From positions 806,001-870,000 of the forward strand of contig NZ_CP101458.1 in assembly GCF_024362525.1 (NCBI RefSeq): a stretch of DNA of 64,000 nt, read 5' to 3'. The translations under genes were made by a program, and so were the position numbers. Shown piece after piece: positions 1 through 64,000 of this stretch (position 1 is the first letter of the stretch; each line of letters starts with the position of its first letter). The notes under the pieces were generated by a model that was not told the origin of the DNA, made no database searches, and was given only the letters and a program-made list of their open reading frames with translations. Origin of the DNA: Natrononativus amylolyticus (GTDB lineage Archaea; Halobacteriota; Halobacteria; Halobacteriales; Natrialbaceae).

Positions 1-157
1 CGGCGACTGCCCCAATTGTGAGCGTCTTTCCGAACTTCGTTGGGTTAAACGGCTTTTCGCTATCAAGAACGCTATGAGCGTAGCCCGAAATCGCATAACA
101 CGTCCCGAGAAGGACGTACAGTACGATTTTGAGGACAGCCCCTTCTGAGGGAGTCAT
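1..157 (-). CDS. Small membrane protein, truncated by the window edge
   Basis: The frame opens at an ATG at 157 (minus) and stays open to base 1, so only the first 52 residues are visible. They begin MTPSEGAVLKIVLYVLLGTC, giving one hydrophobic segment (about residues 8-25). A short polar stretch with FNPTKFGKT follows and then what looks like a second hydrophobic run (LTIGAVA). This layout resembles small two-helix membrane proteins found in archaeal viruses and proviruses, but I cannot name the family. It would fit a provirus or plasmid-derived island. A tRNA-like sequence lies just upstream on the same strand. Confidence 0.6.
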   Translation of the reverse strand, partial: MTPSEGAVLKIVLYVLLGTCYAISGYAHSVLDSEKPFNPTKFGKTLTIGAVA

Positions 158-164
158 AGGAATA

Positions 165-209
165 CGGTAGCCAGGAGTCGAACCTGCAGGGGACCAGACC
201 ACTACCGGA
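165..209 (-). other. tRNA-like element (acceptor plus T-arm only)
   Basis: Read on the minus strand, the stretch has CGGTAG near its 5' side and CTACCG at its 3' side. Between them is a T-arm-like stem-loop, GCAGG-TTCGACT-CCTGG (one G-G mismatch at the stem base). D and anticodon arms are not recognisable, so this is not a normal tRNA gene. It could be a decayed tRNA, an integration-site remnant, or chance. A TATA-like stretch (CATATAATTA, minus strand near 265-276) lies upstream of it. Confidence 0.3.
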
Positions 210-316
210 GTTACGGGAACCGATTACGGCCAAGAGAAACCAGTGGGCAATATTCGGCTCGACAGTAATTATATGAAACAGTAACTGTTTTGCGTAGATA
301 GTGGCACGCACGACCT

Positions 317-898
317 ATGCTACCTGATCCGCCGGTAGACGATACGAAAACAGTGTTCTGCCAGATATGTAAGGAATGGCGGCATCCGCGGCATGCCTGT
401 GCGCGTGATTCAGCTCACGAGACGGCGTCGCTCCCGATTTTGCGGCTTCGCGAAGAGGGTCCGTCGGTAATGGAAGACTTTGTCGGGGACAACAGTGGGA
501 CGAGTCCAGAATCTCGACGAGAGCACGCCCTCGCAAAATTCGATCTAATGGCACATGCCGGTGGCCCTTTCAGTACCTTTGGGGCAACGAAACCAATCTA
601 CTATCTGACCAATGAACATGCACCAGAAGACGTGATAGAGGCGTGGATCAAGGCCAACGAAGACGGTTTAGCAGGTCGAGATCTGACGACAGAAAATATA
701 ACCCGGGCACTTTCGAAAAAGCGGTTTAAGCAGGCCTGGCGGGAGCTCCGTGAGAGTAAGGATTTTGAGGTACTTGGGGAACCGAATCGAGATACTCGGG
801 GAGGCCAAAAGGGACCGACTGAGTGTCCTTTTTGTGGGGAGGAAATTGCCAGACTGCCGAGTCATTTACCATGTGATGGCCCCTCGAACGAGGAGTGA
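317..898 (+). CDS. Zinc-finger-like hypothetical protein (193 aa)
   Basis: An ATG start at 317 gives 193 residues. Two metal-site-like clusters sit at the ends: CQICKEWRHPRHAC (about residues 15-28), and CPFCGEEIARLPSHLPC near the C-terminus (about 170-187, C-x2-C-x9-H-x3-C). The middle is a charged helical region with HTH-like character (about 110-150), but no family could be assigned. A TATA-like AATTATATG lies about 40 bases upstream. The 3' end overlaps the converging small gene at 862-1089 by 37 bases. Codon use is less G/C-biased than the core genes. A DNA-binding role is an inference from the zinc-finger look only. Confidence 0.6.
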   Translation: MLPDPPVDDTKTVFCQICKEWRHPRHACARDSAHETASLPILRLREEGPSVMEDFVGDNSGTSPESRREHALAKFDLMAHAGGPFSTFGATKPIYYLTNEHAPEDVIEAWIKANEDGLAGRDLTTENITRALSKKRFKQAWRELRESKDFEVLGEPNRDTRGGQKGPTECPFCGEEIARLPSHLPCDGPSNEE

Positions 899-1089
899 TA
901 GTTGGAGCCAGCTTCGACCGGAACGACCTGTGATCGTGAGGCTGTGTTCCGACCGCGACCAGTATCAACGACGACACGGTGTCGGTCGCCGACGTTGAAG
1001 TGTGGTCGCCACCGGACGGCGTCTACCCGCCCCTCAAAGGTTTGTCGCCCAATCCGAACTTCAACGGGGTCGCCCTTTGCGAGGCTCAT
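862..1089 (-). CDS. Small basic/beta-rich protein of plasmid/provirus type
   Basis: This 75-residue protein begins MSLAKGDPVEVRIGRQTFEG and contains an SH3/KOW-like pattern of alternating beta strands (GDPVEVRI, FEGRVDAVRW, HRVVVDTGRG). That pattern is common in small nucleic-acid-binding proteins. Its ATG at 1087-1089 overlaps the TGA of the upstream gene (1086-1088) in an ATGA junction, so the two are probably translated together. Proteins of this look recur on haloarchaeal plasmids and proviruses. The function is unknown to me. Confidence 0.55.
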   Translation of the reverse strand: MSLAKGDPVEVRIGRQTFEGRVDAVRWRPHFNVGDRHRVVVDTGRGRNTASRSQVVPVEAGSNYHSSFEGPSHGK

Positions 1090-1679
1090 AGGACGAGTGC
1101 CTCCTCGAGGGCCCTGTGAATGTTGACTACTCCCCCTTCTTCAACAGGAATCGTCTGCCCGAGGATTGCTTCTTGGAGATGATCAAGGTTGACCTCGAGA
1201 TCTGCGGAAAGTTTTCCTTCATGTTGGAGTTCACAGATCGCAGCAGTTAGTTGACACCCAGTCGAGAACGGTTGTCGATTACGGATCGCCGTCTCTTGGT
1301 GTTGATGATCGGTGTTTCCGCACTCGCAGATCGTTCCGGTCCGAACGAGGTCGCGTCCATCGTGGATCTCGGACTTCTCGCCGTAGTCGGCGTGCTTTGT
1401 CGGAAACTGGAGCCCGATTACTGCCTCTCGGGTTGTTGGCTCGAGCCCTGAAAGGAATATCTCTGATGGTCGCTCGACGGTTTTCAGTTGTTGGAAGCAG
1501 GTTCCACAGAAGCGATGATCATGCTCAATGGTCTCAAAAATATTCGCAGCGGCTTTGTGGCGACGGTGTGCATCGTAGCAATCTGGAGAGCAGAACGAAC
1601 CAGCGGTCGCCAGCCCGTCGAAGGTTTCCTTACACTGTCCGCACTCCAGGCTCTGTTGTATGGGATTCGTTGTAGACAT
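1086..1679 (-). CDS. Multi-zinc-ribbon protein of haloarchaeal mobile elements
   Basis: The protein has 197 residues. The N-terminus carries CGQC followed by CSPDC (about residues 13-34), a C-x2-C/C-x3-C zinc-ribbon. A second CGTC occurs at about 58-61, and a CECG-N-x-DHQH cluster at about 117-126 could complete another metal site. The C-terminal part is helical and rich in Leu/Glu. It heads a two-gene operon (ATGA overlap with 862-1089). Similar cysteine-rich proteins are common accessory genes in haloarchaeal plasmids and viruses. I cannot assign a specific role beyond probable zinc binding. Confidence 0.6.
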   Translation of the reverse strand: MSTTNPIQQSLECGQCKETFDGLATAGSFCSPDCYDAHRRHKAAANIFETIEHDHRFCGTCFQQLKTVERPSEIFLSGLEPTTREAVIGLQFPTKHADYGEKSEIHDGRDLVRTGTICECGNTDHQHQETAIRNRQPFSTGCQLTAAICELQHEGKLSADLEVNLDHLQEAILGQTIPVEEGGVVNIHRALEEALVL

Positions 1680-2091
1680 GGCTAGTCAAACCCAGGCCGC
1701 TTCCAACGACCTCAGGGAAAACTCTGCGATTAGTTACAGTGATGGGTGTATTGGGCATAAAGAAAGTGATAGAGAGGAATATCATGCCTATCGGTGATCG
1801 ACTCTCTAGTTTCCAGAAGCTGATGTAGTACTCTATCCCAGTCAACACCACTGTCTATACAAAGGAAACCGAAAGACAGAGAGACGGTAGCGTTTCGGGG
1901 GTCGGCTGTGATCCCATCATATAGAGGCCGATACAAAGAAAGGCTGTTCCACAGGCGGCGAAAATTCGGGTACTTCAGCGTACCTTTCGCGAAAAGCGAC
2001 TATTCACGTTCTCATTCCACTGCCAAATTGGCTCAGAATCACCGATCTACGCCAGAAGCGCTTAACTAGACAGTGCCTCTCCCACTTATAA
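1680..2091. other. Intergenic stretch, no supported gene
   Basis: About 410 bases lie between the zinc-ribbon operon and the TBP gene. Short open frames exist (for example 1730-1936, minus) but none shows recognisable motifs or credible codon use. AT-rich stretches are present near 1735-1800 and 2080-2090. I see no clear repeat or RNA gene. Confidence 0.5.
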
Positions 2092-2634
2092 TCAGATGAA
2101 ACTAGACAACCTCTCATTCATATCCGCGAAAATTTCATCAGCGGTATCTACACTTCGACAGCCCGTGATGACAACTCGGCCTGTAGCGAATAGCAAAACA
2201 ACGCCATCGACGTTTGACGGTCGATAAATCAAACCCGGAAACTGCTCCGGTTCGTATTCTGTGTTCTCGAGGCCCAAATCAATAGCAAGTGCATTTAAGT
2301 TAAGATTCTGTCCAATCTCACCAATACAAACGTAATTCTGAATAGCAAACCACTCATCTTTCGGTTCCTCTATAACATCCATATCGGAGAATAAGTTTAG
2401 AAACCGCTCTCGGAGCGAATACGATTCTTTTTCCGAAGCCGTGCCGGTGATGATGAATTTCCCTGCTCTATAGACCGTTATCAGCGGCGCATCTTCCTTG
2501 AATCGGAGGTACATCCCTGGATACTTGTCCGGGTCGTAGCGAGCGACCGGGTCACCAATATCGCTAGCGAGGCGTTCCAAGTCAAGTTCGACATCTAGAG
2601 CACCCGACGCGACGACATTTACAATCTCTACCAT
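2092..2634 (-). CDS. tbp: TATA-box-binding protein (accessory paralogue)
   Basis: This is a general transcription initiation factor that binds promoter TATA boxes and recruits TFB and RNA polymerase. With the start at MVEIVNVVASG (ATG 2632-2634) the protein has 180 residues, the usual archaeal TBP length. The two imperfect direct repeats of the TBP saddle are visible: YPGMYLRF...AGKFIITG (about residues 37-64) and FPGLIYRP...TGRVVITG (about 131-158). The frame extends upstream by 47 codons, but that extension looks unrelated to TBP, so I prefer the internal ATG. It is divergent from the restriction-modification gene at 2810. Haloarchaea often carry extra TBPs on plasmids and islands, and this one sits outside the core region. 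No TFB gene accompanies it here. Confidence 0.88.
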   Translation of the reverse strand: MVEIVNVVASGALDVELDLERLASDIGDPVARYDPDKYPGMYLRFKEDAPLITVYRAGKFIITGTASEKESYSLRERFLNLFSDMDVIEEPKDEWFAIQNYVCIGEIGQNLNLNALAIDLGLENTEYEPEQFPGLIYRPSNVDGVVLLFATGRVVITGCRSVDTADEIFADMNERLSSFI

Positions 2635-2778
2635 CCTGCTCTGATTCACCAATTGAATCTCGCTTAGTACTCTCGTGCTTTGTCTAAACATCGACTGATT
2701 ACCAAATCCTTCACTACAGAGATGAGGTCGTCGAGAAATTGACATAGGGAATGAGGACTTGGAAAGTACGAACACACG

Positions 2779-2784
2779 ATTTAA
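2779..2784 (+). promoter_or_regulatory. TATA box of the restriction-modification gene
   Basis: ATTTAA lies 26-31 bases before the ATG at 2810. That is the normal haloarchaeal TATA-to-start distance, so it implies a leaderless or nearly leaderless transcript and supports ATG 2810 over the GTG at 2798. Confidence 0.5.
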
Positions 2785-2809
2785 GTCAGTATGTTAAGTG
2801 GGTAGACAC

Positions 2810-5800
2810 ATGCCTGATGACCCTCTCGACGCTGACTTTGCAAAGTCTCTTGACGGCTATTTGGAGCGAATACGACGTGCTAACAGTGAAGCGTCCCGCG
2901 GGCACCAGTTCCTATCATTCATCGGTGACACGTTCAGCACCCTTGACTCAGACCAGGCGCACAGGATGCTCCCCATGCTCGAAGAGCATGTTAAATTCAA
3001 GCAGGCGACCGTCGCGATTAGTGGCCGCATTGACGCTCGGCTCGGGAACGTTCTCGTCGAGTTCAAGACGAACACAGACAACTTCTCAGACGCGAAAGAG
3101 CAACTGAAGACGTATATTACGGCGATTTGGGCGGAACAGGGCCGCGACCAATCCTACTACCTAGTCGCGAGTGATGGAATTACATGCGAGGTCTACATCC
3201 CGGAGTTAGCGGAGGAGGACGAGGTGACCATCGAAAACACCGACCTCCGGCAAGTGGACGAAATCAACCTCAATAGTGACGACACGGACAAGGTGTTCAC
3301 CAAACTTGACAGATATCTATTATTCAGTGAAGACCTGCTTCCTACCGCGGAGAACATAGTACTTGATTTCGGACCTACATCACCAATTTGCCGCGAGGGT
3401 CTGGAACTTCTCCACGACGAGTGGGAGTCCATTGAAGTAAATAACGTAGAAATCCTGTTCGACGAGTGGCAGCGGTATCTCGAAATTGTACACGGTTCAG
3501 GGAGTCACTCTGAGGCCCTGTTCATCCGCCACACCTATCTCAGTATCTTAGCTAAGCTGATGGCCTACGTCCAGTACTCTGGTGGAGTACTCCCGGATGA
3601 CGATGAGGTCTCAGATGTAATCACCGGAGAAGTCTTCGAGCGACTCGGAATCCAGAACTTCATCGAGGAAGACTTCTTCAGTTGGGTAAGTCGAGAATCG
3701 GCAGACGGTGCTGACAAACGCATTGTCGAACATCTGCTCGCCCGACTCCATGACTACGACCTCTCTGAAATCGAGGAAGACGTCCTTAAAACACTGTATC
3801 AGGACTTGGTCACGCCAGAGGAACGGCACAGCTTGGGGGAATACTATACTCCTGATTGGCTTGCCGAGGAGATGGTCAATGAGGAATTAGAGGATAACCC
3901 AGAAGCCTCAGTGCTTGACCCTACTTGTGGGAGCGGAACTTTCCTATTCAGCGCGATACGTTACAAAATGGAACACGTCGATAAAGATGGACAGGAGCTG
4001 ATAGACCATCTCTTCAACAACGTGGTCGGCATCGACGTGCACCCACTCGCCATCATCACCGCCCGAGTGAACGTCCTTCTGGCACTTGGAGACTTGCTCC
4101 GTGAAGAGCGTACAGAGTCAGTATCCGTTCCGGTGTACCTCTCAAACACAATCATGCCGCCGGAACACGAGCGCACTACGGCGGCCGTCGACGTGTACCG
4201 ATTCAACTCTGACGAAGGGGTATTCGAGCTACCTATCACCGTGACTGACGACGAAGAGGTACTGAACGAACTACTAGATAGCGTCAAGTCGTACCTCGAT
4301 AGCAACGACGAGATTGATGAGGAGAACCTACACGCGTATCTCGAAAACCAAGTTGGGGAGAAATATGAGGGTCTTGCTGACGACGAGCGCGGAGTCATTT
4401 ACCGCAACGTCGTCGAACGAATCAGTGACCTCCGCGACCGAGGTCGTGACACTATCTGGACTTTCATCTTGAAGAACGTCTACAAGCCAATCTACTTCGA
4501 GGAGAAAAAATTCGACCGAGTAATTGGAAATCCTCCGTGGCTCTCCTATCGATACATCAGCCGCGAAGAGTACAAGGACCATGTCAAGCACTTAGTGACA
4601 GAAGAGTATGGCTTGCTGGATTCCAGTGCCACTCAGAACCTCACGCACATGGAGTTGGCTTCTCTCGTCCTAGCTTACTCCTTCGACCATTATCTCGAAG
4701 ATGGTGGTCGGCTATCCTTCGTGATGCCACGAGGGATTTTCAGTGGAACTCATCACAAGAATTTCCGGTCATTCGACTTCAGCACAGTCGGTCACTGGAC
4801 GTACCTTTGGGACCTCGAATACGTGAAACCGCTGTTCAACAACGTGTCCTGCGTCATAGCGGCTGAGAAAAGTGAGGGCGAATCGTACCCGCTAGATGGG
4901 CGTATATACCAAGGGTCTCTACCCAAGGCAAACGCATCGTTAGAGGCTGCTCGGGAAGAGTTAGACGTTAGGGATATAACGTACTATCTTAACGAGTTCT
5001 CCGAGTCCAGCGTCATCATGGACCGGGAGCTTGACCCGGACGTAATCAAGTCCGCGAGTCCATACAAGGACAAGATAGAAAACGGTGGTAATGCGTACCC
5101 GCGCACACTATGGTTCGTCGATTTCGACGAACCACCTGCACTCGGTATCAATCCGCAGGAACCACCCGTTCACTCGTCTGACCGGGCGGTCTCGCAGGCA
5201 GGAGACCGCTGGGAGGATGCCTATATTGAGGGTCAAATTGAGAACGAGTTCCTTTGGAATATCGTCACGGGGAGTGAAATAGCGTATTTCGGGACTCTCG
5301 AATTCCCCACGGCCGTTCTCCCCCTCGAAATATCGGGGAGCAGCTACCATCTCCACGACGAGGAGAGTGCAAGGAGAAATGGTCATCAGCATCTAGCTAA
5401 CTGGATTTCTGAGGCTGACAGGCTATTCGAGCAGTACAAACCAGAGGACCGAACGGAAGACGTGCTTGAATGGCTTAACTGGCATCAAAAGTTCACGGAC
5501 AAACAAGACCCGAACGCGGAATACCGGGTTCTCCAGAATAGTAGCGGAGACTACGTCTGCGGGGCCGTTGTCAAAACATCCGATTTGACCGATTTGAAGG
5601 TCAATGGTACTATCATCGAACTCCAGCGCAACAGCAACGATGAAATCCCGCTGATTGTCGACCACAAGTGCTATCACTACGAGACAGATAGCTACGAAGA
5701 AGCGTACTATCTCTCCGGCTTCCTGAACGCACCAGCGATACGGGATCTAATCTACGACATGATAAACCGTGGTCAATTCGCCGGACGAGATATCCATAAA

Positions 5801-6058
5801 CGGGTTTGGGAAGTTTATATTCCAGAGTTCAATCCGAATGACCCATTGCATCGAGAAATCTCTGAGACCGCTCTCGAAGCAACGGAACAAGCGGCTGAAC
5901 TCATACCTGAGCTTGCTGAGGAATATTCTCTTGGTTGGGTTAGGAGAAAACAGCGTGAAGAGATGGAACCAATTCGATCTGAATTATCCGAGCTCTGTGT
6001 TGAGGCGTTGGAGGAGGTTAATGCAAAGCAGTCCTCTCTGGCCGACCATACGAATTAG
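2810..6058 (+). CDS. Single-chain type IIG-like restriction endonuclease / adenine-specific DNA methyltransferase
   Basis: The 1,082-residue protein combines cleavage and methylation. The N-terminal domain has a PD-(D/E)xK nuclease signature: IDARLG...EFK, with D75, E84 and K86. A helical linker follows, then a class I methyltransferase with the SAM-binding motif DPTCGSGTFL (starting about residue 370) and the catalytic NPPW motif of N6-adenine methylases (about 574-577). The C-terminal 450 residues should hold the target-recognition domain. This is the Eco57I/type IIG arrangement, in which no separate R or S subunit is needed. The GTG at 2798 would add four residues, but TATA spacing favours ATG 2810. 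The target sequence cannot be read from the protein. Its place next to an extra TBP and a nitrilase-SMC operon suggests a defence island. Confidence 0.85.
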   Translation: MPDDPLDADFAKSLDGYLERIRRANSEASRGHQFLSFIGDTFSTLDSDQAHRMLPMLEEHVKFKQATVAISGRIDARLGNVLVEFKTNTDNFSDAKEQLKTYITAIWAEQGRDQSYYLVASDGITCEVYIPELAEEDEVTIENTDLRQVDEINLNSDDTDKVFTKLDRYLLFSEDLLPTAENIVLDFGPTSPICREGLELLHDEWESIEVNNVEILFDEWQRYLEIVHGSGSHSEALFIRHTYLSILAKLMAYVQYSGGVLPDDDEVSDVITGEVFERLGIQNFIEEDFFSWVSRESADGADKRIVEHLLARLHDYDLSEIEEDVLKTLYQDLVTPEERHSLGEYYTPDWLAEEMVNEELEDNPEASVLDPTCGSGTFLFSAIRYKMEHVDKDGQELIDHLFNNVVGIDVHPLAIITARVNVLLALGDLLREERTESVSVPVYLSNTIMPPEHERTTAAVDVYRFNSDEGVFELPITVTDDEEVLNELLDSVKSYLDSNDEIDEENLHAYLENQVGEKYEGLADDERGVIYRNVVERISDLRDRGRDTIWTFILKNVYKPIYFEEKKFDRVIGNPPWLSYRYISREEYKDHVKHLVTEEYGLLDSSATQNLTHMELASLVLAYSFDHYLEDGGRLSFVMPRGIFSGTHHKNFRSFDFSTVGHWTYLWDLEYVKPLFNNVSCVIAAEKSEGESYPLDGRIYQGSLPKANASLEAAREELDVRDITYYLNEFSESSVIMDRELDPDVIKSASPYKDKIENGGNAYPRTLWFVDFDEPPALGINPQEPPVHSSDRAVSQAGDRWEDAYIEGQIENEFLWNIVTGSEIAYFGTLEFPTAVLPLEISGSSYHLHDEESARRNGHQHLANWISEADRLFEQYKPEDRTEDVLEWLNWHQKFTDKQDPNAEYRVLQNSSGDYVCGAVVKTSDLTDLKVNGTIIELQRNSNDEIPLIVDHKCYHYETDSYEEAYYLSGFLNAPAIRDLIYDMINRGQFAGRDIHKRVWEVYIPEFNPNDPLHREISETALEATEQAAELIPELAEEYSLGWVRRKQREEMEPIRSELSELCVEALEEVNAKQSSLADHTN

Positions 6059-6182
6059 TTGAATTGTTGGACCTCGGTACTCCTGTTGTGTACTGTGGTC
6101 TGCGTTCTATTGTTCGGCTTCGACACCCATAGGGGAATCCGTCAATTAATGTCAGAATCACCAGTAGGCATTACTCGTATCG

Positions 6183-6227
6183 GCCCTGTTGAAACCCATA
6201 ATCGGTGATAGGTTTCAGGAGTAGGGC
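6183..6227. repeat. Hairpin repeat, left copy
   Basis: An inner stem TGAAACC (6190-6196) / GGTTTCA (6211-6217) is enclosed by an outer stem GCCCT (6183-6187) / AGGGC (6223-6227). A related sequence in the same orientation lies at 11461-11496. In a 36-base alignment 27 positions agree, and the inner-stem change A-T to G-C is compensated on both arms. The two copies bracket the nitrilase-SMC operon. Confidence 0.5.
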
Positions 6228-6241
6228 TGAATACAAAGCGC

Positions 6242-6384
6242 GGGCCGTGTTTAGACGCGTTCGAAAGACGATTCTAATGGGTATTCCGGCCGAGTAGATT
6301 CAACTAGCGAGTCTCTCTCTGACCAAGTTTGATATCGTGATACTACACGCTGTGACCAATTTTCCCGGCGTCTAAACAAGGCCC
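6242..6384. mobile_element. MITE-like element, 143 bp, with target duplication
   Basis: The left end GGGCCGTGTTTAGACGC (6242-6258) and the reverse complement of the right end (6368-6384) agree at 16 of 17 positions. Immediately outside, AAAGCGC occurs on both sides (6235-6241 and 6385-6391), a 7-base direct repeat that fits a target-site duplication (8 bases if the boundary is shifted by one). The interior has no transposase, so a relative elsewhere must mobilise it. The IS family is not identified. Confidence 0.65.
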
Positions 6385-6657
6385 AAAGCGCGTATCGGTC
6401 ACTTAGCTTTCCCGATCTCAGAGGTTCATACAGAGAACGTCTCTTAGAGTGCTGTGGCCTAACCGTTCACGATTTGATAGAAGCGACGTACTGATAGAAG
6501 GTGCTTGTTTAGACGTGTGATATCGCTCATTTCCGGTTCTGAGGGATTGTATCCCGTTTCTGAACGGCTTTTAGGACGAGTTCTCTGAACTAACCAAACC
6601 ACGTTCTATTCGGCAACATCTCGTCGAACCGACTCTTCAGCGTGAAGAAGATCGAAT

Positions 6658-6670
6658 CATATAGATTAAA
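6658..6670 (+). promoter_or_regulatory. TATA-like element of the nitrilase-SMC operon
   Basis: CATATAGATTAAA ends 29 bases before the ATG at 6700 and only 11 bases before the alternative GTG at 6682. The spacing favours initiation at 6700. Confidence 0.4.
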
Positions 6671-6699
6671 ATGAACGACACGTGTTTAATGCTCAAGAG

Positions 6700-8412
6700 A
6701 TGTCCAGTCGATGGCGACTCCGGTCAGCTGATCTAGAATTAGGCGGACTCATTCCGGACACGTACTCGATATTTGACCCAGGATCTAACCCTAAGGATAT
6801 CATAGTTTGGCAGCCAAGTGGCGCGATTGACAATATCACCACTCTACCGACGCCCGAACCTATACTTCAGGCGAAGGCCGAGCAGTTCCTCCACCGAGCA
6901 GTCGAAAGCGAGTGCTATCTCGGGGCAGCCCCCGAATGGGCCTACAATATCGAGTGGATCACAGACCATACGGACTATCTTTTTGCAGCGGACAGTCCGT
7001 TGTTCGTGTTGGGGTGTGCGCCCATTCGGGACAGCACCAGACGAGAAGTTATTGCGACCTTGGAAGACGAGTACAATTACGATGTCTACGAGGCTACTGA
7101 TGTAGACTGCAGCGCTGATGAATTCCTGACGCCGACTATTATCCCAATACAGGCGGCAGCTCGGCAGGACAGCGACGACGGTGCGGTGCTTGTCCAATAT
7201 AAGAACCATTCCATGAGCGATGGAGTGCTTGCGAACGAGCAGGCGAACTTAGCCACGGGAGACCGCATTTGGAAGATTGACCCACGCCATGCCCCCACTG
7301 TCATTAGCTGGACCTGCTCGGATATTATGGACGGGGAACTGCGTGAGGACGTCGAAAGCTTCGCACGAGAGTTCGATACCGTCGTGGTTCACGTCCAGTG
7401 CAACCCCGGGCCGTTTAATGAAACATGGGTCGATTTCCGGAATCAGATATTCGATGGATCGGACAACAAAGTTACATACGTTTGTGCTAACTGGGCGAGT
7501 GATACATTCGATACTGAAGACGAAGAGTTCGGTTACTCCGGGGTCTATACGAAGGCCAAACGTCGATCTCCACTGGATCGGTACGATACGACGTACGAGA
7601 ATGGTGGCTTGGTTGGAACGAAACCGAGCTATCGATGTGACTATGTTTGGCTAATGCCAAATGACGTTGTCAGCCGTATACAGTTCAAGCGGCCAAATCC
7701 AGGGACGACTGGGGCTGGGGCACCTTCCTTCTCCTTACCACGTGTGTATCAGACATGGACCTGGGATTCAAGCGCAAGTACGTATCTTGAGGATTGTCCG
7801 GGTGTGCCTGAGTGTAACGATACAACGTATAATTCATGGCTCTCGCAACTCCCTGATTCGCACCTTGCACGAGAACTGATGGCAGCGATCGCGTTAGGGA
7901 AAATCGACTTCGATCGGCTTCCGAAAGAAGAGTTGGTGCCAGACATGGCATTCGACTGGGCAGCACTGGAAACTCTTACGGATGCGGACGGTGCCGAACG
8001 GCTTGGGCATGTGCTTTCGTCGCACCGTAGACGCACCGACCCATCACCAAGTGAAGAAATGGAGAGATTGGTTCATATGCTCGACAAAGCAGCTGAACTA
8101 AACATATGCATGGACGACGAATTCAGTCTCAAAGACGTCCCGATGAACGCCGAATACGAGGATAAGGATATTAAGGTGTGTCTGACTGTGCTGGACAGAT
8201 GGGGGGACGTCAGTGAACAGAAGGGTGCGACGCGGCTCAGAAACTGGGTCAAAAGACGGACCGACATGCGGTTTAAGCCTCTTGTCGTCACAATGGACCG
8301 GAGCTCGGGGTTAGTCCTTAAGACACTTGAGGGCCACGAGGACGTCTCCCAGATGAATCGTGACCCTGAACGGGTCAGCAATCCGGGTGGATTAGTGAGG
8401 GTTGACCGATGA
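6700..8412 (+). CDS. Nitrilase-superfamily (carbon-nitrogen hydrolase) protein, candidate defence effector
   Basis: The protein has 570 residues from ATG 6700 (576 from the in-frame GTG 6682; numbering here is from the GTG). The Glu-Lys-Cys triad of the nitrilase fold can be placed: E85 in GAAPEWAY, K174 in VQYKNHS and C212 in SWTCSDIMDGEL. The spacings (89 and 38) are near the family's usual 70-90 and 35-45. The strand after the cysteine (FDTVVVHVQCNPGP) fits the conserved region that follows it in nitrilases. The C-terminal 250 residues have no recognisable domain and may contact the partner. Its TGA overlaps the ATG of the next gene (ATGA at 8409-8412), so the two are translationally coupled. 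Family members hydrolyse nitriles or amides or transfer acyl groups; the substrate here is unknown. A nitrilase domain is also fused to a reverse transcriptase in DRT-type phage defence, so a defence effector role is plausible. Confidence 0.7.
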   Translation: MSSRWRLRSADLELGGLIPDTYSIFDPGSNPKDIIVWQPSGAIDNITTLPTPEPILQAKAEQFLHRAVESECYLGAAPEWAYNIEWITDHTDYLFAADSPLFVLGCAPIRDSTRREVIATLEDEYNYDVYEATDVDCSADEFLTPTIIPIQAAARQDSDDGAVLVQYKNHSMSDGVLANEQANLATGDRIWKIDPRHAPTVISWTCSDIMDGELREDVESFAREFDTVVVHVQCNPGPFNETWVDFRNQIFDGSDNKVTYVCANWASDTFDTEDEEFGYSGVYTKAKRRSPLDRYDTTYENGGLVGTKPSYRCDYVWLMPNDVVSRIQFKRPNPGTTGAGAPSFSLPRVYQTWTWDSSASTYLEDCPGVPECNDTTYNSWLSQLPDSHLARELMAAIALGKIDFDRLPKEELVPDMAFDWAALETLTDADGAERLGHVLSSHRRRTDPSPSEEMERLVHMLDKAAELNICMDDEFSLKDVPMNAEYEDKDIKVCLTVLDRWGDVSEQKGATRLRNWVKRRTDMRFKPLVVTMDRSSGLVLKTLEGHEDVSQMNRDPERVSNPGGLVRVDR

Positions 8413-11402
8413 CACTCGAAGAATATCTTCCAAAAGGGTTTGATGGGGACATCGAATCAGTTGAGGGAACTGTATCTCTATACGAGATAGAACATGATCG
8501 AAATACGTTCGGTGGGGAATTACTATTAGTTAGGCTTCTTGGAACAGAGTTCGACGCAGAGGAATTGCTCAAGGAGGATGTCAACAGGCTTGAGGTGAGA
8601 TTCTACGATAACAAGACACCAAACCAGTGGAATATTCGGCTTATCTGGGCGTATGAGGATGATGCTCCCCCTTCTCCAAATATCCGGGATGAACTGGAAA
8701 ACGACACTCGGTTCGCGATCCGGCGCTGTGTGCCCGTTGACAACCTAGCGGACTTCGTCGCACCCTTACAGACGAGTCGAGCCAAACTTGAGAACATCAC
8801 CAGCCACTTCGACCGCAGTGAACTAATTGAGAATATCATTGACCAGGATCTCGAATTCCTGTTCGATGATTTGAGTCGAGACGAGAAATTCGAGCGACTC
8901 AAAAACGGAACAGCCCGGAAAAAGCAAGAGACGAAGTCGGTTTCCCTGCCTGCTACGTCGGGTGATCCGCTAGATAGGTTCGTCGATTCGACTAACTTGG
9001 GTGAGTTCCGGCCAAATGCCAATTTAAACGAGGTAGATGTTGAACCGTTTACGCTCCTCTACGGGCGGAATGGGACCGGCAAAACAAGTCTGCTAGATGC
9101 TACAGCCTTCGGCTTAGTTGGTCAGATCCGCCATAATGAGAACAGAGCCGACGACTACGAGAACCTGAACGTAACACTCCAGGGAGACGCAAAGCCACTG
9201 CCGACGGATTCGGCGGCTGCCAATGATCGCGTGGCCAACTGGTTCGGGTTTCGACCACACGGGCCAGCCAACAAGCACATCGAATTTTATCGCGTTAACT
9301 ACCACGAGACAGGTGCTGCCACGCGGTTTATAGAAAACGACCCCAACATTGATATCGAGCAAACACTTCGACGGCTCCTGTTCGGTGAGGAGTTGGAAGA
9401 TGCGCGCAATGACAAAGAAAAACTCCGCCCACGGCTCACAAGGGAAATAGAGGAAACACAGGACCGAATCGAGGAACTCGAGAGCGACAAACGGGATATC
9501 CAAGAGATACAAGAGCGGGTTTCCGAGGTATTTTCCCATCTAAGAGTCGCTGCGGACGAGCTTTCGCCCGCGGCTAAGGCTGCCCTCTCGACCGAGCCGG
9601 ACGTGCCCGACTCGGACCAGGTACGCTCCCCTGACCCTGACGACCTGAAGCAGTGGTCGAGATGGAAACAGCGGTTTTCGGACTTACAAGACTGTCTCGA
9701 GGCATTGCAGGAATTGAGTGACGACACAGAGCCACCGGAAACGCCGAGTGATCTTCGGCGAGGGATACTTAAAGCCCAAGAGGATGTCGAAAGGTTCACT
9801 GCTGAAATTGAAGACATCAAAGAACTACAAGCCGAGCGTGCTCATCTGACCGATCTCAAAGACAATTTGAGCCAATCAACGCAAGGGTTTCCTGCCTCTG
9901 TCGGTCTTGTTGCCCTCATTCTGCGCTCACACGGGCTCAACACAGATGATATGACAATCTTACAAAAAGGTCTTGACGAGGCACTTGAATCCGATATGGA
10001 CCCTGTGAGGACCGGTTCAATCGACGAGTGGCGGGACGACGCCAGCAAGCACGTGACCCAGCGGTTGAAGGCGCTTCGAGATCAGAAAGCGAACATCGAG
10101 AAACTTGATGAACTGGACAAACAGCGTCGCGAGCTTCAGGCCCAAATCCGGAACAAGACCGAGGAGTACCTCTCGATAACTGACGATACGCACTATTGTC
10201 CTGCATGCTACACAGAACAGGACAGGGGTGCGATATTAAATCGAGAGAAACCGGAGCAGCTTCACGGCGATCCCTCAGAGGGTGTTCCAGACACCCTTCT
10301 CGACCGGATTGCAGCATTGGAGCGGGCCCAAAGCATCTTAGATAAGCCGCTCTGGGAGGACGTTGATTACGACGTCTCCGTGCGCTTCAGTGACACTGGC
10401 GGGATGGACGCCTTCCGAGATCTATGGCGTAGCTTCGGAGATGAGGCGAAAGCTCCGACCACAGTCCCTAGTGTGACCACTGCCACCGTGAACGCCTTCG
10501 CTACTGCACTCCGAGAAACTCCTGATGACTCTTCTGGTTCGCCCCCGGTTGAACAAGTCATTGAATCCCGAATCAAAGACTTGGAGACCTCAATATCCGA
10601 TTTGACGGCTGCTATTCCGGCAGTAGCTGGACCAGAGGCTGATGTGAAACAACTGGAAGAGCACTATCAACGTCTGACCGATGACATCAGTGCTAGCCAA
10701 GACATCTTGGAGGAGTATTGGCATGGTAATTCCCGACATCAGCGACTTGATGTCGAAAGCGATTACCGCGTCCTCAAGCGTGCACTGGCCGAAGTCGAAC
10801 GTAACCCCTCCGCATTAGAGGGACCCAGTCACTACGACGACCAACTTAGCGATATAGATTCCCAACTTTCGGAGTTGTGCGAGACAGTCGAAAACTGTCG
10901 GGACGGTGTCGAGCGTCTCGAAACCGCGTTTGAGGGGTCCGGCGGTGAAGAGGAACTCAAAAGTCTCGTCACTGATCACATGACTGTCATTTCGACGCTA
11001 TTCAAAGCGTTTCAGCGTCCCTACGAGTTCGAGCGGGTACGATACGAAGAGAATCGTGTCGTCGTTGAGCGGCGTGGTGAGGAAGGACTGGCACCAATAA
11101 CAGCCATGAGTTCTGGTCAACGGGCGGCACTGGCTTTGGCGATATTCGTTACGAACAACATCGCGCACAAACGAGCGCCAGCACTGATGATGCTAGACGA
11201 ACCGTTCGCGCATCTTGATGACATCAACACGGTGTCGTTTTTTAACTTGCTTATCGAGTTAGCGAGAACGGGTAAGCGGCAGATCCTTTTCGCGACCGCG
11301 AATGCGGATATCGCAGACTTGTTGCAGCGGAAGGTGGGCGAGTCCAAGGACTTCGCCAGGGTTGATATTCCAGTTACAAGCCCAACACACAACACGGAAT
11401 AA
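8409..11402 (+). CDS. SMC/Rad50-like ATPase with CxxC hook and novel N-terminal domain
   Basis: The protein has 997 residues. The ATPase parts are complete: Walker A GRNGTGKTS (from about residue 219), a long coiled coil broken by a zinc-hook CPAC (597-600), the ABC signature MSSGQRAALALAIF (from about 900) and Walker B ALMMLDEPFAHLDD (925-938). This resembles Rad50/SMC-type sensors in defence systems such as Lamassu LmuB. The first ~215 residues form an extra acidic domain not found in ordinary Rad50, where Walker A lies near residue 35. It is coupled to the nitrilase gene by an ATGA overlap. The host's normal Rad50 (22995-25664) is clearly different, so this is not a repair duplicate. The inferred role is to sense foreign DNA or DNA ends and control the hydrolase. 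Confidence 0.8.
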   Translation: MTLEEYLPKGFDGDIESVEGTVSLYEIEHDRNTFGGELLLVRLLGTEFDAEELLKEDVNRLEVRFYDNKTPNQWNIRLIWAYEDDAPPSPNIRDELENDTRFAIRRCVPVDNLADFVAPLQTSRAKLENITSHFDRSELIENIIDQDLEFLFDDLSRDEKFERLKNGTARKKQETKSVSLPATSGDPLDRFVDSTNLGEFRPNANLNEVDVEPFTLLYGRNGTGKTSLLDATAFGLVGQIRHNENRADDYENLNVTLQGDAKPLPTDSAAANDRVANWFGFRPHGPANKHIEFYRVNYHETGAATRFIENDPNIDIEQTLRRLLFGEELEDARNDKEKLRPRLTREIEETQDRIEELESDKRDIQEIQERVSEVFSHLRVAADELSPAAKAALSTEPDVPDSDQVRSPDPDDLKQWSRWKQRFSDLQDCLEALQELSDDTEPPETPSDLRRGILKAQEDVERFTAEIEDIKELQAERAHLTDLKDNLSQSTQGFPASVGLVALILRSHGLNTDDMTILQKGLDEALESDMDPVRTGSIDEWRDDASKHVTQRLKALRDQKANIEKLDELDKQRRELQAQIRNKTEEYLSITDDTHYCPACYTEQDRGAILNREKPEQLHGDPSEGVPDTLLDRIAALERAQSILDKPLWEDVDYDVSVRFSDTGGMDAFRDLWRSFGDEAKAPTTVPSVTTATVNAFATALRETPDDSSGSPPVEQVIESRIKDLETSISDLTAAIPAVAGPEADVKQLEEHYQRLTDDISASQDILEEYWHGNSRHQRLDVESDYRVLKRALAEVERNPSALEGPSHYDDQLSDIDSQLSELCETVENCRDGVERLETAFEGSGGEEELKSLVTDHMTVISTLFKAFQRPYEFERVRYEENRVVVERRGEEGLAPITAMSSGQRAALALAIFVTNNIAHKRAPALMMLDEPFAHLDDINTVSFFNLLIELARTGKRQILFATANADIADLLQRKVGESKDFARVDIPVTSPTHNTE

Positions 11403-11460
11403 TCAACTGTAAGACCGAGCTCAGCCGCTATGTGGCTGGTGACTATAGGTGGCGGCTCTG

Positions 11461-11496
11461 GAGCCTTGTTAAAGCCCACAACCAGTGATAGGCTTC
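11461..11496. repeat. Hairpin repeat, right copy
   Basis: The inner stem AAGCC (11472-11476) / GGCTT (11491-11495) corresponds to the left copy at 6181-6216. The offset is exactly 5,280 bases. It lies 59 bases after the SMC-like gene's stop codon. It could be a dispersed haloarchaeal repeat, the scar of a transposable cassette, or a transcript-end structure. Confidence 0.45.
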
Positions 11497-11652
11497 GACC
11501 GAAGTGATGGATACCTCCCTTAAGTAGACCGTTTGTATCCGTCGATAATAGCTACAATAAAGTCTCTAAGTCCAAACCAGCGACCTGAATAGGAGTACTG
11601 AATCTCCATAATCAAATGCCAGCTGAGCATAGATTGCTAAGTTGAGCTGAAA

Positions 11653-11958
11653 CTACAATTCACGTTGGACTGTGTAGATTTTCTGTCGGGCATCATCCGT
11701 GGAATATCGTGAGTTGATTTGACCTTGCTTTTCGAGACGATCTAGGGCAAACGAGGCCGTCCCTGGATGTAGTCGGCCGTGATCACAAATCTCCGCTCTT
11801 GTTTGTGGGCCATTTGTTTGCAGCAGCACCAACACCAATTTGGCACTCGGTGGAAGCTCTGCGTTCTGTTCGTCGATCTCGAGTTCGGCTGCATCTTTCG
11901 TTGTTGGCATATCAGAGGTCTCTCTCGGAGGAGGAGGCAAATCCAGTTTTAGCTCCAT
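11653..11958 (-). CDS. Winged-helix DNA-binding protein of the PPSAKLV type
   Basis: The 101-residue protein has an N-terminal flexible part and a winged helix-turn-helix of MarR/TrmB look: LPPSAKLVLVLL, then a recognition region HPGTASFALDRLEKQGQI, then the wing SRYSTDDARQKIYTV. Two proteins in the core region (27092-27361 and 54461-54736) share the same framework, so this is a diverged island-borne paralogue. The start may be the internal ATG at 11910, because a TTAAAT stretch sits directly before ATG 11958, too close to serve as that start's TATA box. It is probably a transcriptional regulator; the target is unknown. Confidence 0.65.
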   Translation of the reverse strand: MELKLDLPPPPRETSDMPTTKDAAELEIDEQNAELPPSAKLVLVLLQTNGPQTRAEICDHGRLHPGTASFALDRLEKQGQINSRYSTDDARQKIYTVQREL

Positions 11959-12104
11959 TTAAGGGTGTTTCTGAATAGGAGCGCGCATTGTGTGCGATGT
12001 TGACTTCAATACGAGCAGACGTTCCTGGATTTGCCATTGAACTTGTTCACCACAGGGCGCAACCGATCCGAACTCGTCCGCTCTCTGTGAGAGGGGAGCG
12101 AGAG

Positions 12105-12190
12105 GCGGTGCACCCACCGCTAATCGCTTCTAAATTCACACGACTACTGCAATGGAGGTTACAGCGCCTGAAAGGGCGGTGGAACACCGC
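12105..12190. repeat. Pair of short GC hairpins
   Basis: GCGGTG-CACC-CACCGC (12105-12120) and GCGGTG-GAA-CACCGC (12176-12190) have the same 6-bp stem with different loops, 71 bases apart. They occupy the non-coding stretch downstream of the coiled-coil HTH gene (which ends at 12209 on the minus strand), so they may form at the 3' end of that transcript. No gene is seen between 11959 and 12208. Confidence 0.4.
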
Positions 12191-12208
12191 GCTGGAAATA
12201 ATCCATCT

Positions 12209-12775
12209 CTACTGGTCCTCCCCCTCTCGGGTTGTGGTGAACTTGTTTACAGCCTCCGGATCGGAGTGAAGCGCTTCACAGTCAACGACGATCGCCTTTG
12301 TCTGTTTGTTCGCGTCTATCTCGACGTTCCCAAACTGACGGTCTCTAGCTTCTGTGCGAGTAATGACCCAGTGGTGCTTCTCTGGGAGATCATCAATTAG
12401 GTCGTACGCGTAGCGTCTCGAGACACCAGTTGCACCGACGATGTCGCGCGCGGTGAGGACAACTGCACCTTGATCCTTTTTGCGGAGATTCTCTGCTTTC
12501 GCGACGATCTGACGTATCTTTCCGTCCTTCGTAGATTTACCGCCTTCAACAACGTTGACTCGGGCTTCGAGTGCAGTGAGTCGTTGTCGCAGTTCGTCGT
12601 TCTCGCGTTTGAGGTCACCAATACGATCATCGGTTTCCTCACGCCAGTTGAAGAACGAATCCAGACGCTGCTCAGTTATTGTGAGTCGTGTCTCTGCGTC
12701 CTGGAGGCGGTCGAGAAGCGACCGGAGCAACTCCTTTGCCTCGTCGGTGGTACGCGGAATCGAACTGGAGCTCAC
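12209..12775 (-). CDS. Coiled-coil plus helix-turn-helix DNA-binding protein
   Basis: The protein has 188 residues with a GTG start at 12773-12775. Residues about 10-75 form a coiled coil (heptad-like LLDRLQDAETRLTITEQRL and RENDELRQRLTALEARV). A basic linker follows, then a helix-turn-helix (LTARDIVGATGVSRRYAYDLIDDL, about 108-130) and a C-terminal beta part. The start codon overlaps the stop of the upstream small gene (GTGA), giving an operon read toward the island interior. Proteins of this build are frequent on haloarchaeal plasmids and integrative elements. A role in copy control, partition or transcription is possible but not shown. Confidence 0.65.
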   Translation of the reverse strand: MSSSSIPRTTDEAKELLRSLLDRLQDAETRLTITEQRLDSFFNWREETDDRIGDLKRENDELRQRLTALEARVNVVEGGKSTKDGKIRQIVAKAENLRKKDQGAVVLTARDIVGATGVSRRYAYDLIDDLPEKHHWVITRTEARDRQFGNVEIDANKQTKAIVVDCEALHSDPEAVNKFTTTREGEDQ

Positions 12776-12999
12776 GCGATCACCCCCATCTGTTCGGCGG
12801 CGACGTCGAGGTGTGCGATTGTAAGTTGGCCATCGCCGGCGTCAATCATTGCGAGAGTAGCTCGACTGGTGAGTTCGACAATCTCCTCGCGGCTGATGAC
12901 ATCGTACCGATCGGCGAGCGCACACGGCTGACCTGCCGGGGCGAACTGGATCGCAGCTTCCCGAAGTCGGGCGTCCCAGAGGTCCTGGACGTCGCTCAT
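12772..12999 (-). CDS. Small hypothetical protein, first gene of a two-gene operon
   Basis: The 75-residue protein (MSDVQDLWDARLREAA...) is mostly helical, with a histone-fold-like length but no clear motif. It has no cysteine cluster or membrane segment. The stop TGA (12772-12774) overlaps the GTG of the coiled-coil HTH gene, which supports both being real and co-expressed. It is the gene nearest the tRNA-Gln end of the island, where integrative elements often place their small control genes. No function can be assigned. Confidence 0.5.
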   Translation of the reverse strand: MSDVQDLWDARLREAAIQFAPAGQPCALADRYDVISREEIVELTSRATLAMIDAGDGQLTIAHLDVAAEQMGVIA

Positions 13000-13168
13000 C
13001 GGTAAGCCACCTCGCGCGCACCAAAAGATTGGTCACAACCCAGATATGTAGGGCGCTGACCGATGAAGTCAAACATCGCCTTCACGCCACGACACCCCGG
13101 TTATCGCCGGTGAAACCGGTATTCGGTCTATCCGCTGTTTGGTGGTGGACTATGTAAAATTTCTGAGT

Positions 13169-13240
13169 AGTCCCGGGCGGATTCGAACCGCCGTCAGCGG
13201 CTCCAAAGGCCGCTATGATTGGCCACTACACCACGGGACT
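13169..13240 (-). tRNA. tRNA-Gln (anticodon UUG)
   Basis: The 72-base gene has acceptor arms AGTCCCG/CGGGACT and an anticodon stem GCGGC/GCCGC around the loop CTTTGGA (anticodon TTG). The T-arm GGCGG-TTCGAAT-CCGCC is complete. There is no encoded CCA. An AT-rich box (CCCATAAGCC on the minus strand, about 13265-13274) lies near the expected promoter position. The 3' end faces the accessory island, which makes it the likely integration target. Confidence 0.93.
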
Positions 13241-13412
13241 CCAGTATCCGCTTGCGCGCGTAATGGCTTATGGGTTATTGTTCTGTTCGAGTGACCGACC
13301 GTACGCACACCCTACCGTTCGAGAAGGGGAGACGGTACATAATAATCGAGGGTAACGAAAGCAGACAGGTGTCTGACTGAGATTCATTAGGCTCCAGTTT
13401 GTGGTATACTCC

Positions 13413-13817
13413 ATGTCGCATGCTCCGTATCGGTCGCAGTCAACGTCCTCGGACACTGGTCTGTCGCCGATCAGTGTCGCACTCCTCACGTCGGGGGGGA
13501 TTATGTTTACGAGTGGTGCAACCGCTGCCGTCCTCTCGGTTCCGAGAGCAGTCACCATCGCGTACTATCTCTCTACGATAATCGTCGTCTGCGTCTCGCT
13601 GTCCCTCGGTGTCGCAACGCTTCGCGCTCGCCGATCGAACGCGTCCGGACGCTCGAAAACGTCCGCGAGCAGGAACGTCGGTGGACGCGCTCGACGGCGA
13701 CGGGCGGGCACCCAGAGTCGAGCGACGCTGGTCCTCGAGCGCGTTCAGCGACTCGTCGGCGCGGTCGCAGAACAGGTTTCGGCGGCGACGAACCGCAACC
13801 AGCGAGACCGGTTGTAA
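13413..13817 (+). CDS. Putative small membrane protein
   Basis: Translation from ATG 13413 (MSHAPYRSQSTSS; the frame opens at 13401) gives about 134 residues. Two hydrophobic segments (around SVALLTSGGIMFTSGATAAVL and YYLSTIIVVCVSLSLGVATL) are followed by an Arg-rich cytoplasmic-looking tail with RARRSNASGR and RARRRRAG. No family could be recognised. The basic tail is unusual in an acidic proteome, and an antisense frame of similar length exists, so the gene is plausible but not certain. It is the first candidate gene on the core side of the tRNA. Confidence 0.45.
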   Translation: MSHAPYRSQSTSSDTGLSPISVALLTSGGIMFTSGATAAVLSVPRAVTIAYYLSTIIVVCVSLSLGVATLRARRSNASGRSKTSASRNVGGRARRRRAGTQSRATLVLERVQRLVGAVAEQVSAATNRNQRDRL

Positions 13818-13921
13818 CTGCCGAATTCGGCTTCTTTTCGAGCGGTCGGCGGGTGATCGACCAGCGGTATGCACGGGATAACTATCAGGATGTTACTGTA
13901 TTTTCCGCGTACGTTCACGCA

Positions 13922-14101
13922 ATGATGATCGCGAACAGGGTCAGACGACTGTTTGGCGGGGGAGAACCGGGAGAACCGTACGAGTGTGGCTGTTGTGGCC
14001 GACGATTCGATCTGAACAGACAGTCGTGTACCGACTGCGGATCGTATCTGGTCGAACGGCGAACCTACGACGACCTCCTCGCAGCAGATCAGTCGGCCTG
14101 A
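13922..14101 (+). CDS. Small zinc-ribbon protein
   Basis: A 59-residue protein starts at the double Met (13922/13925); the frame opens further upstream at a GTG (13853) with non-conserved-looking sequence. A four-cysteine zinc ribbon is clear: CGCC (C-x2-C) and CTDC (C-x2-C) separated by about 14 residues. The basic segment NRVRRLF precedes it. Many such mini-ribbons occur in haloarchaea, with mostly unknown function. The 3' end overlaps the converging DtxR-type gene by 13 bases. Confidence 0.65.
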   Translation: MMIANRVRRLFGGGEPGEPYECGCCGRRFDLNRQSCTDCGSYLVERRTYDDLLAADQSA

Positions 14102-14523
14102 CCGCTCGCCTCGAGTTCGAGGTACTCACAGCAGTCGGCTTCGGCGTCGAAGCAGTCGGGACACTCGCTTCGGCGGTCGATGATCGTATCGAGGCGGTCG
14201 GCGACCGTGTCGTCGATAACGCTCTCGAGCGCGCGGGCCTCCTCGCGGAACTCCTCGACCTCGAGGACGTTCGCGAGGAAGCGCTCGATGATGCAGTACG
14301 TCTGGAGCGCGTCGTGTGCGCGGGCGAGACCGTCGTCGGTTAGCCGTGCGCCCTTGTACTTCTCGTGTTCGACGAGACCGCGGGACTCGAGTTTGCCCAC
14401 CATCTCGTTGACGCTGGCCGGACTCACCTCGAGCATCTCCGCGAGGGTGCCGGTCGACGCCGGCCCGTCCTCGAGACGCTGTGCGAGATAGACCGCCTTC
14501 AGGTACTGGTCTGCCGTGTTCAT
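14089..14523 (-). CDS. DtxR/SirR-family metal-dependent transcriptional regulator
   Basis: The protein represses iron or manganese genes when loaded with metal. From ATG 14523 (MNTADQYLKAVYLAQR) it has 144 residues. An N-terminal winged helix (TGTLAEMLEVSPASVNEMVGKL with wing KGARLTDDG) is followed by the dimerisation/metal domain with the CIIERFLANVL...EEFREEA pattern of DtxR proteins. The C-terminus carries ECPDC...CCEYL cysteines, a possible extra metal or redox site. The frame extends 13 codons upstream, but the Met at 14523 matches the usual start of the family. It lies just after a ferritin-like gene and near sufCBD, so an iron-sensing role is likely. Confidence 0.85.
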   Translation of the reverse strand: MNTADQYLKAVYLAQRLEDGPASTGTLAEMLEVSPASVNEMVGKLESRGLVEHEKYKGARLTDDGLARAHDALQTYCIIERFLANVLEVEEFREEARALESVIDDTVADRLDTIIDRRSECPDCFDAEADCCEYLELEASGQAD

Positions 14524-14590
14524 TCGTAGCCCCCGTCGGTCGCTGTCTCCGTTCGTCGGCACTCGCTACCCTCGGTCGACAGTTCGTCGG

Positions 14591-15085
14591 TCATGCCCGC
14601 CGCTCCATGATGTCGGTAACGTCCTCGACGCCCTCCTTTTCCTCCTCGCGGATCTCGGACAGCGTCTCGAGGACTCGGTCGCGGTCGACGGCGAACTCTC
14701 CGTCGGAGGCCTCGATCGCCTCGATCAGGTCGTCGTAGAACTTGTAGGCCGTCTCCTCGTTGCACAGCTGGTCGTAGAGGACGCCGTCGGTGTCCTCCGG
14801 CGGGCCGTACCGGGCGTCGACCAGGGCGTTGATCTCCTCGTAGGCCACCGTCTCGGCGTCGAGATCGTCGATCAGCGCCTCGAGGCGCTCGCGGTGTTCG
14901 GCGGACTCCTCGGTCGCCTCGGCGAGCAGCTCTCGGACCTCCTCGTCGATCGCCTCCCGTTCGGCTTCGGGGAGCGACTCGAGGTGGTGGGCGGCGCGGG
15001 ATTCGACGACCTCCTCCAAGACTACCCCGATCTGCAGCAGTCGGGTGAGCTGGTGGTCGCTCGAGACGCGCTGTCCCAGACTCAT
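14591..15085 (-). CDS. Ferritin-like domain protein
   Basis: From ATG 15085 (MSLGQRVSSDHQLTRLLQIG; a Met two residues upstream is also possible) the protein has 164 residues. It is almost entirely helical, with four long helices and many Glu/His positions, including LEEVVESRAAHHLES, AEHRERLEALI and CNEETAYKFYDDLIEAI. This fits a ferritin/rubrerythrin-like bundle that would bind a di-iron centre, although I cannot place every ligand. The neighbouring downstream gene is the DtxR-type repressor, and they are probably co-transcribed. It suggests iron storage or oxidative protection. Confidence 0.75.
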   Translation of the reverse strand: MSLGQRVSSDHQLTRLLQIGVVLEEVVESRAAHHLESLPEAEREAIDEEVRELLAEATEESAEHRERLEALIDDLDAETVAYEEINALVDARYGPPEDTDGVLYDQLCNEETAYKFYDDLIEAIEASDGEFAVDRDRVLETLSEIREEEKEGVEDVTDIMERRA

Positions 15086-15199
15086 ACCCATCGGTCCGGG
15101 CCGGTGATACGTAACGCTTCCTACTCGCTGACTCGAGTCAGGTGACGAAGTGTGACCGTCGTCACTCGCGGGCGAGAGATCGGAGAAAGCGGAGCCGAC

Positions 15200-16462
15200 T
15201 TACTCGCGCAGGCGTTCCTGAACGAGGTCTTCCAGGTCGTCGCGGAGCTCCTCGACGGCGATCTCCTCGAGCACGGGCACGAAGAAGCCCTCGACGAGCA
15301 TGTTACGTGCGTCGCGCGGGGAGACACCGCGGGAGGTCATGTACAGCAGATCCTCCTCGTCGATCTGGCCGACGGTCGCGGAGTGGCTGGCCTCGGTGTC
15401 GTGGTTGTTAATGATGAGCTTCGGCGAGGCGTCGGCCTCGGACTCGTCGCTCAGCATGAGGGTGTTCTCGCGCTGGTAGGAGCTCGTGTCCCAGGCGTCG
15501 CGGCCGACGTCCTGGACGCCCTCGTACACCGAGCGGGAGACGTCGTCGGTGACGCCGCGGGTGACGAGGTCCGCGGTGGTGTGCTCGGCGCGGTGCCAGA
15601 CCTTGACGTCTAAGTCGAAGTGCTGGTCGTTGTGGCCGTAGAAGGCGCCGACGATCTGCGTCTCGGAGCTGTCGCCAGCGAGTTCCGTCGAGGTCTCGGT
15701 CTTCGTGAGCTTGGTGCCGATGTTACCCTCGATCCAGTCGATGGTCGCGTACGTGTCGGTGACGCCGCGCTTGCACGTGAAGTTGTAGGAGTCCTCCGAG
15801 AGGTTCTGGAGGCTGCCGTACTGGACGTAGCTGTTCTCGCCGGCGACGATCTCGACGATACCGCTGTAGTAACGCTCGCCGCCCTCGCGGGGGACGGTGC
15901 CGCTGGCTCGCTCCTCGCCGTCTCGGACCTCGCCCTCGTCGCCGGTCGACTGGCGCTCGAGGATCGTCACCGAACTCGACTCCTCGGTGACGACGAGCGT
16001 GTAGTTGAACAGCGACTGGGAGTTCATCTCGGTCCGAATCGTCACGTCCTCTGCGTCGACGCCCTCGGGGACGTAGATCACGGTACCGGTACTGAACAGC
16101 GCCGTCGACAGCGCGGTCAGGTAGTTCTCCTGTGGGTCGACGATGCTACCGAAGTGTTCCTTCAGGAGGTCTTCGTGCTCGTCGACCGCCTCGGCCCACG
16201 AGAGGACGTCGATCTCGTCGGGGCCGACCTGATCTTTCTTCTCGGCCCAGTTCAGCGGATCGACGAACGACTCGAAGTCGAGGTCGTGGAGGTTCGTCCA
16301 GTCCCGCCCGGGCGTTCGGATGACCTTCGGCATGTCGAGGTCGTCGAGCGCGGCGAGCGCCTCGAGACGCGTCTCGAGCAGCCACTCGGGCTCCTCGAGA
16401 TCGCCGCTGATCTCGCGTACCTGTGCTTCCGTCAGATTGGCGTGTACCTGCGTCGTGCTCAT
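15200..16462 (-). CDS. sufD: Fe-S cluster assembly protein SufD
   Basis: The 420-residue protein partners SufB in the SufBC2D scaffold that builds Fe-S clusters. It shows the beta-helix core of SufB/SufD proteins and the conserved C-terminal region with DTEASHSATVGQIDEEDLLY, ending in a helix (RDARNMLVEGFF). The N-terminal helical part (EPEWLLETRLEALAAL) matches that of SufB in this operon (EPEWMLERRLRALKQY). It follows sufB with a one-base gap, as the last gene of sufC-sufB-sufD. No SufS, SufU or SufE gene lies nearby. Confidence 0.95.
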   Translation of the reverse strand: MSTTQVHANLTEAQVREISGDLEEPEWLLETRLEALAALDDLDMPKVIRTPGRDWTNLHDLDFESFVDPLNWAEKKDQVGPDEIDVLSWAEAVDEHEDLLKEHFGSIVDPQENYLTALSTALFSTGTVIYVPEGVDAEDVTIRTEMNSQSLFNYTLVVTEESSSVTILERQSTGDEGEVRDGEERASGTVPREGGERYYSGIVEIVAGENSYVQYGSLQNLSEDSYNFTCKRGVTDTYATIDWIEGNIGTKLTKTETSTELAGDSSETQIVGAFYGHNDQHFDLDVKVWHRAEHTTADLVTRGVTDDVSRSVYEGVQDVGRDAWDTSSYQRENTLMLSDESEADASPKLIINNHDTEASHSATVGQIDEEDLLYMTSRGVSPRDARNMLVEGFFVPVLEEIAVEELRDDLEDLVQERLRE

Positions 16463-16463
16463 G

Positions 16464-17894
16464 TTATCCGAGGCTTCCCTCCATCTCGAGTTCGATGAGG
16501 CGGTTGAGTTCGACCGCGTACTCGATCGGCAGTTCCTCCGTGATCGGCTCGATGAAGCCGGCGACGATCATCTTCTTGGCGTCGTCGTCGTCCAGGCCGC
16601 GGCTCTGGAGGTAGAAGATGTCTTCGTCGCCGATCTTCCCGACAGTAGCCTCGTGGGCGACGTCGACCTTCGACTCCTCGATCTCCATGTACGGCATGGT
16701 GTCGGAGGTCGACTCGTTGTCGAACATCAGCGCGTCACACTCCACCGCAGTCGAGGAGTTTTCGGCGCCGTCGGCGATATGGACGAGGCCGCGGTAGTTG
16801 GTGCGGCCGCCGTCCTTCGAGATCGACTTGGACTCGATCGTCGACTTCGTGTTCGGCGCGTTGTGGTAGACCTTCGCACCGGTGTCGATGTCCTGGCCCT
16901 CGCCGGCGAAGGCGATGGTGATGTGGGTGTCAGTCGCGCCGCGACCCTTGAGGATCGAGCACGGGTAGAGCATGGTGGCCTTCGATCCCATCGAGCCCGA
17001 AACCCACTCCATGGTGCCGTTCTCCTCGACGATCGCGCGCTTGGTGTTGAGGTTGAACGTGTTCTTCGACCAGTTTTGTACGGTGGAGTACTGGACGTGA
17101 GCGTCCTCCTTGACGAAGACCTCGACGCCGCCGCTGTGGAGGTTGTGCTTGCCGTACTTCGGCGCGGAACAGCCCTCGATGTAGTGGACCTCGCTACCGG
17201 GTTCGGCGACGATGAGCGTGTGCTCGAACTGGCCCATCCCCTCGGAGTTCATCCGGAAGTACGCCTGGACGGGCATCTCGACGGTGACGTCCTCGGGGAC
17301 GTAGACGAAGCTCCCGCCGGACCAGACGGCGCCGTGGAGCGCGGCGAACTTGTTGTCGCTCGGCGGGACGCAGGTCGTCATGAAGTGCTCCTTGACGATC
17401 TCGGGGTGGTCCTTGACCGCCTGGTCCATGTTCATGAAGATGACGCCCTTCTCCTCCCACTGGTCCTGCATGTTCTGGTAGACGATCTCGGACTCGTACT
17501 GGGCGCCGACGCCCGAGAGCGCCTTCCGCTCGGCTTCCGGGATGCCGAGCTTCTCGAAGGTGTCCTTGATGTCGTCCGGGAGTTCGTCCCAGTCGTCGAC
17601 GCCCTCGCGCTTGTCGACGTCCGGGCGGATGTAGGGAACGATCTCTTCGACGTCGAGTTCGGAGAGGTCGGGCTGGCCGGGCCAGTCGGTCGGCATCGGC
17701 ATCGCGTGGTACTGCTTGAGCGCGCGGAGACGCCGCTCGAGCATCCACTCCGGTTCGTCCTTGTCCTCGGAGATCATGCGAATGACCTCCTCGGTCAGGC
17801 CCTTCTCGGACGTGACCGCGGCGCGCTGTTCCTGCTTGAAGTCGAAACGGGCCTCGGTGTCCGTCTCTTTGAGGTGATCTTGATCGGAACTCAT
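16464..17894 (-). CDS. sufB: Fe-S cluster assembly protein SufB
   Basis: The 476-residue protein is the main scaffold subunit of the SufBCD machine. The hallmark C-terminal beta-helix is clear, with VECDALMFDNESTSDTMPY, whose Cys lies where the cluster-assembly cysteine of SufB is expected. DVAHEATVGKIGDEDIFYLQS follows. The N-terminus DQDHLKETDTEARFDFKQEQ is typical of archaeal SufB. It is the middle gene of sufC-sufB-sufD. The paralogy with SufD is obvious along the whole length. Confidence 0.96.
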   Translation of the reverse strand: MSSDQDHLKETDTEARFDFKQEQRAAVTSEKGLTEEVIRMISEDKDEPEWMLERRLRALKQYHAMPMPTDWPGQPDLSELDVEEIVPYIRPDVDKREGVDDWDELPDDIKDTFEKLGIPEAERKALSGVGAQYESEIVYQNMQDQWEEKGVIFMNMDQAVKDHPEIVKEHFMTTCVPPSDNKFAALHGAVWSGGSFVYVPEDVTVEMPVQAYFRMNSEGMGQFEHTLIVAEPGSEVHYIEGCSAPKYGKHNLHSGGVEVFVKEDAHVQYSTVQNWSKNTFNLNTKRAIVEENGTMEWVSGSMGSKATMLYPCSILKGRGATDTHITIAFAGEGQDIDTGAKVYHNAPNTKSTIESKSISKDGGRTNYRGLVHIADGAENSSTAVECDALMFDNESTSDTMPYMEIEESKVDVAHEATVGKIGDEDIFYLQSRGLDDDDAKKMIVAGFIEPITEELPIEYAVELNRLIELEMEGSLG

Positions 17895-17955
17895 GGTGTG
17901 TATCTAGTGGTGGTTACGGCTCTAGGGTTATACCCGTTCTTCTAGTCGAATCCGG

Positions 17956-18864
17956 TTACGCGGTCTCGTAGACCTCTTCGCGGACCCAGTCGTACCCCTT
18001 GTCCTCGAGCTCTTCGGCGAGGGAGGCGTCGCCGCTCTTGACGACCTTCCCGTCGAGCATGATGTGGACGCGGTCGGGTTCGACGTAGTCTAAGATCCGC
18101 TGGTAGTGGGTAATCTGGAGGATGCCGGTGCCCTGCTCGTCGCGCAGCTTGTTGATCCCTGTGGAGACATCCTGGAGACGGTCGATGTCCAGTCCGGAGT
18201 CGATCTCGTCGAGCACGGCGACCGACGGCTCGAGGATCGCAGCCTGGAGCACCTCGTTCTGTTTCTTCTCGCCGCCGGAGAAGCCGGCGTTGAGGTAGCG
18301 CTGGGCGAACTTCTCGTCCATGTCCAGCTGGGCCATCTTTTCGGAGAGGATCTCCTGGAACTCGGCGACGCCGACTTCGCCCTCGTCGACGGGGCCTTCC
18401 ATCGGCGACGTCGCGGGGACGTCGTCCTCCGCTTCCTCGTCGTCGTCCTCGCCCTCCTCGAAGAGCTCCTCTCGTTCCTCGATCTTGGCGTTCAGCGCCG
18501 TCCGGAGGAAGTTCGTCATCGTGACGCCGTCGATCTCGGCCGGGTACTGGAAGCCGAGGAAGACGCCGAGTGCGGCGCGCTCGTTGGGCTCGAGGTCGAG
18601 GAGGTTCCAGGTGCGCTTCTCGGCGGGGATCTCGAAGTCCTCGCCGAACTCGTCTTCATCGAGGTGGATCAGAACCTCGCCGTCGGTGACCTCGTAGGCC
18701 GGGTGGCCGGCGATGACCTTCGCCGTCGTCGACTTCCCGGAGCCGTTCGGGCCCATCAGCGCGTGGATCTCGCCCGATTCGACCTCGAGGTCGACGCCGC
18801 GCAGGATCTTCTCGCCGCCCTCCGCCACTTCCGCGTGTAGGTTTTTGAGTTGGAGTCGTGCCAT
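17956..18864 (-). CDS. sufC: Fe-S cluster assembly ATPase SufC
   Basis: This is the ABC-type ATPase that drives SufBD conformational change. From ATG 18864 (MARLQLKNLHAEV) it has 302 residues, about 50 more than bacterial SufC. Walker A GPNGSGKST, the SufC-type signature FSGGEKKQNEVLQ and Walker B SVAVLDEIDSGLD are present. The extra length is an acidic insert (about residues 138-172; EEGEDDDEEAEDDVP and neighbouring Glu) between the Q-loop region and the signature. The frame extends 15 codons upstream, but the Met used here is where SufC sequences start. It is the first gene of sufCBD. Confidence 0.96.
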   Translation of the reverse strand: MARLQLKNLHAEVAEGGEKILRGVDLEVESGEIHALMGPNGSGKSTTAKVIAGHPAYEVTDGEVLIHLDEDEFGEDFEIPAEKRTWNLLDLEPNERAALGVFLGFQYPAEIDGVTMTNFLRTALNAKIEEREELFEEGEDDDEEAEDDVPATSPMEGPVDEGEVGVAEFQEILSEKMAQLDMDEKFAQRYLNAGFSGGEKKQNEVLQAAILEPSVAVLDEIDSGLDIDRLQDVSTGINKLRDEQGTGILQITHYQRILDYVEPDRVHIMLDGKVVKSGDASLAEELEDKGYDWVREEVYETA

Positions 18865-19038
18865 CTGCGGATTACCTCTGTCGTTCGGACGGTGGGTCGT
18901 CGGACTCATAACGGTTTCGTGTCTGACTGCATACGCTGCCGAATGTAGAAGATAATTTTTTGAATCGGAAAGCGACCGGCGGGGAAGTGTCGACGGCGGT
19001 ACCCAACCGTCTCGCCATCAGTCGGGCGGCGAGTCCGG

Positions 19039-21759
19039 TTACATGAAGCTGTCCAGGCCCGTCTGCTGCTGACCGCTTTTGACCTCCTCCCAGCTCACGC
19101 CCAACGCCTCGAGAATGCGCTCGATCGGCCCCTCGAGGGTCTTCTCGAGCATCGTCTCGTAGTCGATCTCGAACTCCTCGGGGATCTGGTCTTCGTACTC
19201 GAAACAGATCACGTCCGGGTCGCGCTTGAACGCCCCGTAGACGAGGTCGCTGCGGGCGTCGAACCCCTCCTCGTCCTCGAGACGACGGAAGAAGGCCGGA
19301 TCGACCCGCTCGAGGTAGAGCCGCTTCGGCTTGCTCCCGCGCTGGAAGTTCGTCCCCAACATGGCGTTGGCGTACTTCGCGCCGCGGACTTGGGCCGTGT
19401 CGGTGTCGTAGTTTCCGAGGCGCTTGCCGATTCCGCCGGGGATAGCGATCTCCTCGAGGCTGACCTCCCCCTCGAGGAACTCCTCGATAACCTCGTTAAC
19501 GTACTCCTTGACGCCCTCGATGTCACCCTCCTTGACGACCATCTCGATCACGCGGTGCTGTACCTCCTTCGTGATCGGCGCGATATCCGAGCGCTTGTAC
19601 TCGAAGCCGGTGATGTCGACGTCGTCGACATCCGCGCCCTCCTTCCAGATGATGTGGCCGGCGTAGCGCTTCTTCGTACCGGCCTGGAAGAAGCGCCGGT
19701 AGAGCTTCTCGAACTCGATCTGGAAGCGATGTTCCTCGGCGTTCAGATCCTCGACCGCGAAGTCGTCGTAGCGGCCGTTGACGTACTCCTCGATCTCGAA
19801 GGACTGCTCGATTGCCTCCTCCTTCGAAACGTCGGGGCCGAGCTCGAGCATGACGCTGTCGGTGTCGCCGTATGCGACGTCGTAGCCGATCTCGTTCGAC
19901 GCCTCCTCGGTGAACTCGATCACCTCGCGGCCGGTCGCGGTGATCGCCGCTGCTGCTTCCTTGTCGTACAGGCGGAACCGATCCCACCCCGACACGCCGT
20001 ACAGCGAGTTCATGATTACCTTCACCGCCCCCTGCTGGCGATCGTACTGCTCGTACGCCGGAGTGTCGGGCTCGTGTTCGTTGCGCAGCGATTTCTTCTC
20101 CTCTCGCTCCGCTAACAGCTCGTTGATCATTTCCCGCATGACGCCGTCCGGCTTCTGGCGGAAGTGCGTTCCCGAGGGGGCGACGTGGGTCTCTCCGTCG
20201 TAGCGCTCAGGGTCGACTTTCGTCTCCGGCGAGGCGTTGATCGTCACCATGCACATCGGGTACAGGCTCTTCAGGTCGAGCACCGTGACGTTCTCCTTGA
20301 CCCCCGTGATGGGGTCGAAGACGGCCCCGCCCTCGTACTCCTCGCCGGCTTCCTGCTGGCCTTTCGAGGGGAGTGCGAACTGCCCGTGGGCCTCGTGGAG
20401 GACGTACATGTCCACCGCGTCGCCGGGCGTCGGCGCGTCCTCTAACTTGCAGCCGACAAACGATCGTACCTCGTTCCAGAAGGCGACGATCTGCTGCTGG
20501 CGGTCGAGTTCCACGCAGAGTTCGACGTCCCGGAGGTTGTACTCGAGTAGCTTCGTCGGGTCGTCCTCCCAGAGGTCGCCGATCTTGCCGGCGTACCGCT
20601 CTTTCCCCACACCGAGTTCGGCTTCGCCGACGGCGTCGAGCCGGTAGGAGTCGAGTTCGGAGAAGACCATCCGCTGGTAGCCATAGAGCAGGTCGAAGAC
20701 GACCCGCCCCTTGATGTCGGGACCGCCCCAGTTGCTCCGCCAGACCTCGTCGACCCGCGAGAGCCGGTCGACCTCGAGGTCGTAGTCGTGGTGGGGACCC
20801 TGCAGTTCCTCGAGGCGGTCGAGGAAGTACGGCGCGTCGAAGTCGTCGAAGTTCCAGCCGGTGAGGACGTCCGCGTCGGTCTCGCGGACGTAGTCGACGA
20901 ACGCCTCGAGCATCGCCTCCTCCTCTTCGAAGCTGCGCACCTGGTGGTCGATCGCCCCCTCGATCGGCTCGTACTCCTCGATAGCGTCCGGAACCGTACC
21001 GTCACCGACGGGCGCCTCGTACAACCACATGACGTACTCGTCGCGGTAGGAGTCGTGGCTCGTGAGACAGACGATCGGCTCCTCGCCCTCCTCGGGAAAG
21101 CCCGAGCGGTCGTCGACCTCGATGTCGAACGTCAGCACGCGCGGCTCGGCGTCGACGGCGGCCGCCTCGACCTCCTCGTGCGGGACCACGAGCGAGTCGT
21201 CTTCAGCCCGACGCTCGGGCACCCGGATGCCGCTCCGAACGTCCTTGTCGATCAGAAACCGGTTCGGAAAGAGGATGTCGGCCTCGTAATGTTCGAAGTC
21301 GTCCCGGACCTTCCCGACGTCCCGCGGGGTCTGTCCGAATATCTTCGTCAGTTTCTCCCCGCGGATGCTCTCGTACGGTTCGCCGTCCTCACCGACCTCG
21401 CGGCTGCCGGTCAGTCGGTCGTACTGCTCCTCCGGCGGACGCTCGAGCGTCGCCGTCGGCGCGTAGAAGTAGGGTCGAAAGCCGACGACCTGAATGTGCT
21501 CGAGTTCGCCCTCCGGGGTGCGCCCGAACACGTGCATGATCGGCTGTTCGTCGTCGCCGTAGCCGGCGATCGTGTAGTCGACCTGCATCACGGCGAGTTC
21601 GAGGTGGCCATCGGCTTCGGGCAGCGTCTCCTCGACGACGTCGATCACGTCGACGGCCCGGGAGCCGCCGTTACCCGCGACAGCAACCGCCTCCTCGTCG
21701 GGTCGTCGCTCGGCGTCGCTCGCGAACGCCTCGAGCCCCGTTTGCCCCGCATCAGTCAT
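19039..21759 (-). CDS. polB: DNA polymerase family B (PolB), intein-free
   Basis: This is a replicative DNA polymerase with 3'-5' proofreading, 906 residues from ATG 21759 (MTDAGQTGLEAF). Exonuclease motifs: FDIEVDD (D212, E214), NFDDFDAPYF and YNLRDVELC. Polymerase motif A DLKSLYPMCM, motif B VIMNSLYGVSG and motif C YGDTDSVM (about residue 630) are uninterrupted, so the usual intein sites are empty. The C-terminus ends QTGLDSFM, a PCNA-binding box. The N-terminus has QTGLEAFA with the same spacing. The 31 upstream codons of the frame lie across the probable promoter region and look non-coding. Confidence 0.95.
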   Translation of the reverse strand: MTDAGQTGLEAFASDAERRPDEEAVAVAGNGGSRAVDVIDVVEETLPEADGHLELAVMQVDYTIAGYGDDEQPIMHVFGRTPEGELEHIQVVGFRPYFYAPTATLERPPEEQYDRLTGSREVGEDGEPYESIRGEKLTKIFGQTPRDVGKVRDDFEHYEADILFPNRFLIDKDVRSGIRVPERRAEDDSLVVPHEEVEAAAVDAEPRVLTFDIEVDDRSGFPEEGEEPIVCLTSHDSYRDEYVMWLYEAPVGDGTVPDAIEEYEPIEGAIDHQVRSFEEEEAMLEAFVDYVRETDADVLTGWNFDDFDAPYFLDRLEELQGPHHDYDLEVDRLSRVDEVWRSNWGGPDIKGRVVFDLLYGYQRMVFSELDSYRLDAVGEAELGVGKERYAGKIGDLWEDDPTKLLEYNLRDVELCVELDRQQQIVAFWNEVRSFVGCKLEDAPTPGDAVDMYVLHEAHGQFALPSKGQQEAGEEYEGGAVFDPITGVKENVTVLDLKSLYPMCMVTINASPETKVDPERYDGETHVAPSGTHFRQKPDGVMREMINELLAEREEKKSLRNEHEPDTPAYEQYDRQQGAVKVIMNSLYGVSGWDRFRLYDKEAAAAITATGREVIEFTEEASNEIGYDVAYGDTDSVMLELGPDVSKEEAIEQSFEIEEYVNGRYDDFAVEDLNAEEHRFQIEFEKLYRRFFQAGTKKRYAGHIIWKEGADVDDVDITGFEYKRSDIAPITKEVQHRVIEMVVKEGDIEGVKEYVNEVIEEFLEGEVSLEEIAIPGGIGKRLGNYDTDTAQVRGAKYANAMLGTNFQRGSKPKRLYLERVDPAFFRRLEDEEGFDARSDLVYGAFKRDPDVICFEYEDQIPEEFEIDYETMLEKTLEGPIERILEALGVSWEEVKSGQQQTGLDSFM

Positions 21760-21918
21760 GGTGTTCGGGTTCGAAGTCGGTGGATAAAAACCCCTGCAAT
21801 CCCACGTCCCGACGGCGGACCGATCCGATACCTTACAGGAGTCACAAAACATTTAATGTGGTAACACACATCATAGTACGAGGCGATCGATGTGTCCACC
21901 CGAGTGAACAACGATGGT

Positions 21919-22071
21919 ATGACGGACGACGGTGAACTGCGCGGAGAGCCGGACGGGACCGAGACGATCGAGTCCTACGAGACCGACGACGGCATCGTCT
22001 TCTACGACGCCGAGAACCCGCTCGCGTGGGTGGAAACGACCCGCTCGCTCCCACTCAAGGACGTCGCCTGA
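21919..22071 (+). CDS. Small acidic haloarchaeal protein (DUF7331-like)
   Basis: The 50-residue frame MTDDGELRGEPDGTETIESY... ends with ENPLAWVETTRSLPLKDVA. It contains a compact motif ESYETDDGIVFYDAENP that is repeatedly seen in tiny haloarchaeal proteins; I assign it to DUF7331 from memory. A GTG five codons upstream (21904) is an alternative start. It lies between the divergent polB gene and the membrane protein at 22128. The function is unknown. The acidity and G/C third positions support real coding. Confidence 0.7.
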   Translation: MTDDGELRGEPDGTETIESYETDDGIVFYDAENPLAWVETTRSLPLKDVA

Positions 22072-22127
22072 GCGCGAACCAGCGACGAACGCCAACGCTT
22101 TTCTAACGACCGAGCGTTGACTCGCGT

Positions 22128-22520
22128 GTGGTATTCGAGCGGACCGAACACGAGCCCGAGGAGTACGACCCCGAGGCCGAGCTGACGGATCCGGAGTCGG
22201 ACTCGCTGACGATTCCGGAGGTTTCGACGGACGAGACCGACGTCCCACCGGAGCTGCTCAAGACGTTCTGGGCGATCGTACTCGTGGTCAACGCGGCGGT
22301 GCTTGCGGTTTCGCTCGGTGTACTGTTTCTCCTCTTCGAGGCCGACGTCGCCACCGGCGGCCCGTTGCTCGGCGGCGGCGTCGTCCTGTTCGGGTTCGCC
22401 GTCTACCGGTACCGATCGTTTCGTCGATCGGCCGACGCGACCGATGGAGATGACGGCGCCTCCGAAACCGAAGCCGACGATGCTGGCGACCCCGTCGACC
22501 GCTCTAACAGACCCGACTGA
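22128..22520 (+). CDS. Haloarchaeal two-helix membrane protein
   Basis: The 130-residue protein has a GTG start. Residues 1-42 are acidic and soluble. Two membrane segments follow (about 46-68, FWAIVLVVNAAVLAVSLGVL, and 76-93, GGPLLGGGVVLFGFAVYRY), and then a short basic loop and an acidic tail. The arrangement matches conserved haloarchaeal membrane proteins of unknown function (DUF7322-like, from memory). It is followed after 6 bases by the winged-helix-like protein at 22527, so the two probably form an operon. Confidence 0.7.
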   Translation: MVFERTEHEPEEYDPEAELTDPESDSLTIPEVSTDETDVPPELLKTFWAIVLVVNAAVLAVSLGVLFLLFEADVATGGPLLGGGVVLFGFAVYRYRSFRRSADATDGDDGASETEADDAGDPVDRSNRPD

Positions 22521-22526
22521 AAACTC

Positions 22527-22988
22527 ATGAAGACCGCACGAGACGACGACGGCAAACGCTATCTGCTGATCAAACAGTCCGGAACGGCGAGCCTCGTTCG
22601 CGATCCGGCGACCGGAAACGAGTGTTACGTTCAGAACGACCGCCTCGAGTTCGACGAGACCGACTCCGCACTCGAGACCGCCGCAGCCGGCGTATCACCG
22701 GCGGTGCGAACGGTCGTCACGGCCGTCCACGACGACCGCACGCTCGGCTTGCTCGTCGAACTCGCCGACCGCGGCCCGCTGGGGGTCAGGACCCTGCTCG
22801 GGAGCTACGACCTGTGTGAGAGCGACCTACACGGCACCCTCACCGAACTCACTGCCGCCGGGCTGATCGAGGAGGCGGGCGTCGGCGGCGAACGCGGCTA
22901 CCGGGCGACCGAGCGCTGTGTGCGGGCGCTCGAGATCCTGCGTGCGCCGGCGGCGACACCGACGCCGGCGGGTCACGACGTCGAGTAG
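22527..22988 (+). CDS. Conserved haloarchaeal protein with winged-helix C-terminal half
   Basis: The protein has 153 residues. The N-terminal part is a small beta domain (RYLLIKQSGTASLVRDPATG). The second half looks like a winged helix: TLGLLVELADRGPLGVRTLL, CESDLHGTLTELTAAGLIEE, then a wing with GERGYRATER. Similar proteins sit beside rad50-mre11 in haloarchaea, but no function is established to my knowledge. It converges on rad50 with a 6-base gap. Confidence 0.65.
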   Translation: MKTARDDDGKRYLLIKQSGTASLVRDPATGNECYVQNDRLEFDETDSALETAAAGVSPAVRTVVTAVHDDRTLGLLVELADRGPLGVRTLLGSYDLCESDLHGTLTELTAAGLIEEAGVGGERGYRATERCVRALEILRAPAATPTPAGHDVE

Positions 22989-22994
22989 CCGGGA

Positions 22995-25664
22995 CTACTC
23001 CGACGCCAGCAGGGCGACCTCGGGCGGCTCCTCGCGCTCGAGTCGCGACCGGTTCGAGGTCGCGTCCTTCTCGACGCTGACGAGTTCGTCCGCCGCCCCG
23101 ACGAGCTCCTCGTCGTGGCTGACGACGACGATCTGTTCGACTCCCAGCTCCCGCATCGACTCGATCAGCGACACCAGCTGCGTGACGTGGCCGGAGTCGA
23201 GAAAGACCGTCGGCTCGTCCAGTATCAGCGGCGGCATCGGCGCGGCGCCCTCGACGCCCTCAGCGAGCAGCCGGTAGATCGCACACCGCAGGCTGAGATT
23301 GAACAGCGCACGCTCGCCGCCGGAGAGCTGTTCGGGCTCGAGGGGTTCGCCGTCCTTCTGGTACACCGTCAGCCGGTACTCGCCGTCTAAGTCGATCGCG
23401 GCGTAGGAGTCGTTCTGATAGACCAGCTCGAACGTCTCGTTCAACAGCCGTTCGAGGGTCTCGACGTTTCGCTGGCGCAACTCCGACCGGAGTTCGCCGT
23501 AGGTCGTCTGGAGCGTCTCGGCTTCCTCGTACAGCGACTCGAGGTCCGCACAGCGGGCTTCGACGGCTTCGAGCCGTCCACGCAGCACCTCGAGTTCCTC
23601 GAGTTCGTTCTCGGCGGCGCCGATGGCGTTCTGGACCTCGTCGCGTCGCTCCCGCAACTCGGTCAGCTTCTCGGCGACCTGCTCGAGGTAGGCCTCCGCG
23701 TTCGTCTTCTCCTGGCGGGCCTGTGCGATCCGGTCGTCGTCGAACTCCGCCTCGAGGTCGCGCTTTCGCTCGCGTTTCTCCGAGAGCCGGGTCCGGCGCT
23801 CCTCGTTGAGTTCGTGTTTGCTCCGGCGTCGCTCGCGGCGCCCCTCGATCTCCGCCTCGAGCGATTCGATCCGGTCGGCCAGCGACGCCGCCTCGCGCAG
23901 GGACTCGAGGGCCGCCTTGTGCTCGCTGCGCTCCCGGTTGACCTCCCCCAGGTCCGCCCGCAGCTCCTCGATTTCGGTCTCGAGTTCCTCGGCGCGAGCG
24001 CGCTTGTCGGCGGCCGTCTCCGCGAGCTCTTCGGCGCGCTCGCGGAGGTCGTCACGCTGTTCGCGCCGGTCCGAGAGCGCCTCGCGTTTCTCCGCGAGCA
24101 GCTGTTCGACGTTCTCGCGGTTGCCCTCGAGGCGTTCGACTCGCCGCTCGGTCTCGCGAAGTTCCTCGGCGCGCTCGAGGCGGTCCTCGACGGTCTCGAG
24201 TTCGTCCTCGAGGTCGTCGCGCTCGCGTTCGTGTGCCTCGAGTTCCTCGCGGCGCTCCTCGAGGACGTCGACGTGGGGGGAGTCCTCGACGTCCTGACCG
24301 CACTCGGGGCACTTGCCGGCCTCGAGCAGCTCCTCGCCCTCCTCGACGGCCGCAGCCGTCGCCTCGAGCGTGGCTTGCGCGTCCGACAGCGCCGACCGGA
24401 GCTCCTCGCGCTCGTCGGCGAGTTCCGAGCGGTGGTCGGCGGCCTCGCCGAACGCGACCGGTGCGTCCTCGAACGCCGCGCGCTCGGATTCGATCTCGGC
24501 GTCGAGTTCCGACAGCGTCTCCTCGCGCTCGTCGATCGTCTCCTCGTCGGCCGCGAGGCGCTCGTCGAGCTCAGTCGCCGTCGCCCGCGCCTCCGTCGCT
24601 TCCGACTCGAGGTCGTCGGCCCGCTCTCGAAGTCGGGTCCGCTCGTCGCTCCGCTGTGAAATTTCCACGCGGAGTTCTTCGAGCCGATCCCGACGTTCCT
24701 CGTCGCCGGCCTCGAGCGCCTCGATGCGCTCGGCGACCGACTCCGCGCCGAGATCGGCGTCCGAGAGGAGCGTCGCGCGCTCGTCGCTCGCCGCCTCCCG
24801 GTCGTCCTCGAGGTCGCGGATCTCGTCTCGTAGCTCCTCGCGTTCGCTCGCGGTCGCCGCGATCGTCTCCCGGAGGTCGTCTATCTCGCCTGCGAGCCGG
24901 TCGATCTCCGCACGGGTCTCCTCGTGGCGCTCGAGGATCGTCTCGGCCTGCTCGAGGGTGTTCTCGGCCTCGCGCTGGTTGCCCTCGAAGCGGTCGATCT
25001 CCTCGCGGAGCGTCGACCGGCGGGACTCGAGGCCGTTCAGGCGTTCGTGGAGGTTCTTCTCCTCTTTGGCCGCGATACTGTCCGCGATCCCGTCCGCTTT
25101 CCCGCGGATTTCGGCGAGGACGTCCTTGACGCCGAGGCGGGCGTCGGCGGCCCGCTCGCGGTACTCCTCCAGGGCACCCAGCTGGAGCAGGTCGTCGATC
25201 ATGTCCTGGCGCTCGCGGGGCGAGGCGTGGATCAGCTTGTTCACCTCGCCCTGACGGACGTACGCGCAGTTGACGAACGCGTCGGCGTCCATCCGGAGGA
25301 GTTCCGTGACCGCCGCGCGGACGTCTCGAGCCCCCTCGATCGTCCCGTCGTCGCTCTCGAGGACGCAGGTCGTCGTCGTCGCCCGGTCGCCCCGCAGTTT
25401 GAGCCGGCGCTCGACGCGGTAGTCGGCCCCGTCGTGGGTGAAGTGGAGTTCGACGGCCGCCTCCTCCTCGCCGGTGGTGATCACGTCGTCTAAGGTCCGG
25501 TCGTCGAGCGCCTTCGAGCCGTACAGCGCGAAGAACACCGCCTCGAGCAGCGTCGACTTCCCGCTGCCGTTGACGCCGTGGACGACGGTGACGCCCCGGT
25601 TCAGTCGGAGGTCGGTCTCACCGTAGCACTTGAAGTTCTCGAGGCGAATCCGGTCGACTCTCAC
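22995..25664 (-). CDS. rad50: DNA double-strand break repair ATPase Rad50
   Basis: The 889-residue partner of Mre11 tethers and processes DNA ends. Features in order: Walker [11 protein letters not shown] (about residues 29-38), long antiparallel coiled coil with a zinc hook GKCPECGQ near the middle, signature [18 protein letters not shown] and Walker [15 protein letters not shown]. Its ATG overlaps the stop of mre11 by four bases, so the two are translationally coupled. Length and layout are normal. The many long open frames on the other strand here are artefacts of the Glu/Arg-rich coiled coil at high GC. Confidence 0.97.
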
Positions 25665-27010
25665 GTGAAATCACCCATCGAAACCTGGCCGTCGTCCGCC
25701 GGCTCGTCGGACTCCCCGACCTCGGTCGGCTGGCCGCCGCTGCCGTCGGCCGATCCGCTCCCGTCAGACTCCTCGTCGACCGCGTCGTCGGGTTCGCCCG
25801 CCTCCGAACCCGTTTCGTTTTCCTCCGAGTCCCCCGAAAGCGCGTCGGCGACGGTCGTCACCGCCGCCGGGTCGCGGTCGGGGGCCGCCTCGAACGCGCC
25901 GCGGTCGTCCTCGAGCAGGCTCCGAACCCGGCGCTCGACGGTTTCCCGGAGGTTGGCGTCGACGACGTCGTCGTCGCGGACGGTGCGGTCGATCTCGAGG
26001 GCGGCGTCGCTCAGTCCGAGCTCCCGGATCCGTTCGCGGACCGCCTCGTCGGGGTCGGCGAAGCTCACCGAGACGTCCTCCGGGGCGTCCGAAAGCTCCC
26101 GGCGGTCGTTCACCCGGGCGACGAGCGCGCCGCGGTCGACCGCCAGCGTCTCGATCGTCGCGGGGGTGATCGGCCGGCCCTCGCCCTCGACAGTGACGAT
26201 CACGACCGCGTCCTCGAGGTCGTACTCGCGCACCCGCTCCTGGACGCGGTCGGTGCCCTCCCCCTCGGCGAGGTCGACGTCGACGAAGACGAACTCGCGG
26301 GTCGAGTCGAGCCCGCGCCGGCGGATCGCCGGCTCCTCGCCCGCCTCGAACTCGACGATGTTGTAGCCGCGGTCCTCTCGCTCGCTCGCGCTCGCGCGCT
26401 CGGTGGAGCCGCAGTAGGTGACCCAGGTGTCGCGGACCTCTGCGGTGTCGGCCGTGTGGTTGTCACCGAGAAGGGCGGCGTCGAAGTCGACGGTCGCCGC
26501 CTCGAGCAGCTCCTCCGTGTCCCAGTCGGCGTGGGCGAACGGCTCGAACAGGCCGTGGCTCACCAGCGCCGCGTGTTCGGCGTCCGCCGGCACCGGGTCG
26601 AACTCGTACTCGAGGTCGTCCCGGCGCGAGCGGGGGACGAAGTCGAGCCCGTAGAATGCGGTGTCACCGATCAGGTGTGGCGTCGGCCCGAGGCGGGTCG
26701 CCAGCCCGAGGTCCTCGAAGAGGTCGAGCCACTGGGCGTCGCGTTTCCCCTCGTGGTTGCCGACGACCGCGAGAAAGGGGACGCCGGCGTCGGCGAGGGT
26801 TCTGAGCACGTCGACGGTTCCCTGGAGGTCGACCAGTCCCGGCCGGCGGTCGTGAAAGAGGTCCCCCGCGTGAATTACGGCGTCGACGTCCGCGTCGACC
26901 GCGTCCGCGGCCACGGTTCGGAAGGCCTCGAGAAAGTCGCGCCGTCGCTCGGGCGCGTTGTACTGCTGGTACCCGATGTGGGTGTCGCCCGTATGTATCA
27001 CCCGCGTCAT
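25661..27010 (-). CDS. mre11: DNA double-strand break repair nuclease Mre11
   Basis: This is a Mn-dependent nuclease of the calcineurin phosphoesterase fold, 449 residues. The phosphoesterase motifs are complete: HTGDTHIG (D9, H11), [22 protein letters not shown] and LGDNHT. The last 80 residues are very acidic (Glu/Asp/Ser/Gly) and end QVSMGDFT; such tails are common in haloarchaeal Mre11. It is first in the mre11-rad50 operon. Confidence 0.97.
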
Positions 27011-27091
27011 CTATCACCGTTTGGAGCGGTGGCCCTAAAGGGGTTCCGTGACCGAGGTGAAAGTGAATGAGGGTGCCGAGTGCGGCGGGGG

Positions 27092-27361
27092 TTAAGACTC
27101 GATCTCGAGGGTGTAGAGACGCTTGCGGGCGTCGGAGAAGGAGAATCGGGATCGAATGACGTTCTCCTCGTCGAGCCGGTTCAGGGCGTAACGGACCGTC
27201 CGGGCGGGAAGCAGCGTCTCGTCGGCGATCTGTTGCTGGGTCATCGTCTCGTTGTACTCGAGGACCTTCGCGACGAGCTTCGCACTCGGCGGTAGGTCGC
27301 GGACGTCGTCCCAGGTGCCTCTGGCGGCGGAGTCGTGTTGCAACGGCTCGGATGTGCTCAT
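27092..27361 (-). CDS. Winged-helix regulator, PPSAKLV family, divergent from PAN
   Basis: The protein has 89 residues. After a short acidic leader comes the conserved LPPSAKLVAKVLEYN, an HTH (MTQQQIADETLLPARTVRYALNRL) and a wing (SRFSFSDARKRLYTL). It is about 60-70 percent alike by eye to the protein at 54461-54736. It is divergent from pan with a 125-base spacer, and each has a TATA-like AT-rich stretch. A control link to PAN is possible but is only inferred from position. Confidence 0.85.
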   Translation of the reverse strand: MSTSEPLQHDSAARGTWDDVRDLPPSAKLVAKVLEYNETMTQQQIADETLLPARTVRYALNRLDEENVIRSRFSFSDARKRLYTLEIES

Positions 27362-27486
27362 CGTGGATCACAGTTATACATACGGCCTAATAATATTTGC
27401 TGTTTAGTTCTATTCACAGTAGTAATTATTCTATCTCGCTACACCTACCCGAAGCCTCTTATGAAGCAATGACCTACCAGAAGGTG

Positions 27487-28704
27487 ATGAGTGACACTGT
27501 GGACGACGTCGACCTCCCGTATGATGAGGACGAGGCGTCCCAACAGGAGAAAATACGGTCACTCGAGGATCGCCTTGAAGTCCTCGAATCGCAGAACGAG
27601 GAGATGCGGGACAAGCTCCTCGATGCGAACGCCGAGAACAACAAGTACCAGCAGAAACTCGAGCGGTTGACCCACGAGAACAAGAAGCTGAAACAGTCGC
27701 CGCTGTTCGTCGCCACGGTCCAGGAGATGACGGACGACGGCGTCATCATCAAACAGCACGGCAACAACCAGGAGGCCCTGACCGAGGTCACGGAAGAGAT
27801 GCGCGAGGACCTCGATCCCGACGCGCGCGTCGCCGTCAACAACTCTCTATCTATCGTCAAGACCCTCTCGAACGAGACGGACGTGCGCGCCCGCGTGATG
27901 GAGGTCACCGAGAGCCCCGACGTGAGCTACGAGGACATCGGCGGCTTAGAAGAGCAGATGCAGGAGGTCCGCGAGACCGTCGAGATGCCCCTCGAGAAAC
28001 CCGAGATGTTCAAGGACGTCGGCATCGATCCGCCGAGCGGCGTCTTACTGTACGGGCCGCCGGGCACCGGGAAGACGATGCTCGCCAAGGCCGTCGCCAA
28101 CCAGACCGACGCCACCTTCATCAAGATGGCCGGCTCCGAGCTGGTCCACAAGTTCATCGGCGAGGGGGCGAAGCTGGTTCGCGACCTCTTCGACGTCGCA
28201 CGCGACCACGAGCCCGCGGTGATCTTCATCGACGAGATCGACGCCATCGCCGCCAAGCGCACCGAGTCGAAGACGAGCGGCGACGCCGAGGTCCAGCGGA
28301 CGATGATGCAGCTTCTGAGCGAGATGGACGGCTTCGAGGACCGCGGCGAGATCCGAATCATCGCCGCCACCAACCGCTTCGACATGCTCGACCGCGCGAT
28401 CCTTCGGCCCGGCCGGTTCGACCGCCTCATCGAGGTGCCAAAGCCCAACGAGGAGGGACGCGAGATCATCTTCCAGATCCACACCCGCGACATGAACGTC
28501 GCCGACGACGTCGACTTCGCGGAACTGGCCGCCGAGGCGACGGAGGCCTCCGGCGCGGACGTCAAGGCCGTCTGCACCGAAGCCGGTATGTTCGCCATCC
28601 GCGACGACCGCACGGAGATTCGGATGGAGGACTTCCGCAACGCCTGGGAGAAGGTCCAGGCCGAAAACGACGAGAGCGACGAAGTCTCGAAGACGTTCGC
28701 CTGA
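27487..28704 (+). CDS. pan: Proteasome-activating nucleotidase (PAN), AAA+ ATPase
   Basis: PAN unfolds substrates and feeds them to the 20S proteasome. The product has 405 residues from ATG 27487 (MSDTVDDVDLPYDED); ATG 27469 would add six. Order: N-terminal coiled coil (about 18-62), OB domain (to about 145), AAA+ domain with Walker A GPPGTGKT, Walker B VIFIDEIDA and second-region homology ATNRFDMLDRAILRPGRFDR. The C-terminus ends SKTFA. The canonical proteasome-docking HbYX motif has Tyr as the penultimate residue; here it is Phe. A TAATTATT stretch at 27423-27430 is a likely TATA box. Confidence 0.95.
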   Translation: MSDTVDDVDLPYDEDEASQQEKIRSLEDRLEVLESQNEEMRDKLLDANAENNKYQQKLERLTHENKKLKQSPLFVATVQEMTDDGVIIKQHGNNQEALTEVTEEMREDLDPDARVAVNNSLSIVKTLSNETDVRARVMEVTESPDVSYEDIGGLEEQMQEVRETVEMPLEKPEMFKDVGIDPPSGVLLYGPPGTGKTMLAKAVANQTDATFIKMAGSELVHKFIGEGAKLVRDLFDVARDHEPAVIFIDEIDAIAAKRTESKTSGDAEVQRTMMQLLSEMDGFEDRGEIRIIAATNRFDMLDRAILRPGRFDRLIEVPKPNEEGREIIFQIHTRDMNVADDVDFAELAAEATEASGADVKAVCTEAGMFAIRDDRTEIRMEDFRNAWEKVQAENDESDEVSKTFA

Positions 28705-28750
28705 TCGCTCGGTTTTTCGTTCGTGGGGCGTTCACGAACCGGTTCTTCCG

Positions 28751-28888
28751 CTACAGGAACACGAACAGCAGCCACGGCACGACGAACAGCGCGACGAACA
28801 GCAGTCCGAGGATCAACAGATACCCCACACCGGTTCCCACCGCCGTGATCCACGACGGGTGGTCGTACTCACTGAGATCGACAGCCAT
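28751..28888 (-). CDS. Small membrane protein (45 aa)
   Basis: ATG 28888 to TAG 28751 encodes 45 residues. A short polar start, MAVDLSEYDHPSWITA, is followed by one long hydrophobic stretch (about residues 17-45), enough for one long or two short helices. G/C third positions match the core genome. The gene lies in the gap between pan and guaA and is divergent from guaA. It is too short to place in a family with certainty. Confidence 0.6.
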   Translation of the reverse strand: MAVDLSEYDHPSWITAVGTGVGYLLILGLLFVALFVVPWLLFVFL

Positions 28889-29005
28889 ACCGGTACGGTG
28901 TCTCGAAACCCGCATAAACGTACCGGGACGCGAGCCGACCCCGCTCGTCGGGGCTCGAGGCGGACCGGCGGTCGACGCTCGAGTCGACTCCGACTTTCGG
29001 GCCGC

Positions 29006-29011
29006 TTTTAT
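29006..29011 (+). promoter_or_regulatory. TATA box of guaA
   Basis: TTTTAT lies 25-30 bases before ATG 29036, which fits a leaderless transcript and supports that start over the long upstream extension of the frame. Confidence 0.5.
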
Positions 29012-29035
29012 CGTCAGAGTCGCTACGAGCCGTCA

Positions 29036-29590
29036 ATGACCAAAATCGTCGTGGTGGACAACCACGGGCAGTTCACCCACCTCGAGCAGCGGGCGCTTCG
29101 CGACCTCGGCGTCGAGACCAAACTGATCGATAACGACACCCCGCCGGCGGACGTCGACGCCGACGGCGTCGTGCTCTCGGGCGGGCCCGACATGGATCGG
29201 GTCGGGCGCTCTCCCGACTATCTCGAGGCCGGCGTTCCCGTCCTCGGCATCTGTCTGGGGATGCAGATCATGGCCGCCGAACTCGACGGCCGCGTCGGCG
29301 GCGGCGAGTACGGCGGCTACGCGGACGTCACCGTCGAGATCGTCGACGAGGCCGATCCGCTGGTCGGCTCGCTGCACCCCGAGACGCGCGTCTGGGCGAG
29401 CCACGCCGACGAGGTGAAGGAGCTGCCGACCGGGTTCGACCTCACCGCCAAAAGCGACGTCTGCGGGGTCGAGGCGATGAGCGACACCGCCCGGGACCTC
29501 TACGGCGTCCAGTGGCACCCCGAGGTCGCCCACACTGAGCGCGGCGAGGAGGTCTTCGAGAACTTCCTCGAGATCTGCGAGTCGGCGTAA
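29036..29590 (+). CDS. guaA: GMP synthase glutaminase subunit (GATase class I)
   Basis: This subunit supplies ammonia from glutamine to the separate GMP synthase ATP-pyrophosphatase subunit, converting XMP to GMP. From ATG 29036 (MTKIVVVDNHGQFTHL) it has 184 residues. The class I triad is visible: nucleophile Cys in PVLGICLGMQ, and His/Glu in QWHPEVAHTERG. The VLSGGPDMDR oxyanion region is present. Archaea encode the two GMP synthase parts separately, which explains the short length. The synthetase subunit is not in this window. Confidence 0.93.
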   Translation: MTKIVVVDNHGQFTHLEQRALRDLGVETKLIDNDTPPADVDADGVVLSGGPDMDRVGRSPDYLEAGVPVLGICLGMQIMAAELDGRVGGGEYGGYADVTVEIVDEADPLVGSLHPETRVWASHADEVKELPTGFDLTAKSDVCGVEAMSDTARDLYGVQWHPEVAHTERGEEVFENFLEICESA

Positions 29591-29710
29591 AACCGCCGGT
29601 TCGACGGCTCCACCTCTGCGATGCGACGACCCCGCCCCCTGGGATGGGCCGACGCACGGAGGGCGATCGCTTCCAAAACCGGTATGTGCCCGTCGAGCAA
29701 CACTTTCCGC

Positions 29711-29941
29711 ATGGCCGGCGGTATGCGGGCGCGACTACTCCGAACCGACCTCGAGGCGTGGAACGACGAGCGGTACGTCTACGTGGGTGGGCCGATGTGT
29801 GCCGTTCTCGGCCTGCTTCTGGGTCAGCTGTTCGGCGTTCACCTGGTTTCTTCGGCCGCCGGCGAGCGCCTGGTCGTGGCGCTGGTCACGGGGCTGTCGA
29901 TCGTGATCGGGCTCGCGGTGCTCGCGGCGCTGGATCGATAG
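29711..29941 (+). CDS. Small two-helix membrane protein
   Basis: Starting at ATG 29711 (MAGGMRARLLRTDLEAWNDERY; ATG 29723 also possible) the protein has 76 residues. Two membrane segments are clear (about 29-48, MCAVLGLLLGQLFGVHLV, and 55-74, VVALVTGLSIVIGLAVLAAL). The frame is open further upstream, but that part looks non-coding. No family was recognised. Confidence 0.6.
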   Translation: MAGGMRARLLRTDLEAWNDERYVYVGGPMCAVLGLLLGQLFGVHLVSSAAGERLVVALVTGLSIVIGLAVLAALDR

Positions 29942-30042
29942 TCCCGACGCGTCGCCGCCTCGAGTCGCCCCGCTGTGTCCCTGCCGAGCGAGAGCCGGCG
30001 CGGTCGCAGTGACGGGGTGCGGGGCGACTGGACCGCGTTCTC

Positions 30043-31350
30043 CTACTCCACCTCCCGCTCCAGCGCCGCCGCTCGCCCCTCGAGTCGGTCGACGACCTCG
30101 GGCCTGCCGCGACAGCGGATCCTCACCCGTCCGTCCGCGTAGTCGACCGACTCGACGTCGGTCCGGTCGTACGCCCGGGAGACCAGCGCCATCGCCTCGT
30201 CGCAGTTCGGCACCTCGAGGGTCGCCCGCTCGGTCGGCAGCCGGTCGCTCACGGCCGCGAGCAGCGCCTCGAGGTTCGTCCCCTCGGTGACGCTCACCGG
30301 GACTGCGTCACGTCCCGATTCCCGCGCGGTCGCGAGGCGAGCCTCGAGTTCGTCGGCCGAGAGGCGGTCAACCTTGTTGACCGCCACCACCACCCGCTCG
30401 GCCTCGACGCCCTGTTCGGCGAGGGTCTCGAGCGAAACCGCGAGCCGGTCGCGGAACCGCGGGCGGTCGTCGCTGCCGTCGCAGACGAGCACGACGATGT
30501 CGGCCGCGGCGGCCTCGGAAAGCGTCGAACTGAACGAGACGACCAGCTCGTGGGGCAGGTCGTCGACGAACCCCACGGTATCGGTGGCGAGAACGGGCCG
30601 ACCGTCGATGGTCGCCCGGCGGGTCGTGGTCTCGAGGGTCTTGAACAGCCGGTCCTCGATTTCGGCGGTGGCCCCTTTGTTCGAGGCCGAGTCGGTTTCT
30701 TCGGGATCCCCGTCCTCGAGCGACATGTCGTCGGCGAGACGGTGCAACAGCGTCGACTTCCCCGCGTTGGTGTAGCCGGCGATCGTGAGGAGGTCGAACC
30801 CTTCCTCGCGCCTGCGGGCGCGGAACTGTTCCGTCGGATCGGGCAGTTCGGAGAGTTTTCGCTCGAGGCGAGCGATTCGGTCGCGGGCGTCGTACACCGG
30901 CGTCCCGCTCTCGGTGACGCGGTTCAACATCCCCTCGTCGGCGGCTTCGATCATCCGCGGGAGGTCGTAGCGCAGCCGGGCCAGTTCGACCTGGAGGCGA
31001 GCGCGGCGGGTCCCCGCCCGCGCCTCGAAGATCTCGAGGACGAGCCGGTATCGGTCGTACACCGCCGTACCCGGCGGCATCGCCGACTCGAGAGCGTGGT
31101 GCTGTGCGGGCGTCAGTCCGTCGGCCGCGACGACCGTCCCGGCGCCGGTCTCCGCGACGAGTGCGGCGAGTTCCTCGACCGTCCCAGCGCCGAGGTACGT
31201 TCCGCTATCGGGGGTCCCGGCCTGGGTGAGTTCGGCGACGACCTCGTGGCCGGCGGCCTCGGCGAGCCCGCGGATTTCGGTCGTCTCGACGGGGGCGGAC
31301 GGCCCGCGAGCGACGACGACAGTTCGTGCGTGCGTTCGTGATCGTGACAT
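30043..31350 (-). CDS. hflX: GTPase HflX
   Basis: This is a ribosome-associated GTPase, 435 residues. The N-terminal HflX domain (about 1-125, with YLGAGTVEEL and DGLTPAQHHALE) is followed by a coiled linker and the G domain: G1 GYTNAGKST (about residue 190), G3 DTVGFVDDLP and G4 NKVD. An acidic insert (LEDGDPEETDSASNKG) follows G1. HflX splits or rescues stalled ribosomes in bacteria; the archaeal role is less clear. A 7-bp hairpin (31389-31407) lies about 40 bases upstream of its start. Confidence 0.94.
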   Translation of the reverse strand: MSRSRTHARTVVVARGPSAPVETTEIRGLAEAAGHEVVAELTQAGTPDSGTYLGAGTVEELAALVAETGAGTVVAADGLTPAQHHALESAMPPGTAVYDRYRLVLEIFEARAGTRRARLQVELARLRYDLPRMIEAADEGMLNRVTESGTPVYDARDRIARLERKLSELPDPTEQFRARRREEGFDLLTIAGYTNAGKSTLLHRLADDMSLEDGDPEETDSASNKGATAEIEDRLFKTLETTTRRATIDGRPVLATDTVGFVDDLPHELVVSFSSTLSEAAAADIVVLVCDGSDDRPRFRDRLAVSLETLAEQGVEAERVVVAVNKVDRLSADELEARLATARESGRDAVPVSVTEGTNLEALLAAVSDRLPTERATLEVPNCDEAMALVSRAYDRTDVESVDYADGRVRIRCRGRPEVVDRLEGRAAALEREVE

Positions 31351-31388
31351 CGGATGTGTACTCTCTGAATCATGGTCTGGCGGCGATC

Positions 31389-31407
31389 TCCCGACCGGAA
31401 GTCGGGA
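31389..31407. repeat. Perfect hairpin upstream of hflX
   Basis: TCCCGAC (31389-31395), a five-base loop CGGAA, and GTCGGGA (31401-31407). It lies in the 279-base spacer between hflX and the DUF3194 gene, on the 5' side of hflX. No other feature is seen in that spacer. Confidence 0.35.
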
Positions 31408-31629
31408 CTATCGGATCGGAACGCGGACTCGAGGCGGACGCTACGCCGACGGCACTCCGCGGCCAGCGACGTGTGAGGGGACTCGAGTCCGATCAGGAAA
31501 ACGAGAGGGTCTCCATTCTCGACCGTACCTGTGCGGACGTTACGGAAAGGGATTTCGGTGGCGTGTCACTTAGTGGCACAGCTCGCCCGGTAAGAGGTTC
31601 GACGAGCGCGCGAAAATGCGGCGTCGAAG

Positions 31630-31878
31630 TTACGCGCCGAACAGCTCGTCGACGGCCTCGCGAGCCGCGAGCGCCGCGTCGTCGGCGACCCGCTCGGGGT
31701 CGTGCTCGTCGTCGGGCGCGTTGAGGTAGACGTCCACCTCGAGGACGCCCTCCTCGAACACGACGGTCACGTCGTAGTCCCGCACCGTAGACTGTTTGTA
31801 CCGCGAGAAGATGACCCCCTCGGCGGCGTCCGAGGCCGTCTGGACGACGGCCTCGTCGGTCGGCTCCTCGGTCGACAT
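31630..31878 (-). CDS. DUF3194 family protein
   Basis: The 82-residue acidic alpha/beta protein (MSTEEPTDEAVVQTASDAAE...DYDVTVVFEEGVLEVDVYLNAP) matches the archaeal DUF3194 pattern. Its ATG directly follows the TAG of prefoldin beta (TAGATG), the usual archaeal gene order. The function is unknown. The link to prefoldin suggests a role in protein folding or ribosome-related processes. Confidence 0.85.
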   Translation of the reverse strand: MSTEEPTDEAVVQTASDAAEGVIFSRYKQSTVRDYDVTVVFEEGVLEVDVYLNAPDDEHDPERVADDAALAAREAVDELFGA

Positions 31879-32277
31879 CTACGCGCCGCCGGCGCCGGGG
31901 CCGCCCGGACCCGCGGGACCGCCCATCGCGCCGCCGCCACCGAGGAGGTTCTGGAGCTCCTCCTGGAGCGACTCGAACTGCTGCTGGACGCGCTCTTCTT
32001 GCTTCTCGAGGGTCTCGAGGCGAATCTCGAGGGTGTTCACCTTGTCGTCGAGGTCGTCTTCGGCCTCGTCGAACTCCGTCTCGACGAACAGCTCGCCGAC
32101 CTGGCGGTACATGGTGGTGTCCTCGTCGAGCTCTTCGAGCTCCTCGAGGGCGGCCTGGGCGTCGGAAAGCGAGGACTCGGTCTCCTGTTTCTGGATGGCG
32201 ACGTTCTGTGCGGTCTCCTGGAGCCCCTGCAGCTCCTCGAGTTTCTCCTGTGCCTCCGGTGGCAGATTACCTTGCAT
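31879..32277 (-). CDS. pfdB: Prefoldin beta subunit
   Basis: This co-chaperone subunit captures unfolded proteins for the thermosome. From ATG 32277 ([20 protein letters not shown]) it has 132 residues. Two coiled-coil helices (about 8-45 and 75-120) flank the beta hairpin [11 protein letters not shown]. The C-terminus is a flexible Gly/Ala/Pro tail ([20 protein letters not shown]). The frame extends 73 codons upstream, overlapping the neighbouring membrane protein's end, but the extension has no prefoldin character. Confidence 0.94.
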
Positions 32278-32318
32278 ACCTCGACCGAAGCCCTCCGGAC
32301 TGATAAAGCCAAGCTTTG

Positions 32319-33080
32319 TCACCGAGCGGGCGGACGCGCGAGGCGGGCGAGGGCGCCGACGGGAACGACGGCGACGAGGGGGAGCCGGGAGCCACTCGAG
32401 AGGGCGACGACCGCCGTATCCCCGACAGCGACGGATCGACCGATCGCCACGTCCGAGAGCCGCTCGTCGAACGTGGTCTCGAGACGACCGTGCCACACCC
32501 GACCGCCGTCACCGTCGCGGGGGAACGAGGTGAGCACGAGCCGGTCGCCCGGCTCGTCGATCCCGCCCGCGGTCGGGAGCCACCACCGAACGTAGACCAG
32601 CACGCCGTAGAGGACCCCCGCCGGAAGGATGTACGCGAACGACGAGAGATCGCGACTCACGACGAGCGCGAGGAACGCGACGTGAACGAGCGCCCCGCCG
32701 ACCGCGAGGACGGCGAGGACGGGAGTCGGGGCGTGTTCGACGACCGACCGGGTCGGATCGCTCGGCTCCGGCGCTCGCAGCCGAAGGACGGTCAGCCCGT
32801 GACGCGAGGACGAGAGCCACGAGAGGAGGAGCCAGGCCGCTGGAAGCGTCACGACGATGGCGAGGGCGACGATTTCGCGAGCGCCGGTCGGCAGTCCCAG
32901 CGAGTAGAGGATCGCGCCGACGAACACGCCGAGACACAGCGCGGCGAACCCGCCCGAGAGGGTCCAGGAGGCGTACAGTAGCGCCCGGAGAAGGCGGGAG
33001 TTCGAGGGGGTGAGCTGCCACTCGAGGGGAGTCGCCGGTGTTCCGTCGTCGACAGCCGTCGAGGGGACGTCGTCAGCCAT
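32319..33080 (-). CDS. Four-helix membrane protein
   Basis: From ATG 33080 ([21 protein letters not shown]) the protein has 253 residues. Four membrane segments are visible (roughly [59 protein letters not shown] and [20 protein letters not shown]), followed by a beta-rich cytoplasmic domain of about 80 residues. Its start overlaps the end of pcc1 by eight bases, so it is likely in that operon. No family name could be given. Confidence 0.8.
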
Positions 33081-33339
33081 CGACTCGAGTCCGCCGGCCG
33101 ACGTCCGCGGCCCGCTCTGCGACGTCGACCAGGGTGAACCAGGTGTTGAGCGACGCACGGAGGGCGGTGACGTCGCGGGCGACGATTTCGATCGTCACCA
33201 GGGCGCCGTCTCGAGCGATCGTCGTCCGCGAGCGCTCGTCGTCGATCTCGTCGACCTCGCGGGAGACGCTGTCGGCGACGACGCGGGCTCGCGCCGGGGT
33301 CTCGTACTCGAACTCGAGGGTCGCGTCGTGAGAAAACAC
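33073..33339 (-). CDS. pcc1: KEOPS complex subunit Pcc1
   Basis: Pcc1 is the dimerising subunit of KEOPS, which makes the t6A modification of tRNAs decoding ANN codons. The 88-residue protein has the Pcc1 pattern: beta strands LEFEYETPARARVVADSV, ALVTIEIVARDVTALRASLN and a final helix NTWFTLVDVAERA. The gene is in the L37Ae-rpoP-pcc1-prefoldin cluster common to archaea, which supports the call. It overlaps the next membrane-protein gene. Confidence 0.9.
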   Translation of the reverse strand: MFSHDATLEFEYETPARARVVADSVSREVDEIDDERSRTTIARDGALVTIEIVARDVTALRASLNTWFTLVDVAERAADVGRRTRVDG

Positions 33340-33426
33340 GCGGCTATCCCGTCGACCGGACGTCGCGTCTCGAACACTCCCGAACCGTCGGGTGCGTGTG
33401 TGACTGTACGGGCCCGGTCGGGATCA

Positions 33427-33561
33427 TCAGTCGACGTCGACTTCCTTGACGTCCCGACTGCGCTCTTTCAGGAGCACGCGGTGGCCGCAGTAGGGACAGC
33501 GGACGCCTCCGTACTCGTCGAGTTGCACGTCGCGTTTACAGCGGGAGCACTTGTAGCTCAT
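33427..33561 (-). CDS. rpoP: RNA polymerase subunit P (Rpo12)
   Basis: This 44-residue zinc-ribbon subunit of archaeal RNA polymerase begins [19 protein letters not shown]. The four ligands are CSRC and CPYC, followed by [15 protein letters not shown] as in all RpoP proteins. It lies 17 bases downstream of the L37Ae gene. The length is normal for this subunit. Confidence 0.95.
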
Positions 33562-33578
33562 GGCGAAGTAGTGGTCGC

Positions 33579-33848
33579 TCAGTTGTCGTCGTCGCCGAGT
33601 GCGGCGCGGATCGAGCGGCGGACGGTGCGTCCGGCGGGCGTCTCGGGGCGGTAGGCGCCGCCGGTGAAGATCTCGCCGGTTTCCTCGTTCTTCCAGATAC
33701 CCGTGCCGACGCGTTTGACGTCGTCACCGTCGACCTGGGAGTTTCGCATATCGTCTTCGATCTCGCTGACGCGGCGTCGTGCGACGCGGCCGTAGCGAGC
33801 GCCAAAGCGGCCCGCGCTGCCGACCGTTCGCTTCCGTTTCTCGGCCAT
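33579..33848 (-). CDS. rpl37ae: Ribosomal protein L37Ae (eL43), zinc ligands missing
   Basis: From ATG 33848 ([20 protein letters not shown]) the protein has 89 residues. The core [15 protein letters not shown], the RVGTGIW turn and [11 protein letters not shown] are typical. The two C-x2-C pairs that bind zinc in most L37Ae proteins are absent: the regions read [11 protein letters not shown] and WKNEETGEI, and the protein contains no cysteine. It keeps the fold's signature turns, so it should still be a functional ribosomal protein. The call rests on conserved motifs plus the rpoP neighbourhood. Confidence 0.92.
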
Positions 33849-33890
33849 AGTACCGCAAACTATCCCCAGCGGACGCATAAACCTGTTGAG

Positions 33891-34103
33891 TTACGACCGT
33901 TCCGCGGCGGTTCGCTCGGCCATCGGTCCGACGAGCACCTCGCGGACGACGAGTCCGAAGGCGGCCACGAAACCGGCCGGTGCGAGCGGCGCTCCGAGCA
34001 GTCCGGTGGCGACCCCGGTCGCGGCGATCGCGCTCCTGAACAGCAGCCCGCTCACCGCGAGCAGGGGGATCGCCGCGAGGACGACGTCAGCGCGCTCGAG
34101 CAT
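33891..34103 (-). CDS. Small two-helix membrane protein
   Basis: A 70-residue, very hydrophobic protein (MLERADVVLAAIPLLAVSGL...) has two membrane segments (about 7-30 and 35-58) and a short polar tail ending MAERTAAERS. It lies upstream of the L37Ae gene on the same strand with a 42-base gap. TATA-like AATTATATATC is directly upstream (about 34108-34118). No family was identified. Confidence 0.7.
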   Translation of the reverse strand: MLERADVVLAAIPLLAVSGLLFRSAIAATGVATGLLGAPLAPAGFVAAFGLVVREVLVGPMAERTAAERS

Positions 34104-34210
34104 AGCTAATTATATATCATTACCTCCCGCCGGAAAAGGCCCCGAGAACCAGCAGGTACTGTCACTTCGACGAGTCGACGACAGTGATCACCCCGTGGTC
34201 GTCGGGTCGG

Positions 34211-34927
34211 CTACCGAAACTCCTCCTCGGCGAGCACGTCGTTGAGGTCCTCCCGGATCCGCTCGCCCATCTCCCGATCCCGGGCCGTCGTCACCACCCG
34301 GTTCTCCTGGACGCTCGAGCCGTCCCGCAGCAGCATTCGGACGTTGCCGCCGTCGTCGGCGCGGGTCACCTTCGCCCGGAGCCCCGACTGTGAGCCCGTC
34401 CCGCCAGCGTCGATCGGTCCCGGAATCACCTTCTTGACGTGGGGGTGATCCGCCACGGTGTGGATCGCCCGTATCCCCGTTCGGCCGCCGATCAGGGTGG
34501 TGTGGCTGCCGCCGATCTTCTCGGCGGGCGGTGTTTCGACTACGTCGAGGGCCGGTTCGCCGCGGCGCTCGAGCACCGACTCGACTGGGTCCTCGCCGTC
34601 GACCCGGTAGAACTGGTGGTGAAGCTCCGAGCGCACGGCTCGAATCACCTCACGCTCGCCCGCGGCGTACACCTCCTCGGGGCGCTTGCGCCGGATGTCG
34701 TCGGCGAGCAGGCCGGCGAAGTTCCGCAGTTCGACCACCTCGCTCTCGCCGTCCTCGGGCGTCGTCGTGATCGTCGTCTCGCCGACGACCTCGTCCTCGG
34801 CGAGGATCGTCATCGTCGCCCGGTCGCGGGCGGCCTCGAGGACGACCGCGTCGGCGTTGGCCTCGCGACAGACCAGACAGAAGTCCCCCGGCTTCTCGAG
34901 GGGCGAGGCGCAGTGACGACACTCCAT
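34211..34927 (-). CDS. DUF2103-type metal-binding protein
   Basis: From ATG 34927 (MECRHCASPLEKPGDFCLVC) the protein has 238 residues. An N-terminal zinc ribbon with two C-x2-C pairs (C3, C6, C17, C20) leads into an alpha/beta domain with IGGRTGIRAIHTVADHPHVKKVIPG, a conserved patch in archaeal DUF2103 proteins. The function is unknown; nucleic-acid binding is a guess. It is preceded by a 102-residue hypothetical gene with a 41-base gap, probably in one operon. Confidence 0.75.
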   Translation of the reverse strand: MECRHCASPLEKPGDFCLVCREANADAVVLEAARDRATMTILAEDEVVGETTITTTPEDGESEVVELRNFAGLLADDIRRKRPEEVYAAGEREVIRAVRSELHHQFYRVDGEDPVESVLERRGEPALDVVETPPAEKIGGSHTTLIGGRTGIRAIHTVADHPHVKKVIPGPIDAGGTGSQSGLRAKVTRADDGGNVRMLLRDGSSVQENRVVTTARDREMGERIREDLNDVLAEEEFR

Positions 34928-34968
34928 ACCGGCGGTTGACGGCGCCGGTGTAAAACGACCGTGTTTTC

Positions 34969-35277
34969 TCACCAGGACCGCGAGAGCCACCGCCGGCGGA
35001 GCCGGGTGAAAAGGGACGGGTCGCCGTGGCGAACCCGCAGCGTCGTCCCGTCGTACTCGAAAAACAGCTCGGCGGCGGGGACGCGCTCGCCGTCGGGCAG
35101 GGTCACGGTCAGTTCGCCGGAGGGCACCGTGCCGCCGCCGCTGGGGCCGAACAGCGGCGGACGGCGGATGACGGGCTTCGAGACCGGCTCGCTGTACTCG
35201 ATCTCGTACACCGGCTCGTCGCCCGCCTCGAGTTTCTCCCAGTCGACGATCTCCCGGGTGAGGGTCTCTCCGATCAT
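34969..35277 (-). CDS. Conserved haloarchaeal hypothetical protein
   Basis: The 102-residue soluble protein has many beta strands: EPVYEIEYSEPVSKPVIRRP, then ELTVTLPDGERVPAAELFFEYDG. The C-terminus is strongly basic (SLFTRLRRRWLSRSW), which is unusual in a haloarchaeal protein and may bind RNA, membrane or a partner. No family was recognised. It is probably co-transcribed with the DUF2103 gene. Confidence 0.65.
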   Translation of the reverse strand: MIGETLTREIVDWEKLEAGDEPVYEIEYSEPVSKPVIRRPPLFGPSGGGTVPSGELTVTLPDGERVPAAELFFEYDGTTLRVRHGDPSLFTRLRRRWLSRSW

Positions 35278-35345
35278 ACCGGGCGCTGCTCCCGACAGCT
35301 AAATGAACGTGTCGGCTCCGGGAGACGGAACCGGGAACGATCGGC

Positions 35346-35846
35346 TCAGTTCGCGTTCTCGTTCGCTTCGTCCGCGTCCGTCGACGGGTCGGGATGGGTC
35401 GTGTCCAGCAGGTTCTGCAGGTATCGCATCCCGGTAGCGACGCCCATCACGCTGTCCATCACCGCCTGCTGACTCGCCTCGTTGGGGTAGATCCGATGCT
35501 CCATCTGGACGGTCTCGGCGTCTCGAAGGGCACAGGCCCGGTCCTCCTCGTCGAGGAACGTGTAGAACCCGGGCGTCGCCGCGAGTACCGGCCCCATCTG
35601 CGCCAGGAGCTCCGTACGCGATTCCTCGTCGCGCACGAGCCGTTTCGCCCGCTCGGTGTCGAACGCGGTGCGTCCGACCACCCGAATCGGACCGCGCTTC
35701 TCCTCTTTGATGAGGTGAATCGGCAGCCTCGAGAGCGTCACCTCCAGGTTGAACTCCGTCGCGTCGTCGGCGTGCGACGAGATATCCTGAATGGCGTTTT
35801 CGTCGAGCCACCAGCGGACCTGGTCGATGCTTACGTGGGTCGTCAT
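35346..35846 (-). CDS. DUF2299-type protein
   Basis: The protein has 166 residues. The pattern of a small N-terminal helix (VRWWLDENAI), an alternating alpha/beta core with RLPIHLIKEEKRGPIRVVGR, and helical C-terminal part (QQAVMDSVMGVATGMRYLQNLL) fits the archaeal DUF2299 family, which has a secretion-chaperone-like fold. The tail is acidic and Asn-rich. A stand-alone gene with its own AT-rich upstream region. Confidence 0.65.
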   Translation of the reverse strand: MTTHVSIDQVRWWLDENAIQDISSHADDATEFNLEVTLSRLPIHLIKEEKRGPIRVVGRTAFDTERAKRLVRDEESRTELLAQMGPVLAATPGFYTFLDEEDRACALRDAETVQMEHRIYPNEASQQAVMDSVMGVATGMRYLQNLLDTTHPDPSTDADEANENAN

Positions 35847-36028
35847 GACCCGACTTCAGCGTCGGTTCGAAAAAGGGTTGAGCCGGCAGCAGCCGTTATT
35901 TCCGCCCTCGAGTCAGTACGAGCCCACGAAGTTTCACGACACCCCACCATTCGCAGGTGGCAGGAAGATCGCTCGAGCCTCGAGGTGGAAAAACGAGCCG
36001 TGCCACTCTGTGTCGAGGTTTCGGTTAG

Positions 36029-36451
36029 TCAACTCGAGGCCGAATCGGCTAACTTCGTCCCGCAGGCCCGGCAGTACCGCGCGCCCTCCCGGAGAACGGC
36101 CTCGCACTCCGGACAGACGATGCCATTGGCGGGGGCGGTCGAACCGAGTTCGGTGCCACAGGACCAGCAGTAGTCGGCGTCCTCGGCGACGTCGGCCCCG
36201 CAGTTCGGACAGCCGACGGCCTCCTCCCAGAGCACCTGTCGGCGGGTCTTCGTCGCATAGTTGTACGCCCCCCAGAGGACGTTCCCGATCCCCATCGTCC
36301 ACCAGATCGTCAAGAGCGCGACGAGCAGGTGCGATCCCAGGGAGCCGAATTCTCGGTCGACCATGACCACCCGGTCGCGGTCTTCCTGCTCGATCCGCCA
36401 GCCTCGAGCCACCAAGTCGTCGATCTCACGCTGTAGTCGAGCGCTTCGCAT
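36029..36451 (-). CDS. Membrane protein with double zinc ribbon
   Basis: The 140-residue protein begins with a soluble segment (RLQREIDDLVARGWRIEQED). One or two short membrane helices follow (about 38-65, LGSHLLVALLTIWWTMGIGNVLWGAY). The second half has two zinc ribbons: CPNC...CWSC and CPEC...CRAC. Proteins of this type (helix hairpin plus ribbons) are common in haloarchaea; the role is unknown. It lies upstream of truD on the same strand. Confidence 0.75.
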   Translation of the reverse strand: MRSARLQREIDDLVARGWRIEQEDRDRVVMVDREFGSLGSHLLVALLTIWWTMGIGNVLWGAYNYATKTRRQVLWEEAVGCPNCGADVAEDADYCWSCGTELGSTAPANGIVCPECEAVLREGARYCRACGTKLADSASS

Positions 36452-36499
36452 AGGGGTCGTAGAACTCGAGGCTGCAAAAGGCTGTCAGCCGTGCCGGGG

Positions 36500-37876
36500 T
36501 CAGCCGAGGTCGACCGGATCGACCTTCAGGTACTCCCGCAACAGCACCGTCGCGTAAGAGCCCTTCGGCAGCGAAAACGACAGCGTCAGCGGCTCGAGGT
36601 CGTACTCGAGGCCCGTCCGAACCAGGATCGCCCGTCGAGTGCCGGTCGAGTGAAACTCCCCCGGCAGGTCGAAGTCCGCGGGCTCGAGGTCCAGTTCTGC
36701 GAGCACCTCGCGTTCGATCTCGCCCTGCTCGCCGTCGGCGAGTTCCGTTTCGGTGCCGACCAGCGGCGCGGTGACGAACGCCCGGCCGCGCTCGCAGTGG
36801 CGGGTCACCGACCGAACCCGGCGCTCGTCGACGCGCTGCTCGCGGTCGATGTCCGGAAGCTCGAGGCCCTCTGGGGCGTCCGTATCCGAAAAGCAGACGA
36901 CGTCGCCCGCGACGGGTTTCTCGAAGGGGAGTCCGCGCTCGAGGCGACGACTCAGCATCAGGTTGAACGCGTACGACTGGGCGGCGTGGACGAACAGCCG
37001 CTGGAGGTTCGAGGGCAGGCGCTCGAGCGTTTTCCGAAAGTCCACGGGGCCTGGCTCGCCATCGCACTCGGCGAGTCCGTGGAGCAGGGAGCGCTCGTAG
37101 CGGAGGCCGCTGGGGAAGCGCTCGAGGGCCGCGTGCCAGTCTCGATCGTCTCCCTCGCACAGTTCGTCGAAGACGAACTGGCGGGCCTCCTGGGTCGCGT
37201 CGGGTTCGCTCTCGAAAGGGTTGCTGAGATAGGCGAGGACGGCCCCCTCCCAGTCGCCGCGGACGATCTCGAGGCCGACCTTGTGGGTGATCGGCCGCCG
37301 GCTGCCGAACCGTTGCTGGCCGAAGAAGTTGGGGACGCCGACGCTGGTGGATGACTCGTCGTCCGCATCCCCTCCCTCGAGCCCCCCGAACGCCGCCAGT
37401 TCATCGGTGATTGCAGCCGCGTTTTCGGGGGACTCGGGCTCGCTGACGACCAGTTCGAAGGCGTTGCCCGCGAGATCGCCGAACTCGATGGACCGGCCGG
37501 CTCGGCCCAGCACCTCGATCTCGGCCCCGCTGACGTCGGGCAGGTCGTCGGGATCGGCGCCGTAGACCGAAAACAGCTGCGTGGTGACGGCGTACTTGTC
37601 CTTCGTCCCGGCCCAGTTGACCCGCTCGCGGGAAATCCCCAGTGCGTCCGAGAGCCGGGTAGCGAAGTCGTTGGTGTCCCACCCCGAGAGCGTCGCCCGG
37701 AAGACGAGGTGGGGGTAGGCGTCCGTCGACGCCGAGAGGGGTTCGGTCGCGAAGCGCTCGAGTTCGCGCACGCGAAAGTGATCGTCGCGCTGGCGCAGGC
37801 GGCCGCCGACGCCGTCGGCGGCGGAGACGTAGTGGTCCATGCCGACGAGCTGCTCGGTTGGGTGGGCGGGACGCAT
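36500..37876 (-). CDS. truD: tRNA pseudouridine(13) synthase TruD
   Basis: TruD converts U13 of some tRNAs to pseudouridine. From ATG 37876 ([20 protein letters not shown]) it has 458 residues. The catalytic Asp lies in [14 protein letters not shown] (about residue 93). The TruD-specific insertion domain and the late NFFGQQRFG motif are present. The frame continues 84 codons upstream, but that part runs antisense through a pseudogene remnant. A second Met (37840) is a less likely start. Confidence 0.95.
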
Positions 37877-37900
37877 TCGTCCGCTATTCCGGGCCCGTGA

Positions 37901-38227
37901 TGCAAATGCGCCACGGTTCGTCGAAACTGCGAGCATCGAGGGCGATACCGGATCCGGCGTGACGCCGTCGACACCGTCGAACGTGAGGACGACCACTACC
38001 GCCTCGAGGGGACGGCGGAGGAGATTCACGGGTACGAAACCCTCTCGGTCAACGTGACGCTCGCCGACGACGGCGTCGTCGACTCGTACTACGTCGAGGG
38101 CGTGCGTTCGGGTGACGACGAGCGCCACACCTCCGAGTACGCGGTCGACATTGAGCGGGGCGCGACCGACCTCGAGGAGCCGCCGTGGCTCGAGGAATCG
38201 AAAACCGCGGTCGGATCGGAGCAGTGA
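37901..38227 (+). pseudogene. Remnant of a secreted/lipoprotein gene, 5' end missing
   Basis: The frame is open from a TGA at 37898-37900 to a TGA at 38225, but has no ATG, GTG or TTG start near its beginning. The last 95 residues look like a real acidic protein: [37 protein letters not shown] and a final Glu-rich tail. Those are features of C-terminal domains of haloarchaeal lipoproteins. Its first part lies back-to-back with the truD start, so the gene has probably lost its 5' half by rearrangement. Confidence 0.55.
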
Positions 38228-38264
38228 CCCGAGCGTCGCGGCTCGAACGCGGTGACCGCCTCCG

Positions 38265-38513
38265 ATGACCGCTCCCTCACGCGCCGAAACGACCGTCGGC
38301 GTCGCCGCGATGGTCGGCCTGTTCGTCGTCTTCGAGGCGCTGTTCGGCGACGGCGTCTCCCTCGACTCCGTCCTGGCGGTGAGCGCCGGCGGGGCGCTGG
38401 TGGTGGTGATCGCGACGAGCGAGATGAGCGCGCTCGAGCGCCGACCGGCGATGCTCGCCGCGGTCGCGCTCTCGATCCTGCTGGTGGCCCTGGCGTTGTG
38501 GCTGCACGCCTGA
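38265..38513 (+). CDS. Small three-helix membrane protein
   Basis: The 82-residue protein ([20 protein letters not shown]...) has three hydrophobic segments: about 9-27, 34-52 and 60-80. Between the last two is a charged loop, [10 protein letters not shown]. It converges on the hydrolase gene at 38525 with an 11-base gap. No family was recognised. Confidence 0.6.
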
Positions 38514-38524
38514 CGGGGTCGCTC

Positions 38525-39172
38525 TCACTCGCCCCCGGCGACCGACGCAACCAGATCGCGCACGTACGCGAGTTCGTCCTCGTTGACGGTGTGACCCATT
38601 CCCTCGTAGATCCGCTCGGTGACGTCGGCCTCGAGCCCCTCGAAGACCGCGGCGGACTCGCGGACCCGCTCGAGCGGGATGTGCGGGTCGCGGTCGCTAC
38701 AGCCGAAGAAGACCGGCGTCCCCTCCATCGAGCCCTCGTAGGCGAAGTCGGTCCCCTCCGGGCCGATGAGCCCGCCGCTCAGGGCGACGACGCCCCCGTA
38801 GCGGCGGGCGTTTCGGGCCGCGAACTCGGTCGAGAGACAGCCGCCCTGGGAGAACCCGAGGAGGATCGTCCGCTCGAGGGGGATACCCTCGTTCTCGATC
38901 CGTTTCGTGAGGTCCTCCAGCAGCGACAGGGCGGAGTCGAGGTGGGGCTGGTTCGCCTCGGTCGGCGCGAGAAACGACTGCGGGTACCAGGTTCCCCGAT
39001 TCGCCTGCGGCGCGAGGTACGCGACGTCGTCGCGACCGAGCTGGTTCGCCAGGTCGAGCATCCCGCGGGCGCGGGCGCCCCGCCCGTGAACGAGGATCAT
39101 CGCGGCCGACGCCGTCGAGAGCTCGGCGCCGGCGGTTTCGACCGGCTGGTCGCCGTGTGGATCGTCGGTCAT
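38525..39172 (-). CDS. Alpha/beta hydrolase (phospholipase/carboxylesterase family)
   Basis: The 215-residue protein has the compact serine esterase fold. The nucleophile elbow is GFSQGGCL (Ser about residue 109), the acid is probably Asp in CSDRDPHIP, and the histidine lies in GMGHTVNEDEL. The oxyanion region is LVHGRGARARGM. The family includes carboxylesterases and acyl-protein thioesterase-like enzymes; the substrate is not predictable. A single gene, convergent with the membrane protein at 38265. Confidence 0.88.
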   Translation of the reverse strand: MTDDPHGDQPVETAGAELSTASAAMILVHGRGARARGMLDLANQLGRDDVAYLAPQANRGTWYPQSFLAPTEANQPHLDSALSLLEDLTKRIENEGIPLERTILLGFSQGGCLSTEFAARNARRYGGVVALSGGLIGPEGTDFAYEGSMEGTPVFFGCSDRDPHIPLERVRESAAVFEGLEADVTERIYEGMGHTVNEDELAYVRDLVASVAGGE

Positions 39173-39253
39173 ACTCGGGCGGACGGGCCGGAGCCGAAAA
39201 GAGGTTCGTGCGGCGGCGAACCGAACCGGGATCAGGCGTGCCGGCGGCGCTCG

Positions 39254-39592
39254 CTAGAGCAGCGAGAGCTCGCCTGTCACCCGGTCGACAGCCGCCTCGT
39301 CGGCCGGCCCGACCGCGAGCGCGGTGACGGTTCCCGGCTCGAGTTGCGTGTGACCGGCGTCCCGGATCACCGCGTTGGGCAGCCCCTTCCGGTCGGCGAT
39401 CTCGGAGAGCTCGTACAGCGTCCGCTCGTCGCTCGCCTTCAGAACGACCTTCTTCTGGCCGCCGCCCTTCCACTGCTTGCGGGCGCGGTCGTCCGCTTTC
39501 TCGTAGGCCGACAGCGACGCGTGGGCGACCTGCGCGGCGAGCTTTCCCTCTCCCATACCGATGTCCGTTCGGGCGACGATGGCCTGTTTCAT
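39254..39592 (-). CDS. pth2: Peptidyl-tRNA hydrolase Pth2
   Basis: Pth2 recycles peptidyl-tRNA released from stalled ribosomes. From ATG 39592 ([20 protein letters not shown]) it has 112 residues, the normal Pth2 length. Conserved elements include [12 protein letters not shown], the [11 protein letters not shown]-like [13 protein letters not shown] strand, and [27 protein letters not shown]. The frame is open far upstream but without coding character there. It lies 80 bases before the end of the upstream esterase gene on the same strand. Confidence 0.95.
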
Positions 39593-39686
39593 ACCAGGTG
39601 GTCGTCCTCCGAGCCTAAAGTGGCGCTGATCCGTTGCGCTCGAGGCGAGTCGGTAGATTCTTTTCAATAGGCTGACCCCATCGAGT

Positions 39687-40307
39687 ATGGTGCGAACGCA
39701 GCTGCTCGATCCGAAACGGTACTTCGCCGAGCGCGAGCGGCTGTCGGTGGGGCGTGCCGGTGCGGTCGTCGTCTGCTTCTGGGTGGTTTCGGTTGTCGCG
39801 CTGACGGCGTTCGTCCAGTCGCTCGAGCCCGCGACTGGCTCCCTCGAGACGTCCGCCGCGTCGATGTATCTCACCCAGTCGATCATCGTCGCCGTTTACG
39901 GTGTCGTTGCGCTGTGGCTCTGTCTGGCTGTCGCGCTGCATTTTCTCGCGTGCTGGACGGGTGGGCAGGGGCGATTTTTCGAGGCGCTATCGATCGGCGG
40001 CTGGGCGTTCGCGCCGCCACAGCTCCTCGCTCCGGTGGTCGTCCCCATCGCGATTTCAGTGGGGCGGACGGGCGTCGGTCAGCCCGACGAGAGCGGCGTT
40101 GCCGTCTTCCAGGGGGTGCGGGAGCTGATTCGCAGCGGCGCGTTCGACGCCGTCCTCGCCGTCCTCGCCACCTGGACGATCGTCCTCTGGGCGTACGGCC
40201 TCGAGCAGCGGTACGAGCTGCCGTTCGTCCGGGCCGTCGGCTGTGCGGCCGCGGTCGCGCTCGCGGTCGTCGCCACCGTGTTCGTCATCACACTCGGGTT
40301 CCGGTAG
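39687..40307 (+). CDS. Yip1-domain membrane protein
   Basis: The 206-residue protein starts with [20 protein letters not shown], a typical Yip1 opening. Five membrane segments follow (around [75 protein letters not shown] and [20 protein letters not shown]). Archaeal Yip1-like proteins have no known function. A stand-alone gene between pth2 and dcd. Confidence 0.8.
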
Positions 40308-40386
40308 GCCGGCGACCGGCCGGACGACACGGCGTCGCCGGCGGGCATCGGGAACTTTACGCCGCTTCCCGCTCGAGTCATCCACC

Positions 40387-40995
40387 ATGATCCTCTCGGA
40401 TGCGGACATCCTGCGGCGACTCGAGGCGGACGACCTCGCCATCGAACCGATCGACGACCCCGAACTGCAGATCCAGCCGGCGAGCGTCGACCTCCGACTG
40501 GGTGCGGAGTTTCTCGAGTTCCAGCGGGCGAACATCCCGTGTATCCACCCGAACTCCGAGCAGGAGGTCGACGAGTACGTCACCGAGACGGTCGTCGACG
40601 AGGGCGAGGACTTCATCCTCCACCCCGGCGACTTCGTGCTGGGGACGACCTACGAGCGCGTCGAGATCCCGGCGGACCTCATCGCCCACGTCGAGGGGCG
40701 ATCCTCGCTCGGCCGGCTCGCCGTGGTCGTCCACGCCACCGCCGGCCTCTGCGATCCCGGCTACAGGGGCCAGATCACCCTCGAACTCTCGAATCTCGGC
40801 ACCGCGCCAGTCGCGCTCACGCCGGGTATGCGGATCTCCCAGCTCACCTTCACGGAGCTGAAGACCCCCGCAGAGCGGCCCTACGGCAGCGACCGCGGCT
40901 CGAAGTACCAGGACCAGGACGGCCCGCAGGCCTCGCGCATCCAGAGCGACGACGAGTTCGGCGGCGACCAGCTTCGACGCGACGGAAACGAGTAG
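40387..40995 (+). CDS. dcd: dCTP deaminase
   Basis: This enzyme deaminates dCTP to dUTP for thymidylate synthesis; some archaeal versions also remove pyrophosphate. From ATG 40387 ([20 protein letters not shown]) it has 202 residues. The family motifs [28 protein letters not shown] and [13 protein letters not shown] are intact, with the catalytic Glu in the last. The acidic C-terminus ([15 protein letters not shown]) is a halophile feature. The 48-codon upstream extension of the frame covers the end of the Yip1 gene and is not credible. Confidence 0.95.
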
Positions 40996-41067
40996 GCGCC
41001 GCGGGCCGGCCGCGCGGCGCGGTAACCCCAGAGTTATTTCCGCCGCGGCCCTACCGATCGGCAACGA

Positions 41068-41967
41068 ATGAAATTCGTCGAAGAGATCGTCGTCGAAGAG
41101 TTCCTCCCCACGGTTCGTTCGCTGCTCGCCGGCGAGCTCCGCGACCGGGGGCTCACGCAGAGCGAGGTCGCCGAGATGCTCGGGATCAGCCAGAGCGCCG
41201 TCTCGAAGTACGCCCACGGCGAGGTGGCGACCAACGATCGCATCGCCGCCGACGACCGGGTCACCTCGCTCGTCTCCCGGCTTGGCGAGGGACTGGCCGC
41301 CGGCGATATGACCTCGGTGCAGGCGTTGATCGAGGTGGAAATTCTGATCCGCGAACTCGAGAACGGCGGCGACCTGCTGGCGGTTCTCCACGAGGAGGCC
41401 GTCCCCGAACTCGCCGACCACGGCGAGAGCTTCCGGGTGCACGATCCGGACAACGCGCTCCGGACGAGCGAGCGGGTGCTCTCGTCGCTTCGCGGCGGGC
41501 TTCGCATCCTCGAGAACGCGAGCGGCTTCGCGGGGCTCATCCCCGCCGTGGGCTCGAACCTGGTCGCGTGTACGCCCGACGCCGAGGACGTCGACGACGT
41601 CGCCGGCGTCCCCGGCCGGATCTTCGACGTCAAGGGGCGGGCGACGGTGCCGGCGGGTCCCGAGTTCGGCGTCTCCGAGCACGTCGCGACCGTCCTGCTG
41701 GCCGCCCGCCGACACGGCTCCGACGCGGCTGCCGCGGGGAACATCCGCTACGATCCCGCCCTCCTCGCCGACCTCGAGGAACGAGGCCACGTCACCGCCG
41801 AGTTCGACGAGACCGGCGACGTCGCCTCGAGCGTCGGCGCGGCGATCGAAGCCCGACCGGAGGCGACGGTGCTCTACCAGACGGGCGGGCAGGGAATCGA
41901 GCCGATCAGTTACGTCCTCGGCCCCGACGCGGAGTCGGTCGCCGACGCGATCCGATCGCTGGTCTGA
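41068..41967 (+). CDS. HTH regulator with ThiN domain (thiamine-related)
   Basis: The 299-residue protein has an N-terminal HTH (LTQSEVAEMLGISQSAVSKYAHG, about residues 29-51) followed by a linker. The C-terminal ThiN domain (about 120-299) has NASGFAGLIPAVGSNLVACTP, GRIFDVKGRATVPAGPEFG and GIEPISYVLGP. ThiN is a thiamine-phosphate synthase domain. Combined with an HTH it resembles the archaeal thiamine regulator ThiR, which senses thiamine phosphate. A TATA-like GTTATTT lies near 41033. The methyltransferase gene follows after one base. Confidence 0.88.
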   Translation: MKFVEEIVVEEFLPTVRSLLAGELRDRGLTQSEVAEMLGISQSAVSKYAHGEVATNDRIAADDRVTSLVSRLGEGLAAGDMTSVQALIEVEILIRELENGGDLLAVLHEEAVPELADHGESFRVHDPDNALRTSERVLSSLRGGLRILENASGFAGLIPAVGSNLVACTPDAEDVDDVAGVPGRIFDVKGRATVPAGPEFGVSEHVATVLLAARRHGSDAAAAGNIRYDPALLADLEERGHVTAEFDETGDVASSVGAAIEARPEATVLYQTGGQGIEPISYVLGPDAESVADAIRSLV

Positions 41968-41968
41968 G

Positions 41969-42646
41969 ATGGCGGGAAACCGGACCGGCTCCGAGAGCGC
42001 ACAGGCGTTCTACGGGCGCTGGGCGCGCCTCTACGACCTGCTCGCGCGCCGAACCCCGGGGATCTCGGCCCTGCGGGCGCGGGCGGCGGCGGCGTGTCGC
42101 CTCGAACCCGGTGACACCGTCGTCGAGATGGGGTGTGGCACCGGCGCGAACCTGCCGTACCTGCGCGAGCGCGTCGGCCCGGAGGGGACCGTGATCGGCG
42201 TGGATTTCACGGGGCCGGTGCTCGAGCGCGCCCGCGACCTCACTGCCGAGTACGACAACGTCCACGTCGTCCGTGGCGACGCGACCCGGCCGCCGGTCGA
42301 CGACGCCGACGCGGTGCTCGCGACGTTCGTCGTCGGGATGCTCGCCGACCCCGCGGGCGCTGTCGACGACTGGTGTGACCTCGTCGGCCCCGGCGGCCAC
42401 GTCGTCCTCGTCAACGCCGCGCGCAGCGAGGCGTGGTACGCGCCGCCGGTCAACGCGCTGTTCCGGGCCGTCACCGTGCTCTCGACGCCGCCCACGCTAA
42501 AGTTCCGTTACGACACCGAGCCCCACCGTCGGCTGGACGAGCGGGTCGCCGCGGGCCACGGGCGCCTCCGGGGGCGCTCGAGGGCGGTCGCCCACGAGAC
42601 CCACGCCCTCGGGGTCGTGCGGCTGACCGGCGGCGAGATCGAATAG
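41969..42646 (+). CDS. Class I SAM-dependent methyltransferase
   Basis: The 225-residue protein has the SAM site VVEMGCGTGANLPYL (about residues 52-66), acidic loop IGVDFTGPVLERAR, and DADAVLATFVVGMLADP as motif IV. The C-terminal part carries a TLKFRYDTEPHR segment. It resembles small-molecule (ubiquinone/menaquinone-like or lipid) methyltransferases. The substrate is unknown. The gene begins one base after the ThiN-domain gene's stop codon, so the two are co-transcribed. Confidence 0.85.
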   Translation: MAGNRTGSESAQAFYGRWARLYDLLARRTPGISALRARAAAACRLEPGDTVVEMGCGTGANLPYLRERVGPEGTVIGVDFTGPVLERARDLTAEYDNVHVVRGDATRPPVDDADAVLATFVVGMLADPAGAVDDWCDLVGPGGHVVLVNAARSEAWYAPPVNALFRAVTVLSTPPTLKFRYDTEPHRRLDERVAAGHGRLRGRSRAVAHETHALGVVRLTGGEIE

Positions 42647-42768
42647 CGGACCCGACGAATCGGAGTCGCACCCGCGTCGCCTGCGAGTGGTTCATTCAGC
42701 GGCACAACCTCGCGTTGACCGCCGTACCGACCCCCGAGATATTTGTGCTCGCTGGCTGTGTGAGGCTC

Positions 42769-44040
42769 ATGACCCGCGGAGTTCCGCGGCTGGCGGTCGT
42801 CGCGCTCGTCGTTCTCCTGGTCGTCGGCAGTTCGGGCTGTGTCGGGGTGCTCGACGGTGGCTCAGAGCCCGACGATTCGGTCGACGCCGAAGCCGACGCA
42901 CCCGCCGGCGAGAGCGGACCGGACCCGGAGTCCGGTACTGCAACCGACGACGAACCGCCTCGAGCGGAGACCACCGCCGAGGCCGCCGAGGTGCTTCCGG
43001 TGGACGTCTACCGCACCTACGACCGGACCCGGAGTCTCGTCGGGAGCGACGCCGAGAAGCCGCGCGTCGAGGTCTGGGACATGGACGGTCTGCTCGCGGA
43101 CGTCTACGACTCCCGCCAGGACGAGTTTCAGACGGCGCTGAACATGACCGAAACCGAGATCGATACGACCAACGCCCGCGGCATCTCCTACGGCACCCAC
43201 GTCGTCGTCGACCCCAACGAGGGCAGCGACGCCGACGTCGAGCAGGTGCTGGTCCACGAGTACGTCCACGCGATCCAGGCCGCAGAGGGGTGGTATCCCA
43301 ACTCGTCGGGGATCGACCTCGAGACCCAGACCGCGACCGATTACGGGCAGGTCGAACTCGCCCTGGTCGAGGGCGGCGCGGTCTGGGTCACCGACCGCTA
43401 CAGCGAGCGCTACCAGGACGAGGCCGTCCGGCTCCAGTCCGAACGGCTCGCCGAGGAGTACGAGACGGCCCCCGCCGGCGACCGGTTCTTCCGGGCGCCC
43501 TACCACTACGGGACGGCGTACGTCGACGACCGGATCGACGACCCCGAAGACGTCGGCGAGATGTACGAGAACCCGCCCGAGACGACCGAACAGCTCCTCC
43601 ACGGACTCGACCCCGACGAGGCGCCGCCGACCGACCTCGAGGTGACGGCGACGACGGGGCCGGCGTGGAGCCTCGAACGCGACGACCGCCTCGGGGAGCT
43701 GTTCGTCCGGGTGGCCCTCGAGAGCGAACTCGACGGCGAGAGAGCGGCCGACGCCGCGACGGGCTGGGGGAACGACCGGCTGCTCGCCTTCGAGGACGAC
43801 GACGGCGACCGGGGCTTCGTCTGGACGCTCCACTGGGACAGCGCGACCGACGCCGACGAGTTCGAGGCGGCGTTCGCCGAAAGCCTCGAGGAGCGAACGG
43901 ACGAGAACGCCGAACACACGACGGTCGACCGGCGCGGCGAGGAGACCGTCGTCGTCACGGTCGGCTCGGAGGCGTTTCGCGAGGAGGTGTCGGTGACCGG
44001 GGAGGGGACGGAACTCGAGGTGGCCGTCGGCGCGGAGTGA
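42769..44040 (+). CDS. Secreted lipoprotein with HExxH-like metalloprotease motif
   Basis: From ATG 42769 (MTRGVPRLAVVALVVLLVVG) the protein has 423 residues. The signal peptide ends in a lipobox GSSGC (Cys about residue 25). An acidic Thr/Glu-rich linker follows. VLVHEYVHAIQAAEG (about residues 162-176) is an HExxH-type zinc motif, and VEGGAVWVTDRY downstream may supply a third ligand. A second domain with WTLHWDSATDADEFEAAF follows. It is similar in outline to haloarchaeal surface proteins of unknown role. The family assignment is tentative. Confidence 0.75.
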   Translation: MTRGVPRLAVVALVVLLVVGSSGCVGVLDGGSEPDDSVDAEADAPAGESGPDPESGTATDDEPPRAETTAEAAEVLPVDVYRTYDRTRSLVGSDAEKPRVEVWDMDGLLADVYDSRQDEFQTALNMTETEIDTTNARGISYGTHVVVDPNEGSDADVEQVLVHEYVHAIQAAEGWYPNSSGIDLETQTATDYGQVELALVEGGAVWVTDRYSERYQDEAVRLQSERLAEEYETAPAGDRFFRAPYHYGTAYVDDRIDDPEDVGEMYENPPETTEQLLHGLDPDEAPPTDLEVTATTGPAWSLERDDRLGELFVRVALESELDGERAADAATGWGNDRLLAFEDDDGDRGFVWTLHWDSATDADEFEAAFAESLEERTDENAEHTTVDRRGEETVVVTVGSEAFREEVSVTGEGTELEVAVGAE

Positions 44041-44046
44041 GCCGGA

Positions 44047-44457
44047 TCAGCCGTCGGTCTCGAGCCCCTCGAACGCGACGACGCGCTCGCGCACGTCGTC
44101 GGGGATCGGAGACGGTCGCTTCTCGGCGGGGTCGATCGACACCATCGTCGTCTCGCCGGTCGCGACCGTCTCGCCGTCGACGCGCAGGTCGTAGGCCTGC
44201 GTCCAGCTCGTCTCGCCCAGGTTCGCCGTTCGGATGCCGACGGTGAGGTCGTCCGAGAGGGTGACCGGCCGCTCGAAGGAGAGTTCGATGTGAGCGACGA
44301 CGAACGGGTACTCCTCGAGAGTACCGCCGAGGACCTCCTCGAGGTAGGCGAAGCGTGCCTCCTCCAGATAGCTGGCGTAGACGCCGTTGTTGACGTGGTT
44401 CAGGGTGTCGAGGTCGCGGTAGCGAACGGAAACGTCGACGGTGAGCGCGTCGGTCAT
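44047..44457 (-). CDS. Acyl-CoA thioesterase (4HBT hotdog family)
   Basis: From ATG 44457 (MTDALTVDVSVRYRDLDTLN) the protein has 136 residues. The hotdog-fold signature VRYRDLDTLNHVNNGVYASY holds the catalytic Asp (YRDLD) of 4-hydroxybenzoyl-CoA-type thioesterases. The central helix LEEARFAYLEEVL and strands HIELSFERPVTLSDDL fit. It presumably hydrolyses an acyl-CoA. It follows, on the same strand, the gene at 44520-45287. Confidence 0.88.
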   Translation of the reverse strand: MTDALTVDVSVRYRDLDTLNHVNNGVYASYLEEARFAYLEEVLGGTLEEYPFVVAHIELSFERPVTLSDDLTVGIRTANLGETSWTQAYDLRVDGETVATGETTMVSIDPAEKRPSPIPDDVRERVVAFEGLETDG

Positions 44458-44519
44458 CGCGTCGAGAAACGGTGGCCGGAGAGAAGTGCTCACCGAAAGC
44501 GGCGACGGGAGCCGGCCGG

Positions 44520-45287
44520 CTACGACTCCGGCGCGTACAGGGGCGCGTGCTCCTCGCAGAACTCGGGCGGGCGAAGCTGGCTCTCGATCAGCGTCTCGTG
44601 GTAGTGGGCGTTGTAGAGCCGACACCCCTCCCGCGGACAGAACGCCTCGCCGGTCTCGAGGTAGTGTACCGCCTGGAGGACGTACCCCTTCAGCGCCTCG
44701 GTCGTTCGCGGATCGTCCTCGAGCAGAAACGCGCCGTCGATCCGGTTCTCGAGGACCTCCCGCGGCGGGGTATCCCCGGAAAGCAGGGCGTGGCGCTGCT
44801 GTTCCTTGTAGTACGCCTCCGGCTTCGCGGGCGCCTCGTACAGTCCCGGAACCGAGACGAGCGACGGCTGCCCGAGGACGTTCACGCGCTTGTGCCAGCG
44901 CCCGTCGTGGTCGCCCCAGGTTCCGAGCGCCCTGTCGAGGAGCGCGACGCGGAGGTGCTCGAGCCCCGGTTCGTCCGGCAGCGCCGCGTTCAGCGCGCGC
45001 TGGATCGCCCGTCCGTCGTAGAGCACGCCCCCGCCGCGGTCGGGGTCCTCGAGGACGCGCTCCTCGTAGCGGATCGTCCCGAGCATCGTGTTCCCGGTGG
45101 CGCGGTCGGACGGCGATCGGACGCGGGCAGCGGCGAACCGTTCGGCCAGGTCGCCCGTAGAAACCGACTCGAGGAATCTGCCGCCGACGGTAACGGTGGC
45201 GGCGGTGCGGTCTCGAAGCCAGTCTGCGATCGCGTCGGCGTCGGTGCTGGTCGTCGGCGCCCCGTAGATCGTCACTCGATCGACCAT
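44520..45287 (-). CDS. Conserved archaeal protein (DUF6775-like, possible metal site)
   Basis: The protein has 255 residues. It begins MVDRVTIYGAPTTSTDADAI and contains, near the C-terminus, FCPREGCRLYNAHYHETLIE and PEFCEEHAPLY. The cysteine and histidine cluster could bind a metal. I associate this pattern with archaeal DUF6775 (called putative metallopeptidase), from memory and with limited certainty. Its end lies 62 bases upstream of the thioesterase start on the same strand. Confidence 0.65.
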   Translation of the reverse strand: MVDRVTIYGAPTTSTDADAIADWLRDRTAATVTVGGRFLESVSTGDLAERFAAARVRSPSDRATGNTMLGTIRYEERVLEDPDRGGGVLYDGRAIQRALNAALPDEPGLEHLRVALLDRALGTWGDHDGRWHKRVNVLGQPSLVSVPGLYEAPAKPEAYYKEQQRHALLSGDTPPREVLENRIDGAFLLEDDPRTTEALKGYVLQAVHYLETGEAFCPREGCRLYNAHYHETLIESQLRPPEFCEEHAPLYAPES

Positions 45288-45373
45288 GTAGTAACGAGTG
45301 GTACCAGCAGTTGAAACGGTTGCGGTGACCGCCGTCCAGAACGGCTTCGACCGCGTGTTCGCCGTAAAGTACG

Positions 45374-45380
45374 TATAAAT
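45374..45380 (+). promoter_or_regulatory. TATA box of the Tat lipoprotein gene
   Basis: TATAAAT lies 55-61 bases before the ATG at 45435, implying a 5' leader of about 30 bases. Flanking sequence is AT-rich against a GC-rich background. Confidence 0.45.
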
Positions 45381-45434
45381 TCTATTTCGTATCGCAAATA
45401 ATGATTACGTAGGTGTTACCGAAACTGATCAGTA

Positions 45435-46529
45435 ATGAAGCGGCGACGGTTCCTGATTGGTGCTGGTGCAACGACGTCCGCGGCGGTTGCTGGCTGTCTC
45501 GGCGAGGACGACGGAAACGAGACGGAAGAAGGAGGCGGTGACGACGCGCTGCCGACCGACGATGCGGACGGTGGAGACGACGATGGTGGGGACAACGATG
45601 ACTCGGTCTCGGACGACGGGAACGACGATGGCGGGGACGGTGGGGACAACGATGACTCGGTCTCGGACGACGGGAACGACGATGGCGGGGACGGTGGGGA
45701 CAACGATGACTCGGTCTCGGACGACGGGAACGACGATGGCGGGGACGGTGACGGCAACGATGACGACGGCGCTGACGACGATGAGAACACCGGAAACGAA
45801 AACGGTGAGGGGGACGACTCCGGGAGCGACGACGGGACCGAAGAGCTGGAGGACGACGCAGGTGATGACAGCGACGGAACCGAGGGTAGTGACGACGCGA
45901 CCGACGACGATGGGGGCGAGGGCGGTGACGACGAGGGCGACCCGGACGAGGGGGACGAACCGGAAACCCACACGCTCGCGGTCGAAATCGACGCCGAACC
46001 GGGGTACAACCGACCGTCGGAGACGACGGTCGCCGTCGCCGACGAGCGCGTCGAGACCGAGGACGCGCTGGTGTCCCTCGAACTGGAGGCCGGTACGCAC
46101 TCACTCGAGGTGGCCGCCGACGGATTCGAGACGGCCGAGCGAACGGTTTCGCTGGACGACGATACGACCGTCACGGTCGAACTCCAGCGGCGGTACGAGG
46201 ACATCCGGATCGCCGACCACGAGGTGACGGTCACCCGCCGGGAGGAGTCCGACGACACGGTCGAGGCCACGATCGTCCTCGAGAACCGCAGCGACTTCGA
46301 GTCGACGCGGGTCTGGGTCGAAGCGTGGGCCACCGACCAGGACGGGGACTCGTTCGGCCACGCCGAATCACAGGCGATATCGGTTCCGGCGGAGGAGGAC
46401 ACCCGGGTCGAGCTCACGCTCGCGCGGTCGATCACCGACGCCTTCGAGGAGGGCCGGCGGGTCGACGACTACGAGGTGACCGTCGCCACGACCGGCACGT
46501 TCAGGGTTCTGGATTCGGCGACCGGGTGA
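45435..46529 (+). CDS. Tat-exported lipoprotein with long acidic repeat linker
   Basis: The 364-residue protein starts MKRRRFLIGAGATTSAAVAGC: a twin-arginine signal with lipobox AGC at residue 21. Residues about 23-175 are almost only Asp, Gly, Asn, Glu and Ser, including three 18-residue repeats (GGDNDDSVSDDGNDDGGD). Then come a PEGA-like beta domain (HTLAVEIDAEPGYNR...FETAERTVSLDDDT) and a second Ig-like domain (IADHEVTVTRREE...). The linker is probably an extended, heavily charged stalk at the cell surface. Repeat number could vary between strains. Confidence 0.85.
   Translation: MKRRRFLIGAGATTSAAVAGCLGEDDGNETEEGGGDDALPTDDADGGDDDGGDNDDSVSDDGNDDGGDGGDNDDSVSDDGNDDGGDGGDNDDSVSDDGNDDGGDGDGNDDDGADDDENTGNENGEGDDSGSDDGTEELEDDAGDDSDGTEGSDDATDDDGGEGGDDEGDPDEGDEPETHTLAVEIDAEPGYNRPSETTVAVADERVETEDALVSLELEAGTHSLEVAADGFETAERTVSLDDDTTVTVELQRRYEDIRIADHEVTVTRREESDDTVEATIVLENRSDFESTRVWVEAWATDQDGDSFGHAESQAISVPAEEDTRVELTLARSITDAFEEGRRVDDYEVTVATTGTFRVLDSATG
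45585..45746 (+). repeat. Three tandem 54-bp repeats inside the lipoprotein gene
   Basis: Units at 45585-45638, 45639-45692 and 45693-45746 read the same by eye, each beginning GGTGGGGACAACGATGACTC and encoding 18 residues. The 54-base length keeps frame, so gain or loss of units would only change linker length. Confidence 0.85.
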
Positions 46530-46599
46530 GACAGGAGTCCCCCTCGACAGTTGCGCCGAACGCCAGGTTTTTACCCGTGTGCGACCCAGAGCGGGGTAC

Positions 46600-46641
46600 A
46601 TGGTCTCGCAGACGATGGATCGAGTTCCGCGCCGATTCTAA
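46600..46641 (+). CDS. Possible 13-codon leader peptide
   Basis: ATG 46600 to TAA 46641 encodes MVSQTMDRVPRRF. A GTTTTTA stretch (46567-46573) lies 27-33 bases upstream, so the transcript would start about at this ATG. The next gene begins 30 bases after the stop. It could be a regulatory upstream ORF or coincidence. Confidence 0.25.
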   Translation: MVSQTMDRVPRRF

Positions 46642-46671
46642 GAGTTTCTCCGTCACGCGAGGTGAGCTTCG

Positions 46672-47460
46672 ATGTTAACGAACGCGAGCGGCAGCGCCGT
46701 CTCTCGAGCCGGACTGGACGCCCTCGCCATCAAGCCCGCCGAGTGTGACGTGTCGACCGCAGCGACCGTCCCCGTCGACACCGTCGCCGTCGACTACGAG
46801 GGACGCGACCACCTCCCGGACGCCGAGACGCTGGCCGCGCTGGCGGCCGAAACGGAGGTCCGACTCACGACGCCCGTCCGCGCCGACGGCTTCGACCCGC
46901 TCGGCGACGACTCGCTGCTCGCCGACCTCCCCGCGGCGGTCGGACGCGTTCTCGTCGCCGGACACCCCGCGTATCTCACCGAGGAGGAGCGGACCCGCGC
47001 CGTCGCCCCCCGTCTGGGTGCGGCCCTCGAGTCCGCGCCGGACGCCTGGGTCGGCACCGAGAGCGTCGAGCGCGTCGCGATGGCGACGGGCGCAGCCCAG
47101 TACGACCTGCTCTCGCGGACGACGCTCCGCGAGTTGCGGGCGCTGCGCGCCGCGGGCTTCGACGGCGAGATCGCCGTCTACGCGCCGACCGTGCTCACCG
47201 ACGACGACGACCTGGTTCTCGAGGCGGTCGGCGCCTACGTCGCCCGACGCCGCCCGGTCGCGAGCGCGCTCCCCGAGGGAGCGAAGACGGACGCGAGCGC
47301 GACCGGCCGCGCCCGCGAGGTGCTGCTCGCCGCCGCCCGCGACTACGCGCTGGTCGGCTCCGAGACCGCGGTTCGGAGCCAGGCCGACGCGCTCCGGGAG
47401 GCCGGCGCGACCACGGTCGTCGGCTACCCCGCGGCCGGCCTCGAGTCGCTACTGGAGTGA
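46672..47460 (+). CDS. Conserved haloarchaeal protein (luciferase-like barrel, DUF7388-like)
   Basis: The 262-residue alpha/beta protein has the alternating pattern of a TIM-barrel: VAVDYEGRDHLPDAET, VLVAGHPAYLTEEER, GEIAVYAPTVLTDDD, VVGYPAAGLESLLE. No nucleotide-binding or catalytic motif is obvious. I relate it to a haloarchaeal family (DUF7388) and to the luciferase-like fold only by appearance. It is followed 55 bases later by the creatininase-family gene, and may be in one transcript with it. Confidence 0.65.
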   Translation: MLTNASGSAVSRAGLDALAIKPAECDVSTAATVPVDTVAVDYEGRDHLPDAETLAALAAETEVRLTTPVRADGFDPLGDDSLLADLPAAVGRVLVAGHPAYLTEEERTRAVAPRLGAALESAPDAWVGTESVERVAMATGAAQYDLLSRTTLRELRALRAAGFDGEIAVYAPTVLTDDDDLVLEAVGAYVARRRPVASALPEGAKTDASATGRAREVLLAAARDYALVGSETAVRSQADALREAGATTVVGYPAAGLESLLE

Positions 47461-47515
47461 CGGCGCCCGTCGCGAATCAGCCAAGAGTAAGTAGCCGGCC
47501 CGCCCAGAGGCTCGC

Positions 47516-48280
47516 ATGACACCGCTTGCCGAACAGACGACGACGGCGGCCGCCGACGCGCTCGAGGCCGCCGAGGTCGCCGTCCTCCCGACTGGCAGCA
47601 CCGAACAGCACGGACCGGCCCTCCCGCTCGGTATGGATCACATGGCCGCCCACGCGTTCGCCGACACGGTCACCGAGCGCGACGACGCGGTCGTCCTCCC
47701 GACGATCCCGGTCGGCGTCAGCGTCCACCACCGCCAGTTCGACGGCACGCTGTACGTGAGCGAGGAGACGTTCGAAGCCTACGTCGAGGAGACGCTCTCG
47801 AGTCTCGCCGAACACGGCGTCCGAAAGGCCGTCGTCGTCAACGGCCACGGCGGCAACTCGGCGGCGCTGCGCCGGGCGGCCCGCACGCTTCGGCAGGACG
47901 AAGTCGCGTTCGCCCCGCCGTGGAACTGGTGGGACAGCGTCACCGAACTGTCCGGAGAGCTGTTCGACGAGGCCGGCGGCCACGCCGACGCGATGGAGTC
48001 GAGCCTGCTCTGGCACGTCCGTGAGGAGCTGATCGACCCCGACGAGCTCGCAGCCGCCGAAGCCGGCGCGAGCGAGGGGTGGGGCGAGACGGTCCACGGC
48101 GCCGCCCTGGGCTTCGACACGATCGACTTCTCCGAGAGCGGCGCGGTCGGCGAGCCGACCCAGGCGGATCCCGAGAAGGGCGAGCGGCTGTTCGAGGCCG
48201 CAAGCGAGGAACTGCACGCGCTGCTCGACTGGCTCGTCGACAGACCGTTCGCCGAGTGCTGGTCGCGGCCGCACAGATGA
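47516..48280 (+). CDS. Creatininase-family amidohydrolase
   Basis: The 254-residue protein carries the family's metal-site motifs: LPTGSTEQHGPALPLGMDH (Glu and His ligands) and VVVNGHGGNSAALR. A late Glu (DAMESSLLWHV region) completes the pattern. The family contains creatininase, the mycofactocin peptidase MftE and the archaeal riboflavin/F420 enzyme ArfB (formamide hydrolase), which seems the best fit in a haloarchaeon. Its TGA overlaps the next gene's ATG (ATGA at 48277-48280). Confidence 0.88.
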   Translation: MTPLAEQTTTAAADALEAAEVAVLPTGSTEQHGPALPLGMDHMAAHAFADTVTERDDAVVLPTIPVGVSVHHRQFDGTLYVSEETFEAYVEETLSSLAEHGVRKAVVVNGHGGNSAALRRAARTLRQDEVAFAPPWNWWDSVTELSGELFDEAGGHADAMESSLLWHVREELIDPDELAAAEAGASEGWGETVHGAALGFDTIDFSESGAVGEPTQADPEKGERLFEAASEELHALLDWLVDRPFAECWSRPHR

Positions 48281-49452
48281 CGGCCGACCCGGCGTTCTCC
48301 GTCGACGCCGAGGCGCCCCCGGACCGGGGCGCCGGCCTCGAGGTCGCCGTCGTCGGCGCGGGTGCCGTCGGCGCGACGGCGGCCTACGACCTCGCCCGCC
48401 AGGGGGCGGCCGTCACGCTGTACGAGCGCGGCAAGATCGCGAGCGGCTCGAGCGGCCGCGCGGCCGGCGTCTGTTACAACGCGTTCGCGGACCCGCTCGA
48501 CGCCGAGATCGGTAGCGAGGCGATCGAGCGCTTCCGACAGCTGTCGGGCGACGACACGTTCCCGTTCGTCGAGTGCCCCTACGTCTGGCTCGCCCGCGAG
48601 GGCGACGACCGCCGCGCGGCGGCGATCCGCGAACAGGTGCCGCGGATGCAGGCGGCGGGCGTGGTCGCCCTCGAGATGACCCCCGACGAGCTGGCCGAGC
48701 GGTTTCCGGCGCTGCGAACCGACGACGTGGCCGTCGCGGCCGTCGCCGGCGCCGCGGGTCACACCGATCCGGCGCGGTACACGGCCTGTCTCGCCGCGGC
48801 GGCGAGCGGCGCCGGCGCGACGATCGAGACGGACGCGGCGGTCGCGGTGCGGACCGACCCTGCGCGCGTCGTCCGCGACGGAGTCGAACGCGAGTTCGAC
48901 GCCGTGGTCGTCGCGGCGGGCGCGCACACGAAGCGGGTGCTCGCGGCGGCCGGACGCTCGATCGCGACGAAACCCTACCGGGTGCAGGCGCTGACCGCGG
49001 CGGCCGACCTGGCCGAACCGATGTGTTACGACGCGACCGACGGCTTCTACTGTCGACCACACCCGACCGGCATCCTCGCCGGTAACGGGACCGAGGAGAT
49101 CGAGGCCGACCCCGACGGCTACGACCGCGAGGCGAACCCCGGGTTCGCCGATGACCTCCTCTCGCGGATCGAGCACCGGCTGCCGGGGCTCGAGCCCGCC
49201 CTCGAACGCGCCTGGGCGGGGCTGTGTACGGCGACGCCGGATCGCGACCCGCTGGTCGGCGAACTCGAGGACGGGCTGTACGTCGCCACCGGGTTCCAGG
49301 GTCACGGCTTCATGCGCGCGCCGGCGATCGGGAGGCGGCTCGCCGACGAGGTGCTCGGCGACGACGGCATCGAGGCGTTCGATCCGACGCGGTTCACCGG
49401 CGAGGAAGAGTTCGAGATCGTCGAAGGGATGACCGTCGAGGAGCGGCTGTAG
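48277..49452 (+). CDS. FAD-dependent oxidoreductase (DAO family)
   Basis: From ATG 48277 (MTADPAFSVDAEAPPDRGAG) the protein has 391 residues. The N-terminal dinucleotide fold GAGAVGATAAYDLARQGAAV and the linked glutamate region TLYERGKIASGSSGRAAGV fit the D-amino acid oxidase/sarcosine oxidase family. The C-terminal FAD motif is YVATGFQGHGFMRAPAIGRR. Substrates are usually amino acids or N-methyl amines. Translational coupling to the creatininase-like hydrolase suggests a shared pathway. Confidence 0.85.
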   Translation: MTADPAFSVDAEAPPDRGAGLEVAVVGAGAVGATAAYDLARQGAAVTLYERGKIASGSSGRAAGVCYNAFADPLDAEIGSEAIERFRQLSGDDTFPFVECPYVWLAREGDDRRAAAIREQVPRMQAAGVVALEMTPDELAERFPALRTDDVAVAAVAGAAGHTDPARYTACLAAAASGAGATIETDAAVAVRTDPARVVRDGVEREFDAVVVAAGAHTKRVLAAAGRSIATKPYRVQALTAAADLAEPMCYDATDGFYCRPHPTGILAGNGTEEIEADPDGYDREANPGFADDLLSRIEHRLPGLEPALERAWAGLCTATPDRDPLVGELEDGLYVATGFQGHGFMRAPAIGRRLADEVLGDDGIEAFDPTRFTGEEEFEIVEGMTVEERL

Positions 49453-49454
49453 CG

Positions 49455-49874
49455 TTACTCCTCGAGCGCGATTCGCTCGGCGTCGGTCGTCTCCGCCGCC
49501 TCCGCTTTCGGAATCTCGATCCGGAGCGAGCCGTGTTCGCCCAGGCGGGCGGTTCCGGCGTCGGCGTCGACGAGCGCGTCGTCCGGAAGCTCGGCCTCAC
49601 CCTCGAGCGACATCGACCGGCCGGGAAACCGCATCTCGTACCCGTCGTGGAACTCGCGGAACCGGTCGAGGCGGATCTTGACGGTGCCCTCGAGGTAGCG
49701 GACCTGGACGTCCTCGGTGTCGACGCCCGGCGCGTCGAAGACGACCAGGTAGGCCTCGTCGTTCTCGAGGATGTCGACCGGAAGCGACCGCTGGCGCTGG
49801 AACTGACTGCTCGCGCGTCCGACCTGTCGATAGAGCGTGTTGCCGACGGAGTTGGTGAAGTCTTTGAGGCTCAT
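49455..49874 (-). CDS. Small heat-shock protein (Hsp20 family)
   Basis: The 139-residue protein has an alpha-crystallin domain from about residue 28: RSLPVDILENDEAYLVVFDAPGVDTEDVQVRYLEGTVKIRLDR by parts, and GSLRIEIPKA near the end. The N-terminal arm (MSLKDFTNSVGNTLYRQVGR) would drive oligomerisation. It converges on the oxidoreductase with a 2-base gap. It would hold unfolding proteins for refolding, in line with the thermosome and prefoldin genes elsewhere in the window. Confidence 0.88.
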   Translation of the reverse strand: MSLKDFTNSVGNTLYRQVGRASSQFQRQRSLPVDILENDEAYLVVFDAPGVDTEDVQVRYLEGTVKIRLDRFREFHDGYEMRFPGRSMSLEGEAELPDDALVDADAGTARLGEHGSLRIEIPKAEAAETTDAERIALEE

Positions 49875-50103
49875 GTGAGATCACGTTCGGCCGTGGCCGG
49901 GCGGGGGAGACACGATATGTTCGGAGACCACGTTCCGAGTAGTTGCTACGACACGGGCGTTCTTATTAGTTTTGATGGGCGAAAATAAACGTCAGACGCG
50001 GCCCGGGGTGGCGGTCCGTTCGCCGGACGGACTTCCCGTCCGTTCCAGCGCACCCGAAGTGGCGGTTCGCGGGTGTGCAGAGAAGTCGGTCCGACGGACC
50101 GCC

Positions 50104-50262
50104 TCAGAGTTCGATCGGCTCGAGGCAGTCGGTGCCGCCACAGACCGGACACGAGAGATCCGAGACGCCGTGGTCGTCGGGGACGTCGTAGGTGTAGTGA
50201 TTCTCGAACATATCGAGAAAGCAGTCGTCGTCCGTACACTTGACCTCCTCCGTCGGTGGCAT
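50104..50262 (-). CDS. Small zinc-ribbon protein
   Basis: From ATG 50262 (MPPTEEVKCTDDDCFLDMFE) the protein has 52 residues. Cysteines at CTDDDC and CPVCGGTDC form a probable zinc site. The rest is acidic and aromatic (NHYTYDVPDDHG). The frame extends ten codons upstream to another Met. It is a conserved-looking mini-protein of haloarchaea of unknown role (a DUF7559-like pattern, low certainty). It is divergent from the radical SAM gene. Confidence 0.7.
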   Translation of the reverse strand: MPPTEEVKCTDDDCFLDMFENHYTYDVPDDHGVSDLSCPVCGGTDCLEPIEL

Positions 50263-50387
50263 ACTCACCGATAGTGCCACGAGCCCCATCAACGCACGGG
50301 TAGCGGCGGTTCCCTCGCGGGCGCCGAGACCGAGACCTGGGACGCCGTGTAGTCACGGTTTTACGCCTCGAGGCGCTACCCCGAGCC

Positions 50388-52163
50388 ATGACAGACCCCG
50401 GATCGCTCTCGGTGACGCTGGTCGACGGCTACGTCGACGAACCGGCACACTTCGGGGTTCCGCCGTACGTCTCGACGTACCCGCGCTACACGGCCGGCGC
50501 GCTCGTCGACGCGGGCGTTCCGCCCGAGCGGATCACCTACCACACGATCGACGGTCTGCGCGACGAACCCGACCGCTGGCGGGACGTCGACGAGGCCGAC
50601 CTGCTGATCTACCTCGGCGGGATGACCGTCCCCGGCAAGTACGTCGGCGGCACCCCCGCAGAGCCCGACGAGGTCCGAAAGCTGGCCTGGACCGCGAGCG
50701 GCACGAGCCTGATGGGCGGTCCCGTCAAGTTCGGCGTCGGCGACGAGAACGCGGGCGCGACCGAAACCGAGCGTCGGGACCTCGACTTCGACTTCGTCGC
50801 GAAGGGTGACGTCGAGGCCGCGGCCTACGACCTCGTCGAGAGCGGGCTCGAGGGCTTTAACAACCGGATGCGGGACGTCTCGGAGGTCTCCCGGTGGGCC
50901 GAACGGGGCGCGTTCGTAATCGAACAGCACCCCAACCATCCGGAGTACCTCATCTGCGAACTCGAGACCTCGCGGGGCTGTGCCTACCGCTGTTCGTTCT
51001 GTACCGAGCCGCTGTACGGCAATCCCTCGTTCCGACCGCCGGAGAGCGTCGTGAGCGAGGTCGACGCGCTCTCGAATTACGGCGCCCGACACTTCCGGAT
51101 CGGCCGGCAGGCCGACATCCTCGCCTACGGCGGCGACGGCGAGGCACCGAACCCCGACGCGCTCCGGGAACTGTACGGGGGGATTCGCGAGGTGGCACCC
51201 GACCTCGAGACGCTCCACCTCGACAACATGAACCCGATCACGATCGCCGAGTGGCCCGAGGCGAGCCGGGAGGGAATCCGGATCATCGCCGAGCACAACA
51301 CGCCCGGCGACACGGCGGCGTTCGGCCTCGAGTCCGCAGACCCCGTCGTCCAGACGGAGAACAACCTCAACGTTACCGCCGAGGAGTGTTTCGAGGCGGT
51401 ACGGATCGTCAACGAGGAGGCGGGGTGGCGGCCGGGCGGGCCGCGGGAACCGCTGCCCGCCGACGGAGCGAGCGGCGGAGCCGCGAGCACGGGCGGGGAC
51501 AGGCCGAACGTCGGTTCGGACGCCCCGAACCGACTGCCGAAGCTCCTCCCCGGCATCAACTTGCTTCACGGCCTCAAGGGCGAGCGCGAGGAGACCTACG
51601 AGCGCAACCTCGAGTTCCTCCATCGGGTGTACGACGAGGGGCTGATGCTCCGGCGGGTGAACATCCGGCAGGTGATGGCCTTTTCGGGCACCGAGATGTC
51701 CGAAACCGGCGCGAGCATCGCTCTGGAGCACAAGAAACTGTTCAAACGGTACAAGCGGCAGGTCCGCGAAGAGATCGACAACCCGATGCTCGCCCGCGTC
51801 GCCCCGCCCGGAACGCTGCTGTCGGACGTCCACCTCGAGTACCACCGGGACGGGCGGACGTTCGGCCGCCAGCTCGGCACCTATCCGCTGCTGGTCGCGA
51901 TCCCCGGCGAGCGGCCGCTCGGAGCGGTCGTCGACGTCGCCGTCGTCGACCACGGCTACCGCTCGGTCACCGGCGTCCCCTACCCCCTCGACCTCAACGC
52001 CGCCTCGATCGACGAACTCACCGCGATCCCCGGTATCGGGAGCAAGCGCGCGGGCGACGTCGTCGTCAACCGCCCCTACGAGGCGCTCGGCGACGTCGGC
52101 ATCGACGCCGAGGTCGATCTCTCGCGGTTCGCGACCGTCCGCTCGCCCGAACGGGCCGACTGA
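50388..52163 (+). CDS. Radical SAM protein with C-terminal helix-hairpin-helix
   Basis: The protein has 591 residues. The N-terminal third is a Rossmann-like domain resembling a B12-binding fold (YTAGALVDAGV...DLLIYLGGMTVPG). The radical SAM cluster motif is RGCAYRCSFCTEP (C-x3-C-x2-C, about residues 197-204). The barrel continues through LHLDNMNP and GLESADPVVQ. A low-complexity insert (about 355-380) precedes the LPGINLLHGLKGE region. The C-terminus has a helix-hairpin-helix (LNAASIDELTAIPGIGSKRA), a DNA-binding type motif. This may be a tRNA/nucleic-acid-modifying enzyme; the substrate is unknown. Confidence 0.85.
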   Translation: MTDPGSLSVTLVDGYVDEPAHFGVPPYVSTYPRYTAGALVDAGVPPERITYHTIDGLRDEPDRWRDVDEADLLIYLGGMTVPGKYVGGTPAEPDEVRKLAWTASGTSLMGGPVKFGVGDENAGATETERRDLDFDFVAKGDVEAAAYDLVESGLEGFNNRMRDVSEVSRWAERGAFVIEQHPNHPEYLICELETSRGCAYRCSFCTEPLYGNPSFRPPESVVSEVDALSNYGARHFRIGRQADILAYGGDGEAPNPDALRELYGGIREVAPDLETLHLDNMNPITIAEWPEASREGIRIIAEHNTPGDTAAFGLESADPVVQTENNLNVTAEECFEAVRIVNEEAGWRPGGPREPLPADGASGGAASTGGDRPNVGSDAPNRLPKLLPGINLLHGLKGEREETYERNLEFLHRVYDEGLMLRRVNIRQVMAFSGTEMSETGASIALEHKKLFKRYKRQVREEIDNPMLARVAPPGTLLSDVHLEYHRDGRTFGRQLGTYPLLVAIPGERPLGAVVDVAVVDHGYRSVTGVPYPLDLNAASIDELTAIPGIGSKRAGDVVVNRPYEALGDVGIDAEVDLSRFATVRSPERAD

Positions 52164-52316
52164 GCGCCCACAACTATCGGAAACTGCCGTGGGATGTGGA
52201 CGGTGGCGAAGACGCCGCAGTTCCCGCTCGAGCGGGGCGCCTGCTCCGTCTTCGGGTCCCACCGGTCGGTAGTTCTATTACGGATGAGAGTCTGACTGGA
52301 ACCTGAGGGTCTACCT

Positions 52317-52757
52317 GTGGAAATATCTGAAAAACTCCTGTGTCTGTTCAGCACGGACGTTTCGGAAGAAGACGACCGATACGTTATCGAAATTCCCCGA
52401 CAAGAGGTCGAAACGGGTGACATCGACCCCGGCGAGGTCTACCGTGTGGCACTGATCTCTCGCGAGAGCGACGCGGGCGCGACCGCCGAAGGTGGGGCGA
52501 ACTCGAGCGCCGACGCCGCCTCGGGGAGCCGACAGCGCTCGAGCGCGCCGTCGGAGCCCCAGCCGCCGGTCGACGTCGGCGAAACGCGCTACGTCGAGAT
52601 CGAGGACATCGGCAAGCAGGGCGACGGCATCGCGCGCGTCGAGCGCGGCTACGTCATCATCGTCCCCGGCGCGGAGGTCGGCGACCGGGTCAAAGTCGAG
52701 ATCAGCGAGGTCAAGTCGAACTTCGCCGTCGGCGAGATCATCGAAGAGACCTTCTAG
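52317..52757 (+). CDS. TRAM-domain protein
   Basis: The GTG start (52317) gives 146 residues. The N-terminal part is EISEKLLCLFSTDVSEEDDRY. A flexible Ser/Ala/Gly linker (about 55-83) follows, then a TRAM domain: YVEIEDIGKQGDGIARVERGYVIIVPGAEVGDRVKVEISE by parts. TRAM domains bind RNA. Haloarchaea encode several small TRAM proteins that may act as RNA chaperones. A TTCTATTAC stretch (about 52270-52278) is a possible TATA box. Confidence 0.85.
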   Translation: MEISEKLLCLFSTDVSEEDDRYVIEIPRQEVETGDIDPGEVYRVALISRESDAGATAEGGANSSADAASGSRQRSSAPSEPQPPVDVGETRYVEIEDIGKQGDGIARVERGYVIIVPGAEVGDRVKVEISEVKSNFAVGEIIEETF

Positions 52758-52874
52758 GTCCGACCGCGGATCTCCCGCGAGGCCCGTTCGCGGCGGTCCA
52801 GTGACGACTGTACCCTCGCAGTACGCGAGCGATGGCTCTCCGTCGACGGAGCGCGTCGGGGCAGGACGAGACGA

Positions 52875-53582
52875 TTACTCCTCGAGTCGCGTTCCGTCGA
52901 TCCGTTTGGCGCCCTCGGAGTCGTGGACGACCACCGCGTCCGCCCCGCGATCGACGGGCACGTAGTTGTCCCGGACGCCGATCGCCTCCTCGAGGTCGCG
53001 GACGGCCCGCTCTTTGAGCGCCCGCGCCAGTTCCTCGGCGTCGGTCCGCGAGATGTCGCGGCCGAGCCCCTCGCACTCGTGGGCGCGAACCGTCGCCGCC
53101 TCACCGCCGGTTTCCCGGTTCGCTCCGAGTGCGACGCTGTCGACGGCCTCGCCCATCGGCTGGCTGGTCCGGTCGGGCGAGCCGTCGCTCGCGAAGGCGA
53201 CGCTGAACGGGTAGGTCCGACAGATCAACGGTCGGTTCTCGTGGGCGACGCAGGCGCCGGTGCCGTCGCGTTCCTCGTAGAAGGCGCAGTCGCCGCAGGC
53301 GTCCGTCTGCAGCGCCCACTCGAAGGTTTCACCCCCGCCGTTTTCGAGTCCGTACGGCATCGGGCGGGCGACGTCGCGCCAGTCGTACTCGCCGCTCTCG
53401 GCCGTCGCCTCGCCGAGTTCCCGCACCTCGTCGGGGAACACCGTGGCCGTGTGCTCCTCCTCGAGTCCCTTACAGCAGGCGCCACAGCGGGTGCACTCGA
53501 AGCCGATCGACTCGATGGCGTCGGCCAGCTGGCGAACGTCGAGGTCGCGGGCGCGCTCGAGGTCGGTCTCGAGGGAGTTCAC
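52875..53582 (-). CDS. YkgJ-family cysteine cluster protein
   Basis: A GTG start at 53582 (MNSLETDLERARDLDVRQLA) gives 235 residues. The N-terminal cluster CTRCGACCKG and downstream CGDCAFYE...C...H...RPLICRTYPF are the YkgJ family's metal (Fe-S or zinc) ligands. The frame runs 85 codons further upstream, but that part lies across the end of the MBL gene and looks non-coding. The function is unknown; family members may carry an Fe-S cluster. Confidence 0.85.
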   Translation of the reverse strand: MNSLETDLERARDLDVRQLADAIESIGFECTRCGACCKGLEEEHTATVFPDEVRELGEATAESGEYDWRDVARPMPYGLENGGGETFEWALQTDACGDCAFYEERDGTGACVAHENRPLICRTYPFSVAFASDGSPDRTSQPMGEAVDSVALGANRETGGEAATVRAHECEGLGRDISRTDAEELARALKERAVRDLEEAIGVRDNYVPVDRGADAVVVHDSEGAKRIDGTRLEE

Positions 53583-53625
53583 GACCGGATTCGGGGGCGA
53601 GCGCGGAAAAGTCCGCCGCTCTGCC

Positions 53626-54414
53626 TCAGCGCGGGGCGACAGTCTCGCGGGCGGGGTCCCACCCGACGGCGCCCTCGACGGCCAGCTTCTCGAGGTGGGC
53701 GACGACGGTCGCCCGCGCGAGGTCGCGAACCCCGGCGAGGTCCTTCTCGTAGGCGGCGTCCAGCACCGCCTCGAGCGTGCGGGCGCCGCCGTCGACGGCC
53801 GCTTCGATCCGGCGCTCGCGCTCGAGACGGTGGGCAATGAGGCGCTCGCAGGTCCCGCGCGGGTCGTCGATTACCGGGCCGTGACCGGGGTACAGCCGCG
53901 GCGGGTTCGTCGCCCACAGCCGCCGGAGCGTGCTCAGGTACGCGCGCATATCGCCCTCCGGGGCGCCGACGACGACGCTTCCCTCGCGGACGGCGCAGTC
54001 GCCACAGAGGACGGGGCCGCCCTCGCCGGCGACGACCGCCGTGTGCTCGGGTGCGTGGCCCGGCGTCTCGAGGAGCGTGACCGCATCGTCACCGAGTGGA
54101 AGTCGCGTTCCGGAGTCGTAGCACCGGTCGGGTTCGATCCCCGTCGCCGCGGCGAACTGTGCCGTTCGGCCTCGTCGCGCCCAGACGGTCGCACCGGTCT
54201 CCGCGGCGTAGTCGGCGACCGCGCCGACGTGGTCGGGGTGGGTGTGAGTCAGGACGATGTGGGCGATTTCGCCCTCGCGAACGAGGCGGTCGAGGTCTGC
54301 GGTTCGGCCCGCGGGGTCGACGAGGACGGCCGGCCTCGAGCCGAGAACGTAGGCGTTCGTGGCTCCACCGGGGGCGTACGTGTCGACGGGAACCGGACAG
54401 CGGGCGACCTCCAT
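53626..54414 (-). CDS. MBL-fold metallohydrolase
   Basis: The 262-residue protein has the metallo-beta-lactamase signature THTHPDHVGA (about 56-65). Later ligands lie in ETPGHAPEHTA, CGDCAV and YPGHGPV. The C-terminal winged-helix-like part (LEAVLDAAYEKDLAG...VVAHLEKLAVEGAVG) is like LACTB2-type hydrolases, which act on RNA or thioesters. It is upstream of the YkgJ gene on the same strand, with 43 bases between, so an operon is likely. Confidence 0.88.
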   Translation of the reverse strand: MEVARCPVPVDTYAPGGATNAYVLGSRPAVLVDPAGRTADLDRLVREGEIAHIVLTHTHPDHVGAVADYAAETGATVWARRGRTAQFAAATGIEPDRCYDSGTRLPLGDDAVTLLETPGHAPEHTAVVAGEGGPVLCGDCAVREGSVVVGAPEGDMRAYLSTLRRLWATNPPRLYPGHGPVIDDPRGTCERLIAHRLERERRIEAAVDGGARTLEAVLDAAYEKDLAGVRDLARATVVAHLEKLAVEGAVGWDPARETVAPR

Positions 54415-54460
54415 GCGGGAGCGTTTCTGGAGCGCAGAGAAGTGTGTGTCGACGGCGCCG

Positions 54461-54736
54461 TTACCGGGCGAGGTAGTAGACCTGCTTGCGCGCGTCGCGG
54501 AAGCTGTAGCGGGAGCTCACGAGGTCGACGTCCTCGAGGCGGTTCAGCGCGTAGCGTACGGTGCGGTCGGGAAGCAGCGACTCCTCGGCGAGTTGGCCCT
54601 GAGAGAGCGGCGAGTCGGACTCGAGAACCTTCGCGACGAGTTTCGCACTCGGGGGGAGATCACGGAGACGCTCCCGGTATTCGGCGTCGGACAGCGTCTG
54701 TTCGGCAACTGCGTTGGGGTCGTCTGCGGTACTCAT
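54461..54736 (-). CDS. Winged-helix regulator, PPSAKLV family (second core copy)
   Basis: From ATG 54736 (MSTADDPNAVAEQTLSDAEY; ATG 54742 also possible) the protein has 91 residues. After an acidic leader comes LPPSAKLVAKVLESDSPLSQ, then HTH GQLAEESLLPDRTVRYALNRL and wing SSRYSFRDARKQVYYLAR. It is a close relative of 27092-27361 and a distant one of 11653-11958. The upstream spacer to 54918 is AT-rich with possible divergent TATA boxes. Confidence 0.85.
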   Translation of the reverse strand: MSTADDPNAVAEQTLSDAEYRERLRDLPPSAKLVAKVLESDSPLSQGQLAEESLLPDRTVRYALNRLEDVDLVSSRYSFRDARKQVYYLAR

Positions 54737-54917
54737 GCTCATACGGACCTCAGGCGCGACCACACTGGTAAACGTTCCCTATATGGAGGTTCATACAATT
54801 GAAGTTGTAATAGGTGTTAAAATGCCATACTAGTACGGGAGAGACGGGCGACGGCTACTGCGGACGAGCGAATCGTTTCGGTCGGTACTATGTGTCGGCC
54901 GGTCTCGTTGGTCAGGT

Positions 54918-55322
54918 ATGGAGTCGATCCCGGCGGAGTACGACGACCTGTTCGACCGGAAGACGTTCGCCCAGTTCGCGACGATCATGCCCGACGGCAC
55001 CCCGCAGGTGACGCCGGTCTGGATCGACCGGGACGAGGCGGGGTACGTCCTCGTCAACACCGCTCGGAGTCGGCAGAAAGAGCGCAACGTCGCCCGCGAA
55101 CCGAAGGTCGGGCTGTCGATTCCCGATCCCGAAGACCCCTACCGCTACCTCTCGATTCGCGGCGTAGTCGAGGAGATCACGACCGAGGGGGCGGTCGAAC
55201 AGATCGACCGACTCACGCAGCGGTACTTCGGCGAGGAGGAGTATCCCCACCACGGCGAGGAGGTCGGCGAGCGGGTGATCCTCCGCATCCGTCCCGACCG
55301 CGTCGTGACGAGTTCGCGGTAG
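54918..55322 (+). CDS. Pyridoxamine-phosphate-oxidase-like, F420-dependent protein
   Basis: The 134-residue split-barrel protein begins MESIPAEYDDLFDRKTFAQF. The motif FATIMPDGTPQVTPVWID and the strand YVLVNTARSRQKERNVAREP fit PPOX-class F420- or flavin-binding enzymes. Haloarchaea make F420, so an F420-dependent reductase is the more likely function. It is divergent from the PPSAKLV regulator at 54736, which could control it. Confidence 0.88.
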   Translation: MESIPAEYDDLFDRKTFAQFATIMPDGTPQVTPVWIDRDEAGYVLVNTARSRQKERNVAREPKVGLSIPDPEDPYRYLSIRGVVEEITTEGAVEQIDRLTQRYFGEEEYPHHGEEVGERVILRIRPDRVVTSSR

Positions 55323-55434
55323 TCGCGGTGGTGCTGTCGGACAGAACTGTTCGACGGTCAGTCGCTCGCGTGTGTCCCCGGTAGTGACGCCATGGATTCG
55401 CAACGGACCTCTCACCGAGTTCCGTCCGACGGTC

Positions 55435-55572
55435 TCAGAACCGCCCCGGTTCGCGGTAGGTTCCCATCAGTCCGCGACACTCCGGGCAGTGGACCAGCAG
55501 AATATCCGCGTCCTCGTGACGGACGAGTTCCTCGGTCGCCAGCGTCGCGCCGCAGCGCTTGCACGTGGGCAT
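55435..55572 (-). CDS. Small zinc-ribbon protein (45 aa)
   Basis: ATG 55572 to TGA 55435 encodes 45 residues: MPTCKRCGATLATEELVRHE..., with CKRC and CPEC giving a four-cysteine ribbon. The frame and G/C third positions look genuine, and haloarchaea have many such tiny ribbons. It is divergent from the methyltransferase at 55661. The function is unknown. Confidence 0.7.
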   Translation of the reverse strand: MPTCKRCGATLATEELVRHEDADILLVHCPECRGLMGTYREPGRF

Positions 55573-55627
55573 AGTGTGTGGTATGACACCGAGGGACAAA
55601 GACCTTCTCCGACCGACTCCAGTATCG

Positions 55628-55633
55628 TTTTAT
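55628..55633 (+). promoter_or_regulatory. TATA box of the 55661 methyltransferase
   Basis: TTTTAT lies 28-33 bases before GTG 55661. This fits a leaderless transcript and decides for the GTG start over the ORF's earlier ATG at 55559. Confidence 0.5.
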
Positions 55634-55660
55634 CCTCCGGACAGTGTAGTTGCGCCCAGT

Positions 55661-56368
55661 GTGAAAGGACAGGAGTGGTACCAGGCCGACGACGTCGCCG
55701 AGGAGTACGACGAAAAGCGGTTCTCTCGAGGCGGGCAGCTGATCGACCGGCGGGAGAAGGCGGCGGTGCTCGACGCGATCATGCCCCTCGAGGACAAGAA
55801 GGTACTCGAAATCGCCTGCGGTACCGGGCGGTTTACGGTGATGCTCGCAGCGCGCGGTGCGAACGTCGTCGGACTCGACATTTCGGCCGCAATGTTACAG
55901 CAGGGGCGGACGAAGGCGCGGGCCGCGGGGGTTTCGGAGAACCTCGAGTTCCTCCGGGGTGACGCCGGACGACTTCCGTTCCCCGACGATCACTTCGATA
56001 CCGTCGTCGCGATGCGGTTTTTCCACCTCGCGGACGACCCCGAGGCGTTCCTGAGCGAGATGCGACGCGTCTCGAAGCACCAGATCGTCTTCGACACGTT
56101 CAACCGGTTCTCGGCGCGGAGCGTCTACAACTGGGCGCTGCCGATGGGCTCGCGGCTCTACTCCAAGAGCGAGGTGAGCGTGCTGCTGGCGAAGACCGAT
56201 CTGACGCTCACCGACGTCGAGGATGATTTCATCGTTCCCTACGGCGCGTACCGATCGATTCCGAACGTGCTCGCGTCGCCGATCCGGACGCTCGACCGTG
56301 CGGTCGGGAAGTTCCCGGCCTCGGACCACCTCGCGTCGGTCTCCTACTGGAACGCTCGCGTTCGGTAA
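55661..56368 (+). CDS. Class I SAM-dependent methyltransferase
   Basis: A GTG start at 55661 (MKGQEWYQADDVAEEYDEKR) gives 235 residues. SAM motif VLEIACGTGRFTVML (about 45-59), acidic loop VVGLDISAAMLQQGR and post-motif LPFPDDHFDTVVAMRFFHLAD are all present. The C-terminal half (RRVSKHQIVFDTFNRFSARS...) is typical of UbiE/MenG-like small-molecule methyltransferases. The substrate cannot be predicted. It stands alone, upstream of a glycosyltransferase. Confidence 0.85.
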   Translation: MKGQEWYQADDVAEEYDEKRFSRGGQLIDRREKAAVLDAIMPLEDKKVLEIACGTGRFTVMLAARGANVVGLDISAAMLQQGRTKARAAGVSENLEFLRGDAGRLPFPDDHFDTVVAMRFFHLADDPEAFLSEMRRVSKHQIVFDTFNRFSARSVYNWALPMGSRLYSKSEVSVLLAKTDLTLTDVEDDFIVPYGAYRSIPNVLASPIRTLDRAVGKFPASDHLASVSYWNARVR

Positions 56369-56514
56369 ACCTGGAGTACCACCTGAAACGGGTTACACAC
56401 TGCCCGCACGCGACGCCCGAAACCGACGCGGTGCGGACGGCTTCGGGCGAGCCTGCGCGAGCGGGCGCCTCGAACCCCGCCTCTTTTTACCGTTGGGCTG
56501 ATCTACCACCGCGT

Positions 56515-57417
56515 ATGAAGCTCTCGGTAGTCGTCTCGACGCTGAACGGCCGAGAGCCCCTGCTGGCGTGTCTCGACGCCCTGCGCGAGCGAACGCCCGC
56601 TCGGACGGAGGTCGTCGTCGTCAACGGCCCCTCCTCCGACGGGACGACCGGCGCGGTCCGCGACCGGGACGACGTCGACGTGCTCGTCGAGATCTCCGAA
56701 CGCAACCCGAACGTCTCGAGAAACGCCGGCATCGCGAACGCCACGGGTGACGTGATCGCGTTCCTGCGCGACGAGTACGCGATCAGGGCCGCCTGGTACG
56801 AGGCGATCGAGACGGCGGCCGAAGCCGGTGCCGACGTCGTCACCGGCCCCGTCTCCGGCGAACCCGCCCACGAGTCGGACCCGAAGACGTCACGGAGCGT
56901 CGGCGGCCGAACGGTAGCGTCGTTCGACGGCGACAACGTCGCCCTCTCGCGGGCGGCACTCGAGGCGCTCGACGGCTTCGACGAGTACCTCGTCGTCGGC
57001 GGCGCCCGCGACTGTGCCCACCGGCTCGGCGCCCTCGAGTTCGACGTCACTTGGAGCGCGGAGATGGCCGTCAGACGCGACGTCGGGACCGACGGCGGGC
57101 GGGCGACCCCGGACTGGGGTGACCGTTACCGCTCGCTCGCCTACCGGCTGGCGAAGAACTACGGGCCGCGGCCGACGGCGGTCGCCCGAACCGCCGGAAG
57201 CGCCCTGCGAGACGGTCTCGGAAGCACGCGCGCGGTCGTCACCGGGGAGGCGACGCCGACCGGCTGGTTCGGTAACGGAACGGCGGTCCTCACGAACGCT
57301 CTCGGCGGGTTTCGGGACGGGCTCCGGGCGCGGTACCGGGACCGCACGGAGCGGCGCAACCCGAACGGCGTCTCGGCGCGGCGCGACCGTGCCGTGAGAG
57401 TGTACGACCGACGGTAG
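56515..57417 (+). CDS. Glycosyltransferase family 2
   Basis: From ATG 56515 (MKLSVVVSTLNGREPLLACL) the protein has 300 residues. The nucleotide-sugar-binding start SVVVSTLNGREPL, the VVVNGPSSDGT loop and the NPNVSRNAGIANATGDVIAFL run fit family 2. The usual DxD appears as LRDEYAI. A late FDEYLVVGGARDCAHRLGALE region follows. No membrane helices are seen. It would add a sugar to a glycan, lipid or protein. No other glycan genes are adjacent. Confidence 0.85.
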   Translation: MKLSVVVSTLNGREPLLACLDALRERTPARTEVVVVNGPSSDGTTGAVRDRDDVDVLVEISERNPNVSRNAGIANATGDVIAFLRDEYAIRAAWYEAIETAAEAGADVVTGPVSGEPAHESDPKTSRSVGGRTVASFDGDNVALSRAALEALDGFDEYLVVGGARDCAHRLGALEFDVTWSAEMAVRRDVGTDGGRATPDWGDRYRSLAYRLAKNYGPRPTAVARTAGSALRDGLGSTRAVVTGEATPTGWFGNGTAVLTNALGGFRDGLRARYRDRTERRNPNGVSARRDRAVRVYDRR

Positions 57418-57585
57418 TATCCCGTCGAACGGGGCCGGTGAGCAGCCGGTCGCGAATTGGTGGCCGTCACCGACGGTATCCATCCGGTCATGGTCCGTTC
57501 ACCGTCCCTCCGGATGGGCCGTTTGCGAGCGTGTCTGTCCCCCTTCCGGACACCGCCTGATGAGTGAAGTATGACCAGATGTCTA

Positions 57586-58428
57586 TCAGGCGTCGGGGCC
57601 GAGCGCGCCGATCACCCGACACGCGTTTTTCGAGAACGCTCGCCAGAGCTTGTCCTCCGAGACGTCGAGCGTGAGCACCTCCATCACCGCCACGTCGGGG
57701 TGACACGCCGGCGCGCCGCTGCCGAAGAAGACCCGATCGGGGTGCTCGAGCAGCGCCCGTTCGAGCACCCCCCGGTACCGGACGAAGCTCGTATCGAGGT
57801 AACAGTCGTACTCGTCGAGCAGGTCGACCATCTCGTTCATCAGCGACCGGTCGAGGGGGAAGCCGCCGAAGTGGGCGACGACGACGGGAAACGAGCGACC
57901 GAGCAGCGTCTCGGCGAGGCGGGCCGGCGGGGCGTCGACGCCGCCGCGAACGAGCAGCGGCAGGTCGACGTCCTCGAGGCGCTCGAGGACGGCCTCCTCG
58001 GGCAGGCCGTCGACGGTCGGATCGAGCACGAACCCCTGGAAGCGGTCGTCGTAGCCGTATCGCTCGACGTCGCGCGGCGTCGTGTGGTGGGCGTCCCGCC
58101 GTCGGACGGCGTCCCGGAACCGGCTCCGCGGCCCCACTCGCGACGACCGGAAGCCGTTGATGCGCGCGAACGGGACGAACGGGCGGTCGACGCTCAGGCG
58201 AGCGACCCCGTTGTTCGCCGCGACGTAACTGGTCTCCGGCGTCGCCTCCGGGAAGACGACGGCCTTGACGACGCCGGCCTGGTGCATCTCGCGCTCGAGC
58301 CTGTCGGGCGAGACGGCCCGTCCACGGGTGCGCCCCTGTTCGTCCGGTGAGAGGCTGGCGTGGACGTCGACGACGCGAAACCCGTGTTCCAGCTCGAGCA
58401 TTCGGTCGGGAGTTGTGACCCATTCCAT
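57586..58428 (-). CDS. Amidohydrolase-related TIM-barrel protein
   Basis: The 280-residue protein starts MEWVTTPDRMLELEHGFRVV and has an early VVDVHASL segment, where a metal-dependent amidohydrolase would carry DxHxH; here only one His remains. The later strands VVAHFGGFPL, CYLDTSFVRYRG and VFFGSGAPACHPD match the metal-side loops of amidohydrolase 2-type enzymes. The incomplete DxHxH makes its activity uncertain. It is divergent from the thermosome gene. Confidence 0.8.
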   Translation of the reverse strand: MEWVTTPDRMLELEHGFRVVDVHASLSPDEQGRTRGRAVSPDRLEREMHQAGVVKAVVFPEATPETSYVAANNGVARLSVDRPFVPFARINGFRSSRVGPRSRFRDAVRRRDAHHTTPRDVERYGYDDRFQGFVLDPTVDGLPEEAVLERLEDVDLPLLVRGGVDAPPARLAETLLGRSFPVVVAHFGGFPLDRSLMNEMVDLLDEYDCYLDTSFVRYRGVLERALLEHPDRVFFGSGAPACHPDVAVMEVLTLDVSEDKLWRAFSKNACRVIGALGPDA

Positions 58429-58522
58429 ATTGTGCTACCGGCCGCAGCGCCGTTCGTTCGCCGCTCGTGTGCAGGTCGTTCACACGGGAATCGCCAGAGG
58501 GGAGCGAGGTGCTGACGAAACA

Positions 58523-58530
58523 TTTATATA
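58523..58530 (+). promoter_or_regulatory. Strong TATA box of the thermosome gene
   Basis: TTTATATA preceded by CGAAACA (a TFB-recognition-like purine-rich stretch) lies 35-42 bases before ATG 58565. This is the archaeal heat-shock/chaperonin promoter layout, with a short leader of about 10 bases. Confidence 0.65.
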
Positions 58531-58564
58531 GAAGTGCTGACGATACCTTAGTGAGGATTCAACA

Positions 58565-60142
58565 ATGGCACAACAGCGACGCATGGGCGGACAGCCCATG
58601 TTCATCCTGAGCGAGGACAGCCAGCGAACCCAGGGGCGGGACGCCCAGTCGTCGAACATCATGGCCGGCAAGGCCGTCGCTGAGGCCGTACGGACGACAC
58701 TCGGCCCGCGCGGCATGGACAAGATGCTCGTCGACTCGAGCGGGGACGTCGTCATCACGAACGACGGCGCGACCATCCTCAACAAGATGGACATCGAACA
58801 CCCCGCCGCTCAGATGATCGTCGAAGTCGCCGAAACCCAGGAGGATGAGGTCGGCGACGGGACGACGACCGCTGCGGTACTCGCCGGCAACCTCCTCGGC
58901 GAGGCCGAGGACCTCTTAGAGCAGGACGTCCACGCGACGACCATCGTCGAGGGCTACCACGAGGCCGCCCGCATCGCCCTCGAGGCGATCGACGAGCAGG
59001 TCCTCGAGGCCGACGTCAACGACGAGGTGCTCAAGCAGGTCGCCGAGTCGAGCATGACCGGCAAGGGAACCGGTGGCCTCACCGCGGACCAGCTCGCCGA
59101 GACCGTCGTCGAGGCGATCCAGCACGTCGCCAGCGACGACGGCGTCGAGCGGGACAACGTCACGGTCCACACGCAGGTCGGCGCCTCCTCCTCGGCGACC
59201 GAACTCATCCCCGGCATCGTCATCGACGAGGAGCCCGCCCACGACGAGATGCCGTCGGAGGTCGAGGACGCCTCGATCGCGATCCTCGACGTCGAACTCG
59301 GCGTCCGCACCGGCGAGATCGATGCGGAATACTCGATCGACTCGATCGACCAGCTCAACGCCGCCCTCGACGCCGAGGAGAGCGAACTCCGCGGCTACGC
59401 TGAGACGCTCGCCGACAGCGGGGTCGACGTCGTGTTCACCACCGACGACATCGACGACCGCGTCGCCTCGTTCCTCGCCAACGAGGGCGTCCTCGCCTTC
59501 GAGGACCTCGGGAACAAGGACGCCCGCAAGATCGCCTCCGCGACCGGCGCCCGCCGCGTCGGCGCGCTCGCCGACCTCGAGGAGGACGACTTCGGCCACG
59601 CCGACCGCATCCGCACCGAGACGTTCGGCGACGACGACCTCGCGTTCGTCGAGGGTGGCGCGGCAGCCGAGTCCGTCACCGTCTTCGTCCGCGGCGGCAC
59701 CGAACACGTCGTCAGCGAACTCGAGCGCACCATCGGCGACGCCTTGGACGTCGTGGCGACCGCCCTCGAGTCGGGCGAGGTCGTCCCCGGCGCGGGCGCG
59801 AGCGAGATCGCCATCGCCGACAAGATCCGCTCGGAGGCCGCGGCGATCCAGGGCCGCAAGCAGCTCGCCGTGACGGCGTTCGCCGACGCCCTCGACATCG
59901 TCCCGCGCACGCTCGCCGCCAACACCGGCCAGGACCCGATCGACTCGCTGGTCGACCTCCGGGCCGCCCACGAGGCCGAGGGCCGCGCCGGCCTGATCAC
60001 CGACGGCGAGACCGTCACGATCGACGACCCCGTCGAGTTCGGCGTCGTCGACCCCGCGGACGTCAAGCGCGAGGCCGTCGAGAGCGCGACCGAGGCCGCG
60101 ACGATGATCGTCCGCATCGACGACGTCATCGCCGCCGAGTAA
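58565..60142 (+). CDS. Thermosome (group II chaperonin) subunit
   Basis: The 525-residue ATP-driven chaperonin subunit forms a two-ring folding chamber. Group II motifs are [32 protein letters not shown] and, late, [16 protein letters not shown]. The protein ends DDVIAAE, lacking the long Gly/Met-rich or acidic tail present on many haloarchaeal subunits. A strong TATA box precedes it. It works with the prefoldin and Hsp20 genes in this window. The exact paralogue (Cct1, 2 or 3) is not decided. Confidence 0.96.
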
Positions 60143-60234
60143 CGCCGCAACGCTCCCGTTTTTTCTCGAGACAGCGCCGCGAACAGTCTCACTCAGGCAA
60201 CAGTGTTAATAGTTACCAATACCCGTATCAAGAC

Positions 60235-60576
60235 ATGTCCGGACGGCTCCCGAGGGATCGGCTACAGAGGGTCGGCGACGCCGCGGGCCGATCGCTCTAC
60301 TACGACGACGAGCGGGGGACCTACCACCTCTGGTTCGACGAGCGGACGTACGAGCCGGTGAGCACGGCCGTCCTGTTCGGCGTCTCGAGGGCGGTCGACA
60401 CGCCACCCGAAGAGCTCGAGGAACTCTCATCGCGGATCGATCCGGACGCGCTGAACGAGCTGTTCTGTACCTGGCGAAACCGCGAGCGCGCCGGTTCGGG
60501 ATCGGTCGCCTTCCGGTTCGCCGGCTGTTCGGTGACGGTGTACGCCGACGGCGAGGTCGTCATCGAGCCACAGTAG
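60235..60576 (+). CDS. HalOD1-domain protein
   Basis: The 113-residue protein begins MSGRLPRDRLQRVGDAAGRS and carries the haloarchaeal output domain 1 pattern: VSTAVLFGVSRAVDTPPEEL, SSRIDPDALNELF and CSVTVYADGEVVIEPQ. HalOD1 proteins occur alone or as effectors of response regulators in haloarchaea. A TTAATAGTTA stretch (60209-60218) upstream may be its TATA box. Confidence 0.85.
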   Translation: MSGRLPRDRLQRVGDAAGRSLYYDDERGTYHLWFDERTYEPVSTAVLFGVSRAVDTPPEELEELSSRIDPDALNELFCTWRNRERAGSGSVAFRFAGCSVTVYADGEVVIEPQ

Positions 60577-60580
60577 CCGC

Positions 60581-61360
60581 TCAGATCGACTCGAGGACGG
60601 CGCGGTCGCCGGCGTCCAGCCCGAACGCGCGGTCACCGCGACCGCGGTTGACGTCGAGTTCGACGTAGCCGTGGCTGCCGACGGTGGCAAGCCGCTCGCC
60701 GGGGTCGACCGCCGCGAACGTCTCGACGGCCGGCACCCGCTCGCCGTTTGCGAGCACGGCGATTCTGCCCTCGAGGAACGCCCCGGGAACGTTCGTGATC
60801 GCGTTGCCGAAGTCGTCGACGACCAGCACCTCTCCCTCGGCGCGGCCGCCCTCGACCGCCGCCTCGGGGAGCGTCAGATCGACGGGGTCCGAGAGCGCCG
60901 AGAGACCCGCGAGGCTCTCGAGGGCGCCGACGCCCGCGTCGTGGACCGTCGCCGCCATCGGCGCGAAGACGTCCCGGCCGTGGAACGTCGAACTCGCGGC
61001 GCCGGTATCGTCGATCGCGTACCATTCGAGACGACGGGCCGCGTCGCCGGCAGTCGCTCCGTCGGCCAGCCGACGCGCGACCGGCGCGAGCACCCCGTTG
61101 TCCGGACCGACGAGGAGGTGATCGCCGGCTCGAGCGACGAGCGCCCGCCTGCCGGTGCCGACGCCGGGGTCGACGACGACGAGGTGGGTCGCCGGCGGAA
61201 AGTAGGGCAGCACCTCGCGGAGCCAGAACGCGGCCGCGCGGACGTCCTGGCGGGGGAAGTCGTGGGCGACGTCGACCAGCCGGGCGTCGCTGCGCGCGGC
61301 GATCACCCCTTTCATCGCGGCCGGGTACGGCGTCCCGAAATCCGAAGAGAGCGTGATCAT
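60581..61360 (-). CDS. SAM hydrolase / SAM hydroxide adenosyltransferase (DUF62)
   Basis: From ATG 61360 (MITLSSDFGTPYPAAMKGVI) the protein has 259 residues. The N-terminal LSSDFG, VVVDPGVGTGRRALVA and GPDNGVLAPV motifs, and VDDFGNAITNVP further on, are those of the duf-62 (chlorinase-like) family, which splits SAM to adenosine and methionine with water. The frame runs far upstream without coding character. It lies 83 bases downstream of nadM on the same strand. Confidence 0.92.
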   Translation of the reverse strand: MITLSSDFGTPYPAAMKGVIAARSDARLVDVAHDFPRQDVRAAAFWLREVLPYFPPATHLVVVDPGVGTGRRALVARAGDHLLVGPDNGVLAPVARRLADGATAGDAARRLEWYAIDDTGAASSTFHGRDVFAPMAATVHDAGVGALESLAGLSALSDPVDLTLPEAAVEGGRAEGEVLVVDDFGNAITNVPGAFLEGRIAVLANGERVPAVETFAAVDPGERLATVGSHGYVELDVNRGRGDRAFGLDAGDRAVLESI

Positions 61361-61443
61361 GTGGCGAGGTACGGCGGCAGGAGAGAAAACGGATCGGCTT
61401 TCGGCGCATCCCTGGTGGCTCGCAGCCGTCTCGAGTCCGCGCG

Positions 61444-61962
61444 CTACGTCCCGTTGGCGTCGGAGTCGCTCACCATCTGGATGCGCTCGATGCCGTTTAT
61501 CTCCTCGACGACCTCGACGACGGCCGCCGGCACCAGCGCCTCCCAGTCGCGGTCCTCGATCATCCGCTCGCGTACCTCGGCTCCCTCGAGCACCTCGCGG
61601 TTGAACATCGGCGACTGGCGGATCTCGACGCCCGCTTCGCGAAAGAGCTGGATCACGAGCGGGTTGTTCGAGTAGGCGACGTCGAAGTCCGGGCTCATGC
61701 TCTGGACGTGGCTCACCCACACCGAGTTGCGCTCTAAGTCCTCGATCGGGACGGCGTAGGTGACGAGGTCGTAGTCGACGAGCGACTTCGTGATCATCAT
61801 GATGCGCTCGCCGGCGGTGAACGGGTTTCGCGTCGAGTGCGAGTCGCCGGCGCTCCCGATACCCAACACGAGTTCGTCGACGTCCTCGGCGATCCGTTCG
61901 ACCATGTTGTGGTGGCCGTTGTGGTAGGGCTGGAAGCGCCCGATGTAGAACCCCCGCGTCAT
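61444..61962 (-). CDS. nadM: Nicotinamide-nucleotide adenylyltransferase
   Basis: NadM joins ATP and nicotinamide mononucleotide to give NAD. The 172-residue protein has the archaeal signature MTRGFYIGRFQPYHNGH (the nucleotidyltransferase HxGH as HNGH) and the SHSTRNPFTAGERIMMI motif, plus the late SPMFNREVLEGAEVRERM. The length is normal for archaeal NadM. Upstream of the SAM hydrolase on the same strand. Confidence 0.95.
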   Translation of the reverse strand: MTRGFYIGRFQPYHNGHHNMVERIAEDVDELVLGIGSAGDSHSTRNPFTAGERIMMITKSLVDYDLVTYAVPIEDLERNSVWVSHVQSMSPDFDVAYSNNPLVIQLFREAGVEIRQSPMFNREVLEGAEVRERMIEDRDWEALVPAAVVEVVEEINGIERIQMVSDSDANGT

Positions 61963-62126
61963 GGCAGAACGCTCGCGCCTCGGACTCTTAAGACTGGCGA
62001 GGTGTCCCGGCGCTCAGAAGCGCCGAATTCGGACGTCTCGAGACTCGACGGCGGCGACGAGCGTACCACGAAGGGAGAAAGTATATCAGTCGCAATCCCT
62101 TCGGTTCCGGTACTGAACAGAGTTCT

Positions 62127-64000
62127 ATGAGTAACGATACGAACGTTGACGACGCCCCCGAAGACGCCGTCCGGGACGACCCCACCGAGGAGTCCGGGCG
62201 GCGTTCGGAGGAGACCCGGTCGCCGCCCGAGGAGCCCGGCGACGGGGCCGACGTCGACGACCAGTTCGAGGAGGCAGCCGTCGAAACCGACGAGCCACTC
62301 GAGGAGGCAGACGACCGTGGTGACGACCCGTTCGAGGGAGACGGACTCGAGTCGGAAACCGACGAGTCCGCCGAACGGGACGAAGAGGACGACGTCGAAA
62401 CCGTCGAGGATCTCGGCAGCACCGTCGAGGTCGATCCCGAGGTGGAGATCGACGAATCGATCGCCGAGGACGATCTGCTGGGGGGACTCAAGATCGACTC
62501 GACGGGCGACATCGAGGTTCCGGATCGCCTCGTCGACCAGGTCATCGGTCAGGACGAGGCTCGAGACATCATCATCAAGGCGGCCAAGCAACGGCGCCAC
62601 GTGATGATGATCGGCTCGCCGGGGACCGGGAAGTCGATGCTGGCGAAGGCGATGAGCCAGCTGCTCCCGAAGGAGGACCTCCAGGACGTTCTCGTCTACC
62701 ACAACCCCGACGACGGCAACGAGCCGAAGGTCCGCACCGTCCCCGCGGGCAAGGGCGAACAGATCATCGACGCCCACAAGGAGGAGGCCCGAAAGCGCAA
62801 CCAGATGCGCTCGATCCTGATGTGGATCATCATCGCGATCATTATCGGGTACGCCATCCTCACGACCAACATCCTGCTCGGCATCCTCGCTGCGGGTATC
62901 GTCTGGCTGATCTTCCGCTACACCTCCCGCGGCACGGACGCGATGGTGCCCAACATGATCGTCAACAACGGCGAGCAGCGCACCGCGCCGTTCGAGGACG
63001 CCACGGGCGCCCACGCCGGGGCACTGCTCGGCGACGTCCGCCACGACCCGTTCCAGTCCGGCGGCATGGAGACGCCGTCTCACGACCGCGTCGAGCCGGG
63101 CTCGATCCACAAGTCGAACAAGGGCGTGCTGTTCGTCGACGAGATCAACACGCTCGACGTCCGCACCCAGCAGAAGCTGATGACCGCGATCCAGGAGGGC
63201 GAGTTCGCCATCACCGGCCAGTCCGAGCGCTCCTCGGGCGCGATGGTCCAGACCGAGCCCGTCCCCTGTGACTTCATCATGATCGCGGCGGGGAACCTGG
63301 ACGCGATGGAGAACATGCACCCCGCGCTGCGCTCGCGGATCAAGGGCTACGGCTACGAGGTGTACATGGACGACACCATCGACGACACCCCCGAGATGCG
63401 CCGCAAGTACGCCCGGTTCATCGCACAGGAGGTCGAACGCGACGGGCGACTCCCCCACTTCACCCGCGAGGCCGTCGAGGAGGTCATCCTCGAGGCCAAA
63501 CGCCGTGCGGGCCGCAAGGAGCACCTGACGCTTCACTTCCGAAACCTCGGCGGACTCGTCCGCGTGGCCGGCGACATCGCCCGCGCCGAGGACGCCGAGT
63601 TCACCACTCGCGACCACGTCCTGCAGGCGAAAGACCGCTCGCGCTCGATCGAACAGCAACTCGCCGACGACTACATCGAGCGCCGCAAGGACTACGAGCT
63701 GCAGGTCACCCAGGACGGCGTCGAGGGCCGGGTCAACGGACTCGCCGTCATGGGCGAAGACTCGGGGATCATGCTGCCCGTGATGGCCGAGATCGCGCCC
63801 GCGCAGGGTCAGGGTCAGGTCATCGCCACGGGACAGCTCAAAGAGATGGCCGAGGAGTCCGTCCAGAACGTCTCGGCGATCATCAAGAAGTTCTCGGACG
63901 TCAACCTCTCCGAGAAGGACGTCCACATCCAGTTCGTTCAGGCCGGCCAGCAGGGCGTCGACGGCGACTCCGCCTCGATCACGGTGGCGACCGCCGTCAT
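62127..64000 (+). CDS. lonB: Membrane-anchored ATP-dependent protease LonB (3' end cut by window)
   Basis: The frame opens at ATG 62127 ([20 protein letters not shown]) and stays open to base 64000 (624 codons). Residues 1 to about 115 are an acidic tail. The AAA+ domain has Walker A GSPGTGKS (about 171-178). Two membrane helices are inserted in it ([17 protein letters not shown] and [15 protein letters not shown]), which is the LonB hallmark. Walker B reads GVLFVDEIN. The C-terminal protease part reaches the catalytic Ser in GDSAS just before the edge; the Lys lies beyond it. LonB is essential in haloarchaea and degrades membrane and carotenoid-pathway proteins. Confidence 0.97.

Follow-up and report, generated by a model that had tools for sequence, protein, structure and literature searches.

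A 143-bp MITE with IS5-type ends in Natrononativus amylolyticus and its haloarchaeal family of nearly constant length

Upstream of a two-gene operon of the haloarchaeon Natrononativus amylolyticus lies a short inverted repeat framed by two identical heptamers. Its presence raises the question of what kind of element it is, by what machinery it could have arrived, and whether it affects the genes beside it. We examined it within a window of 64 kb (the whole stretch of DNA analyzed, 64,000 nucleotides) and followed its relatives through other genomes.

The 143-bp element and its copies in the genome

The features of the locus, in window coordinates, are as follows.

6182–6241, plus strand: left part of the dispersed repeat X, GGCCCTGTTGAAACCC...GGCTGAATAC, with the target
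6235–6241, no strand: target duplication AAAGCGC, left copy
6242–6384, no strand: MITE of 143 bp, defined by its ends, duplication and dispersed copies
6242–6258, plus strand: left terminal inverted repeat, GGGCCGTGTTTAGACGC
6368–6384, minus strand: right terminal inverted repeat, GGGCCTTGTTTAGACGC as read on that strand
6385–6391, no strand: target duplication AAAGCGC, right copy
6392–6402, plus strand: right part of repeat X beyond the MITE, GTATCGGTCAC, extending at least this far
6500–6667, minus strand: autonomous IS5-type element in decayed form, of which one end and part of the transposase C-terminus remain

The element occupies 143 bp at 6242–6384, and its 17-bp inverted ends, separated by 109 nt, are complementary at 16 of 17 positions. 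An exact 7-bp duplication, AAAGCGC, flanks it on both sides. The initial annotation had given these coordinates, the length, the inverted ends and the duplication, all of which we confirmed at the same positions; it had also held that no transposase lies inside, in agreement with the stops found in all six frames of the window copy. The heptamer AAAGCGC occurs four times on the plus strand of the whole window and once on the minus strand and, because it recurs in this way, the duplication taken alone is modest evidence of insertion. It becomes secure because further copies of the element and the target rule described below support insertion.

The initial annotation had named the lack of any other copy as grounds against its reading. 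Instead, a search of the genome's own assembly (three contigs) revealed two further 143-bp copies, and more were found in other genomes. The second copy in the assembly is at C1:754808 (92%), and the third, a divergent unit at C2:765526, was recovered through its ends; no target duplication accompanies either of them. Longer pairs with related ends are present in the same genome at C1:752960 (246 bp) and C2:688586 (242 bp). The 246-bp unit (G000 C1:752960–753205; locus L013, 961–1206) adjoins another copy of X, apparently lying inside it, and is located about 1.6 kb from the 92% MITE copy.

Taken together, the unit is short, has terminal inverted repeats and an exact 7-bp target site duplication, lacks a transposase, is dispersed (three copies in its own genome, units in 39 of 391 genomes) and shares its ends with autonomous 936-bp elements that encode a transposase. 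The feature is thus a MITE, of a kind already known, whose apparent constraint on length was not expected. That its boundaries are well defined, as had been proposed, is supported by the ends, the duplication and the copies.

Partner elements, insertion sites and the neighboring operon

A scan of the genome collection for the end pattern returned at least 120 stretches, and 9 of the 120 matches listed were, judged by record title, not haloarchaeal. Eleven stretches came from the viral collection, where ends were paired by chance only. Within the loci we found 114 pairs of ends spaced 100–3500 bp apart, some of them chance or composite, and 92 of the 114 fell into the size classes 140–149, 221–249 and 931–984 bp. 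These 92 units comprise 5 from the element's own genome, 17 from loci retrieved with the window element as query and 70 from loci to which the end pattern alone had led. Exact 7-bp duplications were seen in 41 of them, exact 6-bp duplications in 12, and agreement at 6 of 7 positions in 10. An exact duplication of 7 or 6 bp therefore flanks 53 of the 92 units (0.576) vs. a fraction of 0.0039 with permuted right flanks. For the 70 units found by the end pattern alone, the corresponding numbers were 27 and 12 (39 in total), with 7 more agreeing at 6 of 7.

Paired ends were observed in four length classes: 42 units of 141–143 bp, a class of 225–246 bp, one of 936 bp and one of 969–982 bp. Most of the 936-bp and 969–982-bp units contain a transposase frame, broken in some cases, and many have exact 7-bp duplications. 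The check proposed in the initial annotation, a search for a full-length IS with such ends, thus led to 936-bp IS5-type elements. Two of the partner proteins, those tested, match the NF033579 IS5 model (E 2.9e-64 and 8.1e-61) and PF01609, which places the IS5-type DDE transposase on the partner, outside the 143-bp unit. Of 196 plasmid records 25 were listed, and these include several relatives with an IS5-family annotation and one that is labeled ISNma1. The ISNma1 copy of Natrialba magadii is 936 bp long with the ends GGGCCATGTTTAGACGC and CGGGCTTGTTTAGGCGC; the flanks of the copy examined agree at only 4 of 7 positions.

The sites of insertion follow a palindromic consensus. With both strands pooled, a procedure that builds symmetry into the logo, 56 distinct targets whose 7-bp duplications were exact or agreed at 6 of 7 positions gave TGCTGAATAC-N7-GTATTCAGCA. 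The tetramer ATAC stands directly before the duplication in 44% of the half-sites of these 56 targets vs. 0.27% overall in the same loci. As some loci had come from a query that contained the duplication, the analysis was repeated: 38 targets whose loci had been retrieved by the end pattern only yielded the same consensus, with ATAC in 25 of 76 half-sites. It was likewise present in 18 of 44 half-sites of 22 further units from a search of the class, while in 13 targets with 6-bp duplications the motif was not clearly visible. A palindromic target, sometimes within other repeats, provides a concrete rule for insertion sites.

In the window, the target belongs to repeat X. The flank joined without the MITE matches in 84 of 125 genomes of the host family, its own included (E ≤ 0.01), and many of the X matches listed run unbroken across the junction, for example over 25 of 25 bases in genome G085. 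Such unbroken matches represent X without an insert and not the orthologous locus, for which no empty form was found. A profile built from 19 copies of X without insert exceeded 15 bits in 9 of the 51 joined flanks whose loci the end pattern alone had retrieved. It did so in 46 of 1400 random windows, which came from loci selected in part for X, and in 0 of 1380 shuffles. Therefore, X is a favored but minority address, and the palindrome the wider rule. The same threshold was passed by 14 of the 17 flanks whose loci had been retrieved by a query of the window element plus its duplication. The best score, 72.2 bits, was that of the window flank, as expected for a profile made from sequences that match this flank. 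Ends resembling those of X, such as GGCTCTGTTGAAAYCCT, also bound a transposase-like frame in another locus (L094).

The ends, the duplication, the other copies, the full-length elements with transposase, the target preference and the uninterrupted copies of X were all directly observed. We consider it very probable (roughly 93%) that the unit is a non-autonomous DNA transposon, a MITE, whose ends are those of a haloarchaeal IS5-family group including ISNma1, and that it is mobilized in trans. An IS5-type DDE transposase supplied in trans would bind the 17-bp ends, move the 143-bp unit and insert it where the center of a palindromic target has been cut with a 7-bp stagger; gap repair would then produce the 7-bp duplication. 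In the present case the insertion site lay inside the dispersed repeat X. We infer mobilization by such a transposase and this order of events. As to function, the best reading is that of a parasite of an IS5-type transposase with target preference.

MITE-bearing and transposase-bearing genomes overlap weakly. In the genome of N. amylolyticus no match to the query transposase was obtained at E ≤ 1e-90; the best-scoring match is 45% identical, and no end with ≤4 mismatches was found in 3.5 kb around it. Over the 391 genomes, a transposase was detected in 12 of 39 MITE-bearing genomes vs. 55 of 352 others (Fisher two-sided p = 0.024), a result that depends on one transposase query and one cut-off. 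The association is weak, because 27 of the 39 MITE-bearing genomes, that of N. amylolyticus included, have no transposase at the cut-off. In its own genome the 143-bp unit looks orphaned, and the nearest trace of a partner is found beside it, at 6500–6667. There, an end (GGTGCTTGTTTAGACGT, 6500–6516) with 3 mismatches to the consensus is followed by a minus-strand transposase fragment (6563–6667, one stop) that shares 53–63% identity with the C-terminal part of four such transposases. This stretch is a decayed partner element lying next to the MITE. It runs into the promoter-like motif of the downstream operon.

That the MITE alters expression of the downstream two-gene operon, by affecting its promoter as the initial annotation had suggested, is unlikely. 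The element does sit in the intergenic region between a type IIG-like gene and the operon, but the listed start of the downstream gene (6682) is 298 bp from the MITE, and a promoter-like 11-mer, TAGATTAAAAT, is located at 6662–6672, about 280 bp away, with the IS remnant in between. In genome G014 the 11-mer recurs at a nearly equal distance from the aligned homologous start (38 and 39 bp; one homologue compared), and the 1500 bp upstream of that homologue contain no end with ≤4 mismatches. The proposed effect on the promoter is therefore not supported, given a promoter-like motif at this distance from the MITE that is shared with the one homologue.

The downstream gene is present in 6 of 125 genomes of the family, including its own. 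The label of nitrilase that it had received could not be confirmed: its 576-aa product (6682–8412) has no Pfam match at E 0.001, and no PADLOC match either. The SMC-like ATPase encoded at 8409–11402 of the window has its best PADLOC match in LmuB of Lamassu (E 4.4e-33). It is possible that these two genes constitute a two-gene defense system beside the type IIG-like gene (2798–6058).

Length, spread and divergence of the family

MITEs are usually regarded as transient products, formed anew in each lineage. Among the 43 pairs of 100–220 bp in the first set, 42 measured 141–143 bp, and the remaining one, probably a chance pair, 149 bp. The 42 units formed 21 clusters at 80% interior identity. 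With the ends excluded, the 21 representatives made up a single homology component with no conflict of orientation, and 108 of the 210 pairs among them scored above the null mean + 5 sd vs. 0 of 600 nulls. Their alignment has 143 columns, and in its 109 interior columns a pair differs on average by 55 substitutions and 0.67 gap columns; as they come from one size class, large net gaps were excluded by choice.

Since the representatives were chosen by size class, the evidence on length proper is a census of 391 genomes of the class, an even sample of a larger group. A unit was counted when an exact 10-base end core was present on both sides and the total was 128–158 bp, so that intact cores only were scored and decayed units missed. 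Units were found in 39 of 391 genomes and 23 of 86 genera, 82 units altogether. Among the 61 of these 82 that were listed, 41 measured 143 bp, 16 measured 142 bp, 3 measured 141 bp and one 133 bp. The same search at 159–189 bp found units in 0 of 391 genomes, and at 97–127 bp in 1 of 391. A single genome, G211, holds 31 of the 82 units (10 of them among the 61 listed); the next highest number in the 391 genomes is 5. The 133-bp form (locus L222; G273 C3:230087–230207), the only departure from 141–143 bp among the units listed, has an exact 7-bp duplication; hence the length constraint, if real, is not absolute.

For the interiors we used a set of 32 units, 30 from the search of the class (8 identical to units of the first set) and 2 from the genome of N. 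amylolyticus, and all 32 match the family profile. Interior identity was 0.584 within a host family, 0.585 between families and 0.622 within a genus. Identity is thus independent of host family, and these interiors therefore suggest that the 143-bp family has spread horizontally among its hosts. More tentatively, and with less than even confidence, we propose that all members descend from one old lineage that has spread horizontally and is kept at its length by selection: the spacing of the ends or the interior may be needed for transposition, such that substitutions are tolerated and indels are not. We do not claim a simple helical phasing of the 143, 243/244 and 936 bp classes, as these are about 100 and 793 bp apart, and neither interval is a whole number of turns at 10.5 bp. 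One length kept in 23 of 86 sampled genera, with an interior of about half identity, would offer a natural experiment on the minimal needs of a very short transposon.

The family is non-coding. Among the 21 representatives each frame is open in at most 4, and column entropy hardly differs between the three positions modulo 3 (1.26, 1.28 and 1.19), so a coding role was rejected.

The interior could also be leftover transposon sequence, with the MITE being a recent internal-deletion derivative of the 936-bp element. Both have the same kind of ends and the same duplication length, and in two of four permutation tests (p 0.024 and 0.042) the left subterminal columns weakly match those of IS ends. 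The right subterminal columns, however, do not (p 0.35 and 0.82), and the profile of the MITE interior scored no higher than 3.4 bits in any of 49 larger elements with these ends, in which no homologous interior was thus found. For these two reasons such a derivation is not supported, and we rate it as improbable, marginally more so than an effect on the operon. The still weaker notion that the inverted repeat is a transcription terminator, a regulatory hairpin or a structured RNA rather than a mobile element can be set aside as highly improbable: the single strand of the MITE folds better than shuffles (z −3.3), but a terminal stem of 14 pairs, none changed on both sides, is all that the alignment fold keeps, no Rfam match up to E 0.1 was obtained in 6100–6700, which together led us to reject a structured RNA, a simple consensus scan found no terminator-like site in 6050–6720, and the target duplication and dispersed copies need mobility.

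Comparison with known elements

In the literature searched, mostly at title level, no publication was recognized as describing the 143-bp family; in the available text of PMC10969869, the MITEs of Haloquadratum and Halobacterium are named without sequences. Several known systems resemble the non-autonomous transposon described here. In the available account of Haloquadratum walsbyi MITEs (Dyall-Smith et al., 2011; PMC3119063), 4 of 5 families are non-coding and shorter than 500 bp, ends are shared with transposons, target duplications are frequent, and 30 of 31 copies are inserted in other mobile elements. The present MITE, compared by description only, is likewise non-coding, has transposon ends and a duplication and is nested, and its nesting in X fits this published pattern of MITEs within other mobile elements. 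A 143-bp copy is present in H. walsbyi J07HQW2 (locus L097). Two further types of Haloquadratum element differ as they are defined in the same text (PMC3119063): PATEs are without terminal inverted repeats and target duplication, whereas the MITE has both, and SMRs have ends unrelated to transposons and no target duplication, whereas the ends of the MITE match a transposon and a duplication is present. The near-terminal palindrome of X recalls PATEs.

The Halobacterium MITEs and ISH2 treated in the available text of PMC10264941 are transposase-free like the present element, and ISH2 is said there to be mobilized in trans by the ISH8 transposase. They differ in size, with about 531 bp and ISH8-type ends for ISH2 and 411–413 bp for MITEHsal2 vs. 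143 bp here. As to the choice of target, IS elements that insert into REP palindromes of bacteria (Tobes and Pareja, 2006; PMC1525189, as far as its available text describes them) resemble the MITE group in that their transposases choose repeated palindromes. Those are bacterial REPs and other elements, whereas the palindrome of the MITE group is often found in archaeal repeats and has its 7-bp center duplicated. ISNma1, an IS5-family element of N. magadii, has ends of the same GGGCC-TGTTTAGACGC type as the MITE and differs from it in being 936 bp long with a transposase, and the 936-bp elements related to ISNma1 share with the MITE 7-bp duplications in the same kind of target.
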